Virus record (IMG/VR): IMGVR_UViG_3300023106_000155
Location: 1-54,946 of that record
Origin: a virus
Length of the DNA stretch: 54,946 nt
Strand: one strand, 5' to 3'
Below, one piece after another: positions 1-54,946 of this stretch (the stretch's first letter is position 1; every line of letters starts with the position of its first letter). Under the pieces are notes generated by a model. That model did no database searches. It was not told where the DNA came from and saw only the letters and a program-made list of their open reading frames with translations. The translations under genes and the position numbers were made by a program.

Positions 1-33
1 ATGTGTCCCTGGTTCGATCCCTGGAGGTACCAC
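1..33 (+). other. tRNA 3'-end remnant, probable prophage attachment site
   Basis: The first bases read like a tRNA T-arm (CCTGG TTCGATC CCTGG) followed by an acceptor strand ending in AGGTACCA. The T-stem as written has one T-T mismatch, so this could be the phage-side copy of a duplicated 3' end rather than an intact tRNA gene. A terminator and an integrase gene follow directly, which is the classic arrangement for integration into the 3' end of a tRNA gene. The 5' part of the tRNA lies outside the window and the isotype cannot be told. No second copy was seen at the right end. Confidence 0.6.
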
Positions 34-35
34 TT

Positions 36-74
36 AAAGCCTAAAACCTCTCCCAACTTGGTTTTAGGCTTTTT
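36..74 (+). terminator. Rho-independent terminator of the tRNA at the att site
   Basis: A 13-bp perfect stem (AAAGCCTAAAACC / GGTTTTAGGCTTT) with an 11-nt loop is followed by a T-run on the + strand. It would end the transcript of the upstream tRNA and separate it from the integrase gene. Confidence 0.85.
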
Positions 75-144
75 ATTTCAAATCACTTTCGAGACGTGTA
101 GCTACATAAACGACAATGTAATCGGCAATGTAACTACGCACATC

Positions 145-1407
145 ATGAAACAACTTCTTTTTGACTGCTCATACACGGATGTATGGGTGTCGCCACCGAA
201 TTGGAAAACAATCACGGGAAAAGCTGCGCTTAAAAAATCGTGGTACGTCCAATGCAATTTCTTCGACCCTAATTTCAAAGAAAGCCACCCGAAAGGATTT
301 CAATTTAGAAAAAAACTCAACAAATTCAATACATTAGAACTTCGCAAAGCTGCGGTTGAATTGTATCTTGTTGAAATTCCAAAGCTTTTTGAAGAGAAAG
401 GATTCAATCCATTTACCAAGGCCTTCATGATTCCGGAGAATAACCCGGTTATTACTGCCAAACTTAATCCCGAATTGAATTGCGTTGCAGCAATTGAGCT
501 GGCATGGGATAAGATTCTGGAATCGGCCTTAAAAAACAAAGCAAAGAAAAATACAAATCCTTTTCCAGATGTGAAGCAGGCAAAGAACCGGTTCGTAAAA
601 GCGCTAAAGGAACTGCATTTTGATTCGATTGCAATAAAGGACCTGAAGCTTTCAGAGGTCAAGGAGACGTTATCTTATTTGAATCTGCCTGATGCTTCAT
701 ATAACAAGTTTCTTTCGTACATGGCCAAGATATTTACGGAATTGATTGAGTATGGCTGTGTGGAAACAAACCCGTTTAAGTTATTCAAGAAAAAAAGCAT
801 CGTTACCAAGATTAGAGAAGTTCTTCAGGAAGAGGATTTTGCCGATGTCATGGATTTTCTGGAAGAGCATTATTACGAGTTCTACCGATACGGAATGATT
901 TTCCACATGTCCGGAGCCAGAACCACGGAATTATTTTTGGTACAGAAAAAAGATGTCGATTTAAAAAATCAGGAATATAAAGTATTGATTAAAAAAGGTG
1001 ATCAGTATGTTGAAGAAGTAAAAGTCATCATGCTCGATGCTATGCCATTTTGGAGAGAAATAATGAAAGAATGTAAGTCCGAGGAAGATTATCTGTTTAG
1101 CAAAGGACTGAAACCGGGCAAAGTTGCAATTGCTGCGCGACAAATTTCAATCAGATGGAGAAGGCATGTAAAAATAAAATTCAAAACATTATTCAATAGA
1201 GAAATAACCGCTGATTTTTACGCTTTAAAACATCTTTTCCTTGACAAACTGGATTCGAAGCAATATGAAATAAACAATGCTCCAGATAATTTAGCACAGA
1301 CAATGGCCAGCCATAGATCACCAAACATTACCAATCGTGTATATTTGGTCAATAAGAAAAAAAGAGAACGTGATTTTTTGAAAACGATCAAAGTTAGTGC
1401 TAGTTAA
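145..1407 (+). CDS. int: Tyrosine-type site-specific recombinase (phage integrase)
   Basis: Protein of 420 aa that should catalyse integration and excision of the prophage at the adjacent tRNA. An N-terminal core-binding region is followed by a catalytic domain. Arg259 sits in SGARTTEL (first catalytic Arg), H390 in MASHRS, and the probable nucleophile is Y400 in NRVYL, ten residues after H390. The usual HxLRH box is replaced by Y359-A-L-K362-H363, so the second catalytic Arg is Lys. I chose the ATG at 145 because the in-frame ATG at 1 would start inside the tRNA remnant and run through the terminator. It is divergent from the bulk of the phage, and no terminator was seen after it. Confidence 0.92.
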   Translation: MKQLLFDCSYTDVWVSPPNWKTITGKAALKKSWYVQCNFFDPNFKESHPKGFQFRKKLNKFNTLELRKAAVELYLVEIPKLFEEKGFNPFTKAFMIPENNPVITAKLNPELNCVAAIELAWDKILESALKNKAKKNTNPFPDVKQAKNRFVKALKELHFDSIAIKDLKLSEVKETLSYLNLPDASYNKFLSYMAKIFTELIEYGCVETNPFKLFKKKSIVTKIREVLQEEDFADVMDFLEEHYYEFYRYGMIFHMSGARTTELFLVQKKDVDLKNQEYKVLIKKGDQYVEEVKVIMLDAMPFWREIMKECKSEEDYLFSKGLKPGKVAIAARQISIRWRRHVKIKFKTLFNREITADFYALKHLFLDKLDSKQYEINNAPDNLAQTMASHRSPNITNRVYLVNKKKRERDFLKTIKVSAS

Positions 1408-1492
1408 TACAAATGTGTTTCATAAAATAATAGTTAATTAGTAATGATCTCTAAATAGTTATTTATAACTTTAAATGTTAAACTGATAAATT

Positions 1493-1876
1493 ATGTATGC
1501 AATCTGTGAATTCCAGCTGCCTGTCAAACTTCATATTGCAGGAATGGGTATTAATAAAGAAGCGTTGAAAGATATTTCTTTAACGCTTATTTCCTATTTA
1601 AAAAATCGGCAAGCAGTCCTAACAAGCGTAGACCAGCATTTTGGCGATATTGACAATCAAAACGATAATGAAGTAAACCCGCCTCAAGTGGATTGCACTT
1701 TTTTTGAAGTCAGCATTAACTTAGACCAACATCAGCGCGAAGACTGGAGGACATTTGACAATCTAATTTATGATAAGGTGATTGCGGAATTGGAATCAGA
1801 TGATTTATATATTTCGGCATTCTGGAACCGTGGACGTGAAGAGCATATTGCATTCATAAAAGATAATAACAACTGA
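1493..1876 (+). CDS. Hypothetical protein, first gene of a three-gene + strand cassette
   Basis: Acidic 127-aa soluble protein with no signal peptide or membrane segment, not recognised. It is probably an alpha/beta fold, starting with alternating hydrophobic residues (YAICEFQLPVKLHI). Its TGA stop shares one base with the ATG of the next gene (TGATG), so the two are probably translationally coupled. The cassette lies between the integrase and an SOS gene cluster, a common place for accessory (moron) genes. Its size and its ending around a 'VIAELESD' helix loosely resemble the third gene of the cassette, but homology is not shown. Confidence 0.75.
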   Translation: MYAICEFQLPVKLHIAGMGINKEALKDISLTLISYLKNRQAVLTSVDQHFGDIDNQNDNEVNPPQVDCTFFEVSINLDQHQREDWRTFDNLIYDKVIAELESDDLYISAFWNRGREEHIAFIKDNNN

Positions 1877-2343
1877 TGGACTATTACAAAATAAGGCTCA
1901 AACTTTCTAAAAGTATTCTTCCTAAATTTAAGGAAGAAGAGCTTCAATGGTTTGCTGTCAAAAAGCTGGTAAAAGAAGGTAAAGGAGAAATTATTGTGCT
2001 TGAAAAGTCCGATGATGAATTTGACAAACCAGCAGGGCTTCCAGAATTTCCAGAATGGAATATAAAATTAAAGACAGATTTATATTTTGATTTTTCAAAA
2101 CTGCTGACCGATGATGAAGCAAGTGACAGTCAAAAGATATTTGCAAAGCTTTTCGAAGAATTGGAACAAAGCAATGTTTTGGAATATTCTTATGAAAATG
2201 AAAGTGGCAGATTTGAAAGCTGGGCATACTTCGATAATTCTGATTTTGCGGAAGCTGAAATGATTGATAAAAAGAATCCAGGCGATGGAACAAAACAAAC
2301 TCCTGAGCAAATCGATATGTTTAAAAAGAAACGCAAAAAATAA
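1876..2343 (+). CDS. Hypothetical protein, second gene of the three-gene cassette
   Basis: Protein of 155 aa, rich in Lys/Glu/Asp, with a basic tail (FKKKRKK). It is predicted soluble and is not recognised. It contains a region of aromatic residues around WAYFDNSDF. The start codon overlaps the stop of the upstream gene by one base, and the next gene begins 9 bases after its stop, so all three form one operon. No domain can be assigned. Confidence 0.75.
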   Translation: MDYYKIRLKLSKSILPKFKEEELQWFAVKKLVKEGKGEIIVLEKSDDEFDKPAGLPEFPEWNIKLKTDLYFDFSKLLTDDEASDSQKIFAKLFEELEQSNVLEYSYENESGRFESWAYFDNSDFAEAEMIDKKNPGDGTKQTPEQIDMFKKKRKK

Positions 2344-2352
2344 AATAATTTG

Positions 2353-2733
2353 ATGAAAGCACTTGTAGAGATAAAGCTAAACAAATTGATAAGCGACGTT
2401 CGTATTAAACAATTAAATTCCAATGTATATGAAGATGTAATTGATACGCTGCTGGAAGATGATGGCTATACTCTTCTCCTTGTCTCAAAATTTGTAGCCT
2501 CTCAAGCACATGTGAAAAATTTTACTGCCAGCAATATGCCAAATGTCACTTTCGTGTCATTAGTTATAGAATTGCAAGAAGAACAAATTTTAAATTTTGA
2601 AAGCTATGAAAATGTAATTTTAGGCAAAGTTCTTGACGAACTAGGAACAAAATATTTACAGATTATTGATTTGCCCGGCGAAGACGATGACAACTTTTTA
2701 TTTTTCGGATCCGACTTTGAAATCGACAACTAG
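2353..2733 (+). CDS. Hypothetical protein, third gene of the three-gene cassette
   Basis: Protein of 126 aa counted from the ATG at 2353; an in-frame TTG lies one codon earlier at 2350. It is acidic and ends in a cluster of Asp/Glu/Phe (GEDDDNFLFF). Like the first gene it has a strand-rich N-terminus and a helix 'VILGKVLDELG', so the two may be distant paralogues; I could not confirm this by eye. It is convergent with the SRAP gene, and the two stop codons overlap by 4 bp (CTAG), leaving no room for a terminator between them. Confidence 0.72.
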   Translation: MKALVEIKLNKLISDVRIKQLNSNVYEDVIDTLLEDDGYTLLLVSKFVASQAHVKNFTASNMPNVTFVSLVIELQEEQILNFESYENVILGKVLDELGTKYLQIIDLPGEDDDNFLFFGSDFEIDN

Positions 2734-3371
2734 AACAACTGCAAAGGCATTTTGTCAACTGGTTCTGCAATCAGTTCAACTTCGCTTCTGTTGTGGTAAA
2801 TTTCCATAGGTTCTCCTTTCAGCCAAAGTTCTTCTTCTTGTTTTCGCAATACAACCGGCATTCTTTTTTTGCTGTTGTGGATTTCTGTCATTAACTCATT
2901 TGCGTCGGTAGTAAGAATGGTATAAGTCAAATTTATATTTCCACTTGAATCCGTATTTTCATTGAATAATCCCGCAAATGCAAAAGGCTCATTATCCTTT
3001 GTATAAATGCGATGCTTTATTTTTTCTTTTCCTACATGCTTCCATTCAAAAAAAGAAGTTGCCAGCACAAGGCATCTGTTGTCCAGCGAATGCTTGAATG
3101 AATTCTTTGTTTCTAAGGTTTCTATTTTAGCGTTTAGCGTATTTGATTTCTTCCAAAACTCTTTTGCATTGTCCTTTGCAAAAAAAGGCACAAGTCCCCA
3201 TTGCGCATTCACAATTATGCCAGATTCTTTATTTGATATTATCGGAGTTGCCGGATGCGTAAATCCGTTATACTCTTCTGAGATCATAAAATTTTCAGGG
3301 TCTTCCATCATTGCCTTGAACAATTTTTCAAGCTTTTTCAATGAGGCCATTTGTTGAAAATAGTAGCACAT
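2730..3371 (-). CDS. SRAP-domain protein (HMCES/YedK family, abasic-site crosslinking)
   Basis: Protein of 213 aa. The family shields abasic sites in single-stranded DNA by forming a covalent adduct with Cys2. Cys2 (MCYYF) is present, which also fixes the start codon. The other family signatures are visible: N in NTLNAKIETL, E in SFFEWKH, and H in IHNSKKRMPVVL. It follows the umuDC-like genes by 27 bases in the same orientation, so it probably belongs to the same damage-response unit. The length is normal for bacterial SRAP proteins. Confidence 0.93.
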   Translation of the reverse strand: MCYYFQQMASLKKLEKLFKAMMEDPENFMISEEYNGFTHPATPIISNKESGIIVNAQWGLVPFFAKDNAKEFWKKSNTLNAKIETLETKNSFKHSLDNRCLVLATSFFEWKHVGKEKIKHRIYTKDNEPFAFAGLFNENTDSSGNINLTYTILTTDANELMTEIHNSKKRMPVVLRKQEEELWLKGEPMEIYHNRSEVELIAEPVDKMPLQLF

Positions 3372-3398
3372 AATTCTTTTTTACTTAAAGATAAGAAA

Positions 3399-4658
3399 CT
3401 ATCTGCAATTGACAACAATCAGATCGCTCCAGCGTGTAGTATAGGACGGCGATAATCTTTCACGGCGCATTTTCCATTTTCTTTTCAAGCTTTGGCTTCC
3501 AAGCCTAATTTTGGTGTTTCCGATTTTGCGGTTCAATTTATCGATAACTTTTAAAACGTCTTGGTGTTTTGGATTTTCACCGCCAAATATTTTCATTTGG
3601 TAGCTGTCGGCTGGCGTAATCGTGCTGACAATTACCCCAGCTTTTTTATAGTCGATTCCTTCATAAAAAATCATATCGAGTGCAAGAATTGCCAGGCGGT
3701 TGATTTCAAAGGTTGAATTAGTTGGAAAATCTGTCTTGATTCTTATGTTTCTGTAATACTGCGGCAAATCTTGCCTAAAAGGATTTGACATTAAGAAAAC
3801 ATCAATCGCATTGGTGTGCAGTTTGTCTTTTCGTAATTTTTCTGCAACGGTTCCGGCATAGGTTGAAATCCTTTCCCGCAAATCTTTTTTATCCTTTAGC
3901 ATATTTTCAAAGCTGCGGGTGCATGCGATGTTCTGCTTTGGCTTAATTTCCTCAAAATCGATTGAACTAATTCCCATCAAATCATGTTTGAGGCGAAGTC
4001 CTACTACTGTCATGTTTTTACGAACCCAGTCATCATTCATTTGGCTGAATTTGTAGGCATCTGTAATATTTAACGCCATAAGCCTTTTGGCGTGCTGTCT
4101 TCCAATTCCCCAAACATCGCCAATCTTGGTCCACTTCAAAGCCTTGATTCTTTTTTCATCACTATCGATAACGTATGCATTGCCGGTACGGTCAGGAAAT
4201 TTCTTTGCAATCTTATTTGCAATTTTTGCAAGTGCTTTTGTCGGGGCAATTCCAACAGAAACGGGAATCCCTGTGCATTTCAAAACTCGTTTGTGTATAG
4301 CCTTTCCGTGTTGGTGCAAGTCCCAATTTTCAAAACCTATGAATTTCAGAAAGGCTTCATCGATGGAATAAACTTCCAAATCGGGTGTGAATTCTGCAAG
4401 CGTGGACATTACACGCTTTGACATATCGCCATAAAGCGCATAATTGGAAGAAAACACGTGAACATTGTTTTTTTCAAAAACATCTTTAAACTGGTGCGCC
4501 GGAGCGCCCATCGGACAAAAAGGCTTGCACTCATTTGAACGTGCAATAACACATCCGTCATTGTTTGACAGTATGGCGATTGGCTTTCCATTAAGCGATG
4601 GATCAAACACACGCTGGCAGGAAGCATAAAAATTATTACAATCTACAAGGCCAAACAT
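3399..4658 (-). CDS. umuC: Y-family translesion DNA polymerase (UmuC-like)
   Basis: Protein of 419 aa. The N-terminal catalytic core opens with FGLVDCNNFYASCQ (metal-binding Asp6), and the YSIDEAF motif near residue 100 supplies the second carboxylate pair. Helix-hairpin-helix and little-finger regions follow (WGIGRQHAKRL). Length and sequence fit UmuC subunits of polymerase V. I use ATG 4658 rather than the GTG one codon earlier, because this ATG overlaps the umuD stop by one base (TGATG), implying coupled translation with its partner. Expected role: error-prone bypass of lesions during phage or host SOS. Confidence 0.93.
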   Translation of the reverse strand: MFGLVDCNNFYASCQRVFDPSLNGKPIAILSNNDGCVIARSNECKPFCPMGAPAHQFKDVFEKNNVHVFSSNYALYGDMSKRVMSTLAEFTPDLEVYSIDEAFLKFIGFENWDLHQHGKAIHKRVLKCTGIPVSVGIAPTKALAKIANKIAKKFPDRTGNAYVIDSDEKRIKALKWTKIGDVWGIGRQHAKRLMALNITDAYKFSQMNDDWVRKNMTVVGLRLKHDLMGISSIDFEEIKPKQNIACTRSFENMLKDKKDLRERISTYAGTVAEKLRKDKLHTNAIDVFLMSNPFRQDLPQYYRNIRIKTDFPTNSTFEINRLAILALDMIFYEGIDYKKAGVIVSTITPADSYQMKIFGGENPKHQDVLKVIDKLNRKIGNTKIRLGSQSLKRKWKMRRERLSPSYTTRWSDLIVVNCR

Positions 4659-5110
4659 CACCTGAAGGATTTAATGACGTTGATCACAATTCCCCAGATA
4701 AGAAGTTCATTTTCAGAGGTAACTTTTATAGGAGCATAAGCCTCATTTTCGGCAACCAACCAAACTATATCTTTTTCAATCAGAATTGTCTTAACGGTAA
4801 ATTCTCCGTCCAAATAACAGACAGCAATATCTCCATTTTTCGGCTCAAGTGATTTGTCTATGACCATGATATCGCCATTGCAGATGCCTACGTCTTTCAT
4901 CGAGTTGCCTTTGACTTTGGCGTAAAAAGTTGCGCTGGGATGCTTGATGAAAGTTGCATTGAAATCTAGTTCATTTTCAAGGAAGTCATCAGCAGGAGAA
5001 GGAAAACCAGCTGAAACACCGCCATCAAAAAAAGGAAGGCTCAGTGCAGTCCCTGTATTTGCTGTAAAAAACTCTAAAGTTTCGCTGTCGTGCAATCTGA
5101 TCACTTTCAT
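4658..5110 (-). CDS. umuD: UmuD-like S24 peptidase, partner of the Y-family polymerase
   Basis: Protein of 150 aa with a self-cleavage site A34-G35 (VSAGFPSP), catalytic Ser70 (KGNSMKD) and Lys107 (FTVKTI). There is no HTH domain, so it is UmuD-like rather than LexA-like. In the family, RecA filaments stimulate self-cleavage to UmuD', which then activates UmuC. It is first in the operon and directly upstream of umuC. A -7-like element (TAGCTTTG on the minus strand, 5132-5139) lies 22 bases upstream of the start. Confidence 0.93.
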   Translation of the reverse strand: MKVIRLHDSETLEFFTANTGTALSLPFFDGGVSAGFPSPADDFLENELDFNATFIKHPSATFYAKVKGNSMKDVGICNGDIMVIDKSLEPKNGDIAVCYLDGEFTVKTILIEKDIVWLVAENEAYAPIKVTSENELLIWGIVINVIKSFR

Positions 5111-5131
5111 AGTTCTGCATTTTATGGACTA

Positions 5132-5202
5132 CAAAGCTATGACTGAATTTTATAAATTAAATATTAAAGTTTTCAGATTAACATTTGATGTAAGATTGTA
5201 CA
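5132..5202 (-). promoter_or_regulatory. Probable promoter of the umuDC-SRAP operon with a possible operator
   Basis: On the minus strand, TAGCTTTG at 5139-5132 matches the Bacteroidota -7 consensus TAnnTTTG. The -33 region is poor. Further upstream, TGTAAGATTGTACA (5189-5202) has TGTA/TACA arms around a 6-nt centre and could be an SOS-type or other operator. No second copy was found in the window, so the operator is a guess. Confidence 0.4.
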
Positions 5203-5210
5203 CATAAAAA

Positions 5211-5230
5211 AAGCGCCGAGATTGGCGCTT
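5211..5230 (-). terminator. Terminator of the 47-aa and HTH gene unit
   Basis: Perfect 7-bp stem AAGCGCC / GGCGCTT with a 6-nt loop. On the minus strand it is followed by a T-run (A-run at 5206-5212 on the + strand). It begins at the stop codon of the 47-aa gene and insulates it from umuD. Confidence 0.8.
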
Positions 5231-5372
5231 AAATATTTATAAATTCACTAGATGGAGCATAATATTCCCGTCCATCATCTAATTTTATTATTGTAGTTAA
5301 TGGCCTTCCTGTAGGCTGAACTTCTTTTACGAAAACACCTTGGTGTCCTGTCAATTTATGTTTTAGTCTCAT
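5229..5372 (-). CDS. Small hypothetical protein (47 aa)
   Basis: Reads MRLKHKLTGHQGVFVKEV..., rich in strands, with a Gly/Arg/Tyr-rich C-terminal half (DDGREYYAPSSEF). Its start overlaps the 3' end of the upstream HTH gene by 17 bases, and a strong terminator begins at its stop codon. Both points argue that it is a real coding unit. The short basic N-terminus followed by a beta-like segment suggests a small SH3/KOW-like nucleic-acid-binding fold, but this is inference only. Confidence 0.6.
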   Translation of the reverse strand: MRLKHKLTGHQGVFVKEVQPTGRPLTTIIKLDDGREYYAPSSEFINI

Positions 5373-5562
5373 ATTCTTTTGCTTTATTAAAAATAAAACT
5401 TTTTAGATCATCTAGATTCTTTTGATTGAACGTATGCCTTTCGGAATTGTCATTTTTCTTATTCCTGAATGTTGCATAAGTCACACCCATAGCCTCAGCA
5501 GCTTTAATTCCAGACATTCCAAAAGCATCCAATATTTTAAGTATTTCTTCTTTTGGTTCCAT
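5356..5562 (-). CDS. Small helix-turn-helix protein
   Basis: Protein of 68 aa with a helix-turn-helix-like segment, ILDAFGMSGIKAAEAMGVTYATFR: a typical A-x-x-M-G-V turn followed by a recognition helix with Thr/Arg/Asn. The tail (NLDDLKSFIFNKAKEYE) may be a dimerisation helix. It could be a Cro-like or accessory transcriptional regulator, and is one of few candidates for a protein binding the operator palindromes described here. It overlaps the following 47-aa gene. Confidence 0.7.
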   Translation of the reverse strand: MEPKEEILKILDAFGMSGIKAAEAMGVTYATFRNKKNDNSERHTFNQKNLDDLKSFIFNKAKEYETKT

Positions 5563-5564
5563 AT

Positions 5565-5879
5565 TTAAATATTATTTTCATCCCATCTAAAAAATTCACT
5601 CAGATACTTCCAAGCACCTTTCAAAATAGCATCTTCGTTGTGTTCAAACTGATCGCAATTGTTTTGCACGAAAACACCAAACCAATTTTCACCTTCATAT
5701 TCAAATCGATCTTGTTTTCCAGTAAACTGAAAATCCCCGAATTCATCAACATTTATAAATTCAATTAGTGATAAGCTTGGACGGTGGTAAATCCAAATCC
5801 TGTCATCATTCTGCGTACCATCTTCAATAGCAATCTGGCACATTAGATAATTTGGCTGTTCGAAGTTAAATTTTTCCAT
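5565..5879 (-). CDS. Hypothetical phage protein (104 aa)
   Basis: Acidic soluble protein of 104 aa with many aromatic residues (WIYHRPSLSLIEF, WKYLSEFFRW), not recognised. It ends 2 bases before the start of the HTH gene, so the 5229-5879 genes form one minus-strand unit. No signal peptide, membrane segment or metal motif is visible. Confidence 0.65.
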   Translation of the reverse strand: MEKFNFEQPNYLMCQIAIEDGTQNDDRIWIYHRPSLSLIEFINVDEFGDFQFTGKQDRFEYEGENWFGVFVQNNCDQFEHNEDAILKGAWKYLSEFFRWDENNI

Positions 5880-5932
5880 ATATTTGTTTTGAATTTAATT
5901 GTTTCAATTAAGTTTCGTTTCTACAAAACGTT

Positions 5933-5955
5933 AAGCCTCTCTTTTCGAGAGGCTT
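5933..5955. terminator. Hairpin after the 102-aa gene
   Basis: Perfect 9-bp stem AAGCCTCTC / GAGAGGCTT with a 5-nt loop. The T-run is on the + strand (5954-5959), while the neighbouring gene is read on the minus strand, where the hairpin is preceded by an A-run and followed by only a weak T-rich stretch. It may act mainly against + strand transcription or as an mRNA 3'-end structure. Confidence 0.6.
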
Positions 5956-5961
5956 TTTTGT

Positions 5962-6270
5962 CTATAATTCATCGCTGATTTTATCTTCAGCATAAGGTTG
6001 ACCAAGTTCATAAGTGTAAACATCATCGATATATCTTTCAGTTCCATTTTCAATTTCTTCAACTGAAAGCAGGATATCATTTTTATCTGAATCATACCAA
6101 CCTTCACTTTCAACGAAAATTTCACCGGCTGAACTTTCGGAAATTTCTTCATGTCGCTGTTTGGCAAAAATCTGTTTTGCTTCCTCAAAACTGTAAGCCA
6201 GAACATGTCTTACTAAATTAAATTGACCACCTTGTCTTTTTTTGTAAACTGGGAATTCACTTGGATTCAT
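5962..6270 (-). CDS. Hypothetical protein (102 aa) under a palindromic operator
   Basis: Very acidic 102-aa protein (SYSFEEAKQIFAKQ..., DKNDILLSVEEIENG), predicted soluble and not recognised. The N-terminal half (VRHVLAYSFEEAKQIFAKQ) resembles a short alpha/beta unit seen in many small Bacteroidota phage proteins. It has its own promoter, in which the 20-bp palindrome at 6319-6338 lies between the -33 and -7 positions. The same arrangement occurs upstream of the gene at 29209. Confidence 0.7.
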   Translation of the reverse strand: MNPSEFPVYKKRQGGQFNLVRHVLAYSFEEAKQIFAKQRHEEISESSAGEIFVESEGWYDSDKNDILLSVEEIENGTERYIDDVYTYELGQPYAEDKISDEL

Positions 6271-6311
6271 AATTTTAAAATTTAATTATTATTTGTTTCA
6301 TTTCTACACTG

Positions 6312-6342
6312 CGAATATACGTTACTTTTTTGTAACGTAAAA
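6312..6342 (-). promoter_or_regulatory. Class C promoter/operator upstream of the 102-aa gene
   Basis: Minus-strand -7 element TATATTCG (6319-6312) is preceded by the perfect palindrome ACGTTACTTTTTTGTAACGT (6319-6338), which fills the 19-bp spacer. The -33 region is TTTT. The palindrome differs at a single central base from the one at 29150-29169, and its position relative to the -7 element is identical there. Confidence 0.7.
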
Positions 6343-6375
6343 ATAAATATAAAACTTTAACATTTTTGCATAAAA

Positions 6376-6405
6376 AAACTGCATTCAGTAATCTGAATAC
6401 AGTTT
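6376..6405 (-). terminator. Rho-independent terminator downstream of the lysis operon
   Basis: Two 6-bp stem segments (AAACTG and ATTCAG with their complements) are separated by one mismatch and closed by a TAAT loop. A T-run follows on the minus strand (A-run 6372-6378). It is a second backstop behind the hairpin at 6488-6508. Confidence 0.75.
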
Positions 6406-6487
6406 AGAAACACTTTCGTGTCGGTCCAAAAATACTATTCTTGGAGATGGTAATTATCTCTTGAAAAGAAAAATCTTTTATAAAAAA

Positions 6488-6508
6488 AAGAGGACGTGCG
6501 ATCCTCTT
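6488..6508. terminator. Bidirectional terminator
   Basis: Stem AAGAGGA / TCCTCTT with a 7-nt loop, flanked by T-runs in both directions. On the minus strand it would end transcripts of the lysis genes and of the small RNA candidate just upstream. Confidence 0.8.
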
Positions 6509-6570
6509 TTTTGTGGTGAATCAATCCTCAAGGATTCATCTTTAGCAGTAAACCCCACTTGGAACTGCTC
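6488..6570 (-). ncRNA. Candidate small RNA, about 80 nt
   Basis: The 6510-6636 stretch has no open reading frame of note but is structured. A -7 element TATATTTG lies on the minus strand at 6582-6575. It is followed by an AGCAGT...ACTGCT hairpin, then a TGAATC...GATTCA hairpin with an overlapping alternative AATCC/GGATT pairing, and then the terminator at 6488-6508. Promoter, hairpins and terminator in this order fit a small RNA or the structured 3' UTR of the lysis operon. The -33 region is weak and no known family was recognised. Confidence 0.4.
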
Positions 6571-6636
6571 GATGCAAATATATTCAGTTAAATTTAGGAA
6601 TATTTATACCATTGAAGTATTATCTTATACCATTAA

Positions 6637-7230
6637 CTATACAGGAGATATCCTGCGATATCTCCACCACAAATATAATCCTAACGGTATAACCAACAAT
6701 AAAAGCCACCAAAAAGAGAAACCTCTTTGTGCATCAGTTTCTTTATTTGAAGTTTCAGAACTCGTCTCATCTTCTCTTTTATAATTCAGATTTTGATTAA
6801 AATCAAATAGATCCTTTGTTCTAGAATTATCAGTGAATAATGATTTATCATTAAGATTTGATTTTTCTTCAGAAACAGTATTATCGGTTTTTTTTCCGTT
6901 GTTGACTTTTGCGTTTTCCCATTTTGTAGTCGTTTTATTTCCTTCTATAACGACTTCTTTTGTCATTGGCTTTGTGGGATCAATAGGCTCAAGATTTTCA
7001 TTTTCTTCAACTACATTATTTTCAACTTTCTTTTCATTTTCAGCAACGATATCCGTTTGATTATGAATGTCGTTTTGAACGTCCTTTTCTATTACGGCCG
7101 TAGTTTTTGCTGAAGTTTCAATATTTGTTTCAGATTTATTTTCTGTTTTTGACTTTGAAGACTTTCTGGATCCGCAGGATGTTCCCGACAATAATGTCGC
7201 GAACATCAAAAATAAAATAACATTTTTCAT
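6637..7230 (-). CDS. Lipoprotein with C-terminal membrane helix, candidate unimolecular spanin
   Basis: Protein of 197 aa. It has an N-terminal lipoprotein-type signal (MKNVILFLMFATLLSGTSC, relaxed lipobox with Cys19). A long, charged Lys/Glu/Asn-rich periplasmic stretch follows, and one strong membrane helix lies near the C-terminus (WWLLLLVIPLGLYLWW) with a basic RYRR end. This is the topology of u-spanins, which link outer and inner membrane and complete lysis in Gram-negative hosts. It sits directly after the endolysin, where spanins belong. I start at ATG 7230; an in-frame TTG at 7239 overlaps the endolysin stop. A GGAGATATC hairpin lies in the last codons. Confidence 0.7.
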   Translation of the reverse strand: MKNVILFLMFATLLSGTSCGSRKSSKSKTENKSETNIETSAKTTAVIEKDVQNDIHNQTDIVAENEKKVENNVVEENENLEPIDPTKPMTKEVVIEGNKTTTKWENAKVNNGKKTDNTVSEEKSNLNDKSLFTDNSRTKDLFDFNQNLNYKREDETSSETSNKETDAQRGFSFWWLLLLVIPLGLYLWWRYRRISPV

Positions 7231-7235
7231 AATTA

Positions 7236-7784
7236 TCAATTTACCAAATTATCATATTTGATGATTGTTGAAGCAACGAACTTAGCAACCAGCGGTTTCT
7301 TCTCATCCCAAGCCTTCAAGTCATTTGGGTTTGAAATGAAGCAATGTTCAATCAAGACCGCAATGCCAGGCTTATTTAAGATTCCAATCTTTTTTCTAGG
7401 AGACTGGCTTTCAGTTTTTACACCACGATTTGCAATACCAAGAATTTTCGAAATACCGTCAACCAATTCCTTTGCCATTTGTTTGCTCAACGCTCCAGCA
7501 TTGTCAGAAACAAAAACTTCTGTTCCTGTTGCTTTTGAATTTGCTGATGCATTCATGTGATTATCGACAATCACATCAGTTCTGTTTGGCTTGATTCGTG
7601 ATTGCAAAACAGTATTGGTTTCGCTGTCATTATCAGTATCAAAATCATGTCCTTTCAATTCGGCCAGAACCAAATTTCTAAGGCACATCATTTCTTCACT
7701 TTCTTTTCTTCCGTTGTAAGTTGCACCAGGATCATTTAAGTGATGTCCTGCTAATGGAAATGCTTTTTTATTGCTACTACTCAT
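7236..7784 (-). CDS. N-acetylmuramoyl-L-alanine amidase (endolysin, Amidase_3 type)
   Basis: Protein of 182 aa. Zinc-binding and catalytic residues of Amidase_3 are visible: AGHHLNDPGA (His), RKESEEM (Glu), DNHMNA (His) and VLIEHCFISNPND (catalytic Glu). The N-terminus PLAGHHLNDPGA is the classic opening strand. It would cut the bond between N-acetylmuramic acid and L-alanine in peptidoglycan. There is no signal peptide, so release depends on the holin, whose gene overlaps it by 8 bases. Confidence 0.93.
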   Translation of the reverse strand: MSSSNKKAFPLAGHHLNDPGATYNGRKESEEMMCLRNLVLAELKGHDFDTDNDSETNTVLQSRIKPNRTDVIVDNHMNASANSKATGTEVFVSDNAGALSKQMAKELVDGISKILGIANRGVKTESQSPRKKIGILNKPGIAVLIEHCFISNPNDLKAWDEKKPLVAKFVASTIIKYDNLVN

Positions 7785-8307
7785 CTTCTTTTGGTTTTAT
7801 TTCGTTTATATTTAAGTTCTGATTGAATTTTTTAATCTTTTCCATCCATCCCATGGGAGGAAATACACCATTTGTAAGCTTTGACATATTTACAAATGCA
7901 GATCCTGCAGGATATAGAAAAACTATTAGCCTGGTCACTAGCGATAGATAATCATAAAGCCATTTATGATAAGCCGTCATTCCGTTAAGAATTTCAAATA
8001 GGATTCCACATGCGATACACAATCCGATCTTTCCCATCAGGCCAAATAGATTTTTTTTAAAAGTGAAATCTTTTGCTTTGAAACCGTGATATATCGAACC
8101 TATAAAATGGTCGATAGCAATCGCTACAAGAACCCCAAAAATAAAATCTCGATTCAGCATCGTCCAGACGTTTATCTTTTCGCCTAAATATGCAATAGGG
8201 CTGATTGAAAGCACAATCATGAATGTCGACTTCAACTTAATAAATGCAGTTCCTGAATAAAATGCCAGAAGATTGCTTAGGAAAAATATTTTTATCTGAT
8301 TGATCAT
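7777..8307 (-). CDS. Phage holin-like membrane protein
   Basis: Protein of 176 aa with three to four hydrophobic segments (around residues 25-45, 55-75, 85-108 and 122-140) and a charged C-terminal tail (KPKEDE). It lies immediately upstream of the endolysin with an 8-bp overlap and downstream of tail genes, the expected holin position. The start overlaps the stop of the upstream gene (ATGA). The exact holin family cannot be told by eye. Confidence 0.8.
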   Translation of the reverse strand: MINQIKIFFLSNLLAFYSGTAFIKLKSTFMIVLSISPIAYLGEKINVWTMLNRDFIFGVLVAIAIDHFIGSIYHGFKAKDFTFKKNLFGLMGKIGLCIACGILFEILNGMTAYHKWLYDYLSLVTRLIVFLYPAGSAFVNMSKLTNGVFPPMGWMEKIKKFNQNLNINEIKPKEDE

Positions 8308-8750
8308 GATTTCTTTTCTAACAAATTAATCGGTTCATTGTCGCCGGGTTTTGACATCTCCTGATGTGGATCTATTTCATGAATCTTTAGATTGCATTCT
8401 GCACGCAAAGCTGTTCGCTGATCTAATATGCTTTGAGGTATCGCAACACCATCTATAATTGATTTTTCAACATAAGGCGCAACAAGTTTTGAAATTTCAG
8501 TTGTATAAAAAGCATTTATTGCATCAATCTTAGACTGATTTACGTTTAAAATTTCCTGTGATGTTGCGCTTTCAAACCAAACGGATCCATCCCATTTAGC
8601 CTTGATTATATTTTCATCTGGCAACTCTGCATCTATCAATTGCCAATCAGAAACCAAACTGCCATTTATTTCATTGCTCCAATTTTCAAGCAAAAATTCT
8701 TCACTGTAAGCTCCACCAAAGCAGAACCCATTTATCAATCTTATCTTCAT
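8304..8750 (-). CDS. Hypothetical tail-fibre-associated protein
   Basis: Protein of 148 aa from ATG 8750, which shares a base with the stop of the tail-fibre gene (TAATG). A longer in-frame reading reaches back to 8819 but would lie within that gene. It contains DWQLIDAELPDENIIKAKWDG and a helical middle with repeated Ala/Ile, as in small tail-fibre assembly or tip proteins. Position between fibre and holin supports a host-recognition accessory role; no specific function is claimed. Confidence 0.7.
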   Translation of the reverse strand: MKIRLINGFCFGGAYSEEFLLENWSNEINGSLVSDWQLIDAELPDENIIKAKWDGSVWFESATSQEILNVNQSKIDAINAFYTTEISKLVAPYVEKSIIDGVAIPQSILDQRTALRAECNLKIHEIDPHQEMSKPGDNEPINLLEKKS

Positions 8751-10303
8751 TACATCACTTCTTGAAATGTTAAACCTATTAATCCGTAAGTTCCAGTATT
8801 TACACCTAAAGCCAAACAAACCGAATACCCTTTAGGGATTAGAACACCGCTAGTAACAGTATAGTCATAGTTTTGTGGTTGCATAACTGCTTCAAAGCAA
8901 TCTATTTTGTTTATCCATGTAGTTGTAGGTTTTTGCCGTGCAAAAACAGCAACCGCATTACCGACTCCAGACGTTACTCCGTAATTACTACTTCCTGTTA
9001 CAGAAATTAACGTCATATTAAAAGGCGCAACAAAGATGTTACCAACATTTGTTGTTACGGGAATAGTCGCCAAAGTAGTTGCTCCAGTTGATACTGAAAA
9101 AGCGGGTGTAGTTCCTAATTCTATTAAACCGTTAAAGTTTCCGGGATTACCGCCCGAATAGCGCATGTTAAAAGAATATGTCCTTTGCAAAAGCTTTGAA
9201 TCAACATAGTTTTTTACGCTATGCTCTGTTGGAAATTTGTCAATAGAATCTCCAAGTGGCCCATTTGATTTATTGCTCGCTAGTTCTCTTAACCCAACAG
9301 AAAAAGCCAAAGAATTTAAAGCGTTTTGCGCTTTTCCGAATGCAATTAAAATGCTATCTGTGCTAACTATTGGTCCTGAAATTGTTGTAAATCCTGATAA
9401 TAAAGTCGCCAAAACGCGAGCTGCTGTATGGTACTGTCTGCTTCCTTCTGGAACTACAGTAGTAGTCAATGTTTCCAGCTTGTAATTAGTGTAGTCGTTA
9501 GCGTTTTCTAATGCTTCATTCATTTTTTCCAAGACATAAGCTTCTGATACTCCTACAGGACCAGAAGTGTCGCTAGAAAATATAAGCGTCAAATCTGGAT
9601 TGACCATTTGACCGCTTTCGAAGCCATACATACCTGGCGCTCCTTTAAATTGGTAGAGATATTTGACATCGTCCAATGTTACTCTTACATAATAGATATA
9701 GCTTATTTCTTCAGTATCTTCATCATAGCTTACAGGCGGATTATTATTATTGATAAGGCTAAGAATGTCGGTTCCATATACTGTTCCGTAATCTCGAACA
9801 ATAGCATATGGCGCTGAAATTATCTCATCAGCAGTTTGTTCAGACGGATATATGCTAGGCAATTCGAAAAGCTTGGAATCGATGCTGTCTGAGCCGATAG
9901 GACTAAAATTACCTTTCCCCAATTTCCACAAAAAGAGCCTTTGCACGAACTGTTCAATCTCAGATCCATCTTCAATTGGCTGGAAGACTGAAAGAAAAAC
10001 AAGCTCATCAGATTCAACTAATATTCCAGTATTGTCGAGTATTTCCGCAAAAGTATTTGTATCAGAAATTACACCTAGCAAAACCTCTCTGACCTTATTG
10101 TTCTGGCTTTCGTTGCTAGCTGCTGCCAATAACTTTGATACAGTTAATGTCTCAGATAAGCCTTCAGTTGAAACGAGGATTTTGGAATCAGGGTTTACGT
10201 TTTCTTGAACTGGAAATTCATCAAACCTCTTACCGAGGCTGATCACATTCTGTAATTGAGTAGTAAGTCCTGCTACCTTATTTGCAAGCTGAGTAAAGTT
10301 CAT
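8750..10303 (-). CDS. Tail fibre / receptor-binding protein
   Basis: Protein of 517 aa. The N-terminus (FTQLANKVAGLTTQLQNVISLGKRFDEFP) looks like a short coiled-coil or virion-attachment segment. The middle is rich in strands, with a 'VSEAYVLEKMNEALENANDYTNYKLETLTTT' helix similar to trimerisation regions of fibres. The C-terminus is Gly/Thr/Val-rich (NPGNFNGLIELGTTPAFSVSTGATTLATIPVTT...) as in receptor-binding tips. It opens the host-recognition/lysis operon and has its own class B promoter at 10327-10367. Confidence 0.78.
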   Translation of the reverse strand: MNFTQLANKVAGLTTQLQNVISLGKRFDEFPVQENVNPDSKILVSTEGLSETLTVSKLLAAASNESQNNKVREVLLGVISDTNTFAEILDNTGILVESDELVFLSVFQPIEDGSEIEQFVQRLFLWKLGKGNFSPIGSDSIDSKLFELPSIYPSEQTADEIISAPYAIVRDYGTVYGTDILSLINNNNPPVSYDEDTEEISYIYYVRVTLDDVKYLYQFKGAPGMYGFESGQMVNPDLTLIFSSDTSGPVGVSEAYVLEKMNEALENANDYTNYKLETLTTTVVPEGSRQYHTAARVLATLLSGFTTISGPIVSTDSILIAFGKAQNALNSLAFSVGLRELASNKSNGPLGDSIDKFPTEHSVKNYVDSKLLQRTYSFNMRYSGGNPGNFNGLIELGTTPAFSVSTGATTLATIPVTTNVGNIFVAPFNMTLISVTGSSNYGVTSGVGNAVAVFARQKPTTTWINKIDCFEAVMQPQNYDYTVTSGVLIPKGYSVCLALGVNTGTYGLIGLTFQEVM

Positions 10304-10326
10304 TATATTCAGATATTTGTACTTGA

Positions 10327-10367
10327 CAAATGTAATAAATAATTCGTTATTTAGAATCGTTCTAAAT
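10327..10367 (-). promoter_or_regulatory. Class B phage promoter upstream of the tail-fibre/lysis operon
   Basis: Minus-strand -7 element TACATTTG (10334-10327). The palindrome ATTTAGAATCGTTCTAAAT (10349-10367) covers the -33 position. It starts exactly 22 bases from the -7 start, as in the copy upstream of the scaffold gene (24541-24581). There is no gene upstream on this strand that would need a terminator, so the palindrome is more likely a protein-binding site. Confidence 0.7.
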
Positions 10368-10373
10368 TATTAT

Positions 10374-10395
10374 GTAACTTATTTAGTTATTTTTG
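10374..10395 (+). promoter_or_regulatory. Class A palindrome overlapping a + strand -7 element
   Basis: GTAACTTATTTAGTTAT (10374-10390) is one base different from the copy at 29114-29130. Its last three bases start the -7 element TATTTTTG (10388-10395), the same overlap as between the copy at 28105-28121 and its -7 element. The element is only 5 bases from the ATG of the + strand gene. Confidence 0.65.
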
Positions 10396-10399
10396 CTGT

Positions 10400-10645
10400 A
10401 TGGAATTCTTAGGATTATTATTTTTTGTATGTGTTGGCGGTGGATGGCTTTTTGGCAAATTAGCTGGAAATGTACTATTCCCAAAAAAGAAGGATCCTTT
10501 GGCTGACTTCCTAAAAAATTACAAAGAGCCTCCGGTGATAAATAATCATTATCACACGCATATTCATCATCATCAAAATTTGACAATCATTGATGATGAG
10601 ACAAAGAAGAAAGTATTGGAGTTGAACAATAAAAAAGCCACTTAA
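10400..10645 (+). CDS. Small membrane protein, possibly translated from a leaderless mRNA
   Basis: Protein of 81 aa with one N-terminal hydrophobic helix (FLGLLFFVCVGGGWLFGKLAGNVLF). A basic, then polar, tail follows with a His-rich stretch (NHYHTHIHHHQN) that could bind metal. It is the only + strand gene in the structural block. The predicted -7 element ends 5 bases before the ATG, so transcription could start at or next to the start codon. A terminator overlaps the stop codon. Function unknown; superinfection or late accessory roles are only guesses. Confidence 0.68.
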   Translation: MEFLGLLFFVCVGGGWLFGKLAGNVLFPKKKDPLADFLKNYKEPPVINNHYHTHIHHHQNLTIIDDETKKKVLELNNKKAT

Positions 10646-10656
10646 TAAAGTGGCTT
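10635..10656. terminator. Bidirectional terminator between convergent genes
   Basis: 9-bp stem AAGCCACTT / AAGTGGCTT with a 4-nt loop, flanked by an A-run (10631-10636) and a T-run (10655-10660). It serves both the + strand membrane gene and the minus-strand tail operon that ends at 10664. Confidence 0.88.
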
Positions 10657-10663
10657 TTTTAAT

Positions 10664-12688
10664 TTAATATCTCACAAATCCATTAAGTCCAGATTCTATA
10701 AATCCGGGTACCTCAATCGGAGAAGCTCCATATCCAGAATCAATAACTCCAGATGAATTATAAACATTTCCGTTTTTAACCATCTTTGCTTTTAGAACAT
10801 AAAGATTTGATTCACCTAACGGACCTTCAGTATCGAAATCTCCATTTTTAGTATAACCAACTCCATCTATAAAAATGATTTCGTGAGAAAGAGCTTGACT
10901 TAATTTTCTCCAAAGTTCTTTGGTTAACGGCTCAAAAACAAACTCATCAACTTCATATAATTCAGCTTTCAAAAGTTTGGCGCTGGTATCAGTTTTATAA
11001 GTATCATTTTCTTCTTCTATCTGACCATTTACAACCGTATAAGGAATTCTTAAAATACCTTCAATTCCTGTTGCGTAAACGATATCTGTATTGGTTGAAT
11101 TCTTATACTTGATTTCCTTGGTATCTTCATGGCGAACTTTCACGCTTATTTTTTCACTCAAATATTCAATTAATGGAAATGAAGGATCCTCATTTTTTAA
11201 ACTCACTTGAAATTGCTGGTTTAAAAAATTAACCATGTCAATTTCAAACTCATAAATCTCATAATCGAATCTATTATAAATCGATTTTACATTTACTGAA
11301 GCATCAGCGCCAATATAATTGTCAGATATTATCAAAACATCAGCAAATTTGTTCTCATCAAAAACAATATCTTCTATTATAAACCAAGCCGTTCCAATAG
11401 TAAGATAATTTCCCGCCACCGCCCATTCTGGAAGGGAACCATTTAAAGTATAACTCCCGGTTACAACTCCAAGATCATAATCATAAGTGTTTCCCTGAAC
11501 AAAATATATCCCGGTTTTACCATTACCTAGGTTATAGCGCATCGCATCTCTTCTATCTTTCAATCCTATATTATTTGACAATTGAACCGTTGGAATCTCG
11601 ATAATTGAGCCATCCGTTTTTAGAACTTCAACTTTTCGGAAGGTATAATTTGATAAGAATTGAGTTTTAACAATATCAGCAGATTGAAATCGCTGCAATT
11701 CACAATGAGGAAGTTTTACATCTGATTCATAGCTCAAAGTATTCTCATCATTTTTATAATTCCCAGCGTCTCCCCAAACAATACGGTTTGCAAATCTTAT
11801 CGGCAAAGATTTTGAAATATAGAAGAATGGAGAATTCATGCCTGTTTGACCGATATGGAAATCCTGTGTTTTCACGCATCCATATTGATCTCTGATATGC
11901 ATTACATAATCTCCAGATGATAAGCCAGTGAAAGTATTAGATTCTTGCCACGTCATGCCATCTATTGAATATTCAACCTCCAAATTTTGGATAATACCAG
12001 ATGTCACAATAACCGTGGCCCCATTTGGCGAGTTATTTATTTCAATATTAGCTGAAAAGTAAAATCGCGGTGGCATCTGAATTTGCTGTTCAATAATTTC
12101 AGTTCCTTTTCTGACTTTGACAGTAAAAGTTTGACCTCTTGCAAATTCTACATAAAATGGATTTTGAATATTTGGATTGACTGGATTTGGCAATATTATT
12201 TCATCAGCCAAAGTTGTAGTCCTAATTTTTGCTTTTACATTCAAGCATGGATTTGTCGCCGGCTCAAACTCGACCTGCTGGAATCCAAAAAAGCTACCAG
12301 AATAATTGTTGATAAAAAACACCAAGCTTGGATGATTGTCATACTCAGCACCTCCCCCCGGCGTATCATTTACATAAAATGTCGTAATGCTACCTATATT
12401 TTCAGCTCTTATGGTTACGATGTTAGAAATTCTCGAAACTGTGTAAGCTCCAGCACTATCTAAATTGATAGATTCTACAAAATTAATTGCATCTCTTTCG
12501 CCAGGTGTAAGTGTTGGGCTTCCAGAAGTAACTTCAAAGCTCGAAGTCCTCATGTTCCTCCAATTCCAAATCATTGTATTTATCGACGGTGTACCAAAAC
12601 GGCCACCGTCATTTATTGAATCAAATCCGAGCTGTGCCCCAATTGGTAAATTTTCTGTAAAAGTAATCCTGATTATCGATGCTGCCAT
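10664..12688 (-). CDS. Large tail/baseplate protein with SprB-like repeat
   Basis: Protein of 674 aa, rich in beta strands. Residues about 210-283 (VEYSIDGMTWQESNTFTGLSSG... followed by GDYVMHIRDQYGC) match the pattern of SprB repeats: YSIDG, aromatic, GL..G.Y...V.D..GC. The remainder contains several immunoglobulin-like or jelly-roll-type segments and no catalytic motif. It lies just downstream of another large tail gene and is last in the tail operon, which suits a distal tail or adhesion protein. Start ATG 12688 gives MAASIIRITFTENLPIG. Confidence 0.7.
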   Translation of the reverse strand: MAASIIRITFTENLPIGAQLGFDSINDGGRFGTPSINTMIWNWRNMRTSSFEVTSGSPTLTPGERDAINFVESINLDSAGAYTVSRISNIVTIRAENIGSITTFYVNDTPGGGAEYDNHPSLVFFINNYSGSFFGFQQVEFEPATNPCLNVKAKIRTTTLADEIILPNPVNPNIQNPFYVEFARGQTFTVKVRKGTEIIEQQIQMPPRFYFSANIEINNSPNGATVIVTSGIIQNLEVEYSIDGMTWQESNTFTGLSSGDYVMHIRDQYGCVKTQDFHIGQTGMNSPFFYISKSLPIRFANRIVWGDAGNYKNDENTLSYESDVKLPHCELQRFQSADIVKTQFLSNYTFRKVEVLKTDGSIIEIPTVQLSNNIGLKDRRDAMRYNLGNGKTGIYFVQGNTYDYDLGVVTGSYTLNGSLPEWAVAGNYLTIGTAWFIIEDIVFDENKFADVLIISDNYIGADASVNVKSIYNRFDYEIYEFEIDMVNFLNQQFQVSLKNEDPSFPLIEYLSEKISVKVRHEDTKEIKYKNSTNTDIVYATGIEGILRIPYTVVNGQIEEENDTYKTDTSAKLLKAELYEVDEFVFEPLTKELWRKLSQALSHEIIFIDGVGYTKNGDFDTEGPLGESNLYVLKAKMVKNGNVYNSSGVIDSGYGASPIEVPGFIESGLNGFVRY

Positions 12689-12700
12689 GATATCTCTATT

Positions 12701-14929
12701 TTATCTGTTTGCTGTTAATAATTTCCATTGGCCTTTACCATTAGGCTTAAGGTTGAATAAAAAACCTTTTTCAATTTCGTTTTTCTCATTTATGAATTCT
12801 ACTAATCCGTAGAAGTTCTGAACTGTTTTACCAAGAATTACAGAAGACCCTTCTACTTGCCTCATTGTTTCAAAATCACATATATGTTCGAACTCTATCC
12901 ATTCAGGCTTAAATCTAGGACGTGGCAATTCTGAGTTAATAATATTTCCATTCTCTGAATATTGCAATCCTCCAATTAATTTTGTTTTCAATGCGCTATT
13001 GGCCGTTGAACTTCCATATCTTATATAATCTGTTGGATATTTAATCATTCCGGATGCGATAACCCAAGCATGTCGCAGAAACATATTAATTGGCGAAAAC
13101 CTCAAGTTTGTCGCAGTTTCTGGGCTAAATATACCAGATGGAGCCTCCATGAAATCATCCTGCCATTTTCTTTCTCTATAAAAATCCTCTACTGGATTCT
13201 TTTTCAAATCGTTGATAAATATGTGGTCATCGTATGCGGTATCTTCAGTATTATTTAAAGTTTCCGGCTTTCTTCTGGCAAACTCCTGCCCGTATTTATC
13301 TGCCCTATATTTTGATAATTGAGTATAGGTGTTTTTTACTCGATTGATAATCGTCGTAAAAGTTGATTTTGCGTTATACTCATCAAGTCCCATCGCTTCT
13401 TCATACTCCCCGCCTTGCATGTAGCCAAATTCTAGTGAAGAATAATAGTAATCTGCAGCGCAAGATCTCTTTACATTTTTAATTTGATTAGGCAATTTGA
13501 TTGTTGCATTGAAATTATAAAAATAAGATAGCGATTCAAGCCTTACCCTTTCTCTTCTGTTGATTGTCTCAATCCCCATACCCAGATTCCAAACTGCAGC
13601 ATATGATGACATGAAATCTTTGAAAGTAGTTGTAAGTGGCTTAAACAAGTTTACAACCTCAGGTGGCCCGACTGTAGGAACTGGCAATTTATCAAAACCA
13701 CGCACCCAAAAACCGTGAGTATTTCCGGTAAGCGCACCAGGTCCATTTATTGAATATCCGATATCTGTCCTTCCTAAAAATTCAGAATAAACAGCATCTT
13801 TCTGATTGGTGCAAATAGCAACAAGTCTTTCTGCCAATTCATGCGCCAAAACAAATTTTGATTTTGTCTGTTCATAGAAAGAATCTTCTTCAACAGTAAA
13901 CTTTCCTCCAAGATTGTCTATTGTCAAATAAAACCTTTCGCTTCCAGAAGTATTTTTCAAATCAGCTTTCATAAAGAATTCAATGGAAGCGCTTTCTCCT
14001 GATTCTAAAGTTATCATCTCATCAAAAGCAATTTCAAAGTTTCTTTGATTCACTCCCCACATTCCTCCATTAGCATCAGAATCAAATAATACCCTTCTAT
14101 CTTTAACGATAAAAGAACTGCCATCATAAAAGGTTGTTATGCTAACTTTAAAAAAAGCCCATTGCCAGTCACTTTCATTAACAACTGGCCTAAACTTGAA
14201 ACTATCTGACATAACACGCAAATTTCTCTGACGTTCTGCAATCGCAAAGAACATCATACCAGCCGTTCCTTGACCTTCTGAAGCATTGCTTCCTGGCAAA
14301 ATAGAATGCACTTCCTCATGGCTTCTGTTTACAAGCTGGAATGGAACTCCGGTTGTCATGCCGCGCGTATTTCCATCGCTAGATCTAACACCCATAAACT
14401 CATAGCGGGCCGTATCATTTATCTCCCACGTCGATTTCAAAAATATCCTCCTACCTTCCAAAAGCATCGTTTCTGTTTTGAGTTCTGGTAATGGCTTTCC
14501 GTCGATCGTAGTCAATCTGTCAATTTCCACATTTTCAGATTCTCTTGATTTCAAAGCTTGTTCTAAACCGCCTGAATTAAATTTTACAGAAACTTTTCCG
14601 TCTTGGATTTCTTTAGTTGATAAATCGAGATATCCAGAATAAACCACGACCCATACATCAGTTTGCGGATGCTTCTCGAATTTGGTAAGTTTCAAATCAG
14701 CTTGAACTCCATATAAATCATCAATCATATTTATGAAGTCGGCACCATTTCCAATATATTTCGCGTTATTGGAAAATTTAGCAATAACGCCATGATAATC
14801 CTTATTACGGGTATATTCTTTTTCATCACTATCCCATCCTTCAGGTTCATCTATTATCAGAGTACCTTCAATATTATGATAAAGCTCATATCGAACACGG
14901 TCTTTATATGCTGGATTTATTGTTCCCAT
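12701..14929 (-). CDS. Large tail/baseplate hub-like protein
   Basis: Protein of 742 aa placed directly after the tape measure gene; its start shares a base with that gene's stop (TAATG). The N-terminal part (YKDRVRYELYHNIEGTLIIDEPEGWDSD..., VVVYSGYLDLSTKEI) looks like a beta-rich hub domain. The long middle contains a helical stretch (FARRKPETLNNTEDTAYDDHIF). In siphoviruses this position holds distal tail, hub or tail-associated proteins. No peptidoglycan hydrolase motif was seen. Specific role inferred from position. Confidence 0.7.
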   Translation of the reverse strand: MGTINPAYKDRVRYELYHNIEGTLIIDEPEGWDSDEKEYTRNKDYHGVIAKFSNNAKYIGNGADFINMIDDLYGVQADLKLTKFEKHPQTDVWVVVYSGYLDLSTKEIQDGKVSVKFNSGGLEQALKSRESENVEIDRLTTIDGKPLPELKTETMLLEGRRIFLKSTWEINDTARYEFMGVRSSDGNTRGMTTGVPFQLVNRSHEEVHSILPGSNASEGQGTAGMMFFAIAERQRNLRVMSDSFKFRPVVNESDWQWAFFKVSITTFYDGSSFIVKDRRVLFDSDANGGMWGVNQRNFEIAFDEMITLESGESASIEFFMKADLKNTSGSERFYLTIDNLGGKFTVEEDSFYEQTKSKFVLAHELAERLVAICTNQKDAVYSEFLGRTDIGYSINGPGALTGNTHGFWVRGFDKLPVPTVGPPEVVNLFKPLTTTFKDFMSSYAAVWNLGMGIETINRRERVRLESLSYFYNFNATIKLPNQIKNVKRSCAADYYYSSLEFGYMQGGEYEEAMGLDEYNAKSTFTTIINRVKNTYTQLSKYRADKYGQEFARRKPETLNNTEDTAYDDHIFINDLKKNPVEDFYRERKWQDDFMEAPSGIFSPETATNLRFSPINMFLRHAWVIASGMIKYPTDYIRYGSSTANSALKTKLIGGLQYSENGNIINSELPRPRFKPEWIEFEHICDFETMRQVEGSSVILGKTVQNFYGLVEFINEKNEIEKGFLFNLKPNGKGQWKLLTANR

Positions 14930-17900
14930 TATGCGTTCCAGTTAGTATTTTTATATTTCCAAAGCTCATGTCCCATATCGATTTTAAGCATGTTGTTTAC
15001 AGTGACATTTGTTTTGTTTTTTTCAATTGCTTTTCGAGTAAGAATCATTTCTTCCAAAAGCTCTTTACCATAAGTTTTTTCAAAAATCAAAGATGCTTGA
15101 TAATCGTTTGCCTTTGAATTTTCCATTTCCAATGAAGCCATAAAAGAAGCGCGCTGAAGCCTATTAAATTCCTTGACATTACTGTATACATTATCCCCTT
15201 TTTCTAAATAAGTCAATGTAGGCCTATTTGGAGTTAGGAAAGCACGGCCGTCAGCTTTTTGGATAACCTCGCTAACATATCCATCTCCTACTTCAGCAAA
15301 TTCAGCAGGCCCTCCAATACGTCCATCTTTATATTTTGGAATTGGTGTAGCTAATACTGCAGCAGTCTGAATACCCCCTAAAATACCAACCAATAAAGCG
15401 CCGGCATTACCTGCTATTGGTCCAAGCTGAGCATATGACTGCATTATACCTTGAGCAGTTGCAAATCCAATCTCTACGATCGAAAGAGCCTTATTCATTA
15501 TAGCCTGTTTGATCTGCTCTTTCCTTTTTTTATCTTCAAGCTTTTTTCTATCTTTTTCAGCCTGCTCTTCTAATAGTTTTTTCTGAGCAGCATCATTTCC
15601 AGCTAATTCAATCTGTCGATTATAAAACTCATCATTTCGTTGAATTTCATTGTCTATATTTTGAATTCTAGTTTCCATGACAGCATTTGCCAAATCCATT
15701 AGAGCACTCGCAACATTTTGAGATGCTTCTAAAACAGCTTCAGAAAATTCTGCTTCTCGTTGAGTTTTCTCATCTATGTTCTCAATGTAATTTTCCTTTT
15801 CTAGATTTGAATATTCAGTTTTAGCAGCTTGTAAATCCTCTGCAAGCTTCTTTCTGACTTCACCAGAAACCTGTTCTTTCGCTTCTTTAGCATCATTTGT
15901 AGCCAATTCGCTTTCGAGTCCATCTATCTGGATTTTTAAAGCATCTAGCGCAAATTTTTTCTTTATTTCAAGAATTTTATTTTCATGATCGAGAATTGCG
16001 CTTTCTCTATCGCGCATATTCATGGATTCTAAATCATTAGAAGCTTTGAATTTTTTATTTTCAAATTCTATAGCCTCATTAATCTGGCGTTCCTGTTCTG
16101 CTTTTGCTGAATCAATATTTTTCTGATAGACTGCAACCTGTGCATCAATAATTTTCTGTTGTTCCTCAGCGGTTCTTTTAGCTATAACAATTTTATCATT
16201 TTGCATTTTTTCATAAAATATCTTTTCAGCAGTGGTCATTTTTTCAACCGCTAACTGTTCAGATAATATCAGTTTTATTCTAGCATCTGCCCCTTTGATA
16301 TATATATTAAATTCATCTTTAGATAGCTTCTCTAAACCTTCTTTTTCAAGAGCCATTATCTTGAGCTTATGTTCTAAAGTTTCAGAAGACAGAGCTCGAT
16401 CAAACTGACTGTTTTCGTATAAAGCATCCATTTTTTCATCCAATGTAGATTTCTCATCTTTTAAAATATCATCATTGAATGCAGAGCTATATTTAAATCT
16501 GTTTTCACGCAATTGAAAGTCATCATTTTCAGCATTTTTTAAGCTATCAATATATTTTTTTCTAGCTCTCTCAATTGCAGCAATTTCAGCTTTGGACAAT
16601 TCAACTACTGCTTTTGTTTTTTTAGCTGATGATTCGGCGGTTTGATTGATAATTTCATTTAATGCTTTCATTGCACCATTTCCCGCAGAAATCTGTTTAT
16701 TATATTCACGGATGGCCTCATTATTTTTTTTAATCTTAAATTCAATTTCTTGATTTGGATCATTTGGATCATAACCAATAGAAAAAGGCTTTTCGTATGG
16801 TTTTTTTTGCTGAGTCAATTTATAATTTTCGAGTTCCAATTTTTTAGCAGCATTTGAATTTTCAGCTAAAAAAGCTTGAATTTCTTCTCTTCTAATTTTG
16901 GCTTTATCTTTTACAATTGCAGATTCTTGTTTAAAATTTATATCCACCGCCCTTAGCCTTTCTTCAAGTGCAGCTATTTCTTTCTGAGTTTCCTCTTTGG
17001 TTGATTTTGCAGATATTTTTTTTAATTTTTCAATGTTAATTAAAATCGTTTCTCTTTCATTTAGGGCCTGATTGATTTTTGAATTTATTGAGCTCTTTGT
17101 GTCATTGTAATACTTCTCAGAAATCTCTTGATTCAAAATTTTATTTTTGGAAGATGATGATGCAAACACAAATTTCCATGCAGAAACAGCCTCTCTCAGT
17201 TGAGCAATCAATGAACCAAAAACCCTTGTTACAGTTCCGTCTCCTGAATTTAATTCTCTAACAAAATCAACCCAAGTATTTGAAAGCCTAGAAGTCTCAG
17301 CATTTAAGCTTTCAACTCTATTTAAGTTCTCAACACCGTAAGCCTTTTCCAATTCCTTTGCAAATGCGGGAAGAACTTCGGCTGCCAATACTTTTCCATC
17401 TTTCAAAAGTTTATTAAGCTCCATTTCAGTAACTCCCATAGATCTAGCAAGAATTCCAAATGCTCCAGGCAATCTTTCTGCTAACTGACCACGTATTTCT
17501 TCAGCTTGAACATTGCCTTTTGAAATCATTTGTTGTAATGCAAGAAAAGCACCTTGTTGCTGATCAACAGATAACCCCATAGCTCCAGCAGCCTTTGATA
17601 CGCTTTCAAAAATTTCTTTTATTTGTTGAGCGCTGATTGCTCCAGAATCAATTGCATTTTGAGAAGCAGCCAAGAATCCTGTATATGATCTTGTCAAACC
17701 ATTTATTTCAATTCCGTAAGCTTCAGAAATTCTAATTAAAAACTCTTGAGATTCGGCAAATTCATCTTGCGTTCTGGTTACTTGTTTTAATGCCAGATCC
17801 AGTGCCTGAGTTTCTCTAGTAGTTTCAAATATGTTTCGAGTTATATTAGCAAATGCAGTAACTCCACCTACAATACCAAAAGCCCCCATTAGGTTGCTTA

Positions 17901-18552
17901 AATTACTTGAAAGTCCAGAAAAAGCAGATGAGTAATTGCCAATGTTTTTTGTATAATTCCGGATAGAAGCATCTACCTTTTTTACACGCGCATCAAGAGC
18001 ATCGAACTCTTTTTGAGCTTTCCTTATTTCAGCATTATTTCTAACTTCAGCACTTAATAAATTAGCCAAAGTCTTTTGAGCTTCATTTCTTCGAGCATTA
18101 AGTTTTTGATATGCTCCAACCATTCCCATTTTTTCAAGAATAGCCTGTTTCAAAACTTTATTAGCTTCTTGTTGCTGAATTCTTTCCTCTAATGTTAATC
18201 TGGTTGATGATTTTGTTTGCCTATCCTGCTGAGCTTGTAAAGCAAGCTCCTCTTTCATTGTTTGCAGTTTTGCCTTTTTCACTTTTTCAGCAGAAAGCAT
18301 TGCAGCTTCTTCTTTCTTGATAGCATCAATTGCTGTTTGCGTAGCAAGAGCCTCTTGCTGTTTTAAAGTTATAAATTCAGACTGCCCCTTGATTTTTGTG
18401 TACTGTGAGTATATAGTAAGAAGTTCTTTTGCTGATTTCAAAAGTTGATTTTGGGCACTTACTGCTTTTTTCATTTGTTTTGCATAATCATCACCCCATC
18501 GAAGAGCCTCATCTTCGATAATGTCTTTTCTAGTTATAGTGCCTTTTGCCAT
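14929..18552 (-). CDS. Tape measure protein
   Basis: Protein of 1207 aa. An N-terminal coiled coil is followed by a tape-measure domain (residues about 220-420: GAFGIVGGVTAFANITR..., FLALQQMISKGNVQAEEIRGQL and AERLPGAFGILARSMGVTEM). A very long Lys/Glu/Ala coiled coil follows, with a hydrophobic Gly/Ala-rich segment near residue 1070 (GPIAGNAGALLVGILGGIQTAAVL). It sets tail length; at roughly 1.5 A per residue it suggests a tail of about 180 nm. It is the longest gene in the window and marks the phage as a long-tailed siphovirus type. Confidence 0.95.
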   Translation of the reverse strand: MAKGTITRKDIIEDEALRWGDDYAKQMKKAVSAQNQLLKSAKELLTIYSQYTKIKGQSEFITLKQQEALATQTAIDAIKKEEAAMLSAEKVKKAKLQTMKEELALQAQQDRQTKSSTRLTLEERIQQQEANKVLKQAILEKMGMVGAYQKLNARRNEAQKTLANLLSAEVRNNAEIRKAQKEFDALDARVKKVDASIRNYTKNIGNYSSAFSGLSSNLSNLMGAFGIVGGVTAFANITRNIFETTRETQALDLALKQVTRTQDEFAESQEFLIRISEAYGIEINGLTRSYTGFLAASQNAIDSGAISAQQIKEIFESVSKAAGAMGLSVDQQQGAFLALQQMISKGNVQAEEIRGQLAERLPGAFGILARSMGVTEMELNKLLKDGKVLAAEVLPAFAKELEKAYGVENLNRVESLNAETSRLSNTWVDFVRELNSGDGTVTRVFGSLIAQLREAVSAWKFVFASSSSKNKILNQEISEKYYNDTKSSINSKINQALNERETILINIEKLKKISAKSTKEETQKEIAALEERLRAVDINFKQESAIVKDKAKIRREEIQAFLAENSNAAKKLELENYKLTQQKKPYEKPFSIGYDPNDPNQEIEFKIKKNNEAIREYNKQISAGNGAMKALNEIINQTAESSAKKTKAVVELSKAEIAAIERARKKYIDSLKNAENDDFQLRENRFKYSSAFNDDILKDEKSTLDEKMDALYENSQFDRALSSETLEHKLKIMALEKEGLEKLSKDEFNIYIKGADARIKLILSEQLAVEKMTTAEKIFYEKMQNDKIVIAKRTAEEQQKIIDAQVAVYQKNIDSAKAEQERQINEAIEFENKKFKASNDLESMNMRDRESAILDHENKILEIKKKFALDALKIQIDGLESELATNDAKEAKEQVSGEVRKKLAEDLQAAKTEYSNLEKENYIENIDEKTQREAEFSEAVLEASQNVASALMDLANAVMETRIQNIDNEIQRNDEFYNRQIELAGNDAAQKKLLEEQAEKDRKKLEDKKRKEQIKQAIMNKALSIVEIGFATAQGIMQSYAQLGPIAGNAGALLVGILGGIQTAAVLATPIPKYKDGRIGGPAEFAEVGDGYVSEVIQKADGRAFLTPNRPTLTYLEKGDNVYSNVKEFNRLQRASFMASLEMENSKANDYQASLIFEKTYGKELLEEMILTRKAIEKNKTNVTVNNMLKIDMGHELWKYKNTNWNA

Positions 18553-19148
18553 TATCCTCTAGATTTAGTTTTTTTATTATTTATTGGTGGAGTTTCTGAT
18601 GCCTTTATTTTCGACGCAACTTGCTTTTGCATGGATAAATACTTTAAGCACGAAAGTGTTTCAAAATCAAAGTCAATTCCTAGAATCGCAGAATAGCTTG
18701 ACAAAACATCATACAGACTGGTTTTTGGTTCCGTATTAGATTTAGGCAGCATCGATTTAAGGCTTTCAATTTTAACTAATAAACCTTCTGATTCTCTATC
18801 AATTCTTTCGATGTCGTCAAAATATGTAGATTGTTGAATTTTATAACCCCATTCACGAAGTTTGGCGACAAGCTCATTATTCCAGTCAAATTTTAGACAT
18901 TCTAAAATGACCTTTATAGTCTTGTGCTTGCATCTAAATGAATCTATTTCTTTTGTAAGCCTAAATATTTTTTTTGAATCTGAATTCTCACTCTTTTCTG
19001 AAAAAGAAACGGAAAGAGATTGCCATAAATCAGCTAGTACTTCGGGTTTTTCAATTTCACCTTCTTGAAGCAATAGGGTTAAATCGCCTCCATTAACAGA
19101 TATCTCTTCATAGATTACAATTGGAAGTTTTGCGAGTGTATTGTACAT
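18552..19148 (-). CDS. Hypothetical protein upstream of the tape measure, possible tail assembly protein
   Basis: Protein of 198 aa in the position usually taken by tail assembly chaperones, and overlapping both neighbours by single bases (TAATG-type junctions). It is helical and charged (IERIDRESEGLLVKIESLKSML) with a basic tail (NNKKTKSRG). No slippery sequence or frameshift product is evident, unlike classical G/GT chaperones. Function inferred from position only. Confidence 0.65.
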   Translation of the reverse strand: MYNTLAKLPIVIYEEISVNGGDLTLLLQEGEIEKPEVLADLWQSLSVSFSEKSENSDSKKIFRLTKEIDSFRCKHKTIKVILECLKFDWNNELVAKLREWGYKIQQSTYFDDIERIDRESEGLLVKIESLKSMLPKSNTEPKTSLYDVLSSYSAILGIDFDFETLSCLKYLSMQKQVASKIKASETPPINNKKTKSRG

Positions 19149-19606
19149 TATACTTCAAGTATTTTTCGTGAATTTTCAATTATAAATGGTAATATCTTCG
19201 ATCTAATAACTTCTTCTAAATGTTTATCTGAAAGCCCAAATAAATCTCTTGACAACCACGGGTTTTGTGGATTTGTTGAAAGGATTATATCATTTTTAGG
19301 ATCCTTTGAACTGATTCCAATTTCACCTGATTTCTGATACATATAGAATCCATTAAACCAATCTTCTGTGTCTACACCAGTAAAAGGCTCACCGGCTTTT
19401 TTCTTGCCTCCACTCATTACCTCAGTAGCTTCAGAATAAAAACCAATAGCTTTTCCATGTATATCTTTGCTTTCAATCTCAATTTGATTTTTATTTAAAT
19501 CAATGATAAAACTCTCTAGTTTCCGTATATACATAAACATATCTGTTTCAATTCTTCTAGGTTTTATTTTATTCGCTTTTTCGATCTGCTCGTGAAATGA
19601 AGCCAT
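19148..19606 (-). CDS. Hypothetical tail/neck protein (152 aa)
   Basis: Protein of 152 aa, predicted soluble: a helical N-terminus (FHEQIEKANKIKPRRIETDMFMYIRKLESFIIDL) and a strand/loop middle with Gly/Lys, ending DLFGLSDKHLEEVIRSKILPFII. It lies between the tail tube gene and the tape measure. It may be a tail terminator or chaperone, but no family was recognised. A hairpin with a T-run (19625-19655) lies directly upstream of its start and may lower its expression relative to the tail tube. Confidence 0.65.
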   Translation of the reverse strand: MASFHEQIEKANKIKPRRIETDMFMYIRKLESFIIDLNKNQIEIESKDIHGKAIGFYSEATEVMSGGKKKAGEPFTGVDTEDWFNGFYMYQKSGEIGISSKDPKNDIILSTNPQNPWLSRDLFGLSDKHLEEVIRSKILPFIIENSRKILEV

Positions 19607-19624
19607 CTGGATAAGGTTTAAAAA

Positions 19625-19655
19625 AAATGGCAGACAGATTGACCTGCTGCCATTT
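19625..19655 (-). terminator. Intra-operon terminator/attenuator in the tail module
   Basis: 9-bp stem AAATGGCAG / CTGCCATTT with a 13-nt loop, followed by an 8-nt T-run on the minus strand (+ A-run 19620-19627). It lies between the abundant tail tube genes (upstream) and the low-copy tape measure genes (downstream), so partial termination would adjust their ratio. Confidence 0.65.
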
Positions 19656-19675
19656 TATATTATTAAAAACGTGTA

Positions 19676-19888
19676 TTATTTTTTAGTTGCTGGTTTTACA
19701 GAATCTCCATCTGCTTTTGATACAGATGTTTTACCGGTCGCTATTTCGTACGCTTTTTTTAATTCGGCTTCTCTTTTGGCTGATGGAATTGCTAAAAAGT
19801 CATGAGTAGAGCCTAACTCAGCTTTAAAGTCTTCGAAAGATTTATTATAATCTTCAGCGAATGTGATTCCTTTGTATACTCTTTCCAT
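19676..19888 (-). CDS. Small hypothetical tail protein (70 aa)
   Basis: Protein of 70 aa, helical and charged (FAEDYNKSFEDFKAELGSTHDFLAIPSAKREAELKKAYEIATG) with a Lys-rich tail. Its ATG overlaps the stop of the tail tube gene by one base. The pattern 'HDFLAIPSAKREAELKKAY' suggests a helical adaptor or chaperone for the tube. The hairpin at 19625-19655 follows it. Confidence 0.65.
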   Translation of the reverse strand: MERVYKGITFAEDYNKSFEDFKAELGSTHDFLAIPSAKREAELKKAYEIATGKTSVSKADGDSVKPATKK

Positions 19889-20763
19889 TATGTGATAGAT
19901 ATTACTAATGGTTCAGGTGATTCCATTTTTAATTCAGCTTGAGAAATCACTCCATTTAATTGTACTGTGAATCCATTTGCAAATCCAGTTCCATTGATCG
20001 TGTAAATTCCATTGGAATCAGCACTTACAAATGTTACCGTCTCAGTTCCACCATCAACATCTTTAACAACTACATTTGCAGCTAACAAAGATTTAATTTT
20101 AGTAGAACCTCCAGCGCATCCAGTTGAAGCTGTAAACTTGATTACAGTTGCAGATGCTGAAACTTGTTTCAAAACGATATCGTAAATACCGTCAATATCA
20201 GATGCTGAAAAACCTGGTCTTAAAACAACACCGTTATTTTCATACTGGTTGAAATCTTTATAAGTCACTTTCACAGGAGTATAAGGCGGTTTATCTGGCA
20301 TCGCATCAACACGCTTTCCGATATCCAATGTCACAAATTGGCCTTTGACTTTTCCAGCTGAATCTCTCCATGCTTTTACTTCTCCATCTTCTGTGATTTC
20401 GAATAATTGGACTTCCTTTTTATTAAAGGTTTTCAATGCCGCATGAGAGCATAACCCTAAATAAGAATTGAAAGTGATTACCTTTTTGCCTTTGGCCGTG
20501 GTATAAGTTTTGTTTCTTCCTTCAAACACTGTATCTTCAGTATTAGCAGATGCTAATTCTTCCACATCGTATAAAGGAAAAAGTTTTTTATCTGCAATAC
20601 CATCATTCCATTTAGAAATATCTTTCGCATCTTCGATGGTATCGAAAGAAAAATCCAATGGAGCAGCAACAGTCTTTACAACTACGCTTTCAAGGCATTG
20701 CTCACTAGCTCCGGTGTTAGCGAAGTTCGTTTCGTCGTTATTACATTCTACATATGGTCCCAT
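19888..20763 (-). CDS. Major tail tube protein
   Basis: Protein of 291 aa. The N-terminal two thirds are strand-rich, as in tail tube proteins. The C-terminal section (VKDVDGGTETVTFVSADSNGIYTINGTGFANGFTVQLNG) looks like an added Ig-like surface domain. Gene order (connectors, then this gene, then tape measure) supports the call. It is Cys-containing at both ends of the N-terminal domain. Length is above the usual 130-250 aa because of the C-terminal domain. Confidence 0.75.
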   Translation of the reverse strand: MGPYVECNNDETNFANTGASEQCLESVVVKTVAAPLDFSFDTIEDAKDISKWNDGIADKKLFPLYDVEELASANTEDTVFEGRNKTYTTAKGKKVITFNSYLGLCSHAALKTFNKKEVQLFEITEDGEVKAWRDSAGKVKGQFVTLDIGKRVDAMPDKPPYTPVKVTYKDFNQYENNGVVLRPGFSASDIDGIYDIVLKQVSASATVIKFTASTGCAGGSTKIKSLLAANVVVKDVDGGTETVTFVSADSNGIYTINGTGFANGFTVQLNGVISQAELKMESPEPLVISIT

Positions 20764-20787
20764 ATATATATTTTTATTTATTAATAA

Positions 20788-21312
20788 TTAGCATTTAGAG
20801 TTCAGATAATATGAAATGTCGCCTTCAATGGCAAAAACATGAAAAGGTTGCATATTTACCAGCTTCAAATTTTCTATGTTTATTTTGTTGAATATTTTAG
20901 TGATATCCTTTTCGATTATTGGAACTTTTACGATTCTAGATTTCTTTACAATTCTGATAGCATCTTCTTGAGCATTTAGATCAGCTCTGTTTTCTAATTC
21001 CGGATAAAGCCTTTTAAGATTAATCATAAAAACAATACTGATCGTATTTGTAAACAGAACACCTTCTTTAGTTTTATGCTCGCTATCCTCAATAAAAAAA
21101 ATATTACCGTTGTTCTTATCATTTGTAAAAACATCTTTGTATTCTTTCTTTCCGATATAAGCTTCTAACGTATCTCCTTTTGTTTTTGATGGATTTTTAA
21201 AAACCCTACCGAAAACTTCAATTCCGCTCCATCCAATTTTATCATGAATCATATTTTGAATCATGTTTATTTTGGCATCTATTCCTTTGGGATTTTCAAT
21301 TAAATGATTCAT
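20788..21312 (-). CDS. Hypothetical head-tail joining / tail completion protein
   Basis: Protein of 174 aa from ATG 21312, which shares a base with the stop of the upstream gene (TAATG); the in-frame TTG at 21318 is less likely. It has a mixed alpha/beta pattern (DKIGWSGIEVFGRVFKNPSKTKGDTLEAYIGKKEYKDVF) and lies between the connector candidate and the tail tube, the usual place of tail completion proteins. No sequence family was recognised. Confidence 0.68.
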   Translation of the reverse strand: MNHLIENPKGIDAKINMIQNMIHDKIGWSGIEVFGRVFKNPSKTKGDTLEAYIGKKEYKDVFTNDKNNGNIFFIEDSEHKTKEGVLFTNTISIVFMINLKRLYPELENRADLNAQEDAIRIVKKSRIVKVPIIEKDITKIFNKINIENLKLVNMQPFHVFAIEGDISYYLNSKC

Positions 21313-21887
21313 TACCAAAAATTAGGTGATTTGATTACAACTGGATCTGGGAAAAAATACTCAACAGCGTTTTTAATTGAATTATCCCTAAACCATTTCA
21401 ACCCTCTAGCAACAGTATGTCCGTTTTCATTTTTATAGCCTTCAAGTTCAAGCTTTAAATTATTCACTGCCATTTTAGTATTTCTTTCTTCAATGTTTGA
21501 TCTACTAGTAGAAATAAACATTTCAATTACTGAACATGCTAAAGTATAGCCGATGGCTTCATCGAATATTGAAATTCTGTTTGTTATCTTATCTGAATAA
21601 TCAGATAATTCTAAATAATCCTTTGATTGGCTAAAAACACTAGACAATACATAAAGCACAGACTGTTTTCTTAATTTTCTTAATTCCAAATTGAACTCTT
21701 CATCATCAGCATCCTCATTATCCATAGATGAATAAACATTTGAAGGAACTGCAAGCTTATGAAACCGACTAAATTTAATCTCAGAAATGCCTGTTAAGTT
21801 ATAATCATCAACTGTCAGAGAATCGCTTGAGATATTGTCCCAAGCGATTCTTTTTTCCAACAGTTCTATGACCTCTTCACTGTACAT
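21312..21887 (-). CDS. Head-tail connector-like protein
   Basis: Protein of 191 aa, mostly helical (YSEEVIELLEKRIAWDNIS..., KDYLELSDYSDKITNRISIFDEAIGYTLACSVIEMFI). Position after the capsid genes and before the tail tube fits a neck or adaptor protein such as the DUF6712-type proteins of Bacteroidota phages; this is a recollection of pattern, not a search result. It starts 3 bases after the preceding gene. Confidence 0.65.
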   Translation of the reverse strand: MYSEEVIELLEKRIAWDNISSDSLTVDDYNLTGISEIKFSRFHKLAVPSNVYSSMDNEDADDEEFNLELRKLRKQSVLYVLSSVFSQSKDYLELSDYSDKITNRISIFDEAIGYTLACSVIEMFISTSRSNIEERNTKMAVNNLKLELEGYKNENGHTVARGLKWFRDNSIKNAVEYFFPDPVVIKSPNFW

Positions 21888-21889
21888 GT

Positions 21890-22369
21890 TTAAATTTCTT
21901 TAATAAGTTTTCGTTCCAATAGAGAGTTAATTCTATCTTCATCAAAGTGACTTACGGAATCCCCAACAGCATATGTTTCGGCAACATAACCATTTGGCAC
22001 ATACTGTTTAGAGTCTTTAAAAGACTTAACAACTAAATAGGATTTAAATTCCTTTGGGTTTTTATCCTGCTGTGACTTTTCCTTCTTCTCAGGTTTAGTT
22101 ACTTTTTCCTGTTTAGGTTTGGTATCCTGATTAGGTTTTTCTGATGAAGTATCTTTTTTTTCGCCTTCATTTTTGCCACTTTCAGATGGAATTTCTTCTG
22201 CTGAATTTTCTACTTCAGCAGAATCTAGAGTTACTTCTTCAGTTTCAACTGTTTCAGATGATTCTCTAGATTGAATTTTTAAAAATTCCTCTTCGGTACC
22301 TGTGAATCCACCAGCAATAGCTAATTGATATTCAGGATTTACATTAGAATTTGCATCATTCTTTGCCAT
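21890..22369 (-). CDS. Structural protein with fibre-like N-terminal motif
   Basis: Protein of 159 aa. Residues about 13-32 (PEYQLAIAGGFTGTEEEFLK) match the short 'AYEIAV..GF.GTE.EWL' motif found at the start of many phage fibre and decoration proteins. A low-complexity Glu/Ser/Lys linker (about 35-105) and a small basic C-terminal domain follow. It is located directly after the major capsid gene. A 29-bp direct repeat links its interior to the end of the capsid gene. Confidence 0.65.
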   Translation of the reverse strand: MAKNDANSNVNPEYQLAIAGGFTGTEEEFLKIQSRESSETVETEEVTLDSAEVENSAEEIPSESGKNEGEKKDTSSEKPNQDTKPKQEKVTKPEKKEKSQQDKNPKEFKSYLVVKSFKDSKQYVPNGYVAETYAVGDSVSHFDEDRINSLLERKLIKEI

Positions 22370-22398
22370 TTCCTTTGGGTTTTTATCCTGCTGTGACT
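22049..22398. repeat. 29-bp direct repeat (22049-22077 and 22370-22398)
   Basis: The two copies are identical over 29 bases and 321 bp apart (107 codons). One lies inside the 159-aa gene (encoding SQQDKNPKE), the other spans the stop codon of the capsid gene and the start region of the 159-aa gene. Recombination between them would remove 321 bp in phase. Confidence 0.9.
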
Positions 22399-23465
22399 GT
22401 TGAGTCTAACAGATAGATTGATTGAACATTGTGAATTACAGGAACAACTCTAGCTTGAGAAGTTGTATGCTCCGATAATGAAGGCTTATTCTGGCGATAT
22501 TTTGAAACTAGAATATATCCATCTGCAACTTGGTATTGAACTCCATCAACTGGGTGATTTTGTTCTGCCAAACGAGCATAAACTAACTTACCGACATCAG
22601 TTGTATTTAAGAAAACAACCTGACCAGTGGCCCAGGGTTTTACTGAAGTTTGAATTCCGTTTTTCTCGTATCTGATTGTACGGTCAACAATTTCGAAAAC
22701 AAAACCGTATCTGTCCTTAACTGCTGTGTTTAACTGACTAAAAGTTGGAATTGGGACATTATTCCCAATAATTTGAAGTCCAGAAGCATAAATATCTTTA
22801 GCTTCTTGTGTTTTTGAAATAGCATTCCAAGTCGCTCTGTCAAGCATTACTACAACTGTAGGATAACCATCAGCAGATGCTTTATCCAACAAAGGTTGCA
22901 TGTCAGTAAATGGAGTTGAAGCAGGATCTGTCCAAGCTGTTTCAGATTCAAATTTATTTGCAGGAAGATAGCCGTAATCAACTCTCACATCTGCTCCTAC
23001 ATTCTCATCGTCAAGTACTAAGGCTAAACCAGTTGAAAGTCCTTCCAAGAAAATCGCTTCATTTCGTTCGTAAACACCACCGATAGATTTACCTGTATCT
23101 TCGAAAAGTTTTTCCAATATCTGAGCATCAGTTCCATTCATTGCTACTAATGTATCAAGATCTGTAAGCTGTTTTTCATTAAGCTTGAATTCCATTCCCA
23201 TTTTAGGAATATCACCAGACGCTTTTCCAACGCTAGCTCTTTTTTTCAAAGGAAGGCTTGAGTCCATAGAAACGATATCGGCTGCAACTAATGCACCATT
23301 TACGTTTAATGATTCCCATTTACCATCAAGAGAAAAAGCAGGCTTCAACATCTTTTTAAAGAGATATGTCGGCTGTCTGTTTTCTCCGTTTAACGTTTCA
23401 GTAATACTAACCGTAATCGCAGGAAAGTATTTCTTTACCCATTCAATAAATAATGACTGTTCCAT
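22383..23465 (-). CDS. Major capsid protein (HK97 fold, E-type)
   Basis: Protein of 360 aa. It contains features of the lambda gpE-like capsid group: a strand-rich N-terminus with FPAITVSITETLNG, VRVDYGYLPAN, then W(T)DPASTPFTDMQPL and VVVMLDRATWNAI, ending in a long strand-rich P-domain. It is followed by connector genes and preceded by the decoration protein gene. Length is normal (340-360 aa). It would form the procapsid shell on the scaffold encoded at 23883-24506. Confidence 0.85.
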   Translation of the reverse strand: MEQSLFIEWVKKYFPAITVSITETLNGENRQPTYLFKKMLKPAFSLDGKWESLNVNGALVAADIVSMDSSLPLKKRASVGKASGDIPKMGMEFKLNEKQLTDLDTLVAMNGTDAQILEKLFEDTGKSIGGVYERNEAIFLEGLSTGLALVLDDENVGADVRVDYGYLPANKFESETAWTDPASTPFTDMQPLLDKASADGYPTVVVMLDRATWNAISKTQEAKDIYASGLQIIGNNVPIPTFSQLNTAVKDRYGFVFEIVDRTIRYEKNGIQTSVKPWATGQVVFLNTTDVGKLVYARLAEQNHPVDGVQYQVADGYILVSKYRQNKPSLSEHTTSQARVVPVIHNVQSIYLLDSTVTAG

Positions 23466-23466
23466 A

Positions 23467-23865
23467 TTAGTCTGCTCTTTGGTCGATTAATGGCAATGCA
23501 GTTTTAACAGCTGCGGCAATTGTCGCAAAGTCAAAAGGTGCTGCCACCGGGTTAATAGTTCCTCTCACCATAATACCGGCGAAGGCTTTAGATGTTTCAA
23601 TCGTAGCGATCAGGATACCTGCATAAGTATGTCCTGCTGGCAAAGCTGCATAAGCAGTAGCTCCAGCATTAATTGGCATAGGCTTATGATCACCTGTCGC
23701 TGTTTCTTTAATAATTACATGGCCAGCTTCGATAACTTTCGGAGTAAAGCCAGTAACATTTAAAGATCTGCCGCCTCTGATAGATTGAAAATTATCTACA
23801 ATGACAATGGAGTCTCTTCCTGTGCCAATGTTCTGAGGCGTGTTATTCAAATTGACTGTTGCCAT
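23467..23865 (-). CDS. Head decoration protein
   Basis: Protein of 132 aa, rich in Ala/Gly/Val/Ile, with a pattern typical of lambda gpD-like decoration proteins (VIEAGHVIIKETATGDHKPMPINAGATAYAALPAGHTYAGILIATI). Located immediately upstream of the capsid gene with 1 base between them. It would bind at threefold axes of the expanded capsid and stabilise it. Confidence 0.75.
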   Translation of the reverse strand: MATVNLNNTPQNIGTGRDSIVIVDNFQSIRGGRSLNVTGFTPKVIEAGHVIIKETATGDHKPMPINAGATAYAALPAGHTYAGILIATIETSKAFAGIMVRGTINPVAAPFDFATIAAAVKTALPLIDQRAD

Positions 23866-23882
23866 AATTTGATTTTTATTTG

Positions 23883-24506
23883 TTAAACAATATTTTTAAC
23901 CACTTGATCTACAACATCCTTAGAAGCATCTCCTTTTGAAACTGTAGCCGGTGGCACGCCTCTAAAGTCTTTATTATCTATTGATGTCTGGAACATGTCA
24001 GTAAATTCTGTTTCCAACTCCTTAACCTGATCTTCAATTGAAACTTCTGATTCTAACTTGATTCGATCAAACCATCTCTCTTTATGTTCTGGTTTGATTG
24101 CTTTTAAGACATCTGATTTTTCAAAAACTGATTTTGCTTGCTGGGTTTTGCTTTCAATTGCTTTTCCAGATTCTAAATCAGCAATTTTTTTAAAAAGTCC
24201 TTTTGCCCATTCTGGAGCATCATCTTCAGGCTTAGTTTCTGGTTCTTCTTCGGTCTTAGCTGGTTCCGATTTGGCTTTTGCTTTTGCTTCAAGTCCACGA
24301 ACTCTATCATCTTCTTTAGCGATAGATTCGAAGCCTATAAGTTCATTAGCGTCTTTGATAATTAAATCAACCGCATCGTCATCTGCATCATCCGCAGGCT
24401 TTGTTGAAAGTTTAGCCGTATATTCGTCTATCCTTGCTTTTGATAGGTTCGCCTTAGGAAATAAGACCTTAAGTCGTTCCGCTATCTTTTCTTTTGTAAC
24501 TGCCAT
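23883..24506 (-). CDS. Scaffolding protein candidate
   Basis: Protein of 207 aa, highly acidic and helical, with a low-complexity Glu/Pro/Lys linker (SEPAKTEEEPETKPEDDAPEW) and a basic to amphipathic C-terminus. The N-terminus (MAVTKEKIAERLKVLFPKANLSKARIDEY) is a short helical domain. These are usual traits of phage scaffolds, and it stands between portal and capsid genes. It is the first gene behind the class B promoter at 24541. Confidence 0.75.
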   Translation of the reverse strand: MAVTKEKIAERLKVLFPKANLSKARIDEYTAKLSTKPADDADDDAVDLIIKDANELIGFESIAKEDDRVRGLEAKAKAKSEPAKTEEEPETKPEDDAPEWAKGLFKKIADLESGKAIESKTQQAKSVFEKSDVLKAIKPEHKERWFDRIKLESEVSIEDQVKELETEFTDMFQTSIDNKDFRGVPPATVSKGDASKDVVDQVVKNIV

Positions 24507-24540
24507 TTTCTTTCGATTGTGTGATTAATAATTTAAAAGA

Positions 24541-24591
24541 CAAATGTAAATAAAAAATCCTTATTTAGAATCATTCTAAATAAGGATTTTT
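24541..24591 (-). promoter_or_regulatory. Class B phage promoter upstream of the scaffold/capsid operon
   Basis: Minus-strand -7 element TACATTTG (24548-24541). The core palindrome ATTTAGAATCATTCTAAAT is at 24563-24581, placed as in the copy at 10349-10367. Here it is extended to a perfect 39-bp palindrome (24553-24591) with a T-rich end, so it could also act as a terminator for the portal transcript. A dual role is possible. Confidence 0.7.
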
Positions 24592-24612
24592 ATAATTGAT
24601 TAATTTAATTGA

Positions 24613-26019
24613 TTATTCTATTGGTTTTGTAACTTCAACATCTCCAATTCGTTCAATTTCCAAATCTGAATCATCTGTCAAGTCAAGAATATCAACTGCA
24701 GCTTCTTTAGATATAATTTTTGCATTTACTCCAGATGCTAAAGTTTCAACTGTAGTTTTCAAATCATCAGGAAGGATTGAATTAAATTGAATTGAAAAAA
24801 GCAGATCAGATATATCTTTTTTATATTTAATAGCAGTTGTGTTTATGGTTCCGCTGGTCAAAATATTAAGCATTCTCTCAATAATAGTTCTATTTTCACC
24901 TTCATTCAATTTTGCTTTCAAAATTGCATCAAGAAACATCAGCTTCAAAGCAACTCCAGAAACGTTTCCTAAACCTTTTAGGTTATCAAAAGATAAATTA
25001 GGTGTTTGACTTAATGAATAAATAAAATCTTCCAATTTATCTAATTCTAATTTAGAACTTTCCGGCGCATTTGAATTAATTAAATATTCTGCATCACCAT
25101 GGACAACTCCACCTTGGCCATCTCTCTTTTCCTTCATTGGAAAGTGCAAAGCTTTTCCATCATCTTCAGGATCAGGGGCTGAAAGTATTTCACCATACAA
25201 TTTAATTATAGGATGAGCAGTTCTGTCATTTGAACCTCCTAATTTAGACATTGAAACTTCTAATCTATCAATCATGCTTTGAACACCCCACCATTCCGGA
25301 TAATCTTGTGACATATAAACAACTGGAATTCTATCAAAACCATGATCATCTATAGTATCAAGTCCCATAATATTATTTTGATCAGACATCTTATAAATTT
25401 TAGTACTGTCATAAATCCATATATGATTCACCGTTTTTGCAACCCCTTTTTCAGCGAATTCCCACATGAAAAGTATCATATCTCCCATTGAATCGAAATA
25501 AGGATAAAATTTCCCTTTTGATTGTTCAAGTACTCGCGATTTAATTTCTTTATTTTTATTCACTCCAAGCAATCTATTAATTAGCGTGTTCGGTTTTAGA
25601 TTATTTATATAAAAAAGGATCGCGGATTCGGTTTCGCTTTTCTGGGTTTCTTTTAGTGCCTGCAGTTTGCTGTCAAGCCTGTTTGTTTTCCATAATCTAA
25701 GAACTTCATCAGATAAATCGTCTTTTTTAACTGCAGATATTGTAACGGGTTCTCCAACCTCAAAGCCTGTTGATACTGTTACAATTCTATTCTGAAATGG
25801 AACTTGTATTCTTATTGCACGAACTAATTTATAAGATTCACCTTCACCAATAGGCTTGTCTTTTTGTATTTTCCCAATTTGAGAATCTCTTGACTTTCTG
25901 TCAAGATTCTTATATTCATTTCTCAATTTGTCAATTTCTCCCTTATCCTTCGAAGTGGTTTTGATGAATTCAATCGCTTTTTTAGTATCCGTTTTTAGTA
26001 ATTCGATTATATCTTCCAT
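24613..26019 (-). CDS. Portal protein (SPP1 gp6-like)
   Basis: Protein of 468 aa, a normal length for SPP1-type portals. Recognisable opening: a helical N-terminus, then IRIQVPFQNRIVTVSTGFEVGEPVTI. Later blocks include IWIYDSTKIYKM and LSQTPNLSFDNLKGLGNVSGVALKLMFLDAILKA, typical of the portal C-terminal region. It follows the large terminase with 10 bases between. It would form the dodecameric DNA channel at the capsid vertex. Confidence 0.92.
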   Translation of the reverse strand: MEDIIELLKTDTKKAIEFIKTTSKDKGEIDKLRNEYKNLDRKSRDSQIGKIQKDKPIGEGESYKLVRAIRIQVPFQNRIVTVSTGFEVGEPVTISAVKKDDLSDEVLRLWKTNRLDSKLQALKETQKSETESAILFYINNLKPNTLINRLLGVNKNKEIKSRVLEQSKGKFYPYFDSMGDMILFMWEFAEKGVAKTVNHIWIYDSTKIYKMSDQNNIMGLDTIDDHGFDRIPVVYMSQDYPEWWGVQSMIDRLEVSMSKLGGSNDRTAHPIIKLYGEILSAPDPEDDGKALHFPMKEKRDGQGGVVHGDAEYLINSNAPESSKLELDKLEDFIYSLSQTPNLSFDNLKGLGNVSGVALKLMFLDAILKAKLNEGENRTIIERMLNILTSGTINTTAIKYKKDISDLLFSIQFNSILPDDLKTTVETLASGVNAKIISKEAAVDILDLTDDSDLEIERIGDVEVTKPIE

Positions 26020-26029
26020 AGTAAAATAG

Positions 26030-27499
26030 TTAAAAGTTTATACCCAATTTTGTTAATGATTTTTCAGTTTTATAAATGAGCTCAGGATTATTGTGAGCAA
26101 TATGACCATATCGTGCACTATCCCAAATGTGATTCCATTTATCAATTGGCTGGTTAATAGCAATTCCATTTATCTCTTTCATTTTATAATTCTGTTGTTC
26201 TTTCAGAGCTTGCTTGTATAGATGATTTTTCACAATATGAATCTTCTTTTTTTTCATTGAGGTAAGCCAGAACATCACAGATTTAGTTTTGCTGATTTTG
26301 TAAGCATTTACCCAACCCAGTTCATTTAATCCCCTTACCATTTCAACAGTTCCCTTATTCTCACCAGTATATTTATCTGCAGAATCACATGGAATTATGT
26401 CGTATTTTTTATCTAGGCCTAAAGTTTCGAATAAAAGAGAAAGATCTTCTGGATTTTCAATAGGTTCATAGCATAAGGGCTCAATCCAAATGTTGTAATC
26501 ATCTTCTGCGTATTTTGTTAGAGTATTAGGATCAACAGTAAATCCGAAATCATTCGGATAAATAGCTGCTTTATCTTGAGGAAAGCTGTCAATCCATTCA
26601 ACGATTGGAAAAATAATTCCTTTCATTGCTCCTCTCAGGCCTAAGCCGTAAATCTTCCAGTAGCTTTCATCAGCCGTCCCATTTTTTACATTTTCCGGAT
26701 GCGGAGGTGGCTGATTGGTAGGACTTATCTGCTCAACTTTTTGTGTGCGCTTATTATAGCACATCACAACATTGTTTTTAACGATATAAGAACCTGGAAG
26801 CCACGGCTCGGTTATTAATATTTCATTTCTTTCTTGAACCGATATGTGCTTATTGTCATGAAAAGTTGTGCGAAGAAAAGCTACATCTGGACGCGTTAGC
26901 ACGCTGTCAAAAAACCAGTGTTCAGTTACACTTGGGTTATAATCGGCCCACCAGAACTTACGGCAACGCATTTTAACTTGATCGAAAACAGACTTTTTTA
27001 TGAACATCACCTCGTTAAAGAAAGCATAATCACAACCTCCCCCATGCTTACCATCTCCAAGGAAAACTATTTTACTTTTACCAATCTTAAAGCTTTTAAT
27101 CTCATCATTATCCTTGAATTTATTTGGCAAACCAAAATCATCAAGTCGCCGTTTAAAATCATCGTAAAGTGTAGTTTTGAATTCGTTGTAAGTTTCTCTG
27201 TAAATATTTATTGTACAACCATTGACCTCAACAAAAAGGCAAAGCCAGATAATAATATCGATACCGCTCCAAGTTTTTCCAGATCTTGAAGAACCTTCAA
27301 GCCCTGCTCCACGAAATCCAGAAACCAATTCTAACTTGCCATCGACTAGTGCATATTTTTGTTCTTTTATGGAGTTGTAAAGAAGTTTATAATTTAGATT
27401 AGTATCTTCATCGATGATTTGAAGCTTCTTTTGAGCCATATCGATTTCCCTTTCTTTCAAAAGGTTTTCGAGTTCAGTCATTTCAGCATCTGTCAACAT
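26030..27499 (-). CDS. terL: Terminase large subunit
   Basis: Protein of 489 aa. ATPase: Walker A GSSRSGKTWS near residue 70; Walker B and catalytic Glu in CDYAFFNEVMF near residue 160. Nuclease: DFGFTVDPNT near residue 320 and CDSADKY near residue 375 supply the acidic residues of the RNase H-like fold. It resembles PBSX-type terminases. It packages DNA through the portal encoded next, after binding of the small subunit encoded at 28627-29064. Confidence 0.96.
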   Translation of the reverse strand: MLTDAEMTELENLLKEREIDMAQKKLQIIDEDTNLNYKLLYNSIKEQKYALVDGKLELVSGFRGAGLEGSSRSGKTWSGIDIIIWLCLFVEVNGCTINIYRETYNEFKTTLYDDFKRRLDDFGLPNKFKDNDEIKSFKIGKSKIVFLGDGKHGGGCDYAFFNEVMFIKKSVFDQVKMRCRKFWWADYNPSVTEHWFFDSVLTRPDVAFLRTTFHDNKHISVQERNEILITEPWLPGSYIVKNNVVMCYNKRTQKVEQISPTNQPPPHPENVKNGTADESYWKIYGLGLRGAMKGIIFPIVEWIDSFPQDKAAIYPNDFGFTVDPNTLTKYAEDDYNIWIEPLCYEPIENPEDLSLLFETLGLDKKYDIIPCDSADKYTGENKGTVEMVRGLNELGWVNAYKISKTKSVMFWLTSMKKKKIHIVKNHLYKQALKEQQNYKMKEINGIAINQPIDKWNHIWDSARYGHIAHNNPELIYKTEKSLTKLGINF

Positions 27500-27506
27500 A
27501 AGCGAA

Positions 27507-27632
27507 TCAATCTCCTAATTTTAATCTCAATTCTTTTATTCTATCATTCAAAACCTCATCATTTGAACCACACAGAAGAAGTTCCTGTCTTTTTTCCAAG
27601 GCCTTTTCAAGCTCAATTTTCAATTCGTCCAT
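27507..27632 (-). CDS. Small coiled-coil protein (41 aa)
   Basis: Reads MDELKIELEKALEKRQELLLCGSNDEVLNDRIKELRLKLGD, two helices with heptad-like Leu/Ile spacing. It starts 3 bases after the stop of the 93-aa gene and ends 7 bases before the large terminase, so it fills the gap in the operon neatly. Possibly a small helper of the terminase; function unknown. Confidence 0.6.
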   Translation of the reverse strand: MDELKIELEKALEKRQELLLCGSNDEVLNDRIKELRLKLGD

Positions 27633-27635
27633 TTG

Positions 27636-27917
27636 TCATTTACATCTTGCACATCCGATTTCAAAAACATCACCCCCTTTTAATTCAATATTGAAATTAT
27701 CGCCTTGAGTATTTTCGGCGAAATCAAGCATTGCATAACCGATTAACTCCGCGTCAACGGATTCAACTCCACCGACATATATTCTTCCGTCTTTTATTTC
27801 AAGGTCCATACTTCCAGCATTATTTAAAACTGCATCCATAAGTTTAAGATTATTGAATTGAAAAGCTGAAGCATAGGTTAATCTGTTTTTTATAATTACT
27901 ATAATGGCGATATTCAT
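27636..27917 (-). CDS. Hypothetical protein (93 aa) at the start of the terminase operon
   Basis: Protein of 93 aa. The N-terminus is hydrophobic (NIAIIVIIK), followed by a soluble, acidic part and a C-terminal CARCK motif that might bind metal. It is the first gene behind the class A promoter at 28100-28141 and is closely followed by the 41-aa gene and terL. Not recognised. Confidence 0.65.
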   Translation of the reverse strand: MNIAIIVIIKNRLTYASAFQFNNLKLMDAVLNNAGSMDLEIKDGRIYVGGVESVDAELIGYAMLDFAENTQGDNFNIELKGGDVFEIGCARCK

Positions 27918-28099
27918 AGTAATAACGCTATACGGCCAGATTTTCTAGATTATATTATTTGAGCTATTCAAGCCCAATCCGCTAAATGTATCTATCAAGT
28001 TATGATTTAACGAGGAAGAAATCCAATAACCCCGAGCGGTTCCTTGTGGGGACTTATCCCCTGTTCTCTATTGCTTCAAGTTTTCAATGAATTAGGAAA
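27918..28099. other. Non-coding leader between the class A promoter and the terminase operon
   Basis: No open reading frame of note. The stretch contains a perfect hairpin GGGGA-CTTA-TCCCC at 28048-28061 inside a GC-richer patch that differs from the surrounding AT-rich DNA. Being next to the terminase genes it could hold the packaging (cos or pac) site, or form a structured 5' leader of the mRNA. Neither can be decided by eye. Confidence 0.4.
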
Positions 28100-28141
28100 C
28101 AAAGATAACTTTTTTAGTTATTTGATAACTTTTTTAGTTAT
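28100..28141 (-). promoter_or_regulatory. Class A promoter with tandem palindromes, terminase operon
   Basis: Minus-strand -7 element TATCTTTG (28107-28100). Two identical copies of ATAACTTTTTTAGTTAT lie at 28105-28121 and 28125-28141, with a period of 20 bp, about two helical turns. The first overlaps the -7 element, the second covers the -33 position 19 bases upstream. Compare 29089-29130, where only the upstream copy is present. Confidence 0.75.
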
Positions 28142-28169
28142 TATTTTTCATTAGATAAAAGCATAAAAA

Positions 28170-28199
28170 AACCCCTTAATCTATTTTGATTAAGGGGTT
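28170..28199 (-). terminator. Terminator after the small-terminase unit
   Basis: Perfect 12-bp stem AACCCCTTAATC / GATTAAGGGGTT with a 6-nt loop and a T-run on the minus strand (+ A-run 28164-28171). It ends the transcript that carries terS and the 104-aa gene, before the class A promoter of the terminase operon. Confidence 0.9.
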
Positions 28200-28220
28200 G
28201 AAATTTTAATTTATTAATTA

Positions 28221-28535
28221 TTAAACCGATTTCGGATTAGTTTTATCATTTAGATAAAAATTAATAAATGTCTTTTGATTAGTTGATGCAGAAGCAAAAC
28301 TGATTTTTCTAGTGAGTTTAGTACCATCATTTTTTATAACAATATAATCGATGTCAGCCTCATATCCATGGGATTCAAAAACGGATACAAGGGTTTCCAA
28401 AGCTTGCGGATTCTCTTGACCTATCTCCACAAATGTTGGATCATTGTTTTCAAATCTATTAAAATTGAATCTGAAGGGATCTTTGATTTTTAAATCATCT
28501 AATTGCGGGTTTGAAAATTTTAATAGATGTTGCAT
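28221..28535 (-). CDS. Hypothetical protein (104 aa) between terS and terL
   Basis: Protein of 104 aa from ATG 28535 (MQHLLKFSNPQLDDLKIKDPF...); a longer in-frame start at 28586 would add a hydrophobic stretch without clear initiation. It has alternating strands and helices (TLVSVFESHGYEADIDYIVIKNDG), predicted soluble. It shares the small terminase transcript and is followed by a strong terminator. Not recognised. Confidence 0.65.
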   Translation of the reverse strand: MQHLLKFSNPQLDDLKIKDPFRFNFNRFENNDPTFVEIGQENPQALETLVSVFESHGYEADIDYIVIKNDGTKLTRKISFASASTNQKTFINFYLNDKTNPKSV

Positions 28536-28626
28536 GTATTTATGTTTTTGATTAGTGATAAATATAATAAAATATACCATTTGCAAAACTTTGCTAAGTA
28601 TATTTTTATATTAATTAAAAACAGTA

Positions 28627-29064
28627 TTATCCAGAAGTAGCTTTCCTGATCAATTCTGCAATTCTTGCTTCGCGCTCATCGGAGTTGGTAACGACAATTG
28701 GCGCGTCTGGATCTCCTTTAATGACATGTGTTTTATCTGGAATAATACCTTCAAGTTTGTCGATATGTTTGTCATAAGCCAAAAGTACCCGAAGTCCTTG
28801 AGGAGTTTTTTGATACTTTTCTTCCATCAAAGTCATTCTACGTTTAAGGACATCGACTTTCATATTCCTTTTCTTTTCAATCTCTAACTGTACTCCTTCA
28901 TACCAGAGGTCAAAAGCTTTCTTAAGAAGGTTCTTTGCTTGACGGCGTCCAACGCCATATAAATCAATGATTTCCTTCATAATCAAATAGTCAGCTTTGC
29001 CCTCGATAATCCACTTCTGGATTTCAAAGACGCGTCTTTCAGTTTCTAATTTAGTGGATTTCAT
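28627..29064 (-). CDS. terS: Terminase small subunit-like protein
   Basis: Protein of 145 aa. An N-terminal helix-turn-helix (IIDLYGVGRRQAKNLLKKAFDLW) is followed by a coiled coil (VLKRRMTLMEEKYQKTPQGLRVLLAYDKHIDKLEGI) and a basic tail, as in phage small terminases that bind the packaging site. It is upstream of terL in the same orientation but separated by a terminator and a second promoter. The class A promoter lies directly upstream (29089-29130). Confidence 0.75.
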   Translation of the reverse strand: MKSTKLETERRVFEIQKWIIEGKADYLIMKEIIDLYGVGRRQAKNLLKKAFDLWYEGVQLEIEKKRNMKVDVLKRRMTLMEEKYQKTPQGLRVLLAYDKHIDKLEGIIPDKTHVIKGDPDAPIVVTNSDEREARIAELIRKATSG

Positions 29065-29088
29065 TTTTTATTTGGAATTATAATGAAA

Positions 29089-29130
29089 CAAAAGTAACCA
29101 AAATAATTATATAGTAACTTTTTTAGTTAT
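29089..29130 (-). promoter_or_regulatory. Class A promoter of the small terminase gene
   Basis: Minus-strand -7 element TACTTTTG (29096-29089). GTAACTTTTTTAGTTAT at 29114-29130 covers the -33 position, and the AACT of the palindrome begins exactly 19 bases beyond the -7 element, as in the terminase operon promoter. No copy overlaps the -7 here. Confidence 0.72.
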
Positions 29131-29145
29131 TATTTAATCAAAAGC

Positions 29146-29176
29146 TTGCACGTTACATTTTTGTAACGTATATTTG
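29146..29176 (+). promoter_or_regulatory. Class C promoter/operator for the 74-aa gene
   Basis: TTGC (29146-29149, -33) and TATATTTG (29169-29176, -7) are separated by 19 bp. The perfect palindrome ACGTTACATTTTTGTAACGT (29150-29169) fills the spacer. A regulator bound here would block RNA polymerase. The same palindrome with one changed central base lies in the promoter at 6312-6342. Confidence 0.78.
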
Positions 29177-29208
29177 TACTCAGATAACAACAATCAAAAT
29201 AAAGAAAT

Positions 29209-29433
29209 ATGAAATCTTCAAAATTAAACCTTACAGCAAAGCAATTAAGAGTAATCACATGGATGGATGATGTGACTGGAATGGATAATAAAATTGAAGG
29301 AAATGAATTAGTAATTTTCTACAAAGGGATGCCTACTTACTGGGAACATAGAATCTCAATGGAAGATGTTGCTGAAATTCTTCATGACATTATCAATATT
29401 GAAGATGAGAATTTTTCTTTAGCAAATAACTAA
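29209..29433 (+). CDS. Hypothetical protein (74 aa), divergent from terS
   Basis: Protein of 74 aa (MKSSKLNLTAKQLRVITWMDDVTG...), acidic C-terminus, predicted soluble. The start LTAKQLRVITWMDD is helical, and the rest (ELVIFYKGMPTYWEHRISMEDVAEILHDI) may form a small alpha/beta fold. Expression is probably controlled by the class C operator. It forms a small + strand unit with the next gene inside an otherwise minus-strand phage. Function unknown. Confidence 0.7.
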   Translation: MKSSKLNLTAKQLRVITWMDDVTGMDNKIEGNELVIFYKGMPTYWEHRISMEDVAEILHDIINIEDENFSLANN

Positions 29434-29506
29434 AAAACAGGGTAGCCGAAAACTGAATAGAGTAGGCAACTAGAACTGGCGGCAACAGCAATACGGCATC
29501 AAAATC

Positions 29507-29695
29507 ATGTTAGAGGAAGCGTTCAAAAACATCCAGCAGATGGTCACGTCTCGAAAAGTAGTAGAACAGATCAGATTTAACAAGCTGACCGTTACGCTCA
29601 AGCTCAAAGGCCAGCCGGCCGAAAAGTGGGGCTACGGTTCTGCGATAGACATCCTCGAGTCAATAGAATTTGCTGAAAAGCAATTAAAAAAGTAA
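29507..29695 (+). CDS. Hypothetical protein (62 aa)
   Basis: Protein of 62 aa (MLEEAFKNIQQMVTSRKVVEQIRFNKLTVTLKLKGQPAEKWGYGSAIDILES...), with a helix-strand-strand-helix pattern. The 29434-29506 gap has no promoter that I can see, so it is probably co-transcribed with the 74-aa gene. Followed directly by a strong terminator. Base composition is less AT-rich than its neighbours. Not recognised. Confidence 0.62.
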   Translation: MLEEAFKNIQQMVTSRKVVEQIRFNKLTVTLKLKGQPAEKWGYGSAIDILESIEFAEKQLKK

Positions 29696-29700
29696 ACAAA

Positions 29701-29724
29701 AAGCCCCTCGATTGAGGGGTTTTA
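29701..29724 (+). terminator. Terminator of the two-gene + strand unit
   Basis: Stem CCCCTC / GAGGGG extended by A-T pairs (AAGCCCCTC), loop GATT, T-run on the + strand (29720-29724). It lies between convergent units; the A-run at 29697-29702 gives some activity on the minus strand also. Confidence 0.85.
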
Positions 29725-29769
29725 TTTATTATTCAATGTTGATTTCATTTTTATTGGTATTTTCATTTA

Positions 29770-30756
29770 CTAATGATTATAGTCCATTAAAAAACCTTGA
29801 GCATCTTCAAATATATTTTTGTAACGATAAATTATCAAACCATATACTGTAAAGCGCTCATTTCCGGAAGCGTCATGCTCTACTAAACCTAATTCATTTA
29901 ATTTCTCGAAATATGAATAATCTAATGTGCCAGATTTAGTAATAAATTTTCCCACTTCCATAAATTCTGGCCATAAGTTCTTTTTAAATATTTCTGAAGC
30001 TTTAATTAAAATTGGGGTAGGGAATTTATAGATATTATCAAAATAAATATCACTTTGAATATCAAAAAACAAACTACCAAAGTCTTCTAAATCACTTGTT
30101 GCAGAATATAATTGTTTTTCCAAAACCAATTTCTGATTAGAAAGTATATTTATTTCTTCTGTAAGATTAATGTTATCATTTAATATATCTTTACTTTTTT
30201 TGGCTTGTTTAAGGTTTTTATCATTTTCAACTTGAACTTGCTTCTGCAATTCTAAAATTTGATCATTTAATTCTAATTGGATTTTGTCTTTTTCTGATAT
30301 TTGATTTGTTTGCAAGTCATAATCTTTGGATAATTGCCTTACATTTTTTCTTTGTTCCTCATATTTTTCTGAGTATTCATCACGCTCATTAACCACTGCA
30401 ATATGATCTTCTCTTAGGACCACTTTTTTATCTATTACCTTTTCCGTGATTGATGGCATTAATCCAAATTCAATCCACAACGACAGCGATCTTGTGCCAA
30501 TAACTATTCCATATCCTACTATTGTGAAAATCGTTGCAATCAATATATCACAAATTAAAGAACATATACTAAACTCCTTATTGGCAATGTAAACAAGATA
30601 ATTAAGCTTTTGCTCTAGATTAACACCTTTGTCGAAGTTAAATAGTGCATACCAAAATTGCCAATGATGAAATATTAAAATAAATATCAGAGTTCCAAAA
30701 AAGGGATTTGAAAGCTTATCTTTTACATTCTGAAAAAATGATGATACGAAATCCAT
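29770..30756 (-). CDS. Membrane-anchored coiled-coil protein, probable accessory gene
   Basis: Protein of 328 aa from ATG 30756; an in-frame TTG lies two codons upstream. Two N-terminal hydrophobic segments (about residues 20-38 and 66-92) would place it in the inner membrane with the rest in the cytoplasm. A long coiled coil follows (about 130-215). The C-terminal domain is globular (FDIQSDIYFDNIYKF..., YFEKLNELGLVEHDASGNERFTVYGLIIYRY), resembling a winged-helix. It has its own untranslated surroundings and sits between the structural and early modules, a common site for superinfection-exclusion or anti-phage genes. No family recognised. Confidence 0.72.
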   Translation of the reverse strand: MDFVSSFFQNVKDKLSNPFFGTLIFILIFHHWQFWYALFNFDKGVNLEQKLNYLVYIANKEFSICSLICDILIATIFTIVGYGIVIGTRSLSLWIEFGLMPSITEKVIDKKVVLREDHIAVVNERDEYSEKYEEQRKNVRQLSKDYDLQTNQISEKDKIQLELNDQILELQKQVQVENDKNLKQAKKSKDILNDNINLTEEINILSNQKLVLEKQLYSATSDLEDFGSLFFDIQSDIYFDNIYKFPTPILIKASEIFKKNLWPEFMEVGKFITKSGTLDYSYFEKLNELGLVEHDASGNERFTVYGLIIYRYKNIFEDAQGFLMDYNH

Positions 30757-31203
30757 ATTCAAAGTAATTTGTACAAATATGAAAAAGATAATCTAGAAAT
30801 TAAGTATTTGAATCATTATTTTGCAATTTCGATTATTAGATACTGTTAATCTTTATTTGGTATATCTTTCATTTTTGCTTGTGAAGTGTTGATAATAGAG
30901 TAAATGAAATATGCAAATCAATTAATGTAAACACAGCATATTAATAAAAAATTAACCGATTTTGCAGTGTTAAATGTAAACATTAAATTTGTAGAACTAT
31001 ATAATACAAATACTTATCAACATTCAAAAATAAGTGAAAATCAAAAAAAAGATCAAAATGATAATTATCTTATTACTTTTTGATACTTCTTTTTTACTAC
31101 TGCAATATCAAGTCAAAGTCTGTTGATAAGTCTGTTTTGATTTAGAAATTAATAGGTTTACTTTTGGAATGTATTACGACTGACTGTAATACAAAATCAA
31201 AAA
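30757..31203. other. AT-rich intergenic region without clear genes
   Basis: About 450 bases with no convincing ORF in either strand. Visible are short dyads: AATTTGTACAAAT close to the start of the membrane gene, and two TAAATGTAAACA-like repeats (near 30925 and 30975), the second continuing as an imperfect palindrome. A degenerate -7 element (TTACTTTG) lies just upstream of the membrane gene on the minus strand. No function can be assigned. Confidence 0.4.
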
Positions 31204-31225
31204 AACCGAAGCGCTAACTTCGGTT
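31204..31225 (-). terminator. Terminator at the end of the early operon
   Basis: Stem AACCGAAG / CTTCGGTT with a 6-nt loop, followed on the minus strand by a T-run (+ A-run 31197-31205). It ends any transcript coming from the early operon that stops coding at 31516, and also the small RNA candidate upstream of it. Confidence 0.85.
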
Positions 31226-31412
31226 CTTGAAAAAGTCAGAAACTTTGTCTAACTCAATTTTCACGTCGAATGAAAATATTTTATATGCTATATTGTGCAT
31301 TAGCATTGCACCTTTTTACTTTGTTCCTCCGGGAAGTAAGGAAATTTATCCATGAGATAAAAAACTAATCCCTTAAAATAGGCCTATTTACTTTCAGTTT
31401 GTAGGTCTATTT
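31204..31412 (-). ncRNA. Candidate small RNA, about 210 nt
   Basis: A perfect -7 element TATATTTG lies on the minus strand at 31425-31418; the -33 region is poor. The predicted transcript runs to the terminator at 31204-31225. It contains a GTGCA...TGCAC hairpin (about 31292-31308) and a GC-richer segment with CCCGGAGG near 31330. The longest ORF inside is 28 codons (31214-31300) and its stop falls in the terminator stem, so it is more likely non-coding. No known RNA family recognised. Confidence 0.4.
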
Positions 31413-31515
31413 ATTTACAAATATACACACTTAATAATAAAAATTATACTATAGTCGAATATTTTTATCATTCAAAATTGGTAATTTCCATATTCTAAAA
31501 TGGCAAATAACATAT

Positions 31516-31755
31516 TTATGGATTATTTTCTACTTCAATAAGTTTCAATAAAGGCGTTGGATATGGAACATTTAAACCATCGAAAAAAGGAATATTATTT
31601 TGACAAAGCTGATATTTAAAAACTTCCACTTGATCTCTTAGATTACTTATTTCATCATCTTGATATTGATAGTTGTTTTGTGATATTTGTAAGCAATCAG
31701 ATTCATTGAAACAATCTAATCCTAATTTGCCACCACATGCTCTACAATTTGCCAT
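31516..31755 (-). CDS. Small zinc-ribbon-like protein (79 aa)
   Basis: Protein of 79 aa starting MANCRACGGKLGLDCFNESDCLQ: a CxxC pair and two further Cys could bind one zinc ion. A coiled-coil segment follows (DDEISNLRDQVEVFKYQLCQN) and a Pro-rich C-terminal part (FFDGLNVPYPTPLLKLIEV). It is the last gene of the early operon. Function unknown. Confidence 0.68.
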   Translation of the reverse strand: MANCRACGGKLGLDCFNESDCLQISQNNYQYQDDEISNLRDQVEVFKYQLCQNNIPFFDGLNVPYPTPLLKLIEVENNP

Positions 31756-31765
31756 AACTATTGCT

Positions 31766-32158
31766 TTAAAGGTTTACTTTTGATTTGTCTATTGCCAAAC
31801 CTCTCGGAATTAATCCGTGTACGTCGAAATGCCATTCGTAAAGCTTTTCAATTACCCAAAAAGGCAAAAACTTTGTACTTCTTATGTAAAAATCGATTGA
31901 ATAATAACTTACGCTTTCGGCTAAACTATCTATTTCTTCAATCGGAATTATCTCTTTTCCATTATGATTAATTGGCTGAGTAAGCATTGATAGAGGATAT
32001 AGCAACGGTTTAATATCTTCTAAATTAAAACGATTTAAAACCCATATTGTCATTTTTTTTTCTTCATAATGACCATACATATAAGGTCTTTTGATCGGTA
32101 AAATATCTAAGTAAAAAGGTAAATACCCCGCTATTTCTTTAAGTGTGATTGATTCCAT
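31766..32158 (-). CDS. Hypothetical phage protein (130 aa)
   Basis: Protein of 130 aa, rich in Tyr/Leu/Pro, with the pattern ITLKEIAGYLPFYLDILPIKRPYMYGHY and a C-terminal WVIEKLYEWHFDVHGLIPRGLAIDK. Such proteins are widespread in Bacteroidota phages, and the C-terminal block is its most recognisable part. No catalytic motif seen. It lies 7 bases downstream of the gene before it and 10 bases before the next one. Confidence 0.68.
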   Translation of the reverse strand: MESITLKEIAGYLPFYLDILPIKRPYMYGHYEEKKMTIWVLNRFNLEDIKPLLYPLSMLTQPINHNGKEIIPIEEIDSLAESVSYYSIDFYIRSTKFLPFWVIEKLYEWHFDVHGLIPRGLAIDKSKVNL

Positions 32159-32160
32159 AT

Positions 32161-32790
32161 TTATAAATTTTTAAGTGTTAATTTGTTAATCAATTCCCTT
32201 TCGTACACGTAATAAGTTTTAATAAAAAGTTTTTTTACATCGAGCTTATCTTTGTGAAGAAACTTGCCATCTTTTATTTTGGTAACGCGTCCTGATTCAT
32301 CCACATATAAAAGCCCAGCATATTCAGGAACCTCTTCTTTAGATATTAATCCAACTGGAACCGCGTAAAAGAATTTATTAGGAATCATTGTGTTTTCAGT
32401 CGATTTAATCTCAATTTCTGATGATATGTGGATATGAAAATTAACTTCGCTTCCATCATTGTGATAATTGTGCCTTTCTCTCGAAATGATCAGTTCTGGA
32501 TAATCCCTGCAAAGGTCCCAACTTGGATTATAAATCAGATTATCCCTTATTTTTTTGATAAATAATCCTGTCTTGATTTCATTGCCTTTGTGGATGCTAT
32601 GCTTTTCTTTTTTGAAATCCGCTTTGAAATCTGATCTGCTTATTTTTATTTCGACTTCATAGCAGAATCCGGATGCAAGAAAACTAAGCCAGTCACTCTC
32701 ATTGTTGAAATAATATGCATTTGTGAATTTGTAAGGATGAGAGTGAAACGCCCTAAAAAGGGCGCTTTGTATTTTTTTTTCTGTCAGCAT
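32161..32790 (-). CDS. MmcB-like PD-(D/E)XK nuclease-fold protein
   Basis: Protein of 209 aa from ATG 32790; a GTG at 32814 is an alternative start that would be 8 bases after the upstream gene. The E-x-K core sits in CYEVEIKISRSDFKADFKKEKH, and the typical ending NKFFYAVPVGLISKEEVPEYAGLLYVD matches a family of small restriction-endonuclease-like proteins (MmcB-like). A probable role in DNA repair or processing is known for the family, but not established here. Confidence 0.72.
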   Translation of the reverse strand: MLTEKKIQSALFRAFHSHPYKFTNAYYFNNESDWLSFLASGFCYEVEIKISRSDFKADFKKEKHSIHKGNEIKTGLFIKKIRDNLIYNPSWDLCRDYPELIISRERHNYHNDGSEVNFHIHISSEIEIKSTENTMIPNKFFYAVPVGLISKEEVPEYAGLLYVDESGRVTKIKDGKFLHKDKLDVKKLFIKTYYVYERELINKLTLKNL

Positions 32791-32822
32791 TTTATCTATA
32801 GTTTTAAATTCCACAATCTTGA

Positions 32823-33137
32823 TTAAATATCTTCAAGTTTATAATATTCAATTATTTTCCAGTGATTTGATTTCTTTCCATCAACCTCTATAATTTCATT
32901 TCTTTCTACTTTAATACCTTTAGAATCTGGTTGATCTTCATCTTTAAACCATTCATACCAAACTCCGATTTTTACTTTAATTTCATCAGGTTTCCTTTTA
33001 GTTCCTATTTGCTTAGTATCATCATAAGTTCTATGAAAACGCTTTAGCTTTTTTTCATACTCCAAATCAATTGTTTCATTAAGCAACTGAACTATTTTCG
33101 ATTTGTTCCTGTCGATTTTGTTTTGAATTCTATTCAC
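32823..33137 (-). CDS. Hypothetical protein (104 aa), GTG start
   Basis: Protein of 104 aa, basic N-terminus (NRIQNKIDRNKSKIVQLLNETIDLEYEKKLKRFHRTY) that is probably a coiled coil, followed by a strand-rich part with WYEWFKDE. The GTG start shares a base with the stop of the upstream gene (TAGTG), supporting this start. Not recognised. Confidence 0.65.
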   Translation of the reverse strand: MNRIQNKIDRNKSKIVQLLNETIDLEYEKKLKRFHRTYDDTKQIGTKRKPDEIKVKIGVWYEWFKDEDQPDSKGIKVERNEIIEVDGKKSNHWKIIEYYKLEDI

Positions 33138-33415
33138 TACGCTGAGGTATTAAGATTTTCATTTGAAAGTGATGCAACAAACTTTTTAGCTATCCAATCT
33201 TTGATTTGGTCGATTTTTTCTTTATCTAGAAGTATCATCTGAATTTTGGTAGTTGATTGTCCTGGTATAATGTTTCCAGATTCTTTAAGCTCTTTAGCAA
33301 ATTTTTCTTCAGTCATTTTAATGATGTCGTTTGAAACATCATTCGAGCATTCAATCATAAAGATTGCTTTTGATTCGGTTTTGCTTTCTTCTAATTTTAT
33401 ATTAAGTGTTGCCAT
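33137..33415 (-). CDS. Hypothetical protein (92 aa)
   Basis: Protein of 92 aa with a strand-helix pattern (TLNIKLEESKTESKAIFMIECSNDVSNDIIKMTEEKFAKEL), acidic, predicted soluble. Located 17 bases after the interrupted DndC-like gene and coupled to the next gene by overlapping stop and start. Not recognised. Confidence 0.65.
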   Translation of the reverse strand: MATLNIKLEESKTESKAIFMIECSNDVSNDIIKMTEEKFAKELKESGNIIPGQSTTKIQMILLDKEKIDQIKDWIAKKFVASLSNENLNTSA

Positions 33416-33432
33416 TTTTGTATTTTAATTAT

Positions 33433-34629
33433 TTAATAAAAAAGCCTTTGCATGGTGGAGCCGTCACTGTATATAATATCATGCGCTTCCGATGCATTCG
33501 GCTGTGAGCCATCCCATCCGTTTGGAAAAGTTTTGAGAGAAATCAATTCTCGGATTCTCGCAATTTCCTTCTGATTTAATATGTCAATTTCTGGCATGTT
33601 GCATTTTTGCGCTTCCAGATTTACTGCATCTTGGATTTTTAAAATATCTTCAAGAAATTTAAGTCTTGCCTCCAGCGTTAGCGGTCCCATTCTTTGCTGG
33701 TTTTTTTGAAGGGATCCGTCTTTTTTCTTTTGGCCTCCAGGCTGTCGATGTCTGTATTGAGCTTTGCGCATTTCTCGGTAAATAACTTTCAATCCTTTCA
33801 ATGGAGTTAGATATTTCCATTTTGGATTTTTTACAAGAGAATCTAAGGAAGTATCTTTATTGACCAATGGGCATCCAAGACATCCGGTCCGAGCATTATT
33901 TTACTCAGCTTCATCACCTCCATAAGCATCTGCAAGAAGTGCCGTGTTCCAACCTCCGTATTTTTGCATTGGAGCAAATACCTTAAGCCAATCCCAGACA
34001 TTGCAAACTCTCCAGTGTAGGATTGGCGCCAATGTCGAGCAAAGCGCGCCTTGCAATCCAGTTTGATACCATCCCTGTCCGCATTCTCCACCATCTTTAG
34101 AACAGCTGACATTTATTTTTTGATCGCGGATCGCACTCTCTCCCAATCGAACGCCGGTGAGCATTAGAACTTTTTCATTAATTCCTTTCAGATATTCCTC
34201 CAGCGCTACTTCCATCGGTTGGATTTTAATTTTATAAGTACACCATCGAAACTTATTTGATGGTGGCGGAACGCCTCTCCCCAGAATGTAAACCAAGAAC
34301 CGGTCATCGACTGGCGCCATAACAATTTTTACTTTAACTCCTCGCTCTTCAAGTTGCTTTTTGATCACCTGCGAGGAAAGCCAAAGCGGGATAAGTTCCA
34401 GACGTGTATCTGATGCAATAATTGTAAAGCTTTCTGGCGCTGGAATCTGGCCGGTTGCAATAAGTTGAGTTACTAATGTTACGACCGTCGTGCTATCTTT
34501 TCCCCAACTCCATGCGGCAGCCCAATGCTTATGTCGAGATCCGTATTCCTTCAAACTGGCAATTGTCAGCTCAATACTGTCAGCTACATTGATTGGTTCG
34601 GTTCCGAAGATATTTAGCTGGTTTTTCAT
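33433..34629 (-). pseudogene. DndC-like PAPS-reductase superfamily gene interrupted by an in-frame stop
   Basis: A continuous frame of 398 codons with one TAA at codon 243 (33901-33903). Codons 1-242 contain the PP-loop SWGKDS (41-46), RWCTYKIKI, GVRLGESAIRDQK and a Cys-containing block. The frame then resumes after the stop with NNARTGCLGCP (C250, C253) and a DndC-type C-terminus (GPLTLEARLKFLEDIL). The downstream piece has only a TTG start, so two independent genes are unlikely. The family uses ATP and a 4Fe-4S cluster to activate sulphur, for instance in DNA phosphorothioation. The stop cuts off two probable cluster cysteines. Nonsense mutation, sequencing error and readthrough are all possible. 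Confidence 0.82.
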
Positions 34630-35411
34630 TATTTTGTTTTTGGAAATTGTCTGATTTTTAAATGTTCTGGAAATTCTTCGATGTTACCACCGTGCCGGTC
34701 TTTAAGTCCCATCTCTTTTGCTAGATGTGTTCCTAACTGTTTAACAAAAACTGGGATTCTTTCTAACTCGCAGTCTTTAATAACTTTTTCAATCCAAGAC
34801 AGCTGACATGGCCTGTATTTATATTTCCCATTTTCATTTCCACTTTCGCCTCCTACAATTACCCAATCATAAGCTGGAAGAATGAATAAGCTATCTTGTA
34901 ATTCTTCAAAATATTTTTTTGCAGCTTTCAGATTTACCTCTCCGTGAAGTGGTTCCAGTGAGAGAAATCGAACTTTAGTTTCAACATCACACAAATCGAT
35001 AGCTCTTTGCATTCCAGCATCACTTCCGACAGATGTTCCCAACCAGACGTTGTCCCACCCATCACCCCAATCAGATGGCAAGTGATCATTTATTCTTTCT
35101 GGTCTTTTGGTCAATATCTGGAAAGTATGCTGTGGGCACTTTCTGATAATATCCCACATCTCATCTCGGAAAGAATCTATTTCTTCGTGGAAAACATCTG
35201 TGAGAGATGAGGTAAAAATTTTCGAAGGTTCCTTCAATTTTAAAGGAAGATTGAAAACTGATTTTGTTCGAATGATTTGGCGGGCATCAAACTTAAATCG
35301 ATTCGCATCTCGATACATGTAGCAAAACTTGCAATCTGCATCTACTTTGCTGCAACCTCTGGCTATATTCCAAGTTGCATCTGTCCATTGTATTTTACTC
35401 GTTTCAGCCAT
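34629..35411 (-). CDS. DUF5131 (Gp37/Gp68) radical-SAM-like phage protein
   Basis: Protein of 260 aa opening MAETSKIQWTDATWNIARGCSKVDADCKFCYMYRDA: a Cys-rich cluster like that of radical SAM enzymes (CxxxDxxCKFCY). Further family blocks: TSSLTDVFHEEIDSFRDEMW, FQILTKRPERI, WLGTSVGS, RFLSLEPLHG, VIVGGESG. Biochemical function of the family is not established; it has been proposed to act on nucleic acids. Start and stop overlap neighbours by one base (TAATG). Confidence 0.9.
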   Translation of the reverse strand: MAETSKIQWTDATWNIARGCSKVDADCKFCYMYRDANRFKFDARQIIRTKSVFNLPLKLKEPSKIFTSSLTDVFHEEIDSFRDEMWDIIRKCPQHTFQILTKRPERINDHLPSDWGDGWDNVWLGTSVGSDAGMQRAIDLCDVETKVRFLSLEPLHGEVNLKAAKKYFEELQDSLFILPAYDWVIVGGESGNENGKYKYRPCQLSWIEKVIKDCELERIPVFVKQLGTHLAKEMGLKDRHGGNIEEFPEHLKIRQFPKTK

Positions 35412-36010
35412 TATTTATAAATTAAATTGATAAACTCAACAGGTGTAATACTTCGAGAATCTGCCATGTTTCGTATAACCATTGCCCTGTTTTTGTCCAG
35501 AGTCAATCCTGTTTTATTTTCTATTTCAACATAAAACCCGTTCTTTTTAGCTTTAGATAGTGATATCTTATCAACTTCCATTGTGCCTTCGATGCATTCC
35601 CAACATGAAAAGTCCATATGATCAGTATGTGAAATTAAATTGCTGTTATAAAAGGTTTCCACTTCAGCAAAATTCAACCATGCTACAAATGATAGATCAT
35701 CATTTTCGTTATCCCAATCATAACCGCTGATAATTGGTTTTGACACTTCGAAAGGCTTGAAAAAATCAATTACAGCTTTTGAACATAAATAATACTCGCA
35801 CGGTAATTCAACTGTTTCGTATTTTTCATGAGATAGAAATTTTTTAAGTTTTTCTAGTGCCTCAATGATTGTTTTACCGTTTTGCGTTAACTCAATTTTC
35901 ATCGCTGGATTATCTTCCGCCCAATATTTTGTTGTTGCTTGCGCACCTAATCTTTCGGTTCTGTTTTCCGCAATAGTTTTCACTATTGGCTGGTAATAAA
36001 ATATTTTCAT
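35411..36010 (-). CDS. Hypothetical protein (199 aa) upstream of DUF5131 gene
   Basis: Protein of 199 aa, acidic, not recognised. It contains a CWEC motif (about residue 138) and a Cys-containing block EYYLCSKAV. The C-terminal part (LDKNRAMVIRNMADSRSITPVEFINLIYK) is helical. Translationally coupled to the DUF5131 gene by overlapping stop and start, which hints at a joint role. Confidence 0.66.
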   Translation of the reverse strand: MKIFYYQPIVKTIAENRTERLGAQATTKYWAEDNPAMKIELTQNGKTIIEALEKLKKFLSHEKYETVELPCEYYLCSKAVIDFFKPFEVSKPIISGYDWDNENDDLSFVAWLNFAEVETFYNSNLISHTDHMDFSCWECIEGTMEVDKISLSKAKKNGFYVEIENKTGLTLDKNRAMVIRNMADSRSITPVEFINLIYK

Positions 36011-36016
36011 GTTTTT

Positions 36017-36244
36017 TTAATTTTTGGTTTCCTTTTCAAAAAGTTCTTTTACAATATTGATATTCCAGAATGTTTCACCGCATGACTTTGACCATTCAGC
36101 AAAACCTATATTTCTGCATATGGCTATTCCATCATTGATTAATTTTCTGTTTTCTTTTCTTGTAACAAAAGTCTTCCTAAGTGACGGAAGACTTTTGTAT
36201 GCTTTTGTTGCCTGAATTTGTTCTGGCGTTAAGTATGAATTCAT
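36017..36244 (-). CDS. Hypothetical protein (75 aa)
   Basis: Basic 75-aa helical protein (LTPEQIQATKAYKSLPSLRKTFVTRKENRKLINDGIAICRNIGFAEWSKSCGETFW). Likely DNA- or protein-binding. It lies between the sliding clamp gene (8 bases away) and the 199-aa gene. Not recognised. Confidence 0.65.
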   Translation of the reverse strand: MNSYLTPEQIQATKAYKSLPSLRKTFVTRKENRKLINDGIAICRNIGFAEWSKSCGETFWNINIVKELFEKETKN

Positions 36245-36251
36245 AATAATA

Positions 36252-37370
36252 TTATTTAAGAACTACAGGCATGCAAAGCATAGTGATAAACTCGCCTTCA
36301 TCATTTCTATCAGTCGGCGAAAGAATTCCAGCTCTATTTGGAAAAGACATTTCCAGCTGGACTTCTTCACTTTGCAAGTTTCCAAGCATTTCAATAAGAA
36401 ATCTAGAATTGAATCCTATCTTCATTTCTTCACCAGAATAACTGCAAGAAATGCGCTCATCAGCTTTATTTGAGTAATCGACATCTTCTGCAAAAATGTT
36501 AAGTTCATTTCCTCCAAGACTCAATGCTACTTGATGAGTGGTTTTATTAGAAAACAAAGCGACACATTTAACCGAATTCAAAAACTGAATTCTATTGATC
36601 GTTAATACATTTGGATTTTCTTTTGGAATTACCGCTTCATAGTTCGGATACTTTGCATCGATTAACCTGCAGGTTAATACAAATTTCTCAAGCTTAAATG
36701 TTGCATTTGAATTATTGTATTCAATCAAAATTTCTTCATCAGAATTTCCCAGAATGCTTTTTAAAATTCCAAGCGGTTTTTTGGGCATGACGAATTCTGA
36801 AACCTGAGAAGCTTTAATATCTTCTCTCACATACTTCACGAGCTTGTGTGCATCGGTTGCAACAAAAATCAAACGATCTGGAGAGAAGTGAAAGTAGACT
36901 CCGGCCATCATCGGGCGCAAATCATCATTTCCAGTTGCGAAAAGTGTTTTGCTGATTGCTGTAACTAATACATTTGCAGGAATAAGTGCCTTTTTAGGAT
37001 TTTCAAGTACAATGCTTTTTGGGAATTCGTCAGCATTGGCATACGCCAATGCATATTTTCCAGAACTGGAACTCATTTCAATTGTATTGCTTGAACTTTG
37101 GATTGTGAAAGTCAAAGGCTGTTCCGGCAATGTTTTTAAAATTTCAATAATGATTCTGGCATTGATTGCAACTCCGGTTTGAATCTCGGAATCAATTTCG
37201 AGTTCGGTTATCATTGTTGTTTCCAAATCCGAAGCTGTTAGCTTCAAAGATTTTCCGTTAACTTCAAAAAGGAAGTTTTCAAGGATTGGAAGTGTGCTTT
37301 TGGAGTTGATAACTCCACTTAGCAATAATAATTTTTCAAGTAATGTTTTACTGTTTAAGATGAATTTCAT
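36252..37370 (-). CDS. dnaN: DNA polymerase III beta subunit (sliding clamp)
   Basis: Protein of 372 aa, full length for bacterial clamps with three repeated domains. Starts MKFILNSKTLLEKLLLLSGVINSKSTLPILENFLFEV, followed by LKLTASDLETTM (domain 1), LFATGNDDLRPMMAGVYFHFSPDRLIFVATDAHKLVKY (domain 2), and the C-terminal FITMLCMPVVLK. ATG 37370 is chosen because it aligns with the usual start and is 2 bases after the upstream stop; the longer frame to 37439 would overlap the methyltransferase gene. It probably tethers a host replicative or Y-family polymerase to phage DNA. Confidence 0.95.
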   Translation of the reverse strand: MKFILNSKTLLEKLLLLSGVINSKSTLPILENFLFEVNGKSLKLTASDLETTMITELEIDSEIQTGVAINARIIIEILKTLPEQPLTFTIQSSSNTIEMSSSSGKYALAYANADEFPKSIVLENPKKALIPANVLVTAISKTLFATGNDDLRPMMAGVYFHFSPDRLIFVATDAHKLVKYVREDIKASQVSEFVMPKKPLGILKSILGNSDEEILIEYNNSNATFKLEKFVLTCRLIDAKYPNYEAVIPKENPNVLTINRIQFLNSVKCVALFSNKTTHQVALSLGGNELNIFAEDVDYSNKADERISCSYSGEEMKIGFNSRFLIEMLGNLQSEEVQLEMSFPNRAGILSPTDRNDEGEFITMLCMPVVLK

Positions 37371-37372
37371 AA

Positions 37373-39061
37373 TTATTTGTTTTGATTTAAGATTATTGAT
37401 GTTGTTTTTTCTAATAGGAGCTTCAAAGGTTCTACGCAAATTGAATTTCCAGCCTGTTTGTAGGCTTGCGAATCAGAAACTCCTGAGAAGTCAAAAGAAT
37501 CAGGAAAATCCATAAGCCGAAAACATTCCCTTGGAGTAAGACGCCTAATTTTTTGCTGGGTAAATACTCCTTGATTGCATTGCGTGTCTAGAGTCTGGCT
37601 AACTTTTTTACCAACCCTTCCGCGTCGTGTTTTTGAATTAGGCTGTGAAAAATTAATAGAATCTTCTTCTTCTTCTGCAAAATCAAAGCCTTTGGCGGTG
37701 TTGGATGAAATCATAACCTTAGTTTCGTGGCCGTGACTTTCGGCTCTTAAACACGGCGCAATTCCATTTGTAATAAACTTTGGTTCCTTGTTTAAATGAC
37801 CTCTGTGTTCAATAATTGTTAAACTATTTTCTTCCGTTAATTGAACAAAAGGCTGTCTATTTCCACCCTGCATAGTGTTTAAAGTTGGAGATATTCCTTC
37901 ATCGGAATAGATTCTATCATTTGAATGAACTGGGTCGTTTAGTTGAATTATTTCTTCCAGTTGAACATATCCATTAGCATATCCATGAGTTCCGGCACAT
38001 ATATTTGAAAAGATTCCTTCATCACTTAAAACTTGTGAAGCCTGAGTGTCCTGATTTATAAAACCAATTTTTATAATATTGTCAGACACGTCAATACTTG
38101 AACTTGATTTTGTAATTATAGATGCAATATCATTTTCATCTTTAAAATTTATTTTTCCATTATTGAAATTATCTTTTCTAGTCATCAGGTAAGAAATCAT
38201 ATCATCAGATAAAAAATACTTTTTCATGTACTCATCAAAAGCTTCCTTACTTTCAAAATCGCTTTCTTTTTCCAGAATATCCTTCAACCTTTTTTCAAGC
38301 GGAAAAGGCTTAGGAAAACTGAAATTATTATCAATATCATCGCGAATTCCGATAATAAATACCCTTTCTCTATTTTGCGGAACTCCAAACTCTTTAGCGT
38401 TTAATACCTGATAATAGATGTGGTATGGAACCGAATCTTCATAAGGGAAGATTGTTTCTTTTCCATTAATCGATTTACCTCCAAGATAATTTAGCCATTC
38501 ATTAAAAGTCCTTCCATACTTCTGACTTTTATCCACTTTATCATGAGAAAGCAATCCTTTCACATTTTCAAACCAAAATGTCTTTGGTTTATTTTTTTTT
38601 ATAAATTCCAATGAATTAAAAAATAAAATACCTCGACGGTCCTCTTTACCTAGTCTTTTTCCTGATATTGAAAAAGCCTGACATGGTGGAGTTGTCCCAT
38701 AACAATCCAAAGGTTCTTCTGGAATTTCCCTTTTATAAACATCCCACGGATAGTAAAATGAAAATGACCTAGCTACTTCTTCTTGAAAATCCTCAATAAA
38801 CTTCCAGTCTTCATCTGTCGGCGGTACCAATTTTGTATTTACAATTCCGGCATAATAAGTATTGTCAATCCTTTTGCATATTTCAGTATTAAGGATTTCC
38901 AAATCCTCTTTCGTTCCGTAATTCAAGATATAATTTCGTCTTGCATACTTATCCATATCACATGCAAATGCTTTTTCCTGAACTACCCCAAGCCTGTTAT
39001 AGGCTTGGTCCATTGCTCCGACTCCAGAAAAGTCACTACCAGTTCTTATAGCAGTTCTCAT
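37373..39061 (-). CDS. DNA (cytosine-5) methyltransferase
   Basis: Protein of 562 aa. Motif I SDFSGVGAMDQAY, motif IV TTPPCQAFSISG (catalytic Cys near residue 123), motif VI FWFENVKGLL, motif VIII-like QNRERVFIIGIR, and motifs IX/X RRLTPRECFRLMDFP and YKQAGNSICVEPL are all present. The region from about 290 to 500 is a long, Ser/Asn-rich variable part that should hold the target recognition domain. It shares 4 bases with the end of the helicase/methyltransferase gene. Likely protects phage DNA from host restriction. Confidence 0.95.
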   Translation of the reverse strand: MRTAIRTGSDFSGVGAMDQAYNRLGVVQEKAFACDMDKYARRNYILNYGTKEDLEILNTEICKRIDNTYYAGIVNTKLVPPTDEDWKFIEDFQEEVARSFSFYYPWDVYKREIPEEPLDCYGTTPPCQAFSISGKRLGKEDRRGILFFNSLEFIKKNKPKTFWFENVKGLLSHDKVDKSQKYGRTFNEWLNYLGGKSINGKETIFPYEDSVPYHIYYQVLNAKEFGVPQNRERVFIIGIRDDIDNNFSFPKPFPLEKRLKDILEKESDFESKEAFDEYMKKYFLSDDMISYLMTRKDNFNNGKINFKDENDIASIITKSSSSIDVSDNIIKIGFINQDTQASQVLSDEGIFSNICAGTHGYANGYVQLEEIIQLNDPVHSNDRIYSDEGISPTLNTMQGGNRQPFVQLTEENSLTIIEHRGHLNKEPKFITNGIAPCLRAESHGHETKVMISSNTAKGFDFAEEEEDSINFSQPNSKTRRGRVGKKVSQTLDTQCNQGVFTQQKIRRLTPRECFRLMDFPDSFDFSGVSDSQAYKQAGNSICVEPLKLLLEKTTSIILNQNK

Positions 39062-41703
39062 AATAAGACATCAAATAAAGTTGGTACCGATTGGTGATAT
39101 TCTTCAGCGCTGAGGTACTCGACTGAATCTTTCCAATACAGTTCATTTAGCTCTGTTCCGATTCCCCTGCGCCCAGCTTTTATTGCACGAAGAGGTACTG
39201 TTCCTAGACCACAGAAAGGATCATAGATGAGGTCATCTGGATTCGTGTATCGGTCAATTGCTCGGTCAACGATATCGAACTGCAAAGGGCAAACATGCTT
39301 TTCTTTCTTTTTAGATGATTGCTGAGTGTTAAGCGTATTCATTCGGTTGATATCATCCCACACAAAATCATTTTGAGTGTGCGTCCACGGGCTCAATGCC
39401 ATAAATCCAGATGGAAGCTTATTTATTTCATCCAGCGATTCGCATAGGGCAATATGTTCTTCAAAATCATAAGGTGTATTTTGGCAGTATTCTTTCCAAC
39501 GCTTAGAAATTTGAGAAAGATTAAGTGATCTCAATTCTTCAGGCTTCATCAGCCTGTTTCCTGAACTTTTCCAATGCGAGTGAGCATCCATCTGCCAATG
39601 TCCGCGGCTCAATTGTTTATGAGGCAAAAGATCTATTAAATTACTTTGCTCTTTGCAGTCAGGGCAGATTGCAACGGTTTCACCTACTAGCTCCCATTTT
39701 TTAGATTGCTTTTGCTTAGCATTGCATTTTGGACAGATATAGTGTCCAGCTTTCATTTTTAATACAGGATTGTCAGAGTAAGCATTTGTAATATCCGTTG
39801 GCGCCTTTCTAAAAATCAGGAGATATTCAGGCGAACCGCATCCCATTTTTGAACCATCCTTACAGTTTTCGCTCCAACCCAATCGGTAAGTCTGGTTGTT
39901 TTCTCTGACTACATCCGTTGTGATATAATGTTCACCCAAAAGGAAAAACCCGTGTTTTAAAAAGCTTTCCGTTGTCAATCCTCTAAAATCAATTAGAGAA
40001 GTAAAACCAACTCCATTCTGATAGCTGAACTGAATTCTATTTTTGACGTGAATTGCTGCGATTCTGCCAGGCTCAAGAACTCTCAATAATTCCGGCACCA
40101 GAAAATCCATCTGCTTGAAGAATCCATCATTGCCGTCATTGTGCCCAAAATCGCGGTAATTTTCACAGTATTCATATTGATCGCTGAAAGGGATTGAAGT
40201 CAAAACCATCTGGATAGAATTATCCTCCATCGTTTTTACTTCTTCAATACAGTCGTTATTGATCAGAGTTGCTTTTTTGCCTTTCCATTCCTGGCGCTCG
40301 ATATTAATGGCTCGTTTCAATTCTTCGATTTGCGCTTTCTGATCAAGGCCGTATTTTTTCATAAGAGCTGTCATTTCAGTTATCATTTTCTTATGGTTTG
40401 CCCATTTCTCCATAAGCTTTTTCAAAATATCAACCTCAACATCAGTATAAACCAAATGGATGTTGACCTCGTTTTTTTGCCTGAATCTCAGGATCCTGTG
40501 AATTGCCTGAATGAAATCCTTGAATTTATATCCTATGCCTGTGAAAATTGCATCAGAGCAATGGCCTTGAAAATTGCAACCTGCCCCAGCGATTGACGGT
40601 TTTGTTGCCAGATACTGATACTTTCCATGCTTAAATTCATTCAGATAATTTTCCTTAATTGTCGCGGACTGGCTTCCAAAAACGGTTTTTGTTTTTTCTT
40701 TTGGAAGAAGATATTCTAAAAGCTTTCTCTCATCTTCAAGATCATGCCAGAAAATGAAATTTCTATCTGGAGTCTCGCTGGCGATTTCAACCGCTTTTTC
40801 ACATCTTGCTATCAAAGAATCTCTTTTTTCCCTGGCAGCATCCGGCAAACTTTTAGACGGGTCCGTAAACATTTTTACATTTCCGTCGCGATCAATACTC
40901 TGAGATCTTCCTTCTAAGTCGATTTGATGATAATGTACTTTCAGTTCTGGCAATCTGTAACCTTCATCAGAATAACCCAAATCAGATGGATACTCAATGA
41001 AAATAGCCCAGCTACGAACCCACATCCAGAATTCTTTTTCCTTATGAGGATAAAGAGTAAGGTTTCCGGCTGTCGTACTATCACGCTGGAAGAATCTCGT
41101 AAGGGCCTGACCTCGATCACATACTCCAAGAAATTGCGCATAGTTGAGAATTTCGGTATATTCATTTGGCGCCGGAGTAGCTGTAGCAATAAATCGATAA
41201 TTGATTTTTGACATTTCCTTGAGGATATAATCGGCTGTGATTGTATCAAGGTTTCTGATAGCATCACCCTCATCGAACGATACCCCTCCAAAGAAATCAA
41301 CATCAAATTTACCTTCACGGATCCTGTCATAGTTTGAAAGTAAAATCATTGTTTCTGGATCATAACTAATTGATGATTCAGCATCTTCCTGGTCCAATAC
41401 ATAATTGATTTCCAGGCCTAAGATGTTTTTCGCATCGTCGCGGAATTCACCGACAACGCCCAATGGCAAACCGATAAGAAACGGTTTTCCGGTTTGCTTG
41501 ATAACTGCTTTTGCAATTTCAAGCTGGATAATCGTTTTACCTAATCCAAAGCTGCAAAAGATAGCGCGCCTTCCTCCATGAAGCGCCCATTGGCAAACAT
41601 CTCTTTGATGCGGGAAAGTATTATCATGAAAATCAGAATAATCAAATCCTGTATTTTTGACTTCTAAAATTTTTGATTCTAGAAATTCAGTGTAGTTGTC
41701 CAT
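39058..41703 (-). CDS. Helicase-DNA methyltransferase fusion protein
   Basis: Protein of 881 aa. The N-terminal half is an SF2 helicase: Walker A FGLGKT (residues 52-57), DEGD box and TATPAPNEY, and a C-terminal helicase lobe ending ...AIHRILRFRQKN. The C-terminal half is an amino-methyltransferase with the catalytic TSIPFSDQYEY (DPPY-like, near residue 500) ahead of the SAM-binding DPFCGLGTVPLRAIKAGRRGIGTE (near 825), the beta-class order. A Zn-ribbon (CPKCNAKQ...CPDCKEQ) lies between. Probably an adenine-N6 or cytosine-N4 methylase that moves on DNA. Confidence 0.92.
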   Translation of the reverse strand: MDNYTEFLESKILEVKNTGFDYSDFHDNTFPHQRDVCQWALHGGRRAIFCSFGLGKTIIQLEIAKAVIKQTGKPFLIGLPLGVVGEFRDDAKNILGLEINYVLDQEDAESSISYDPETMILLSNYDRIREGKFDVDFFGGVSFDEGDAIRNLDTITADYILKEMSKINYRFIATATPAPNEYTEILNYAQFLGVCDRGQALTRFFQRDSTTAGNLTLYPHKEKEFWMWVRSWAIFIEYPSDLGYSDEGYRLPELKVHYHQIDLEGRSQSIDRDGNVKMFTDPSKSLPDAAREKRDSLIARCEKAVEIASETPDRNFIFWHDLEDERKLLEYLLPKEKTKTVFGSQSATIKENYLNEFKHGKYQYLATKPSIAGAGCNFQGHCSDAIFTGIGYKFKDFIQAIHRILRFRQKNEVNIHLVYTDVEVDILKKLMEKWANHKKMITEMTALMKKYGLDQKAQIEELKRAINIERQEWKGKKATLINNDCIEEVKTMEDNSIQMVLTSIPFSDQYEYCENYRDFGHNDGNDGFFKQMDFLVPELLRVLEPGRIAAIHVKNRIQFSYQNGVGFTSLIDFRGLTTESFLKHGFFLLGEHYITTDVVRENNQTYRLGWSENCKDGSKMGCGSPEYLLIFRKAPTDITNAYSDNPVLKMKAGHYICPKCNAKQKQSKKWELVGETVAICPDCKEQSNLIDLLPHKQLSRGHWQMDAHSHWKSSGNRLMKPEELRSLNLSQISKRWKEYCQNTPYDFEEHIALCESLDEINKLPSGFMALSPWTHTQNDFVWDDINRMNTLNTQQSSKKKEKHVCPLQFDIVDRAIDRYTNPDDLIYDPFCGLGTVPLRAIKAGRRGIGTELNELYWKDSVEYLSAEEYHQSVPTLFDVLL

Positions 41704-41743
41704 TTTTTCTGAAATGTTTTCAAGAAAAATTATGGTTGAATAA

Positions 41744-42154
41744 TTAGTGGCTGTTCGCCTGGCAATCTTTTTTATTCTCTATTAATTCTCGCAAATCTTT
41801 TGCGAAATCTTCGACGTTTACCGCGGTATACCTTAAAATGCTCCATCCATGAATTGCGGCAAGATTATATTTCACACAATCTTCTGTATATCCGACAAGA
41901 GTAGTATGCCCGCTTTTTTCGCTATTTAATCCTTCGTACTCAATTGCAATCATCATATCTGGTAAAGCGAAATCAAAGCGAAACTTTCTAATCGAATGAA
42001 ACTTCAATTCTTGTACGAATGGCAATTTTAGAAGCGTCAGATGATTTTTAATATGCTGCACTCCCTTGGGCAATTCTTTAGGAATTTTTACGGCCCTTGA
42101 ATGCGGTGGGACTTTTTGGAATTTTTCAACGTCTGATATTTTCCATTTTTTCAT
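41744..42154 (-). CDS. PD-(D/E)XK endonuclease, Holliday-junction-resolvase-like
   Basis: Protein of 136 aa. The nuclease core is visible in IRKFRFDFALPDMMIAIEYEGLNS (D...E-x-E), followed by HTTLVGYTEDCVKYNLAAIHGWSILRYT, a block common in small phage endonucleases. It could resolve branched replication or recombination intermediates, or act in DNA repair. Placed between the RecA-like ATPase and the helicase/methylase genes. Confidence 0.8.
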   Translation of the reverse strand: MKKWKISDVEKFQKVPPHSRAVKIPKELPKGVQHIKNHLTLLKLPFVQELKFHSIRKFRFDFALPDMMIAIEYEGLNSEKSGHTTLVGYTEDCVKYNLAAIHGWSILRYTAVNVEDFAKDLRELIENKKDCQANSH

Positions 42155-42165
42155 TATCTGTTATT

Positions 42166-43113
42166 TTAGAATGGTACGTCATCATTTTCATATTTGTCAA
42201 ATGCTTCATTTGGAGTTGCTTTGAAATTCATTTCCGGAGCTTTAAATTGAACTCCCAATACATCTCCTTCAGAAGTTTGAAACGTTCCATCTTCATCGAC
42301 TTTGTAGGGCATTGCATCTGTATTTTTTATACTGAAATAAAAATTATCGAATGCATAACCCCTAGAATATTGATGCACTGTTTCAATCACTTTTTTAGTT
42401 GCATCAGTTGGTTTCAGAAGTATTACGCTTTCAGCCTTTTTTATTAAAGTGCTTCCTAGATGCCCTGTAGCTTTATCTGTACCGTATGCACTGTGAATAA
42501 TGGCGCAAATATGAATTTGCAATTCTTCGGTCCATTTCAGAAGATAAGAGGCGAGCTCGTTTGCTTCAGAAAGATCATTTGTATCGGTAACTAAATCAGC
42601 TGCACCGTCCAGAAGTACAAACTTGATATTTGGCGTGTTGTAAATAATATGCTCGATAAATTGAATTCTTTCGCGAGGAGTTAAAGTTCTAAGCATGTAT
42701 GGCATATAATTTTTATATTCTTTGCCAGATATTTCAATTGCACGGCTGAAAGTTTTTTGAGCATAATATCTAGATTGCTCAGTATCGAAATCCACAATCA
42801 CATCATCTTCACTTTTACGATGGCCCTTAATATTATCAAAGTGGTTCTTAGAATTCCCTCCTATGAAAGCGCCAGCAAAAACTGATTTTAAAAATGACTT
42901 TTTAGTTTTAGAAGGTGCAACCAGAAGACTGAACTCTCCAGCTGTCATAACAGAAGTTGGATATGATTGGTTTTTGTATGGATGGTCTCCAATCGAAATT
43001 ATAGTTTCAGGCCTTTCTACTTTTACAGATAAGTCAACGAACGTTAGTTTTTTAAGCGCTTCAAAGTCCATTTTAGGACCGTCTTTGTTTGATATTTCAA
43101 TTTCGTTGAACAT
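42166..43113 (-). CDS. RecA-like (RepA/KaiC-type) ATPase, probable replicative helicase
   Basis: Protein of 315 aa with a RecA fold: Walker A LVAPSKTKKSFL (near residue 70), Walker B FVLLDGAADLV, and a downstream motif IICAIIHSAYGTDKATGHLGSTLIKKAES, characteristic of phage RepA-type helicases. It stands next to the initiator gene (via a 177-aa protein), so it is the likely replicative helicase or its loader. The length fits. Confidence 0.85.
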   Translation of the reverse strand: MFNEIEISNKDGPKMDFEALKKLTFVDLSVKVERPETIISIGDHPYKNQSYPTSVMTAGEFSLLVAPSKTKKSFLKSVFAGAFIGGNSKNHFDNIKGHRKSEDDVIVDFDTEQSRYYAQKTFSRAIEISGKEYKNYMPYMLRTLTPRERIQFIEHIIYNTPNIKFVLLDGAADLVTDTNDLSEANELASYLLKWTEELQIHICAIIHSAYGTDKATGHLGSTLIKKAESVILLKPTDATKKVIETVHQYSRGYAFDNFYFSIKNTDAMPYKVDEDGTFQTSEGDVLGVQFKAPEMNFKATPNEAFDKYENDDVPF

Positions 43114-43118
43114 TAGCT

Positions 43119-43652
43119 TTATGGTTTATCTTGATATTTTTTTTTGAGATCGAAAACAAGTTTTTTTATAAATGAATTGAATTCTGCATCTGTGTAATCT
43201 GAAAGAAATTCTTCAACTAGATTTTTTTGATTTTGAGCTATAAGTTTATTTTTAACTTCCCTTATCTGTTCTGCATTCTTAGATACGATTTCACTTCTGG
43301 GAACTAAAACAAATTCTTTGTCAAAAGCCCTCATCAATCTAATTCTAGGAACTTCTTTTCTGAATTTTTCTGAAAAATTTTTCAATGGCAATTCAAGTAT
43401 TTCATCAATAACTTCGAGCGCAGATTTCATTGTTCTTTCAGTTCCAGATGTAAGCATGAGCAACTTTTCAATCAACAGTTTTGCAAATAGCTTATCTTCC
43501 ATGATTGCATTCTCATAATTCTGATTTAGAGTTTTAACGATGAGGTTAAAAGCTTCGCGATCTTTATCATTTGGATTAATCTTGCTGTTTTGCAATCTCC
43601 ATGAAATATGCTTTACAGCTTGTATAATATTGAATTCTGTCTGTGTCTGCAT
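43119..43652 (-). CDS. Hypothetical replication-region protein (177 aa)
   Basis: Protein of 177 aa, helical and charged (HISWRLQNSKINPNDKDREAFNLIVKTLNQ..., LEVIDEILELPLKNFSEKFRKEVPRIRLMRAF), predicted soluble. It has no recognisable motif. Located between the DUF4373-type initiator and the RecA-like ATPase, it could be a loader or primase-associated protein; this is from position only. Confidence 0.66.
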   Translation of the reverse strand: MQTQTEFNIIQAVKHISWRLQNSKINPNDKDREAFNLIVKTLNQNYENAIMEDKLFAKLLIEKLLMLTSGTERTMKSALEVIDEILELPLKNFSEKFRKEVPRIRLMRAFDKEFVLVPRSEIVSKNAEQIREVKNKLIAQNQKNLVEEFLSDYTDAEFNSFIKKLVFDLKKKYQDKP

Positions 43653-43664
43653 GATTTATTTTTT

Positions 43665-44555
43665 TTAAACATCTCCTTTCTGGAACATTTCTGTTTTACC
43701 TTGCGGAGTGTACTTTTTACTCTTATCAAAAATTTTGTTTTTGTTAATCCAACAATCAAGCATTTTTTCAAAGTTTTCTCTTTGCAGTATCCAGTCGGGC
43801 CTAACTCTCACTGTTGGCAAAGTGTCTTGAAAGAAAAGGCCGGCAATTGCACATTCGAACTGTTTTTTTGAAAAGATATTTACCAATGATTTAAAATTTT
43901 GTTTTTCAAATGGGAGAAGTTTATCAAAACCACAATTTTGCTTATCATAATACAATCTTGCCCTTTTCCATATTTCTATAAATTCAGATTCTGTAATGAA
44001 TTCTTTTTGGATAATTATTTCAATTTTATCCTCAATTTTTTCTTCCGGATTTATATATATTTTTTCTTCTTTACTTTCCTTTACTTTACTCTTCTTTACT
44101 TTAGGGATAACTTCCGCAAGATTGGTATCTATTGCCGTCAATCTTACGTAAGATTGACCGTTTTTTGCGCTTATTTCGTTTAAAATGTCGCTGTATTGAA
44201 AAATTTTACCTTTTCTGTTTCTGTAAGCATCTTCGATTGAATTAGCAAATTTTTGACTCCAAATGACCTTATGATTTTCAAATAAAAATTTATCAATTGC
44301 TCCTAATTTTGCTAAATCGTTTAATATTTCTAAAGTCAAATCTTCACTAATTCTGAAGTTAATTGCCAAATACATTAAAGTTGTTTCTTCGGATATGTCG
44401 ATGTAATGATTATTTGCCTTTCCAAGCTCTTCTAATAGCTTAAACCATGTAGCATAACCATCATTCCCATATTTACCCTGTATGATGCTCATTTTACGTC
44501 CATGCCCGCAAGGGTGTGGAAAGTAGTCAACATCTTTTCTTTGCTCTCTTGCCAT
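43665..44555 (-). CDS. Replication initiator-like protein (DUF4373 / Lin1244 type)
   Basis: Protein of 296 aa. The N-terminal domain begins YFPHPCGHGRKMSIIQGKYGNDGYATWFKLLEELG, diagnostic of the DUF4373 winged-helix family of phage replication proteins. A Lys/Glu/Ile-rich linker follows (about 140-185), then a C-terminal domain (FKSLVNIFSKKQFECAIAGLFFQDTLPT) that may contact the helicase. The coding DNA of the linker carries direct repeats and a 22-bp palindrome which may be the origin. Confidence 0.85.
   Translation of the reverse strand: MAREQRKDVDYFPHPCGHGRKMSIIQGKYGNDGYATWFKLLEELGKANNHYIDISEETTLMYLAINFRISEDLTLEILNDLAKLGAIDKFLFENHKVIWSQKFANSIEDAYRNRKGKIFQYSDILNEISAKNGQSYVRLTAIDTNLAEVIPKVKKSKVKESKEEKIYINPEEKIEDKIEIIIQKEFITESEFIEIWKRARLYYDKQNCGFDKLLPFEKQNFKSLVNIFSKKQFECAIAGLFFQDTLPTVRVRPDWILQRENFEKMLDCWINKNKIFDKSKKYTPQGKTEMFQKGDV
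44069..44158. other. Candidate replication origin inside the initiator gene
   Basis: Three CTTTACTTT direct repeats (44069-44077, 44079-44087, 44094-44102) in an AT-rich stretch, followed by a perfect 22-bp palindrome with arms GTCAATCTTAC / GTAAGATTGAC (44137-44158). Repeats plus dyad plus AT-rich DNA inside the initiator gene are what lambdoid-type origins look like. The reading frame constrains the repeats (they code for KVKKSKVKESK), so part of the signal may be coding. Confidence 0.5.
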
Positions 44556-44557
44556 AG

Positions 44558-45712
44558 TTATTTCTTTTCAAATGCAACATTTGTCAATTGTCGCCCATTA
44601 TTCCATATTGAAAACAATCCTTTTTCAGTTTTCCTTATTTCCATAGTCTCGACTTTACCGAAGAATTTAATGTTACCGCCAAGATCAACTATCCAAGCAT
44701 TTTCCTTAGTTGGTGCAATTCTCATACCTCGACCTACAATCTGATAATAAAGAGATAAAGACATTGTACTTCTCGCAATCAACACAGTTTCAAGTTCTGG
44801 ATAGTCAAATCCTGTTGTCAGCACTCCAACATTTACCAAGCATCTAATAATACCTTTTTTGAACTTGCTGAGGATTCTTTCGCGTTCATCTTTTTTTGTT
44901 TCTCCCGTGAGAATTACAGCTCCTGGAATTCTTTTTACAACACTTTGGGCTTCTTCAATTAAAGAGCAGAAAATCAAAAGGTTTTTTCTTTTAGCCAATA
45001 GCTGTGTTGAATACTTTACAATAATTGAGGGCATGTCGATTATTTTATAATACCTTTTCAAACTCGCTTCTGTAAAATCGGTTCCTGAACTGTTCATTTG
45101 AAGAGCTGATCTGTCAACAACATCAAATGAATAATATTCTAGTTTAGAAAGGTAACCAGCATCAAAAAGAACCGCATTTTGTACATAATAAAGAATGCTT
45201 GAAAAGATCTTTGGTCGTGTTCTGGTTAAGAATTTTAGCTGGGCTCCATAAGAATCATTTGTAAGGCGATAAGGCGTTGCTGTCAATCCTAAAACTTTAG
45301 CCTCTGGAAAAGCCTTTATAAATTCTTCATACATTCCGCCTTTAGCATTCACCAGATGACATTCATCAATAATTATATTTTTTAATCCGGTAAATAGGTG
45401 CTTCTTTTTAATAATACTTCCAATTGTGCAAAATGTAACCCTGTCAATTTTCTTTTGTCCAGCTGAAGCGCTGTAAACTGTTGCGTAATATCCATAAGAT
45501 ACATACTTGGCGAAATTCTGTTCTAAAATTTCTTTAGAAGGCTGCAGTATTATAGTTTTACCGTCGAGCGGTGCAATTATATTTGATATAACAATTGACT
45601 TTCCAGCTCCGGTTGGAAGTATTAAGATTGCATTCTTTTTAGACTTGCTTTTGAAATAATCAACACCTGCTGTTACAGCATCTTGCTGATATGGTCGTAA
45701 CTGGAAAGCCAT
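44558..45712 (-). CDS. DEAD/DEAH-box (DECH) SF2 helicase
   Basis: Protein of 384 aa. Q-like start FQLRPYQQDAV, Walker A PTGAGKS (near residue 33), DECH box (IIIDECHLV), LTATPYR (motif III), and motifs V and VI VNVGVLTTGFDYPELETVLIARSTMSLSLYYQIVGRGMR. Resembles phage SSL2/UvsW-type helicases with a short C-terminal tail. Acts in replication, recombination-dependent replication or R-loop resolution. 2 bases before the initiator gene. Confidence 0.95.
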   Translation of the reverse strand: MAFQLRPYQQDAVTAGVDYFKSKSKKNAILILPTGAGKSIVISNIIAPLDGKTIILQPSKEILEQNFAKYVSYGYYATVYSASAGQKKIDRVTFCTIGSIIKKKHLFTGLKNIIIDECHLVNAKGGMYEEFIKAFPEAKVLGLTATPYRLTNDSYGAQLKFLTRTRPKIFSSILYYVQNAVLFDAGYLSKLEYYSFDVVDRSALQMNSSGTDFTEASLKRYYKIIDMPSIIVKYSTQLLAKRKNLLIFCSLIEEAQSVVKRIPGAVILTGETKKDERERILSKFKKGIIRCLVNVGVLTTGFDYPELETVLIARSTMSLSLYYQIVGRGMRIAPTKENAWIVDLGGNIKFFGKVETMEIRKTEKGLFSIWNNGRQLTNVAFEKK

Positions 45713-45717
45713 GCTAT

Positions 45718-46254
45718 TTAGACTTTGTTATTTTCGAAATCCTCACCTTCAGCTTCTAAAAACTCAATTGTTTCCTGTTCGAATTGAGGAGCCGTCTTGC
45801 CGTCCATATACTCTTCAACCTCAGATACGGCCACATTTAATCTAGATTCTAATTCATCTAGATATAAATAGTTACCATTTAATTTAAGTCTAGGAGTTGT
45901 TGGGGTCATTGCTCCATAAGGAGTTTCTTTTGAGCCAAACAATACAACGGAACGGTTTTCCTCAGAACCAGAAATTTTAAAACCAAAAACATTGTATTTT
46001 TCCAATTCCTCCTTAGCTTCAAGTTCATCCAGAGATGTTTGGTTATTTGCCCAATGAGAGAAAGCGCCATCAACATGTGCTAAGAAAACTGTAAGATCTG
46101 AAAATGATTTTTGCAGATCATCATGAATTACGTGAACGCCTCCACGATTTAAAGTATCGCCTTTAGTTTTTCCTGTTAAAAGCTCGTACCCATAAGAACA
46201 CTGCATATCCTTGATTGATGCGTTCTTGATTTCAACTTCCTTTGTAGTTTCCAT
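45718..46254 (-). CDS. Hypothetical protein (178 aa) upstream of the DECH helicase
   Basis: Protein of 178 aa from ATG 46254 (METTKEVEIKNASIKDMQCSYGYELLTGKTKGDTLNRGGVHVIHDDLQKSF...). The in-frame extension back to 46341 would overlap the upstream gene and is not used. Sequence pattern is beta-rich with an acidic C-terminus (EFLEAEGEDFENN). Proteins with this opening are common in Bacteroidota phages near RecT, but I cannot name a function. Confidence 0.68.
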   Translation of the reverse strand: METTKEVEIKNASIKDMQCSYGYELLTGKTKGDTLNRGGVHVIHDDLQKSFSDLTVFLAHVDGAFSHWANNQTSLDELEAKEELEKYNVFGFKISGSEENRSVVLFGSKETPYGAMTPTTPRLKLNGNYLYLDELESRLNVAVSEVEEYMDGKTAPQFEQETIEFLEAEGEDFENNKV

Positions 46255-46276
46255 AAATATAATTGAGATTAAAAAT

Positions 46277-46489
46277 TTACTTAATTTGAGAAGATTTAGG
46301 AATGCTTCTCTGATTGGATAGTGCTTTGATCGCCTTTTCAATTTGCATTTCTATATTAGCAAAAGGCTTCAATGATTTTGTAATATCAGTAAGATGTAAC
46401 GGTCCAGAATTGCTTAAATATTTAGAGCCTATTTCGCTATTCTTTTTCTTAAGATCTATAAGACTTGAAATTGTATTTTCTATGCTCAT
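46277..46489 (-). CDS. Hypothetical protein (70 aa)
   Basis: Protein of 70 aa from ATG 46489, whose first bases overlap the stop of the upstream gene (ATGA); an ATG two codons earlier (46495) is the alternative. A helical protein (ISSLIDLKKKNSEIGSKYL..., IEKAIKALSNQ), basic. Not recognised. Confidence 0.62.
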   Translation of the reverse strand: MSIENTISSLIDLKKKNSEIGSKYLSNSGPLHLTDITKSLKPFANIEMQIEKAIKALSNQRSIPKSSQIK

Positions 46490-46743
46490 AACCATTCGAG
46501 TGTTTTAGCAACGATATTATTGAATCGCTGTTTAGTTACTTTGCCTAATTTCCCTTCAAATGAAATAGCTACTCTAATTTTGTCTCCTTTTTTCATTTTT
46601 TTCAATATATCTTTTAGGCCTTCTTCTCTTACCTCAACAAAGCATCTTTCGTTTACGTTAATGCTAACTGTTAATATTTTTTTCTTAAATTCAGATGAAC
46701 CTTCTGTGTAAATACCCTGAATTCTTCCTTGTATAATATTCAT
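46486..46743 (-). CDS. Small OB-fold-like protein (85 aa)
   Basis: Protein of 85 aa, strand-rich: IIQGRIQGIYTEGSSEFKKKILTVSINVNER..., then KKGDKIRVAISFEGKLGKVTKQRFNNIVAKTLEWL. The alternation and the final 'FNNIVAKTLEW' recall the end of OB-fold single-stranded DNA-binding proteins, and its neighbourhood (NinB-like, RecT) fits. Assignment is tentative. Confidence 0.62.
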   Translation of the reverse strand: MNIIQGRIQGIYTEGSSEFKKKILTVSINVNERCFVEVREEGLKDILKKMKKGDKIRVAISFEGKLGKVTKQRFNNIVAKTLEWL

Positions 46744-47174
46744 ATGTATTGCTTATTATTTTCAATTTGTATTTCTAATTCCCTCAAGTGATTTAAATCA
46801 TTTGGTTCAGGAAGATAAATCCCAGCTTCTTTCGAAGAATAATCCCTAAACCTGTCAATGCATAAAGTCATTTCAGCAGTATCTAAATTGGCGCTGCTTC
46901 TCCATCTTTCGATTTTAATCAGCTTTCCAAATTCTCCATCATAAAAAGTATTAGGATTGACAATCTTCTTGAATATTTCCTGCTTGACTTCTTCTGCAGT
47001 GTAACCAGTCTTAAGAGCAAACCATGCTAAAATCAAATGCAAATAATTATTTTGGGAAATTGACCTTCTTTTGCGTTTTTCTTTTATTTCAAAAACTTTG
47101 TTATGCGTTACCAGATATTTAATTTTATCAATGGCCTTTTGCACATCAACTTTATTTTCTGGATTATACCACAT
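46740..47174 (-). CDS. NinB-like recombination protein
   Basis: Protein of 144 aa. The block KRKRRSISQNNYLHLILAWFALKTGYTAEEVKQ matches the 'S..QN.Y.H.....A...G.T..E.K' core of the NinB/Orf family, and IERWRSSANLDTAEMTLCIDRFRDYSSKEAGIYLPEP matches the C-terminal half. In lambda, NinB replaces RecFOR functions and binds single-stranded DNA. It follows the recT/MBL genes in the recombination cassette. Confidence 0.78.
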   Translation of the reverse strand: MWYNPENKVDVQKAIDKIKYLVTHNKVFEIKEKRKRRSISQNNYLHLILAWFALKTGYTAEEVKQEIFKKIVNPNTFYDGEFGKLIKIERWRSSANLDTAEMTLCIDRFRDYSSKEAGIYLPEPNDLNHLRELEIQIENNKQYI

Positions 47175-47176
47175 GA

Positions 47177-47458
47177 TTAAGGAAGCTTGGATTTAACTTC
47201 TTCTCTGAATGCTATAATAATTGACATCGAATTGTCAAGTTTTTCCAACATCTCCTTTACCTGTTTTTGATCATTTAAATCATTGAGCCATCTAATAGTT
47301 CCGTTGCAATCAGATAATCTAATTTCAGCCGTTCCATCCTTTCTAATTTTGGCATGAATGGCGCTCATCGATGTTAAACTATCTGGAGCAATGAAAATCT
47401 TTTTATTGTAAACAACATGCTCTTTCTTTTTTTCCTTTTTCTTTTTTAGCTTAGCCAT
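47177..47458 (-). CDS. Hypothetical protein (93 aa) with Lys-rich N-terminus
   Basis: Protein of 93 aa starting MAKLKKKKEKKKEHVVYNKK, then a more ordinary soluble part (IFIAPDSLTSMSAIHAKIRKDGTAEIRLSDCNGTIRWL). The poly-Lys start could bind nucleic acid. It overlaps the upstream gene by 13 bases. Not recognised. Confidence 0.62.
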   Translation of the reverse strand: MAKLKKKKEKKKEHVVYNKKIFIAPDSLTSMSAIHAKIRKDGTAEIRLSDCNGTIRWLNDLNDQKQVKEMLEKLDNSMSIIIAFREEVKSKLP

Positions 47459-47742
47459 TGTTTAATGTCAATTTTGGAAGCAAAATCTATTGCTTGCTGT
47501 TTATCGGTAACTTTTAGGAAAATAAATCTTCCAGTATTTTGATTATATCCATCCCACTTACCTCTGGAATCTTTATAAATTATTTTATAATTATCATTTG
47601 ATGATAATTTTTCCTTCATGAAAATCTGTTCAACAACATTTTCAATATCATTGGTTACAGACATATTTCCTTTATCCAAATCTTCAATTATAATAATCTG
47701 TTGCTTTGAAAGTATTTCGTATTTATAATCTGATTTAGTCAT
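47446..47742 (-). CDS. Hypothetical protein (98 aa)
   Basis: Protein of 98 aa, mixed strand-helix (KYEILSKQQIIIIEDLDKGNMSVTNDIENVVEQIF, then YKIIYKDSRGKWDGYNQNTGRFIFLKVTDKQQAIDFASK). Predicted soluble, no motif. One base downstream of the MBL-fold gene. Confidence 0.64.
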   Translation of the reverse strand: MTKSDYKYEILSKQQIIIIEDLDKGNMSVTNDIENVVEQIFMKEKLSSNDNYKIIYKDSRGKWDGYNQNTGRFIFLKVTDKQQAIDFASKIDIKQWLS

Positions 47743-47743
47743 T

Positions 47744-48481
47744 TTAAAAAGGTGTTTTATTAAAATTTAATGTCATTCCGTTTCTGGCGGCGGTGACTTT
47801 TTTTTGAGTTAGATCAAATACTTCTTTCTCAAATTGCCTTTCATTGGAATTTCCATCAGAAAGGTGAATAAGGACAATATTATTTACAGATTTCAAATCA
47901 TTTGCTCTCAAAAGTTCCTTGCAGTTTTCAATAGAAAAGTGGCTTTGAATAATCCTGTTTTTTAAAAATTCTTTACCGCTTTCCGGACCAAGTCTCTTCA
48001 TTATAATTTCCTTCGAATAATTGGCCTCAACGATAATATTATTCAAACCTGAAAAAGTGTATTTGCAATAATATGTGTCAGTAATAAAAAGAACTTTACC
48101 ACAATCATAATGAGAAATCAGAAAACCTAAACATGGTACATCATGCTTTAAATCAAAAGGCATTACCGTAAATCCTCCAATTTTATAAGTCTTTTTAGGA
48201 TATAGAAAATGAGCTCTGTGAATGATTCCAGTATTTGTATTTGTAAAAGTTTCAGTTGATGCGTAAACATCAATTCCTGCTTTCAAAACTTCTGAAATAC
48301 TTTTTGCATGATCGCCGTGTGAATGCGAAACAAGACAGCCAGCAACTTTACTGATATTAAAATTCAAAGCTTTCTTAATCTCCGAGAACCTTACCCCGCA
48401 CTCGATAAGCAATGCTTCCTTTTCATTTTCCAAAACATAAGCATTGCCTGTTGAGCCGGTTCCAATAATTTTAAGTTCCAT
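47744..48481 (-). CDS. Metallo-beta-lactamase-fold hydrolase, probable nuclease partner of RecT
   Basis: Protein of 245 aa. Metal-binding motif VSHSHGDHAKSI (HxHxDH) near residue 54, followed by further His/Asp motifs (HDVPCLGFLISH, LFITDTYY, QSHFSIENCKEL, LIHLSDGN). It belongs to the YycJ-like group of the fold. In some Gram-positive phages (e.g. A118-type) an MBL-fold protein is the recT partner in place of RecE. Its start shares a base with the recT stop, so the two are coupled. Confidence 0.9.
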   Translation of the reverse strand: MELKIIGTGSTGNAYVLENEKEALLIECGVRFSEIKKALNFNISKVAGCLVSHSHGDHAKSISEVLKAGIDVYASTETFTNTNTGIIHRAHFLYPKKTYKIGGFTVMPFDLKHDVPCLGFLISHYDCGKVLFITDTYYCKYTFSGLNNIIVEANYSKEIIMKRLGPESGKEFLKNRIIQSHFSIENCKELLRANDLKSVNNIVLIHLSDGNSNERQFEKEVFDLTQKKVTAARNGMTLNFNKTPF

Positions 48482-49536
48482 TAGAAACCTGGACCGTCTA
48501 AAGTTTGCTGAATTGCTGGCTCACTTGAATCTTCTGGCAAATCCAGATTTTCTTTTTCAGTATGATCTTCTTCTACCAATTCAGCTTCTTCAAAATCTAG
48601 ATTTTCTTTGTTAGCATTTAAAAGAATCTCCTCAGCAACTTTGTTATCAACCATTTCAGCATCACGCTTGATTACTTGAACATAAGAATCATCAATTTTT
48701 TGACTGTCAATTGTGATAACATTGTATGCTGCTTTTGCAACTGTTTTGAAAGCCATCTCGTAAAACCAACCTTCTATCTTGATTTTTTTTCCAGTCTTTT
48801 GACCGTTCACCCATTCATCTTTTTCACCTCCCCAGAACTCTGCAGAAGCTTTTGCTGGCATTCTTTTAATAATATCCTCTAATGTGAAAACTCTGATTTT
48901 GTTTTTTCGAGGATCATCGTTATATGAATGGTAGTAGAATCCTCCGACGATCTCCCCTCTATTAAAATCATTGATGACTTTGAAAGAATAAGTTTCTACT
49001 TCTGTTTCTCGATCCTTTTTAAACTGCTTAAATTCATCAGTCGAATAAACAATCTCTACGATAACTTCATCAGGTACATCAAAGCCATACTTTTTAGCTT
49101 TAATTTCAATTCCCTTATATCCCATGATGAAACCAATGTCAAACTTTTGCGTATTGCTATTTTTAAAAGGAATGATATTTATGTGGTTTGGCTGTAAAGG
49201 ATCCAAACCGACTGCAGAATAACAAACCACATCAACCGCAAGTCTTTGCATATTTACATTTTCCCATACATAAGCTAAACCATCTCGATACTGCTCACTT
49301 GTAGCAAGTCTCTTCTTTTCAGCTTCTTTCAAGGTCTGGTCAAGTTTGATGAAGTAGCTTTGGCAAAGCTTTCTTTGGAATTTTGTTAGATTCACATCGC
49401 TAACACCAGTTGAGAATTCAGCCATTACCATATTTGTAAATCGCTCGCTAGCTGTCGGTTTCGAAACTGAAACTTGAGTATTTTCTTCTTTTGGTTGTGC
49501 TGGGATTTCAGCAACTTTATTTTCTTCTTGTGACAT
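48481..49536 (-). CDS. recT: RecT-family single-strand annealing protein
   Basis: Protein of 351 aa. Recognisable core: LCQSYFIKLDQTLKEAEKKRL, MQRLAVDVVCYSAVGLDPLQPNHINIIPFKN, FDIGFIMGYKGIEIKAKKYG, and EGWFYEMAFKTVAKAAYNVI. The N-terminal tail is Glu/Pro/Ser-rich and the C-terminal tail acidic. It anneals complementary single strands during phage recombination. Encoded with the MBL-fold protein and a Rad50-like ATPase. Confidence 0.93.
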   Translation of the reverse strand: MSQEENKVAEIPAQPKEENTQVSVSKPTASERFTNMVMAEFSTGVSDVNLTKFQRKLCQSYFIKLDQTLKEAEKKRLATSEQYRDGLAYVWENVNMQRLAVDVVCYSAVGLDPLQPNHINIIPFKNSNTQKFDIGFIMGYKGIEIKAKKYGFDVPDEVIVEIVYSTDEFKQFKKDRETEVETYSFKVINDFNRGEIVGGFYYHSYNDDPRKNKIRVFTLEDIIKRMPAKASAEFWGGEKDEWVNGQKTGKKIKIEGWFYEMAFKTVAKAAYNVITIDSQKIDDSYVQVIKRDAEMVDNKVAEEILLNANKENLDFEEAELVEEDHTEKENLDLPEDSSEPAIQQTLDGPGF

Positions 49537-49623
49537 GATTATAATTTTTAGATTAAAAAAGCCAGCTTATAAAATTTCTAAACTTCCACCGGCAATAAGT
49601 TTTTCCTCTCTCGGTTTTATTTT

Positions 49624-50061
49624 TTATGTAAGATCAAATTCAAATATTTTTGAATTGTCATACATAGCTTCAAATATTTTAGGAAAGTCAATGTTTGCTA
49701 GACAAATATTCATACTATCATCCCAAAATTGGCTATAAGTTATTTTATCACCATTTTCATCTATTCTCTTGACTTTTATTCTTGGTCTAGGCGCTATTAG
49801 TGTCGCTGGCTTTCCAGCTTCATGAAGTCCAAAACAGATTTCTCTTGTTCTATCTTCATGAGTGAAATTTTCATCCATTACTGAAATTCCTTGGTTAATT
49901 TTAGATAAAAGATTTATATCCGTATAGTGAACATATCTATGGTCTAAATTTATCATTGTGGAAATAACATGATCCTCAGCTTTTTCGAATTTCATTGTTT
50001 TGCAATTCAGCCTAAACTTCAAATAACCTAGCGTTATTAAATACTCTTCAAATTTGCTCAT
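49624..50061 (-). CDS. Hypothetical protein (145 aa) between the Rad50-like gene and recT
   Basis: Protein of 145 aa, acidic, not recognised. Contains RYVHYTDINLLSKINQGISVMDE and ATLIAPRPRIKVKRIDENGDKITYSQFW. Predicted soluble. It lies 10 bases downstream of the SbcC-like gene, and 87 bases without a start-bearing ORF separate it from recT. Confidence 0.66.
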   Translation of the reverse strand: MSKFEEYLITLGYLKFRLNCKTMKFEKAEDHVISTMINLDHRYVHYTDINLLSKINQGISVMDENFTHEDRTREICFGLHEAGKPATLIAPRPRIKVKRIDENGDKITYSQFWDDSMNICLANIDFPKIFEAMYDNSKIFEFDLT

Positions 50062-50071
50062 ATTGCGATAT

Positions 50072-52081
50072 TTAAGCGACTCTTAAAGTTTTATCTTTTT
50101 CAGAAACAATAAGATTGATTATCTGAGAATTTGTATCAATAATTTCAACCACACTTTCGCGGTTGTCAATGAAAATCGGTGCTGAAACTTGGTAATAGTC
50201 ACATAATACATTTATTATATCAAGTCCGGCGTTAATCCTTGAAGCTGTATTTGCATCAGAAAAAGGAACTCCATTGACAAGAATTTCACATGCTGGAGAT
50301 TCGCCTCCATTCACTTGCTGGTCAAACATTCTGAATTTTACCATTTGAAATTTAGAATTCACTTTTTGCTCAAGTGATTCCATTTTCAACTTTTCAAATC
50401 TCTCGATGGTAAACTGGGTTTTTTCTGTATTTGCAACAATTTGAGCCAAATTAGATTCTTCTTGTTTTAGTGCTTCTATTCTGGAATTTGCCTGTGTGAT
50501 TTGAGCCTCAATTTGTAGCTTGGTTTTAATTTGGTCGATTTCAGAAATAATCTGGTTTCTTTGAGATTTAAGTTCATCGATATCCACCTTCGGAACTTCT
50601 TTCATTTGTTCTTCCAATTGTACCAGTTCAGCCTTTTTTTCTTGGTAAAGAATATTTTTTGAAAGCATGTCATTGTAAACATCTTCTTCGCTTAGCAAAT
50701 CTTTTGCATCGGCATGTTTGCTTTTTTCTAGTACTAAATCAGCCTCAGCTTTTTCGATAGTTTTCTTAATATCTGTTATTAACTTTTTGCCGTTTTCGAT
50801 TCTAGACTTTAAGGTATTTAATTCAGTTTCTAAAGCTATTGTTTCATTAGCCAAAGACTGTCCCTGCATCATAATTGTATTTAAAGTTAAAGTCTTATTT
50901 GCGTTGAAAGTAGAAAGCATTTCAGTCTTCTTTGTCTCAACATCTTCAGACTCAAAGTTTCTTTTGCAAGTAGGGCAACAGAATTCATTTTCATCAAAAA
51001 TAGCAGTCTTAGCATTTTCTGCATTCCATTCATTTCTTTTTGCATCCATTTTTGAAGTAGTGGAAGCAATCTCATTTTCACAAGTTGAAACTTTTGTCTC
51101 TAAAATTGAAAGCGTATTCTCAGCAGATTTCAATTCCTGAGTTTTGTCCGTAATAGTATTTTGAATAAGCATCAAAGATGTTTCATCCGGTGTAACTTGA
51201 TCTTTTGCAGTTTTGCGAGTTGTAATTTCAATAGTTGAAATATCAGCTTTCAATCCGTGAGCTTTCATCTGCTTCTGTCTATGCGCTTCAAGAATTGAAT
51301 CAAACGCGGCAGATTTATCTTGGATTTGCTTATCTATATGTTTTAGTTCTAGATCTTTGCTGTCAAGTTCAGTTCTTAATGCGTTGAAATCTAAAGTTTC
51401 AGGAATACTTTTAGAAACTTCATCAATTCTAGTTGGAATAGCTTTTAACTCATCCTTTGATTTCTTAACCTCAGCCAAAATCTGTTTTTGGTAATCAGAC
51501 AGCGTTTTACCTTGTGTTAGTTTTGAAACCAATTCTTCATATTCAGAATTCCCTTTTGCAAGCTCTTCATTTGATACATCACCGAACATTGTAGTTAGGA
51601 GAGATCTTCTATCCTGCCATTTAATATCGTTGAAAGCTAAAGGGTTTGTGATCAGTTTGAAAACGCTTTCTTCTAAAACAGAATTTATTTTAGATACGAA
51701 GTCTTTTTGCGGCATCGGAACGCCATTCCAGAAATAAACAGTCTCATTTCCCGTCATTCGAGAAAATTCCTCACCTTTTTTCTTTTCCCATTTTTCTTTG
51801 TAAACTCTTTTTAAGGTATTCTCCTCACCATCGATTACCATAATTGCTTCTACTTCGTGATCCTGGCGGTTTAATTCTTTTTCAACGGTATTTTTAATAC
51901 TGAAGTCTTTTTTGTCATCAGCATTTTTACCGAAAAGCAACCAAAGGAATGCATCATAAGTTGTGCTTTTGTAAGTTCCATTTGCACCATAAAGGCTAGT
52001 TTTCTCATTGAAAGGAATGTCTAATTTTCTAGCACCTTTGAAATTTGTTACGACTAAGCGTTTTAATTGAACTGTTTTCAT
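50072..52081 (-). CDS. Rad50/SbcC-like ATPase
   Basis: Protein of 669 aa. N-terminal FKGARKLDIPFNEKTSLYGANGTYKST holds the Walker A (G32-T40). Two long coiled coils flank a zinc-hook CPTC (C369 and C372 in FCCPTCKRNF). The C-terminus carries the signature FNGGES-like VNGGESPACEILVNGVPFSDAN and Walker B APIFIDNRE. Shorter than SbcC (about 1000 aa) but complete. No SbcD/Mre11 nuclease is encoded nearby; the nuclease partner may be the MBL-fold protein two genes downstream. Acts on DNA ends in recombination or repair. Confidence 0.9.
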   Translation of the reverse strand: MKTVQLKRLVVTNFKGARKLDIPFNEKTSLYGANGTYKSTTYDAFLWLLFGKNADDKKDFSIKNTVEKELNRQDHEVEAIMVIDGEENTLKRVYKEKWEKKKGEEFSRMTGNETVYFWNGVPMPQKDFVSKINSVLEESVFKLITNPLAFNDIKWQDRRSLLTTMFGDVSNEELAKGNSEYEELVSKLTQGKTLSDYQKQILAEVKKSKDELKAIPTRIDEVSKSIPETLDFNALRTELDSKDLELKHIDKQIQDKSAAFDSILEAHRQKQMKAHGLKADISTIEITTRKTAKDQVTPDETSLMLIQNTITDKTQELKSAENTLSILETKVSTCENEIASTTSKMDAKRNEWNAENAKTAIFDENEFCCPTCKRNFESEDVETKKTEMLSTFNANKTLTLNTIMMQGQSLANETIALETELNTLKSRIENGKKLITDIKKTIEKAEADLVLEKSKHADAKDLLSEEDVYNDMLSKNILYQEKKAELVQLEEQMKEVPKVDIDELKSQRNQIISEIDQIKTKLQIEAQITQANSRIEALKQEESNLAQIVANTEKTQFTIERFEKLKMESLEQKVNSKFQMVKFRMFDQQVNGGESPACEILVNGVPFSDANTASRINAGLDIINVLCDYYQVSAPIFIDNRESVVEIIDTNSQIINLIVSEKDKTLRVA

Positions 52082-52134
52082 AAATTTGTTGTTGAATAAT
52101 TATTAAATGTTACTTGTTAATGTTTGGTATTAAG

Positions 52135-52156
52135 GCCTGATGTTCGAGCATCAGGC
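52135..52156. terminator. Hairpin at the end of the 58-aa gene
   Basis: Perfect 8-bp stem GCCTGATG / CATCAGGC with a 6-nt loop, T-run on the + strand (52157-52162). The gene it overlaps is on the minus strand. It may stop + strand antisense transcription into the early operon, or stabilise or punctuate the minus-strand mRNA. Confidence 0.65.
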
Positions 52157-52327
52157 TTTTTTGTTTTTCCTCCAGAATTCACTCTCATGAATTTGATGAT
52201 CATCTTCATCTTTAAAATCAGGATCAGATCTAAAGCAGATTATTAAAATCCAGATTGTGGTTCCGATAACCCCGAAGAATAATCCTATCATGATTATATA
52301 TCCTAAAGCTTCAATTGCGTTTTCCAT
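52151..52327 (-). CDS. Small membrane protein (58 aa)
   Basis: Reads MENAIEALGYIIMIGLFFGVIGTTIWILIICFRSD... with one long hydrophobic helix (residues about 9-32) and a charged, acidic-to-basic tail. It overlaps the 77-aa gene by 17 bases and its stop lies within the hairpin at 52135. Likely an inner membrane protein of the early phase; function unknown. Confidence 0.62.
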   Translation of the reverse strand: MENAIEALGYIIMIGLFFGVIGTTIWILIICFRSDPDFKDEDDHQIHESEFWRKNKKA

Positions 52328-52544
52328 TTGTCAGTCCTGCTAAAAGTGAAATTTTATCTTTTTCTGAGAGTTGATGCTTGACCTTTCGGCCCTGCTCTTC
52401 TAAAGCTCCCAACTCTTGAAGAGCAGATTTTGCTGTTGTTTCGAGACGAGCAGCTAAACTGTAATTCTGCATTGCCAGCGCTTGCATTTCTGATGAGGAT
52501 GCTAGCAGGTTTTTGTAGGATCGTATTAATTCTTTCTTATTCAT
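52311..52544 (-). CDS. Hypothetical helical protein (77 aa)
   Basis: Protein of 77 aa (MNKKELIRSYKNLLASSSEMQALAMQNYSLAARLETTAKSALQELGALEEQGRKVKHQL...), almost wholly helical, probably a coiled coil. Second group of genes in the early operon, 2 bases after the 93-aa gene. Not recognised. Confidence 0.66.
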   Translation of the reverse strand: MNKKELIRSYKNLLASSSEMQALAMQNYSLAARLETTAKSALQELGALEEQGRKVKHQLSEKDKISLLAGLTNGKRN

Positions 52545-52546
52545 GA

Positions 52547-52828
52547 CTAGGCTGTTATTTGCTTAAGTCTATTGTAAGTATTTAAAATGCTTTTGTTTTT
52601 TTCAATTTTAGAAATAGACTCATCTGATTTTAATATTGTAAATCTGATAAGGTTTTCAACTGTTGAAAATGAATTTTCGTAGACATTACAACCTCTTAGA
52701 ATATCTCTGATGTTATAAGGAGATACTTTTCCCTCTGCTCGACAGACAACTGCCCAATCTGGAAAATCAGTCATATCTTTTAGTGCATTCCTTAATTCTT
52801 CTGGGAGTGGCTTACCGATATCGAACAT
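52547..52828 (-). CDS. Hypothetical early protein (93 aa), possible DNA-binding regulator
   Basis: Protein of 93 aa (MFDIGKPLPEELRNALKDMTDFPDWAVVCRAEGKVSPYNIRDILRGCNVYENSFSTVENLIRFTILKSDES...). Segments SPYNIRDILRG and FSTVENLIRFTI could be a helix-turn-helix, and a small Cro-like regulator at this place in the early operon would be usual. The assignment is uncertain; the sequence could also be a structural adaptor. Confidence 0.6.
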   Translation of the reverse strand: MFDIGKPLPEELRNALKDMTDFPDWAVVCRAEGKVSPYNIRDILRGCNVYENSFSTVENLIRFTILKSDESISKIEKNKSILNTYNRLKQITA

Positions 52829-52838
52829 AATTTTTATA

Positions 52839-52940
52839 TTATTGGATTAAACAATTTGTAACTTTCACAAGACAAATACTTGTCAAGATTATCATGGCTA
52901 TAAGAAATACAGCCTCTTTATTTTTAATTCTTGTGATCAT
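52839..52940 (-). CDS. Very small membrane protein (33 aa)
   Basis: Reads MITRIKNKEAVFLIAMIILTSICLVKVTNCLIQ. The start ATG overlaps the stop of the upstream early gene (ATGA), and one hydrophobic helix fills residues about 11-25. The overlap and the otherwise unexplained 108-base gap favour a real gene; because it is so short it could be chance. A dyad GACAA-ATAC-TTGTC (52871-52884) lies inside it. Confidence 0.45.
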   Translation of the reverse strand: MITRIKNKEAVFLIAMIILTSICLVKVTNCLIQ

Positions 52941-53206
52941 CCTATTTTTTTTAGATTATTTTGTTGTTGCTTTTTCGATACAAATGATTTTTCATATTTT
53001 AAAGCTCTTTCCAAATTTTCTAAAATTGAAAACTTCACATTTAGATAATCTCTCAAAGCCAATCTCAAGCAATTCAATTCAGCTTCTTTACTTTCATTAT
53101 TACTGAAAATTGAATAAAAAGGAAGTGTTTCTACAACATCAATTTCTTTTTGAGTTTCAGAGATAAGTTTATTTATCCTTTTGAGCTTTCTTATTATTTT
53201 TTTCAT
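52937..53206 (-). CDS. First gene of the early operon, helical protein (89 aa)
   Basis: Basic helical protein of 89 aa (MKKIIRKLKRINKLISETQKEIDVVETLPFYSIF..., ALKYEKSFVSKKQQQNNLKK). Located immediately downstream of the predicted early promoter with its operator. Candidates are a Cro- or antirepressor-like early regulator or an anti-host protein, but no motif proves it. Confidence 0.65.
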   Translation of the reverse strand: MKKIIRKLKRINKLISETQKEIDVVETLPFYSIFSNNESKEAELNCLRLALRDYLNVKFSILENLERALKYEKSFVSKKQQQNNLKKIG

Positions 53207-53250
53207 TTTAATAAATATTAATTTTCCACTTTTGAGGTTTCCCGTAATCC

Positions 53251-53276
53251 TAATAGTTTCAAAAAATGTATATTTG
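53251..53276 (+). promoter_or_regulatory. Repressor-gene promoter with operator copy 1
   Basis: + strand -7 element TATATTTG (53269-53276). TAATAGTTTCA (53251-53261) lies in the spacer where the -33/-7 distance of 19 would place it. This 11-mer is the exact reverse complement of the copy at 53316-53326. The -33 element itself is weak, as often with promoters that need activation or have autoregulation. Confidence 0.65.
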
Positions 53277-53300
53277 TATTGTTGTTACATTTAGACAGGA

Positions 53301-53332
53301 CAAAGTAAACTAAAATGAAACTATTATGCAAC
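53301..53332 (-). promoter_or_regulatory. Early promoter with operator copy 2
   Basis: Minus-strand TTG at 53332-53330 (-33), then 19 bases, then TTACTTTG at 53308-53301 (-7, one mismatch to TAnnTTTG). The operator TGAAACTATTA (53316-53326) lies between. Repressor bound here would shut off the whole early operon that starts at 53206. Confidence 0.65.
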
Positions 53333-53356
53333 TATAAATCGCTATTTATTTTCATA

Positions 53357-53366
53357 TTAGTTTCAA
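53357..53366 (+). promoter_or_regulatory. Third operator-like copy upstream of the repressor
   Basis: TTAGTTTCAA, agreeing with the other two copies over TAGTTTCA and with one difference in the preceding base pair. It is 26 bases before the repressor ATG and could mediate negative autoregulation. Weaker than copies 1 and 2. Confidence 0.45.
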
Positions 53367-53391
53367 TTTATAATTATTCTAAATTAATTTT

Positions 53392-54165
53392 ATGGAAAGT
53401 ATCGCAAATCGCGTACAGTCATTGATGGAAGATAAAGGCTTGACAGCATATCAGTTATCTAAAAAGGGCAATATATCAGCAGCAACATTAAGCAGGTTGC
53501 TTAAACAAAATTCCAAACCTAATTCTGAAACTATTTCTAAAATATGCAATTATTTTGAAATTAGTGAGGCTTGGCTTTTGAGTGGCAATGGTGATAAGTA
53601 TATTGATGCATCAAAACTCATAGTTAATGATGCTTATTCTATAGATGTTCATACAAATAGCAATGCAAATCAATTTATTAAACTTCCAAATGGCCAATAT
53701 TTAATGACAATGCCACTCGCAGAATTTAGCATACAGGCTGGCTTACTTGATCATTATCAAGATTTAGAATTCCTAGCAGATATGCAACAGCACAGTATCA
53801 TAGTTGAAAAACCCGTTAAAGGTCGATATATCGCTTTTAGGGTTAAAGGCGATAGCATGGAAGATGGCTCTAATGAATCAATCAGCCAGAATAGTATCGT
53901 ATCTACTAGAGAGCTTAACAGGCAGTATTGGTTAAGCAAACTTAGAACTAAAGACTTTCCATACTGGGTAATTTATACTTCTCAATCAAAGTATCCGCTC
54001 TTGAAAGAAATAACAAATCACGATGTCGAAAACGGAATAATTACTTGTCACTCCTTAAATGATTCTCCAGAGTATGGAGATTTTCCATTATCAATAAATG
54101 ATATCCAGGCTTTATTTTATGTTATAGATGTAAGCAAAACAATATCAAGAAAACTAACTTACTAG
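53392..54165 (+). CDS. CI-like repressor (XRE HTH plus S24 peptidase-like domain)
   Basis: Protein of 257 aa. The N-terminal XRE helix-turn-helix (residues about 5-60) contains LTAYQLSKKGNISAATLSRLLKQNSKPNSETISKICNYF. The C-terminal S24-like domain has a cleavage-like FSIQAGLLD, Ser in VKGDSMEDG and Lys in SKYPLLKEIT. Maintains lysogeny by binding the operators at 53251-53366 and is probably inactivated by RecA-stimulated self-cleavage. Divergent from the early operon. Confidence 0.92.
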   Translation: MESIANRVQSLMEDKGLTAYQLSKKGNISAATLSRLLKQNSKPNSETISKICNYFEISEAWLLSGNGDKYIDASKLIVNDAYSIDVHTNSNANQFIKLPNGQYLMTMPLAEFSIQAGLLDHYQDLEFLADMQQHSIIVEKPVKGRYIAFRVKGDSMEDGSNESISQNSIVSTRELNRQYWLSKLRTKDFPYWVIYTSQSKYPLLKEITNHDVENGIITCHSLNDSPEYGDFPLSINDIQALFYVIDVSKTISRKLTY

Positions 54166-54169
54166 AATT

Positions 54170-54682
54170 ATGAAAAATATTACACAAGCATTAATTTTAT
54201 TAATTTCAACTATTGGATACTCTCAAAAAATAGCTGAGAATAAAATAGATGAATTCACTAAAAGAAAAATCATTCGAACTGAATGGGAGAATGTTTCCGG
54301 TATGACAAATTTATATTTAAGTACTAGAATCAGCAGAATTGATTCAACAAGTTATTTGGATATGAAATTTTTAACACAAACTGTTACATCAATAAGAACA
54401 GATGATGATGTTTTATTTCTATTTACAGATGGTGAAATATCCAATTTGAAAAGCATCAAAAATGCTATTTCTGGATATGGTGATGGAGCAAATGGTTTAG
54501 TCGGTTCAAAAGCTCTTGGGCTATATATTAATTGCAAATTATCAGACAAAGACATTGAGAATTTTAAAAACAAAACTGTTAATAAAGTCAGAATAAATAC
54601 TTCTCAAGGCTATTTGGAAGAAGAGATGAAACCAAAAAAAGCTGAGAAATTAATTAAAATGTTTGAATTGATTTATAAATAA
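54170..54682 (+). CDS. Secreted or periplasmic hypothetical protein, downstream of the repressor
   Basis: Protein of 170 aa with a signal peptide (MKNITQALILLISTIGYSQKIAEN, cleavage near residue 18-20). The rest is soluble with a strand/helix mixture (LYINCKLSDKDIENFKNKTVNKVRINTSQGYLEEEMKPKK). It starts 4 bases after the repressor stop, so it is probably expressed in the lysogen. Candidates: lysogenic conversion or exclusion protein. Not recognised. Confidence 0.68.
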   Translation: MKNITQALILLISTIGYSQKIAENKIDEFTKRKIIRTEWENVSGMTNLYLSTRISRIDSTSYLDMKFLTQTVTSIRTDDDVLFLFTDGEISNLKSIKNAISGYGDGANGLVGSKALGLYINCKLSDKDIENFKNKTVNKVRINTSQGYLEEEMKPKKAEKLIKMFELIYK

Positions 54683-54688
54683 TAGCCA

Positions 54689-54946
54689 ATGAATCCAGAC
54701 AAAAGAATGCTCAGGTTTATTGATCTTCTCATGTTTGAGAAAAAAATTAAATTCAATGCTGATTTTTGCAAAAGCATAGACATGAGAACCCAGACTCTGA
54801 CTAAAATTAGAAATGGAGACCAGCATTTTACATTGCAGCAGGTCCAAAAAGCTTGTGAAGTATACAATCTAAATGCAAATTGGGTATTTGGAATTAAAGA
54901 GAATGTTTATAACACAAAGAATAGCATAAAATTAAAAGATATTTAA
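54689..54946 (+). CDS. HTH domain protein at the right end of the window
   Basis: Protein of 85 aa with a helix-turn-helix pattern (LLMFEKKIKFNADFCKSIDMRTQTLTKIRNGDQHFTLQQVQKACEVYNLNANWVFG) reminiscent of XRE domains, ending exactly at the end of the window with a TAA. It follows the secreted protein gene by 6 bases. It may be a lysogeny regulator or the host gene next to the integration site; the window ends here so this cannot be settled. Confidence 0.65.
   Translation: MNPDKRMLRFIDLLMFEKKIKFNADFCKSIDMRTQTLTKIRNGDQHFTLQQVQKACEVYNLNANWVFGIKENVYNTKNSIKLKDI

Follow-up and report, generated by a model that had tools for sequence, protein, structure and literature searches.

Paired palindromes at the packaging promoters

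The window, the whole 54,946-nucleotide stretch of viral DNA analyzed here, carries its DNA packaging genes on the minus strand in two transcription units. A pair of palindromes at 29.1 kb heads the small-terminase unit, while a second pair at 28.1 kb lies downstream of an apparent terminator (28170-28199) and heads the unit that includes the genes for the large terminase and the portal. The initial annotation had assigned these sites to DNA packaging units, which the genes behind the promoters bear out. These genes, together with the open reading frame (ORF) behind a further site on the plus strand, are as follows:

28627-29064, minus strand: probable terminase small subunit, first gene after the 29.1 kb promoter, in the same place in 54 relatives
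28221-28586, minus strand: protein of 121 aa with no assigned function, in the small-terminase transcription unit
28170-28199, minus strand: apparent terminator (inverted repeat, then a T run on the minus strand) dividing the two packaging units
27636-27917, minus strand: small protein conserved in the phage group, first gene after the 28.1 kb promoter
26030-27499, minus strand: terminase large subunit (TerL)
24613-26019, minus strand: portal protein
10400-10645, plus strand: 81-aa ORF with a hydrophobic N terminus, behind the 10374 site; no family match

Each packaging promoter has two palindromes whose starts are 20 bp apart. The proximal palindrome donates the first two bases (TA) of the -7 box TAnnTTTG, the form of this box in Flavobacterium sigma-A promoters (PMC9723704), and its register relative to the box is equal at 28107, 29096 and, on the plus strand, 10388. 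The predicted operators and boxes are:

29114-29130, minus strand: distal predicted operator GTAACTTTTTTAGTTAT of the small-terminase promoter
29094-29110, minus strand: degenerate proximal predicted operator GTAACCAAAATAATTAT, 20 bp from the distal one
29089-29096, minus strand: -7 box TACTTTTG of the small-terminase promoter
28125-28141, minus strand: distal predicted operator of the terminase/portal promoter, palindrome ATAACTTTTTTAGTTAT, over the -33 region
28105-28121, minus strand: proximal predicted operator, 20 bp from the distal one, sharing TA with the -7 box
28100-28107, minus strand: -7 box TATCTTTG of the terminase/portal promoter, read on the minus strand
10374-10390, plus strand: single predicted operator GTAACTTATTTAGTTAT overlapping a plus-strand -7 box
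10388-10395, plus strand: -7 box TATTTTTG preceding the small ORF 10400-10645

The three copies named in the initial annotation (28105-28121, 28125-28141 and 29114-29130) were confirmed, as was the fourth at 10374-10390. That list, correct in its three positions, overlooked the degenerate copy at 29094, which makes the 29.1 kb promoter tandem as well. The described distance of 19 bases from the -7 box to AACT in the upstream copy holds at both the 28.1 kb and the 29.1 kb promoters, and the 10374 copy overlaps its plus-strand -7 box in the register seen at 28105. Placement in the three units is uniform with respect to this register, but the 10374 site is single, not paired; the slot of a second copy beside it (10350-10366) is filled by an unrelated palindrome, TTTAGAATCGTTCTAAA.

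RTAACTN5AGTTAY is matched exactly four times in the window, whereas 200 second-order Markov shuffles gave 0.0 matches on average. With at most two mismatches allowed, there were 20 matches versus 9.25 expected (shuffle maximum of 17 in 100 shuffles). The sites of the window, four exact and one degenerate, are symmetric and every one of them lies at a promoter.

Other palindromes were observed in the window. One, TTATTTAGAATNATTCTAAATAA, is nearly invariant among phages. Sites of this type lie at 24564-24580 (perfect, head-gene promoter) and 10350-10366 (tail-gene promoter), at a fixed offset from the -7 box, and at 53367-53383, just ahead of the CI start codon; the same three places are occupied in G004, G007, G010 and G012. 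Located in the -33 slot, this palindrome may be where a conserved phage late activator binds, one that would also shut off CI. Its interpretation as a Fur/PerR box was set aside: one form has only 1-3 exact occurrences per host genome, which makes a large host regulon seem unlikely. The divergent plus-strand gene 29209-29433 has a separate palindrome, ACGTTACATTTTTGTAACGT (29150-29169), immediately ahead of its -7 box TATATTTG and overlapping it.

Conservation of the promoter layout in related phages

A search with the TerL protein yielded 75 related viral loci as well as 10 in genomes, most of them Flavobacterium. The consensus search of related phages that the initial annotation had proposed returned the exact TAACT motif in 0 of the 75 loci; the geometry of the sites was therefore compared instead. 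The expected excess upstream of late genes was present in relatives for the paired-site geometry, with other half-site letters. Tandem palindromes of different sequence occupy the same two promoter positions, for example TAACATAATATGTTA-N5-TAATAAAATATATTA in L011. When every TAnnTTTG was scored in the register of the window, and tandem palindromes were counted where 8 or more of the 10 arm positions pair, 57 boxes of TerL-family loci had them, compared to 1 at a control offset of 40 bp. In the region upstream of TerL, a best score of at least 16 was reached in about half of the loci examined versus 0.5% of shuffled regions.

The half-sites fall into classes: TAACA (the commonest), TAATA, GAATA, TATCA/TAGCA, TTGTA, TAAAG (L010), TAGTA (G308) and the TAACT of the window. 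Exact TAACA palindromes start 13 or 33 bases ahead of the -7 box in 15 of 20 cases, and in two loci (L008 and L033) the entire 35 bp forms one large palindrome. Compared at the sequence level, dozens of related Flavobacterium phages share the paired-palindrome layout with differing letters, and the TAACT of the window is best described as a specificity variant of this conserved architecture. Among the loci collected, two contigs with a Flavobacterium-type phage (L090 and L095) are binned as Neisseriaceae and Robiginitomaculum, respectively; binning contamination is likely.

A shared phage or host regulator of late genes had been offered as the simplest explanation for the sites. One regulator is still the simplest reading, but a host origin is disfavored: the half-site letters differ among phages of the same bacterial genus, which points to a phage protein rather than a host regulator.

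A small Cro/C1-type protein at the end of the CI operon

Both helix-turn-helix (HTH) proteins suggested as binders in the initial annotation were discarded. The product of 5356-5562 (phrog_32215) is patchy, being present in only 11 TerL loci, where it heads a cassette of its own behind a different palindrome; the promoter of this gene in relatives has one of the CCTTT-N5-AAAGG type. Neither a Pfam nor a PHROG match was found for 52547-52828, and searches of six relatives gave no homologue. The cassette of the former protein (3399-5562) encodes a phrog_1268 DNA polymerase (probably UmuC-like), an S24 peptidase (UmuD-like) and this 68-aa HTH protein. The HTH gene adjoins the late promoters, behind the CCTTT-N5-AAAGG palindrome, in several relatives and lies at the opposite phage end in the window.

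Judged from sequence and gene context, the best candidate binder of the late palindromes is instead the product of 54689-54946, the last of three genes that are separated by gaps of 4 and 6 bases:

53392-54165, plus strand: CI-type repressor with a Cro/C1 HTH and an S24/LexA-like motif (FRVKGDSM, read by eye), encoded first in the lysogeny operon
54170-54682, plus strand: 170-aa protein with a signal-like N terminus, middle gene of the CI operon
54689-54946, plus strand: 85-aa Cro/C1-type protein, proposed late-promoter repressor; predicted recognition helix at residues 34-41

Equivalents in relatives, likewise encoded last in the CI operon, are Cro/C1-type proteins of 78-94 aa. All 21 phages examined have one or two same-strand genes ahead of the small HTH gene and, preceding these wherever the region is in view, a repressor-type gene; in 17 of the 21, no -7 box occurs within the 400 bases ahead of the small HTH gene. 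Gene order is alike in Riemerella phage RAP44 (CI, gp10, HTH and integrase). The small HTH gene was found in 14 of 400 genus genomes, in keeping with a prophage gene. The genes between CI and HTH (54170-54682 and its equivalents) encode mostly small signal-bearing or lipoprotein-like products that differ among phages, and are candidates for lysogen-expressed traits.

Eleven of 12 small HTH members match the HTH_26 profile at E<=0.1 (best 5e-5); the 85-aa protein of the window matches Pfam HTH_3/HTH_26 at E values of 0.0018-0.0037, under the curated cut-off. Its AlphaFold2 model (pLDDT 92.8) contains helices at residues 3-16, 23-29, 34-41, 49-59 and 63-66, and thus the predicted fold is the helical HTH with recognition helix that defines Cro/C1-type (XRE) regulators. 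A fold search with the model against the PDB gave no match at E<0.001; the neighbors are almost all Cro/C1-type (SinR, 434 Cro and C.Esp1396I), though at E>0.05.

The CI-type repressor 53392-54165, the master repressor that co-occurs with the sites, was considered as the binder of the late operators. No late-type palindrome was found in the CI operon or CI gene of the window, so autoregulation through late-type sites is not supported. The palindromes in the CI region differ from the late sites and do not follow them: G004, G009 and G014 share a CI-region palindrome of the CGAACA-N2-TGTTCG type while the late operators of G004 differ, and late operators are common to G007 and G009, which have different CI-region palindromes. 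CI sequence varies even more among phages than the late half-sites, and the distance between CI N termini did not track the operator (r=0.13, p=0.26, 10 phages). Binding of the late operators by CI itself is, on these grounds, highly improbable.

Presence and co-variation of the protein with the sites

Among TerL-family records and prophages of about 45 kb or longer, operators were present in 16 of 16 with the HTH gene and in 0 of 6 without it (Fisher p=1.3e-5), the HTH-less records being also the more distant relatives. G009 and G014, both of which end just after CI, were left out of this tally. A seeming exception, G008 (IMGVR_UViG_2721755704_000001), has sites but no HTH gene; its operators are single, not tandem, palindromes of TAACATAATATGTTA. 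This record is 100% identical over its full length to the G392 prophage, in which the HTH gene starts 7 bases beyond the point where G008 stops. IMG/VR provirus records are cut at gene ends in G008, G009 and G014, and absence of the gene there is therefore not evidence of absence.

Co-variation was assessed from operator frequency matrices and protein distances with Mantel tests, which only partly remove shared ancestry. HTH distance was correlated with operator distance in the arms (Spearman r=0.59, permutation p=0.0002, 22 phages). TerL distance did not track the operator in the first 20-phage set (r=-0.17, p=0.89). Of 39 protein families tested, small terminase and integrase scored about equal to HTH. 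The small terminase gene adjoins the operators and the integrase gene adjoins the HTH gene, and partial tests on small sets (13 and 14 phages) favored HTH: the HTH correlation was kept given small terminase (0.56, p=0.008) or integrase (0.67, p=0.002), whereas given HTH those of small terminase and integrase had p values of 0.07 and 0.08, respectively. We attribute the co-variation of small terminase and integrase, from these sequence comparisons, to linkage. Autoregulation by the small terminase, itself a DNA-binding protein, through the sites, which its own correlation with the operator (r=0.58, 13 phages) could suggest, is highly improbable: 7 of the 20 phages with operators have no homologue, and its correlation is not significant once HTH is taken into account and is what adjacency would produce.

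At the level of single residues, the per-column test placed positions 34 and 38 among the three that best track the operator (p=0.001 each, the floor of the test), and both fall in the AlphaFold2-predicted recognition helix 34-41. Residue 38 is S in most TAACA phages. It is T in the window (TAACT), in G017 and G280 (TATCA/TAGCA) and in G308 (TAGTA), but also in G020 (TAACA); it is Y or H in phages with a frequent G at the outer base, and N in G018 (TTGTA). G017 and G280, which are separate records, have the common helix QSTITKI(K/N)NGTAHF and both have TATCA/TAGCA half-sites.

Binding of the sites by a host regulator or by some other phage protein is very unlikely. Some HTH-bearing prophages and phages outside the TerL-family group (G241, G096, G161, G139 and RAP44) have no recognizable tandem operator, which would suit this explanation. 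Against it, a single host protein would not permit half-sites to vary within one bacterial genus, and the HTH correlation extends to the predicted recognition helix.

Proposed repression of the packaging promoters in the lysogen

Taking together the geometry of the sites, their -7 register, their conservation, the operon position of the HTH gene, the co-variation of protein and sites, and the predicted fold, we propose that the late palindromes are probably operators of the phage repressor 54689-54946, which would be made from the end of the CI operon and repress the packaging promoters in the lysogen. With the Flavobacterium -7 box extending from -12 to -5 (PMC9723704), the proximal palindrome falls at about -25 to -11 and the distal palindrome at about -45 to -31. 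One dimer would bind each 15-bp palindrome (5-bp arms and a 5-bp center) in the lysogen, so that two dimers would sit 20 bp apart on one helical face of a 35-bp stretch. The distal dimer would cover the -33 region and the proximal dimer the spacer together with the first bases of the -7 box, excluding RNA polymerase from both packaging promoters. At induction, CI would fall and the CI operon stop, the small protein, presumably co-transcribed, would run down and the late promoters would open.

The predicted operators overlap the core promoter elements, the proximal one sharing TA with the -7 box and the distal one covering -33, and such positions fit repression better than activation. The same protein and sites could also act in activation, or in a dual manner like restriction-modification controllers, with the distal dimer recruiting polymerase in place of a weak -33 contact and only filling of the proximal site being repressive. 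TTTG is present at -33 in only 7 of 31 tandem promoters, as this alternative would have it, and the fold search lists the controller C.Esp1396I, whose 35-bp tetramer is a repression complex (PMC3758141). The proximal site, however, takes in the start of the -7 box, and a late activator whose gene shared an operon with the lysogeny repressor would be produced too early; we regard an activating or dual role as unlikely. Repression in the lysogen is the best reading, since the dimers would occlude both core elements and the gene lies in the lysogeny operon.

In the textbook view, late phage genes are silent in a lysogen, with no activator or antiterminator being made. If the proposal is correct, a small repressor co-expressed with CI and acting on the packaging promoters would add a second lock, one with a specificity code of its own. 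A repressor with palindromic operators is of a known kind. In a literature search of papers outside subscription, no description was found of a second small repressor of the CI operon that is dedicated to late packaging promoters and has drifting specificity, nor of a late-gene repressor of this type in Flavobacterium phages. More tentatively, this could be a widespread module of Bacteroidota temperate phages, in which the CI operon would end in a dedicated late-promoter repressor whose specificity evolves apart from that of CI; lysogens might thereby gain a second, late-acting immunity layer that blocks packaging of superinfecting phages with the same operator that escape CI. The half-site classes, paired with regulator sequences, would offer a natural experiment on protein-DNA specificity and cross-immunity in culturable Flavobacterium lysogens, and the paired-palindrome layout a means of locating late promoters and their regulator in unannotated Bacteroidota phages.

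Comparison with known systems

At activator-type late promoters (P2 Ogr and lambda Q), the activator site lies upstream or the antitermination site downstream, and the core promoter is unblocked; the site found here is on the -7 box itself. Lambdoid CI/Cro proteins (434 Cro and SinR-type) resemble the present case in their small Cro/C1-type fold, here predicted, and in tandem palindromes of some 15-17 bp that are spaced by roughly two helical turns. In contrast, the sites here lie at late packaging promoters and not in the immunity region, and the candidate protein is distinct from CI, which the same operon encodes, and has its own specificity.

Mycobacteriophage L5 has 20-30 asymmetric stoperators, mostly off promoters, that are bound by the main repressor (PMC6550527). 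Shared with that system are a lysogeny protein with sites outside the immunity region and a motif that varies among related phages (PMC6550527); unlike stoperators, the sites here are few, symmetric and at promoters, and are assigned to a second protein. Relative to Flavobacterium sigma-A promoters, TTTG at -33 is mostly absent here, with the distal palindrome in its place.

The DNA layout also resembles that of C.Esp1396I, in which two dimers form a cooperative tetrameric repression complex on a 35-bp double operator (PMC3758141). The 35-bp tandem layout is alike, the predicted fold is similar, and the phage protein may assemble on its DNA in a comparable way. No restriction gene was seen beside the small HTH gene in 21 phages, where the neighbors are CI and secreted-type proteins, and no sign of activation was seen here. 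Unlike those of C.Esp1396I, the sites assigned to the phage protein are placed directly on a phage late promoter.
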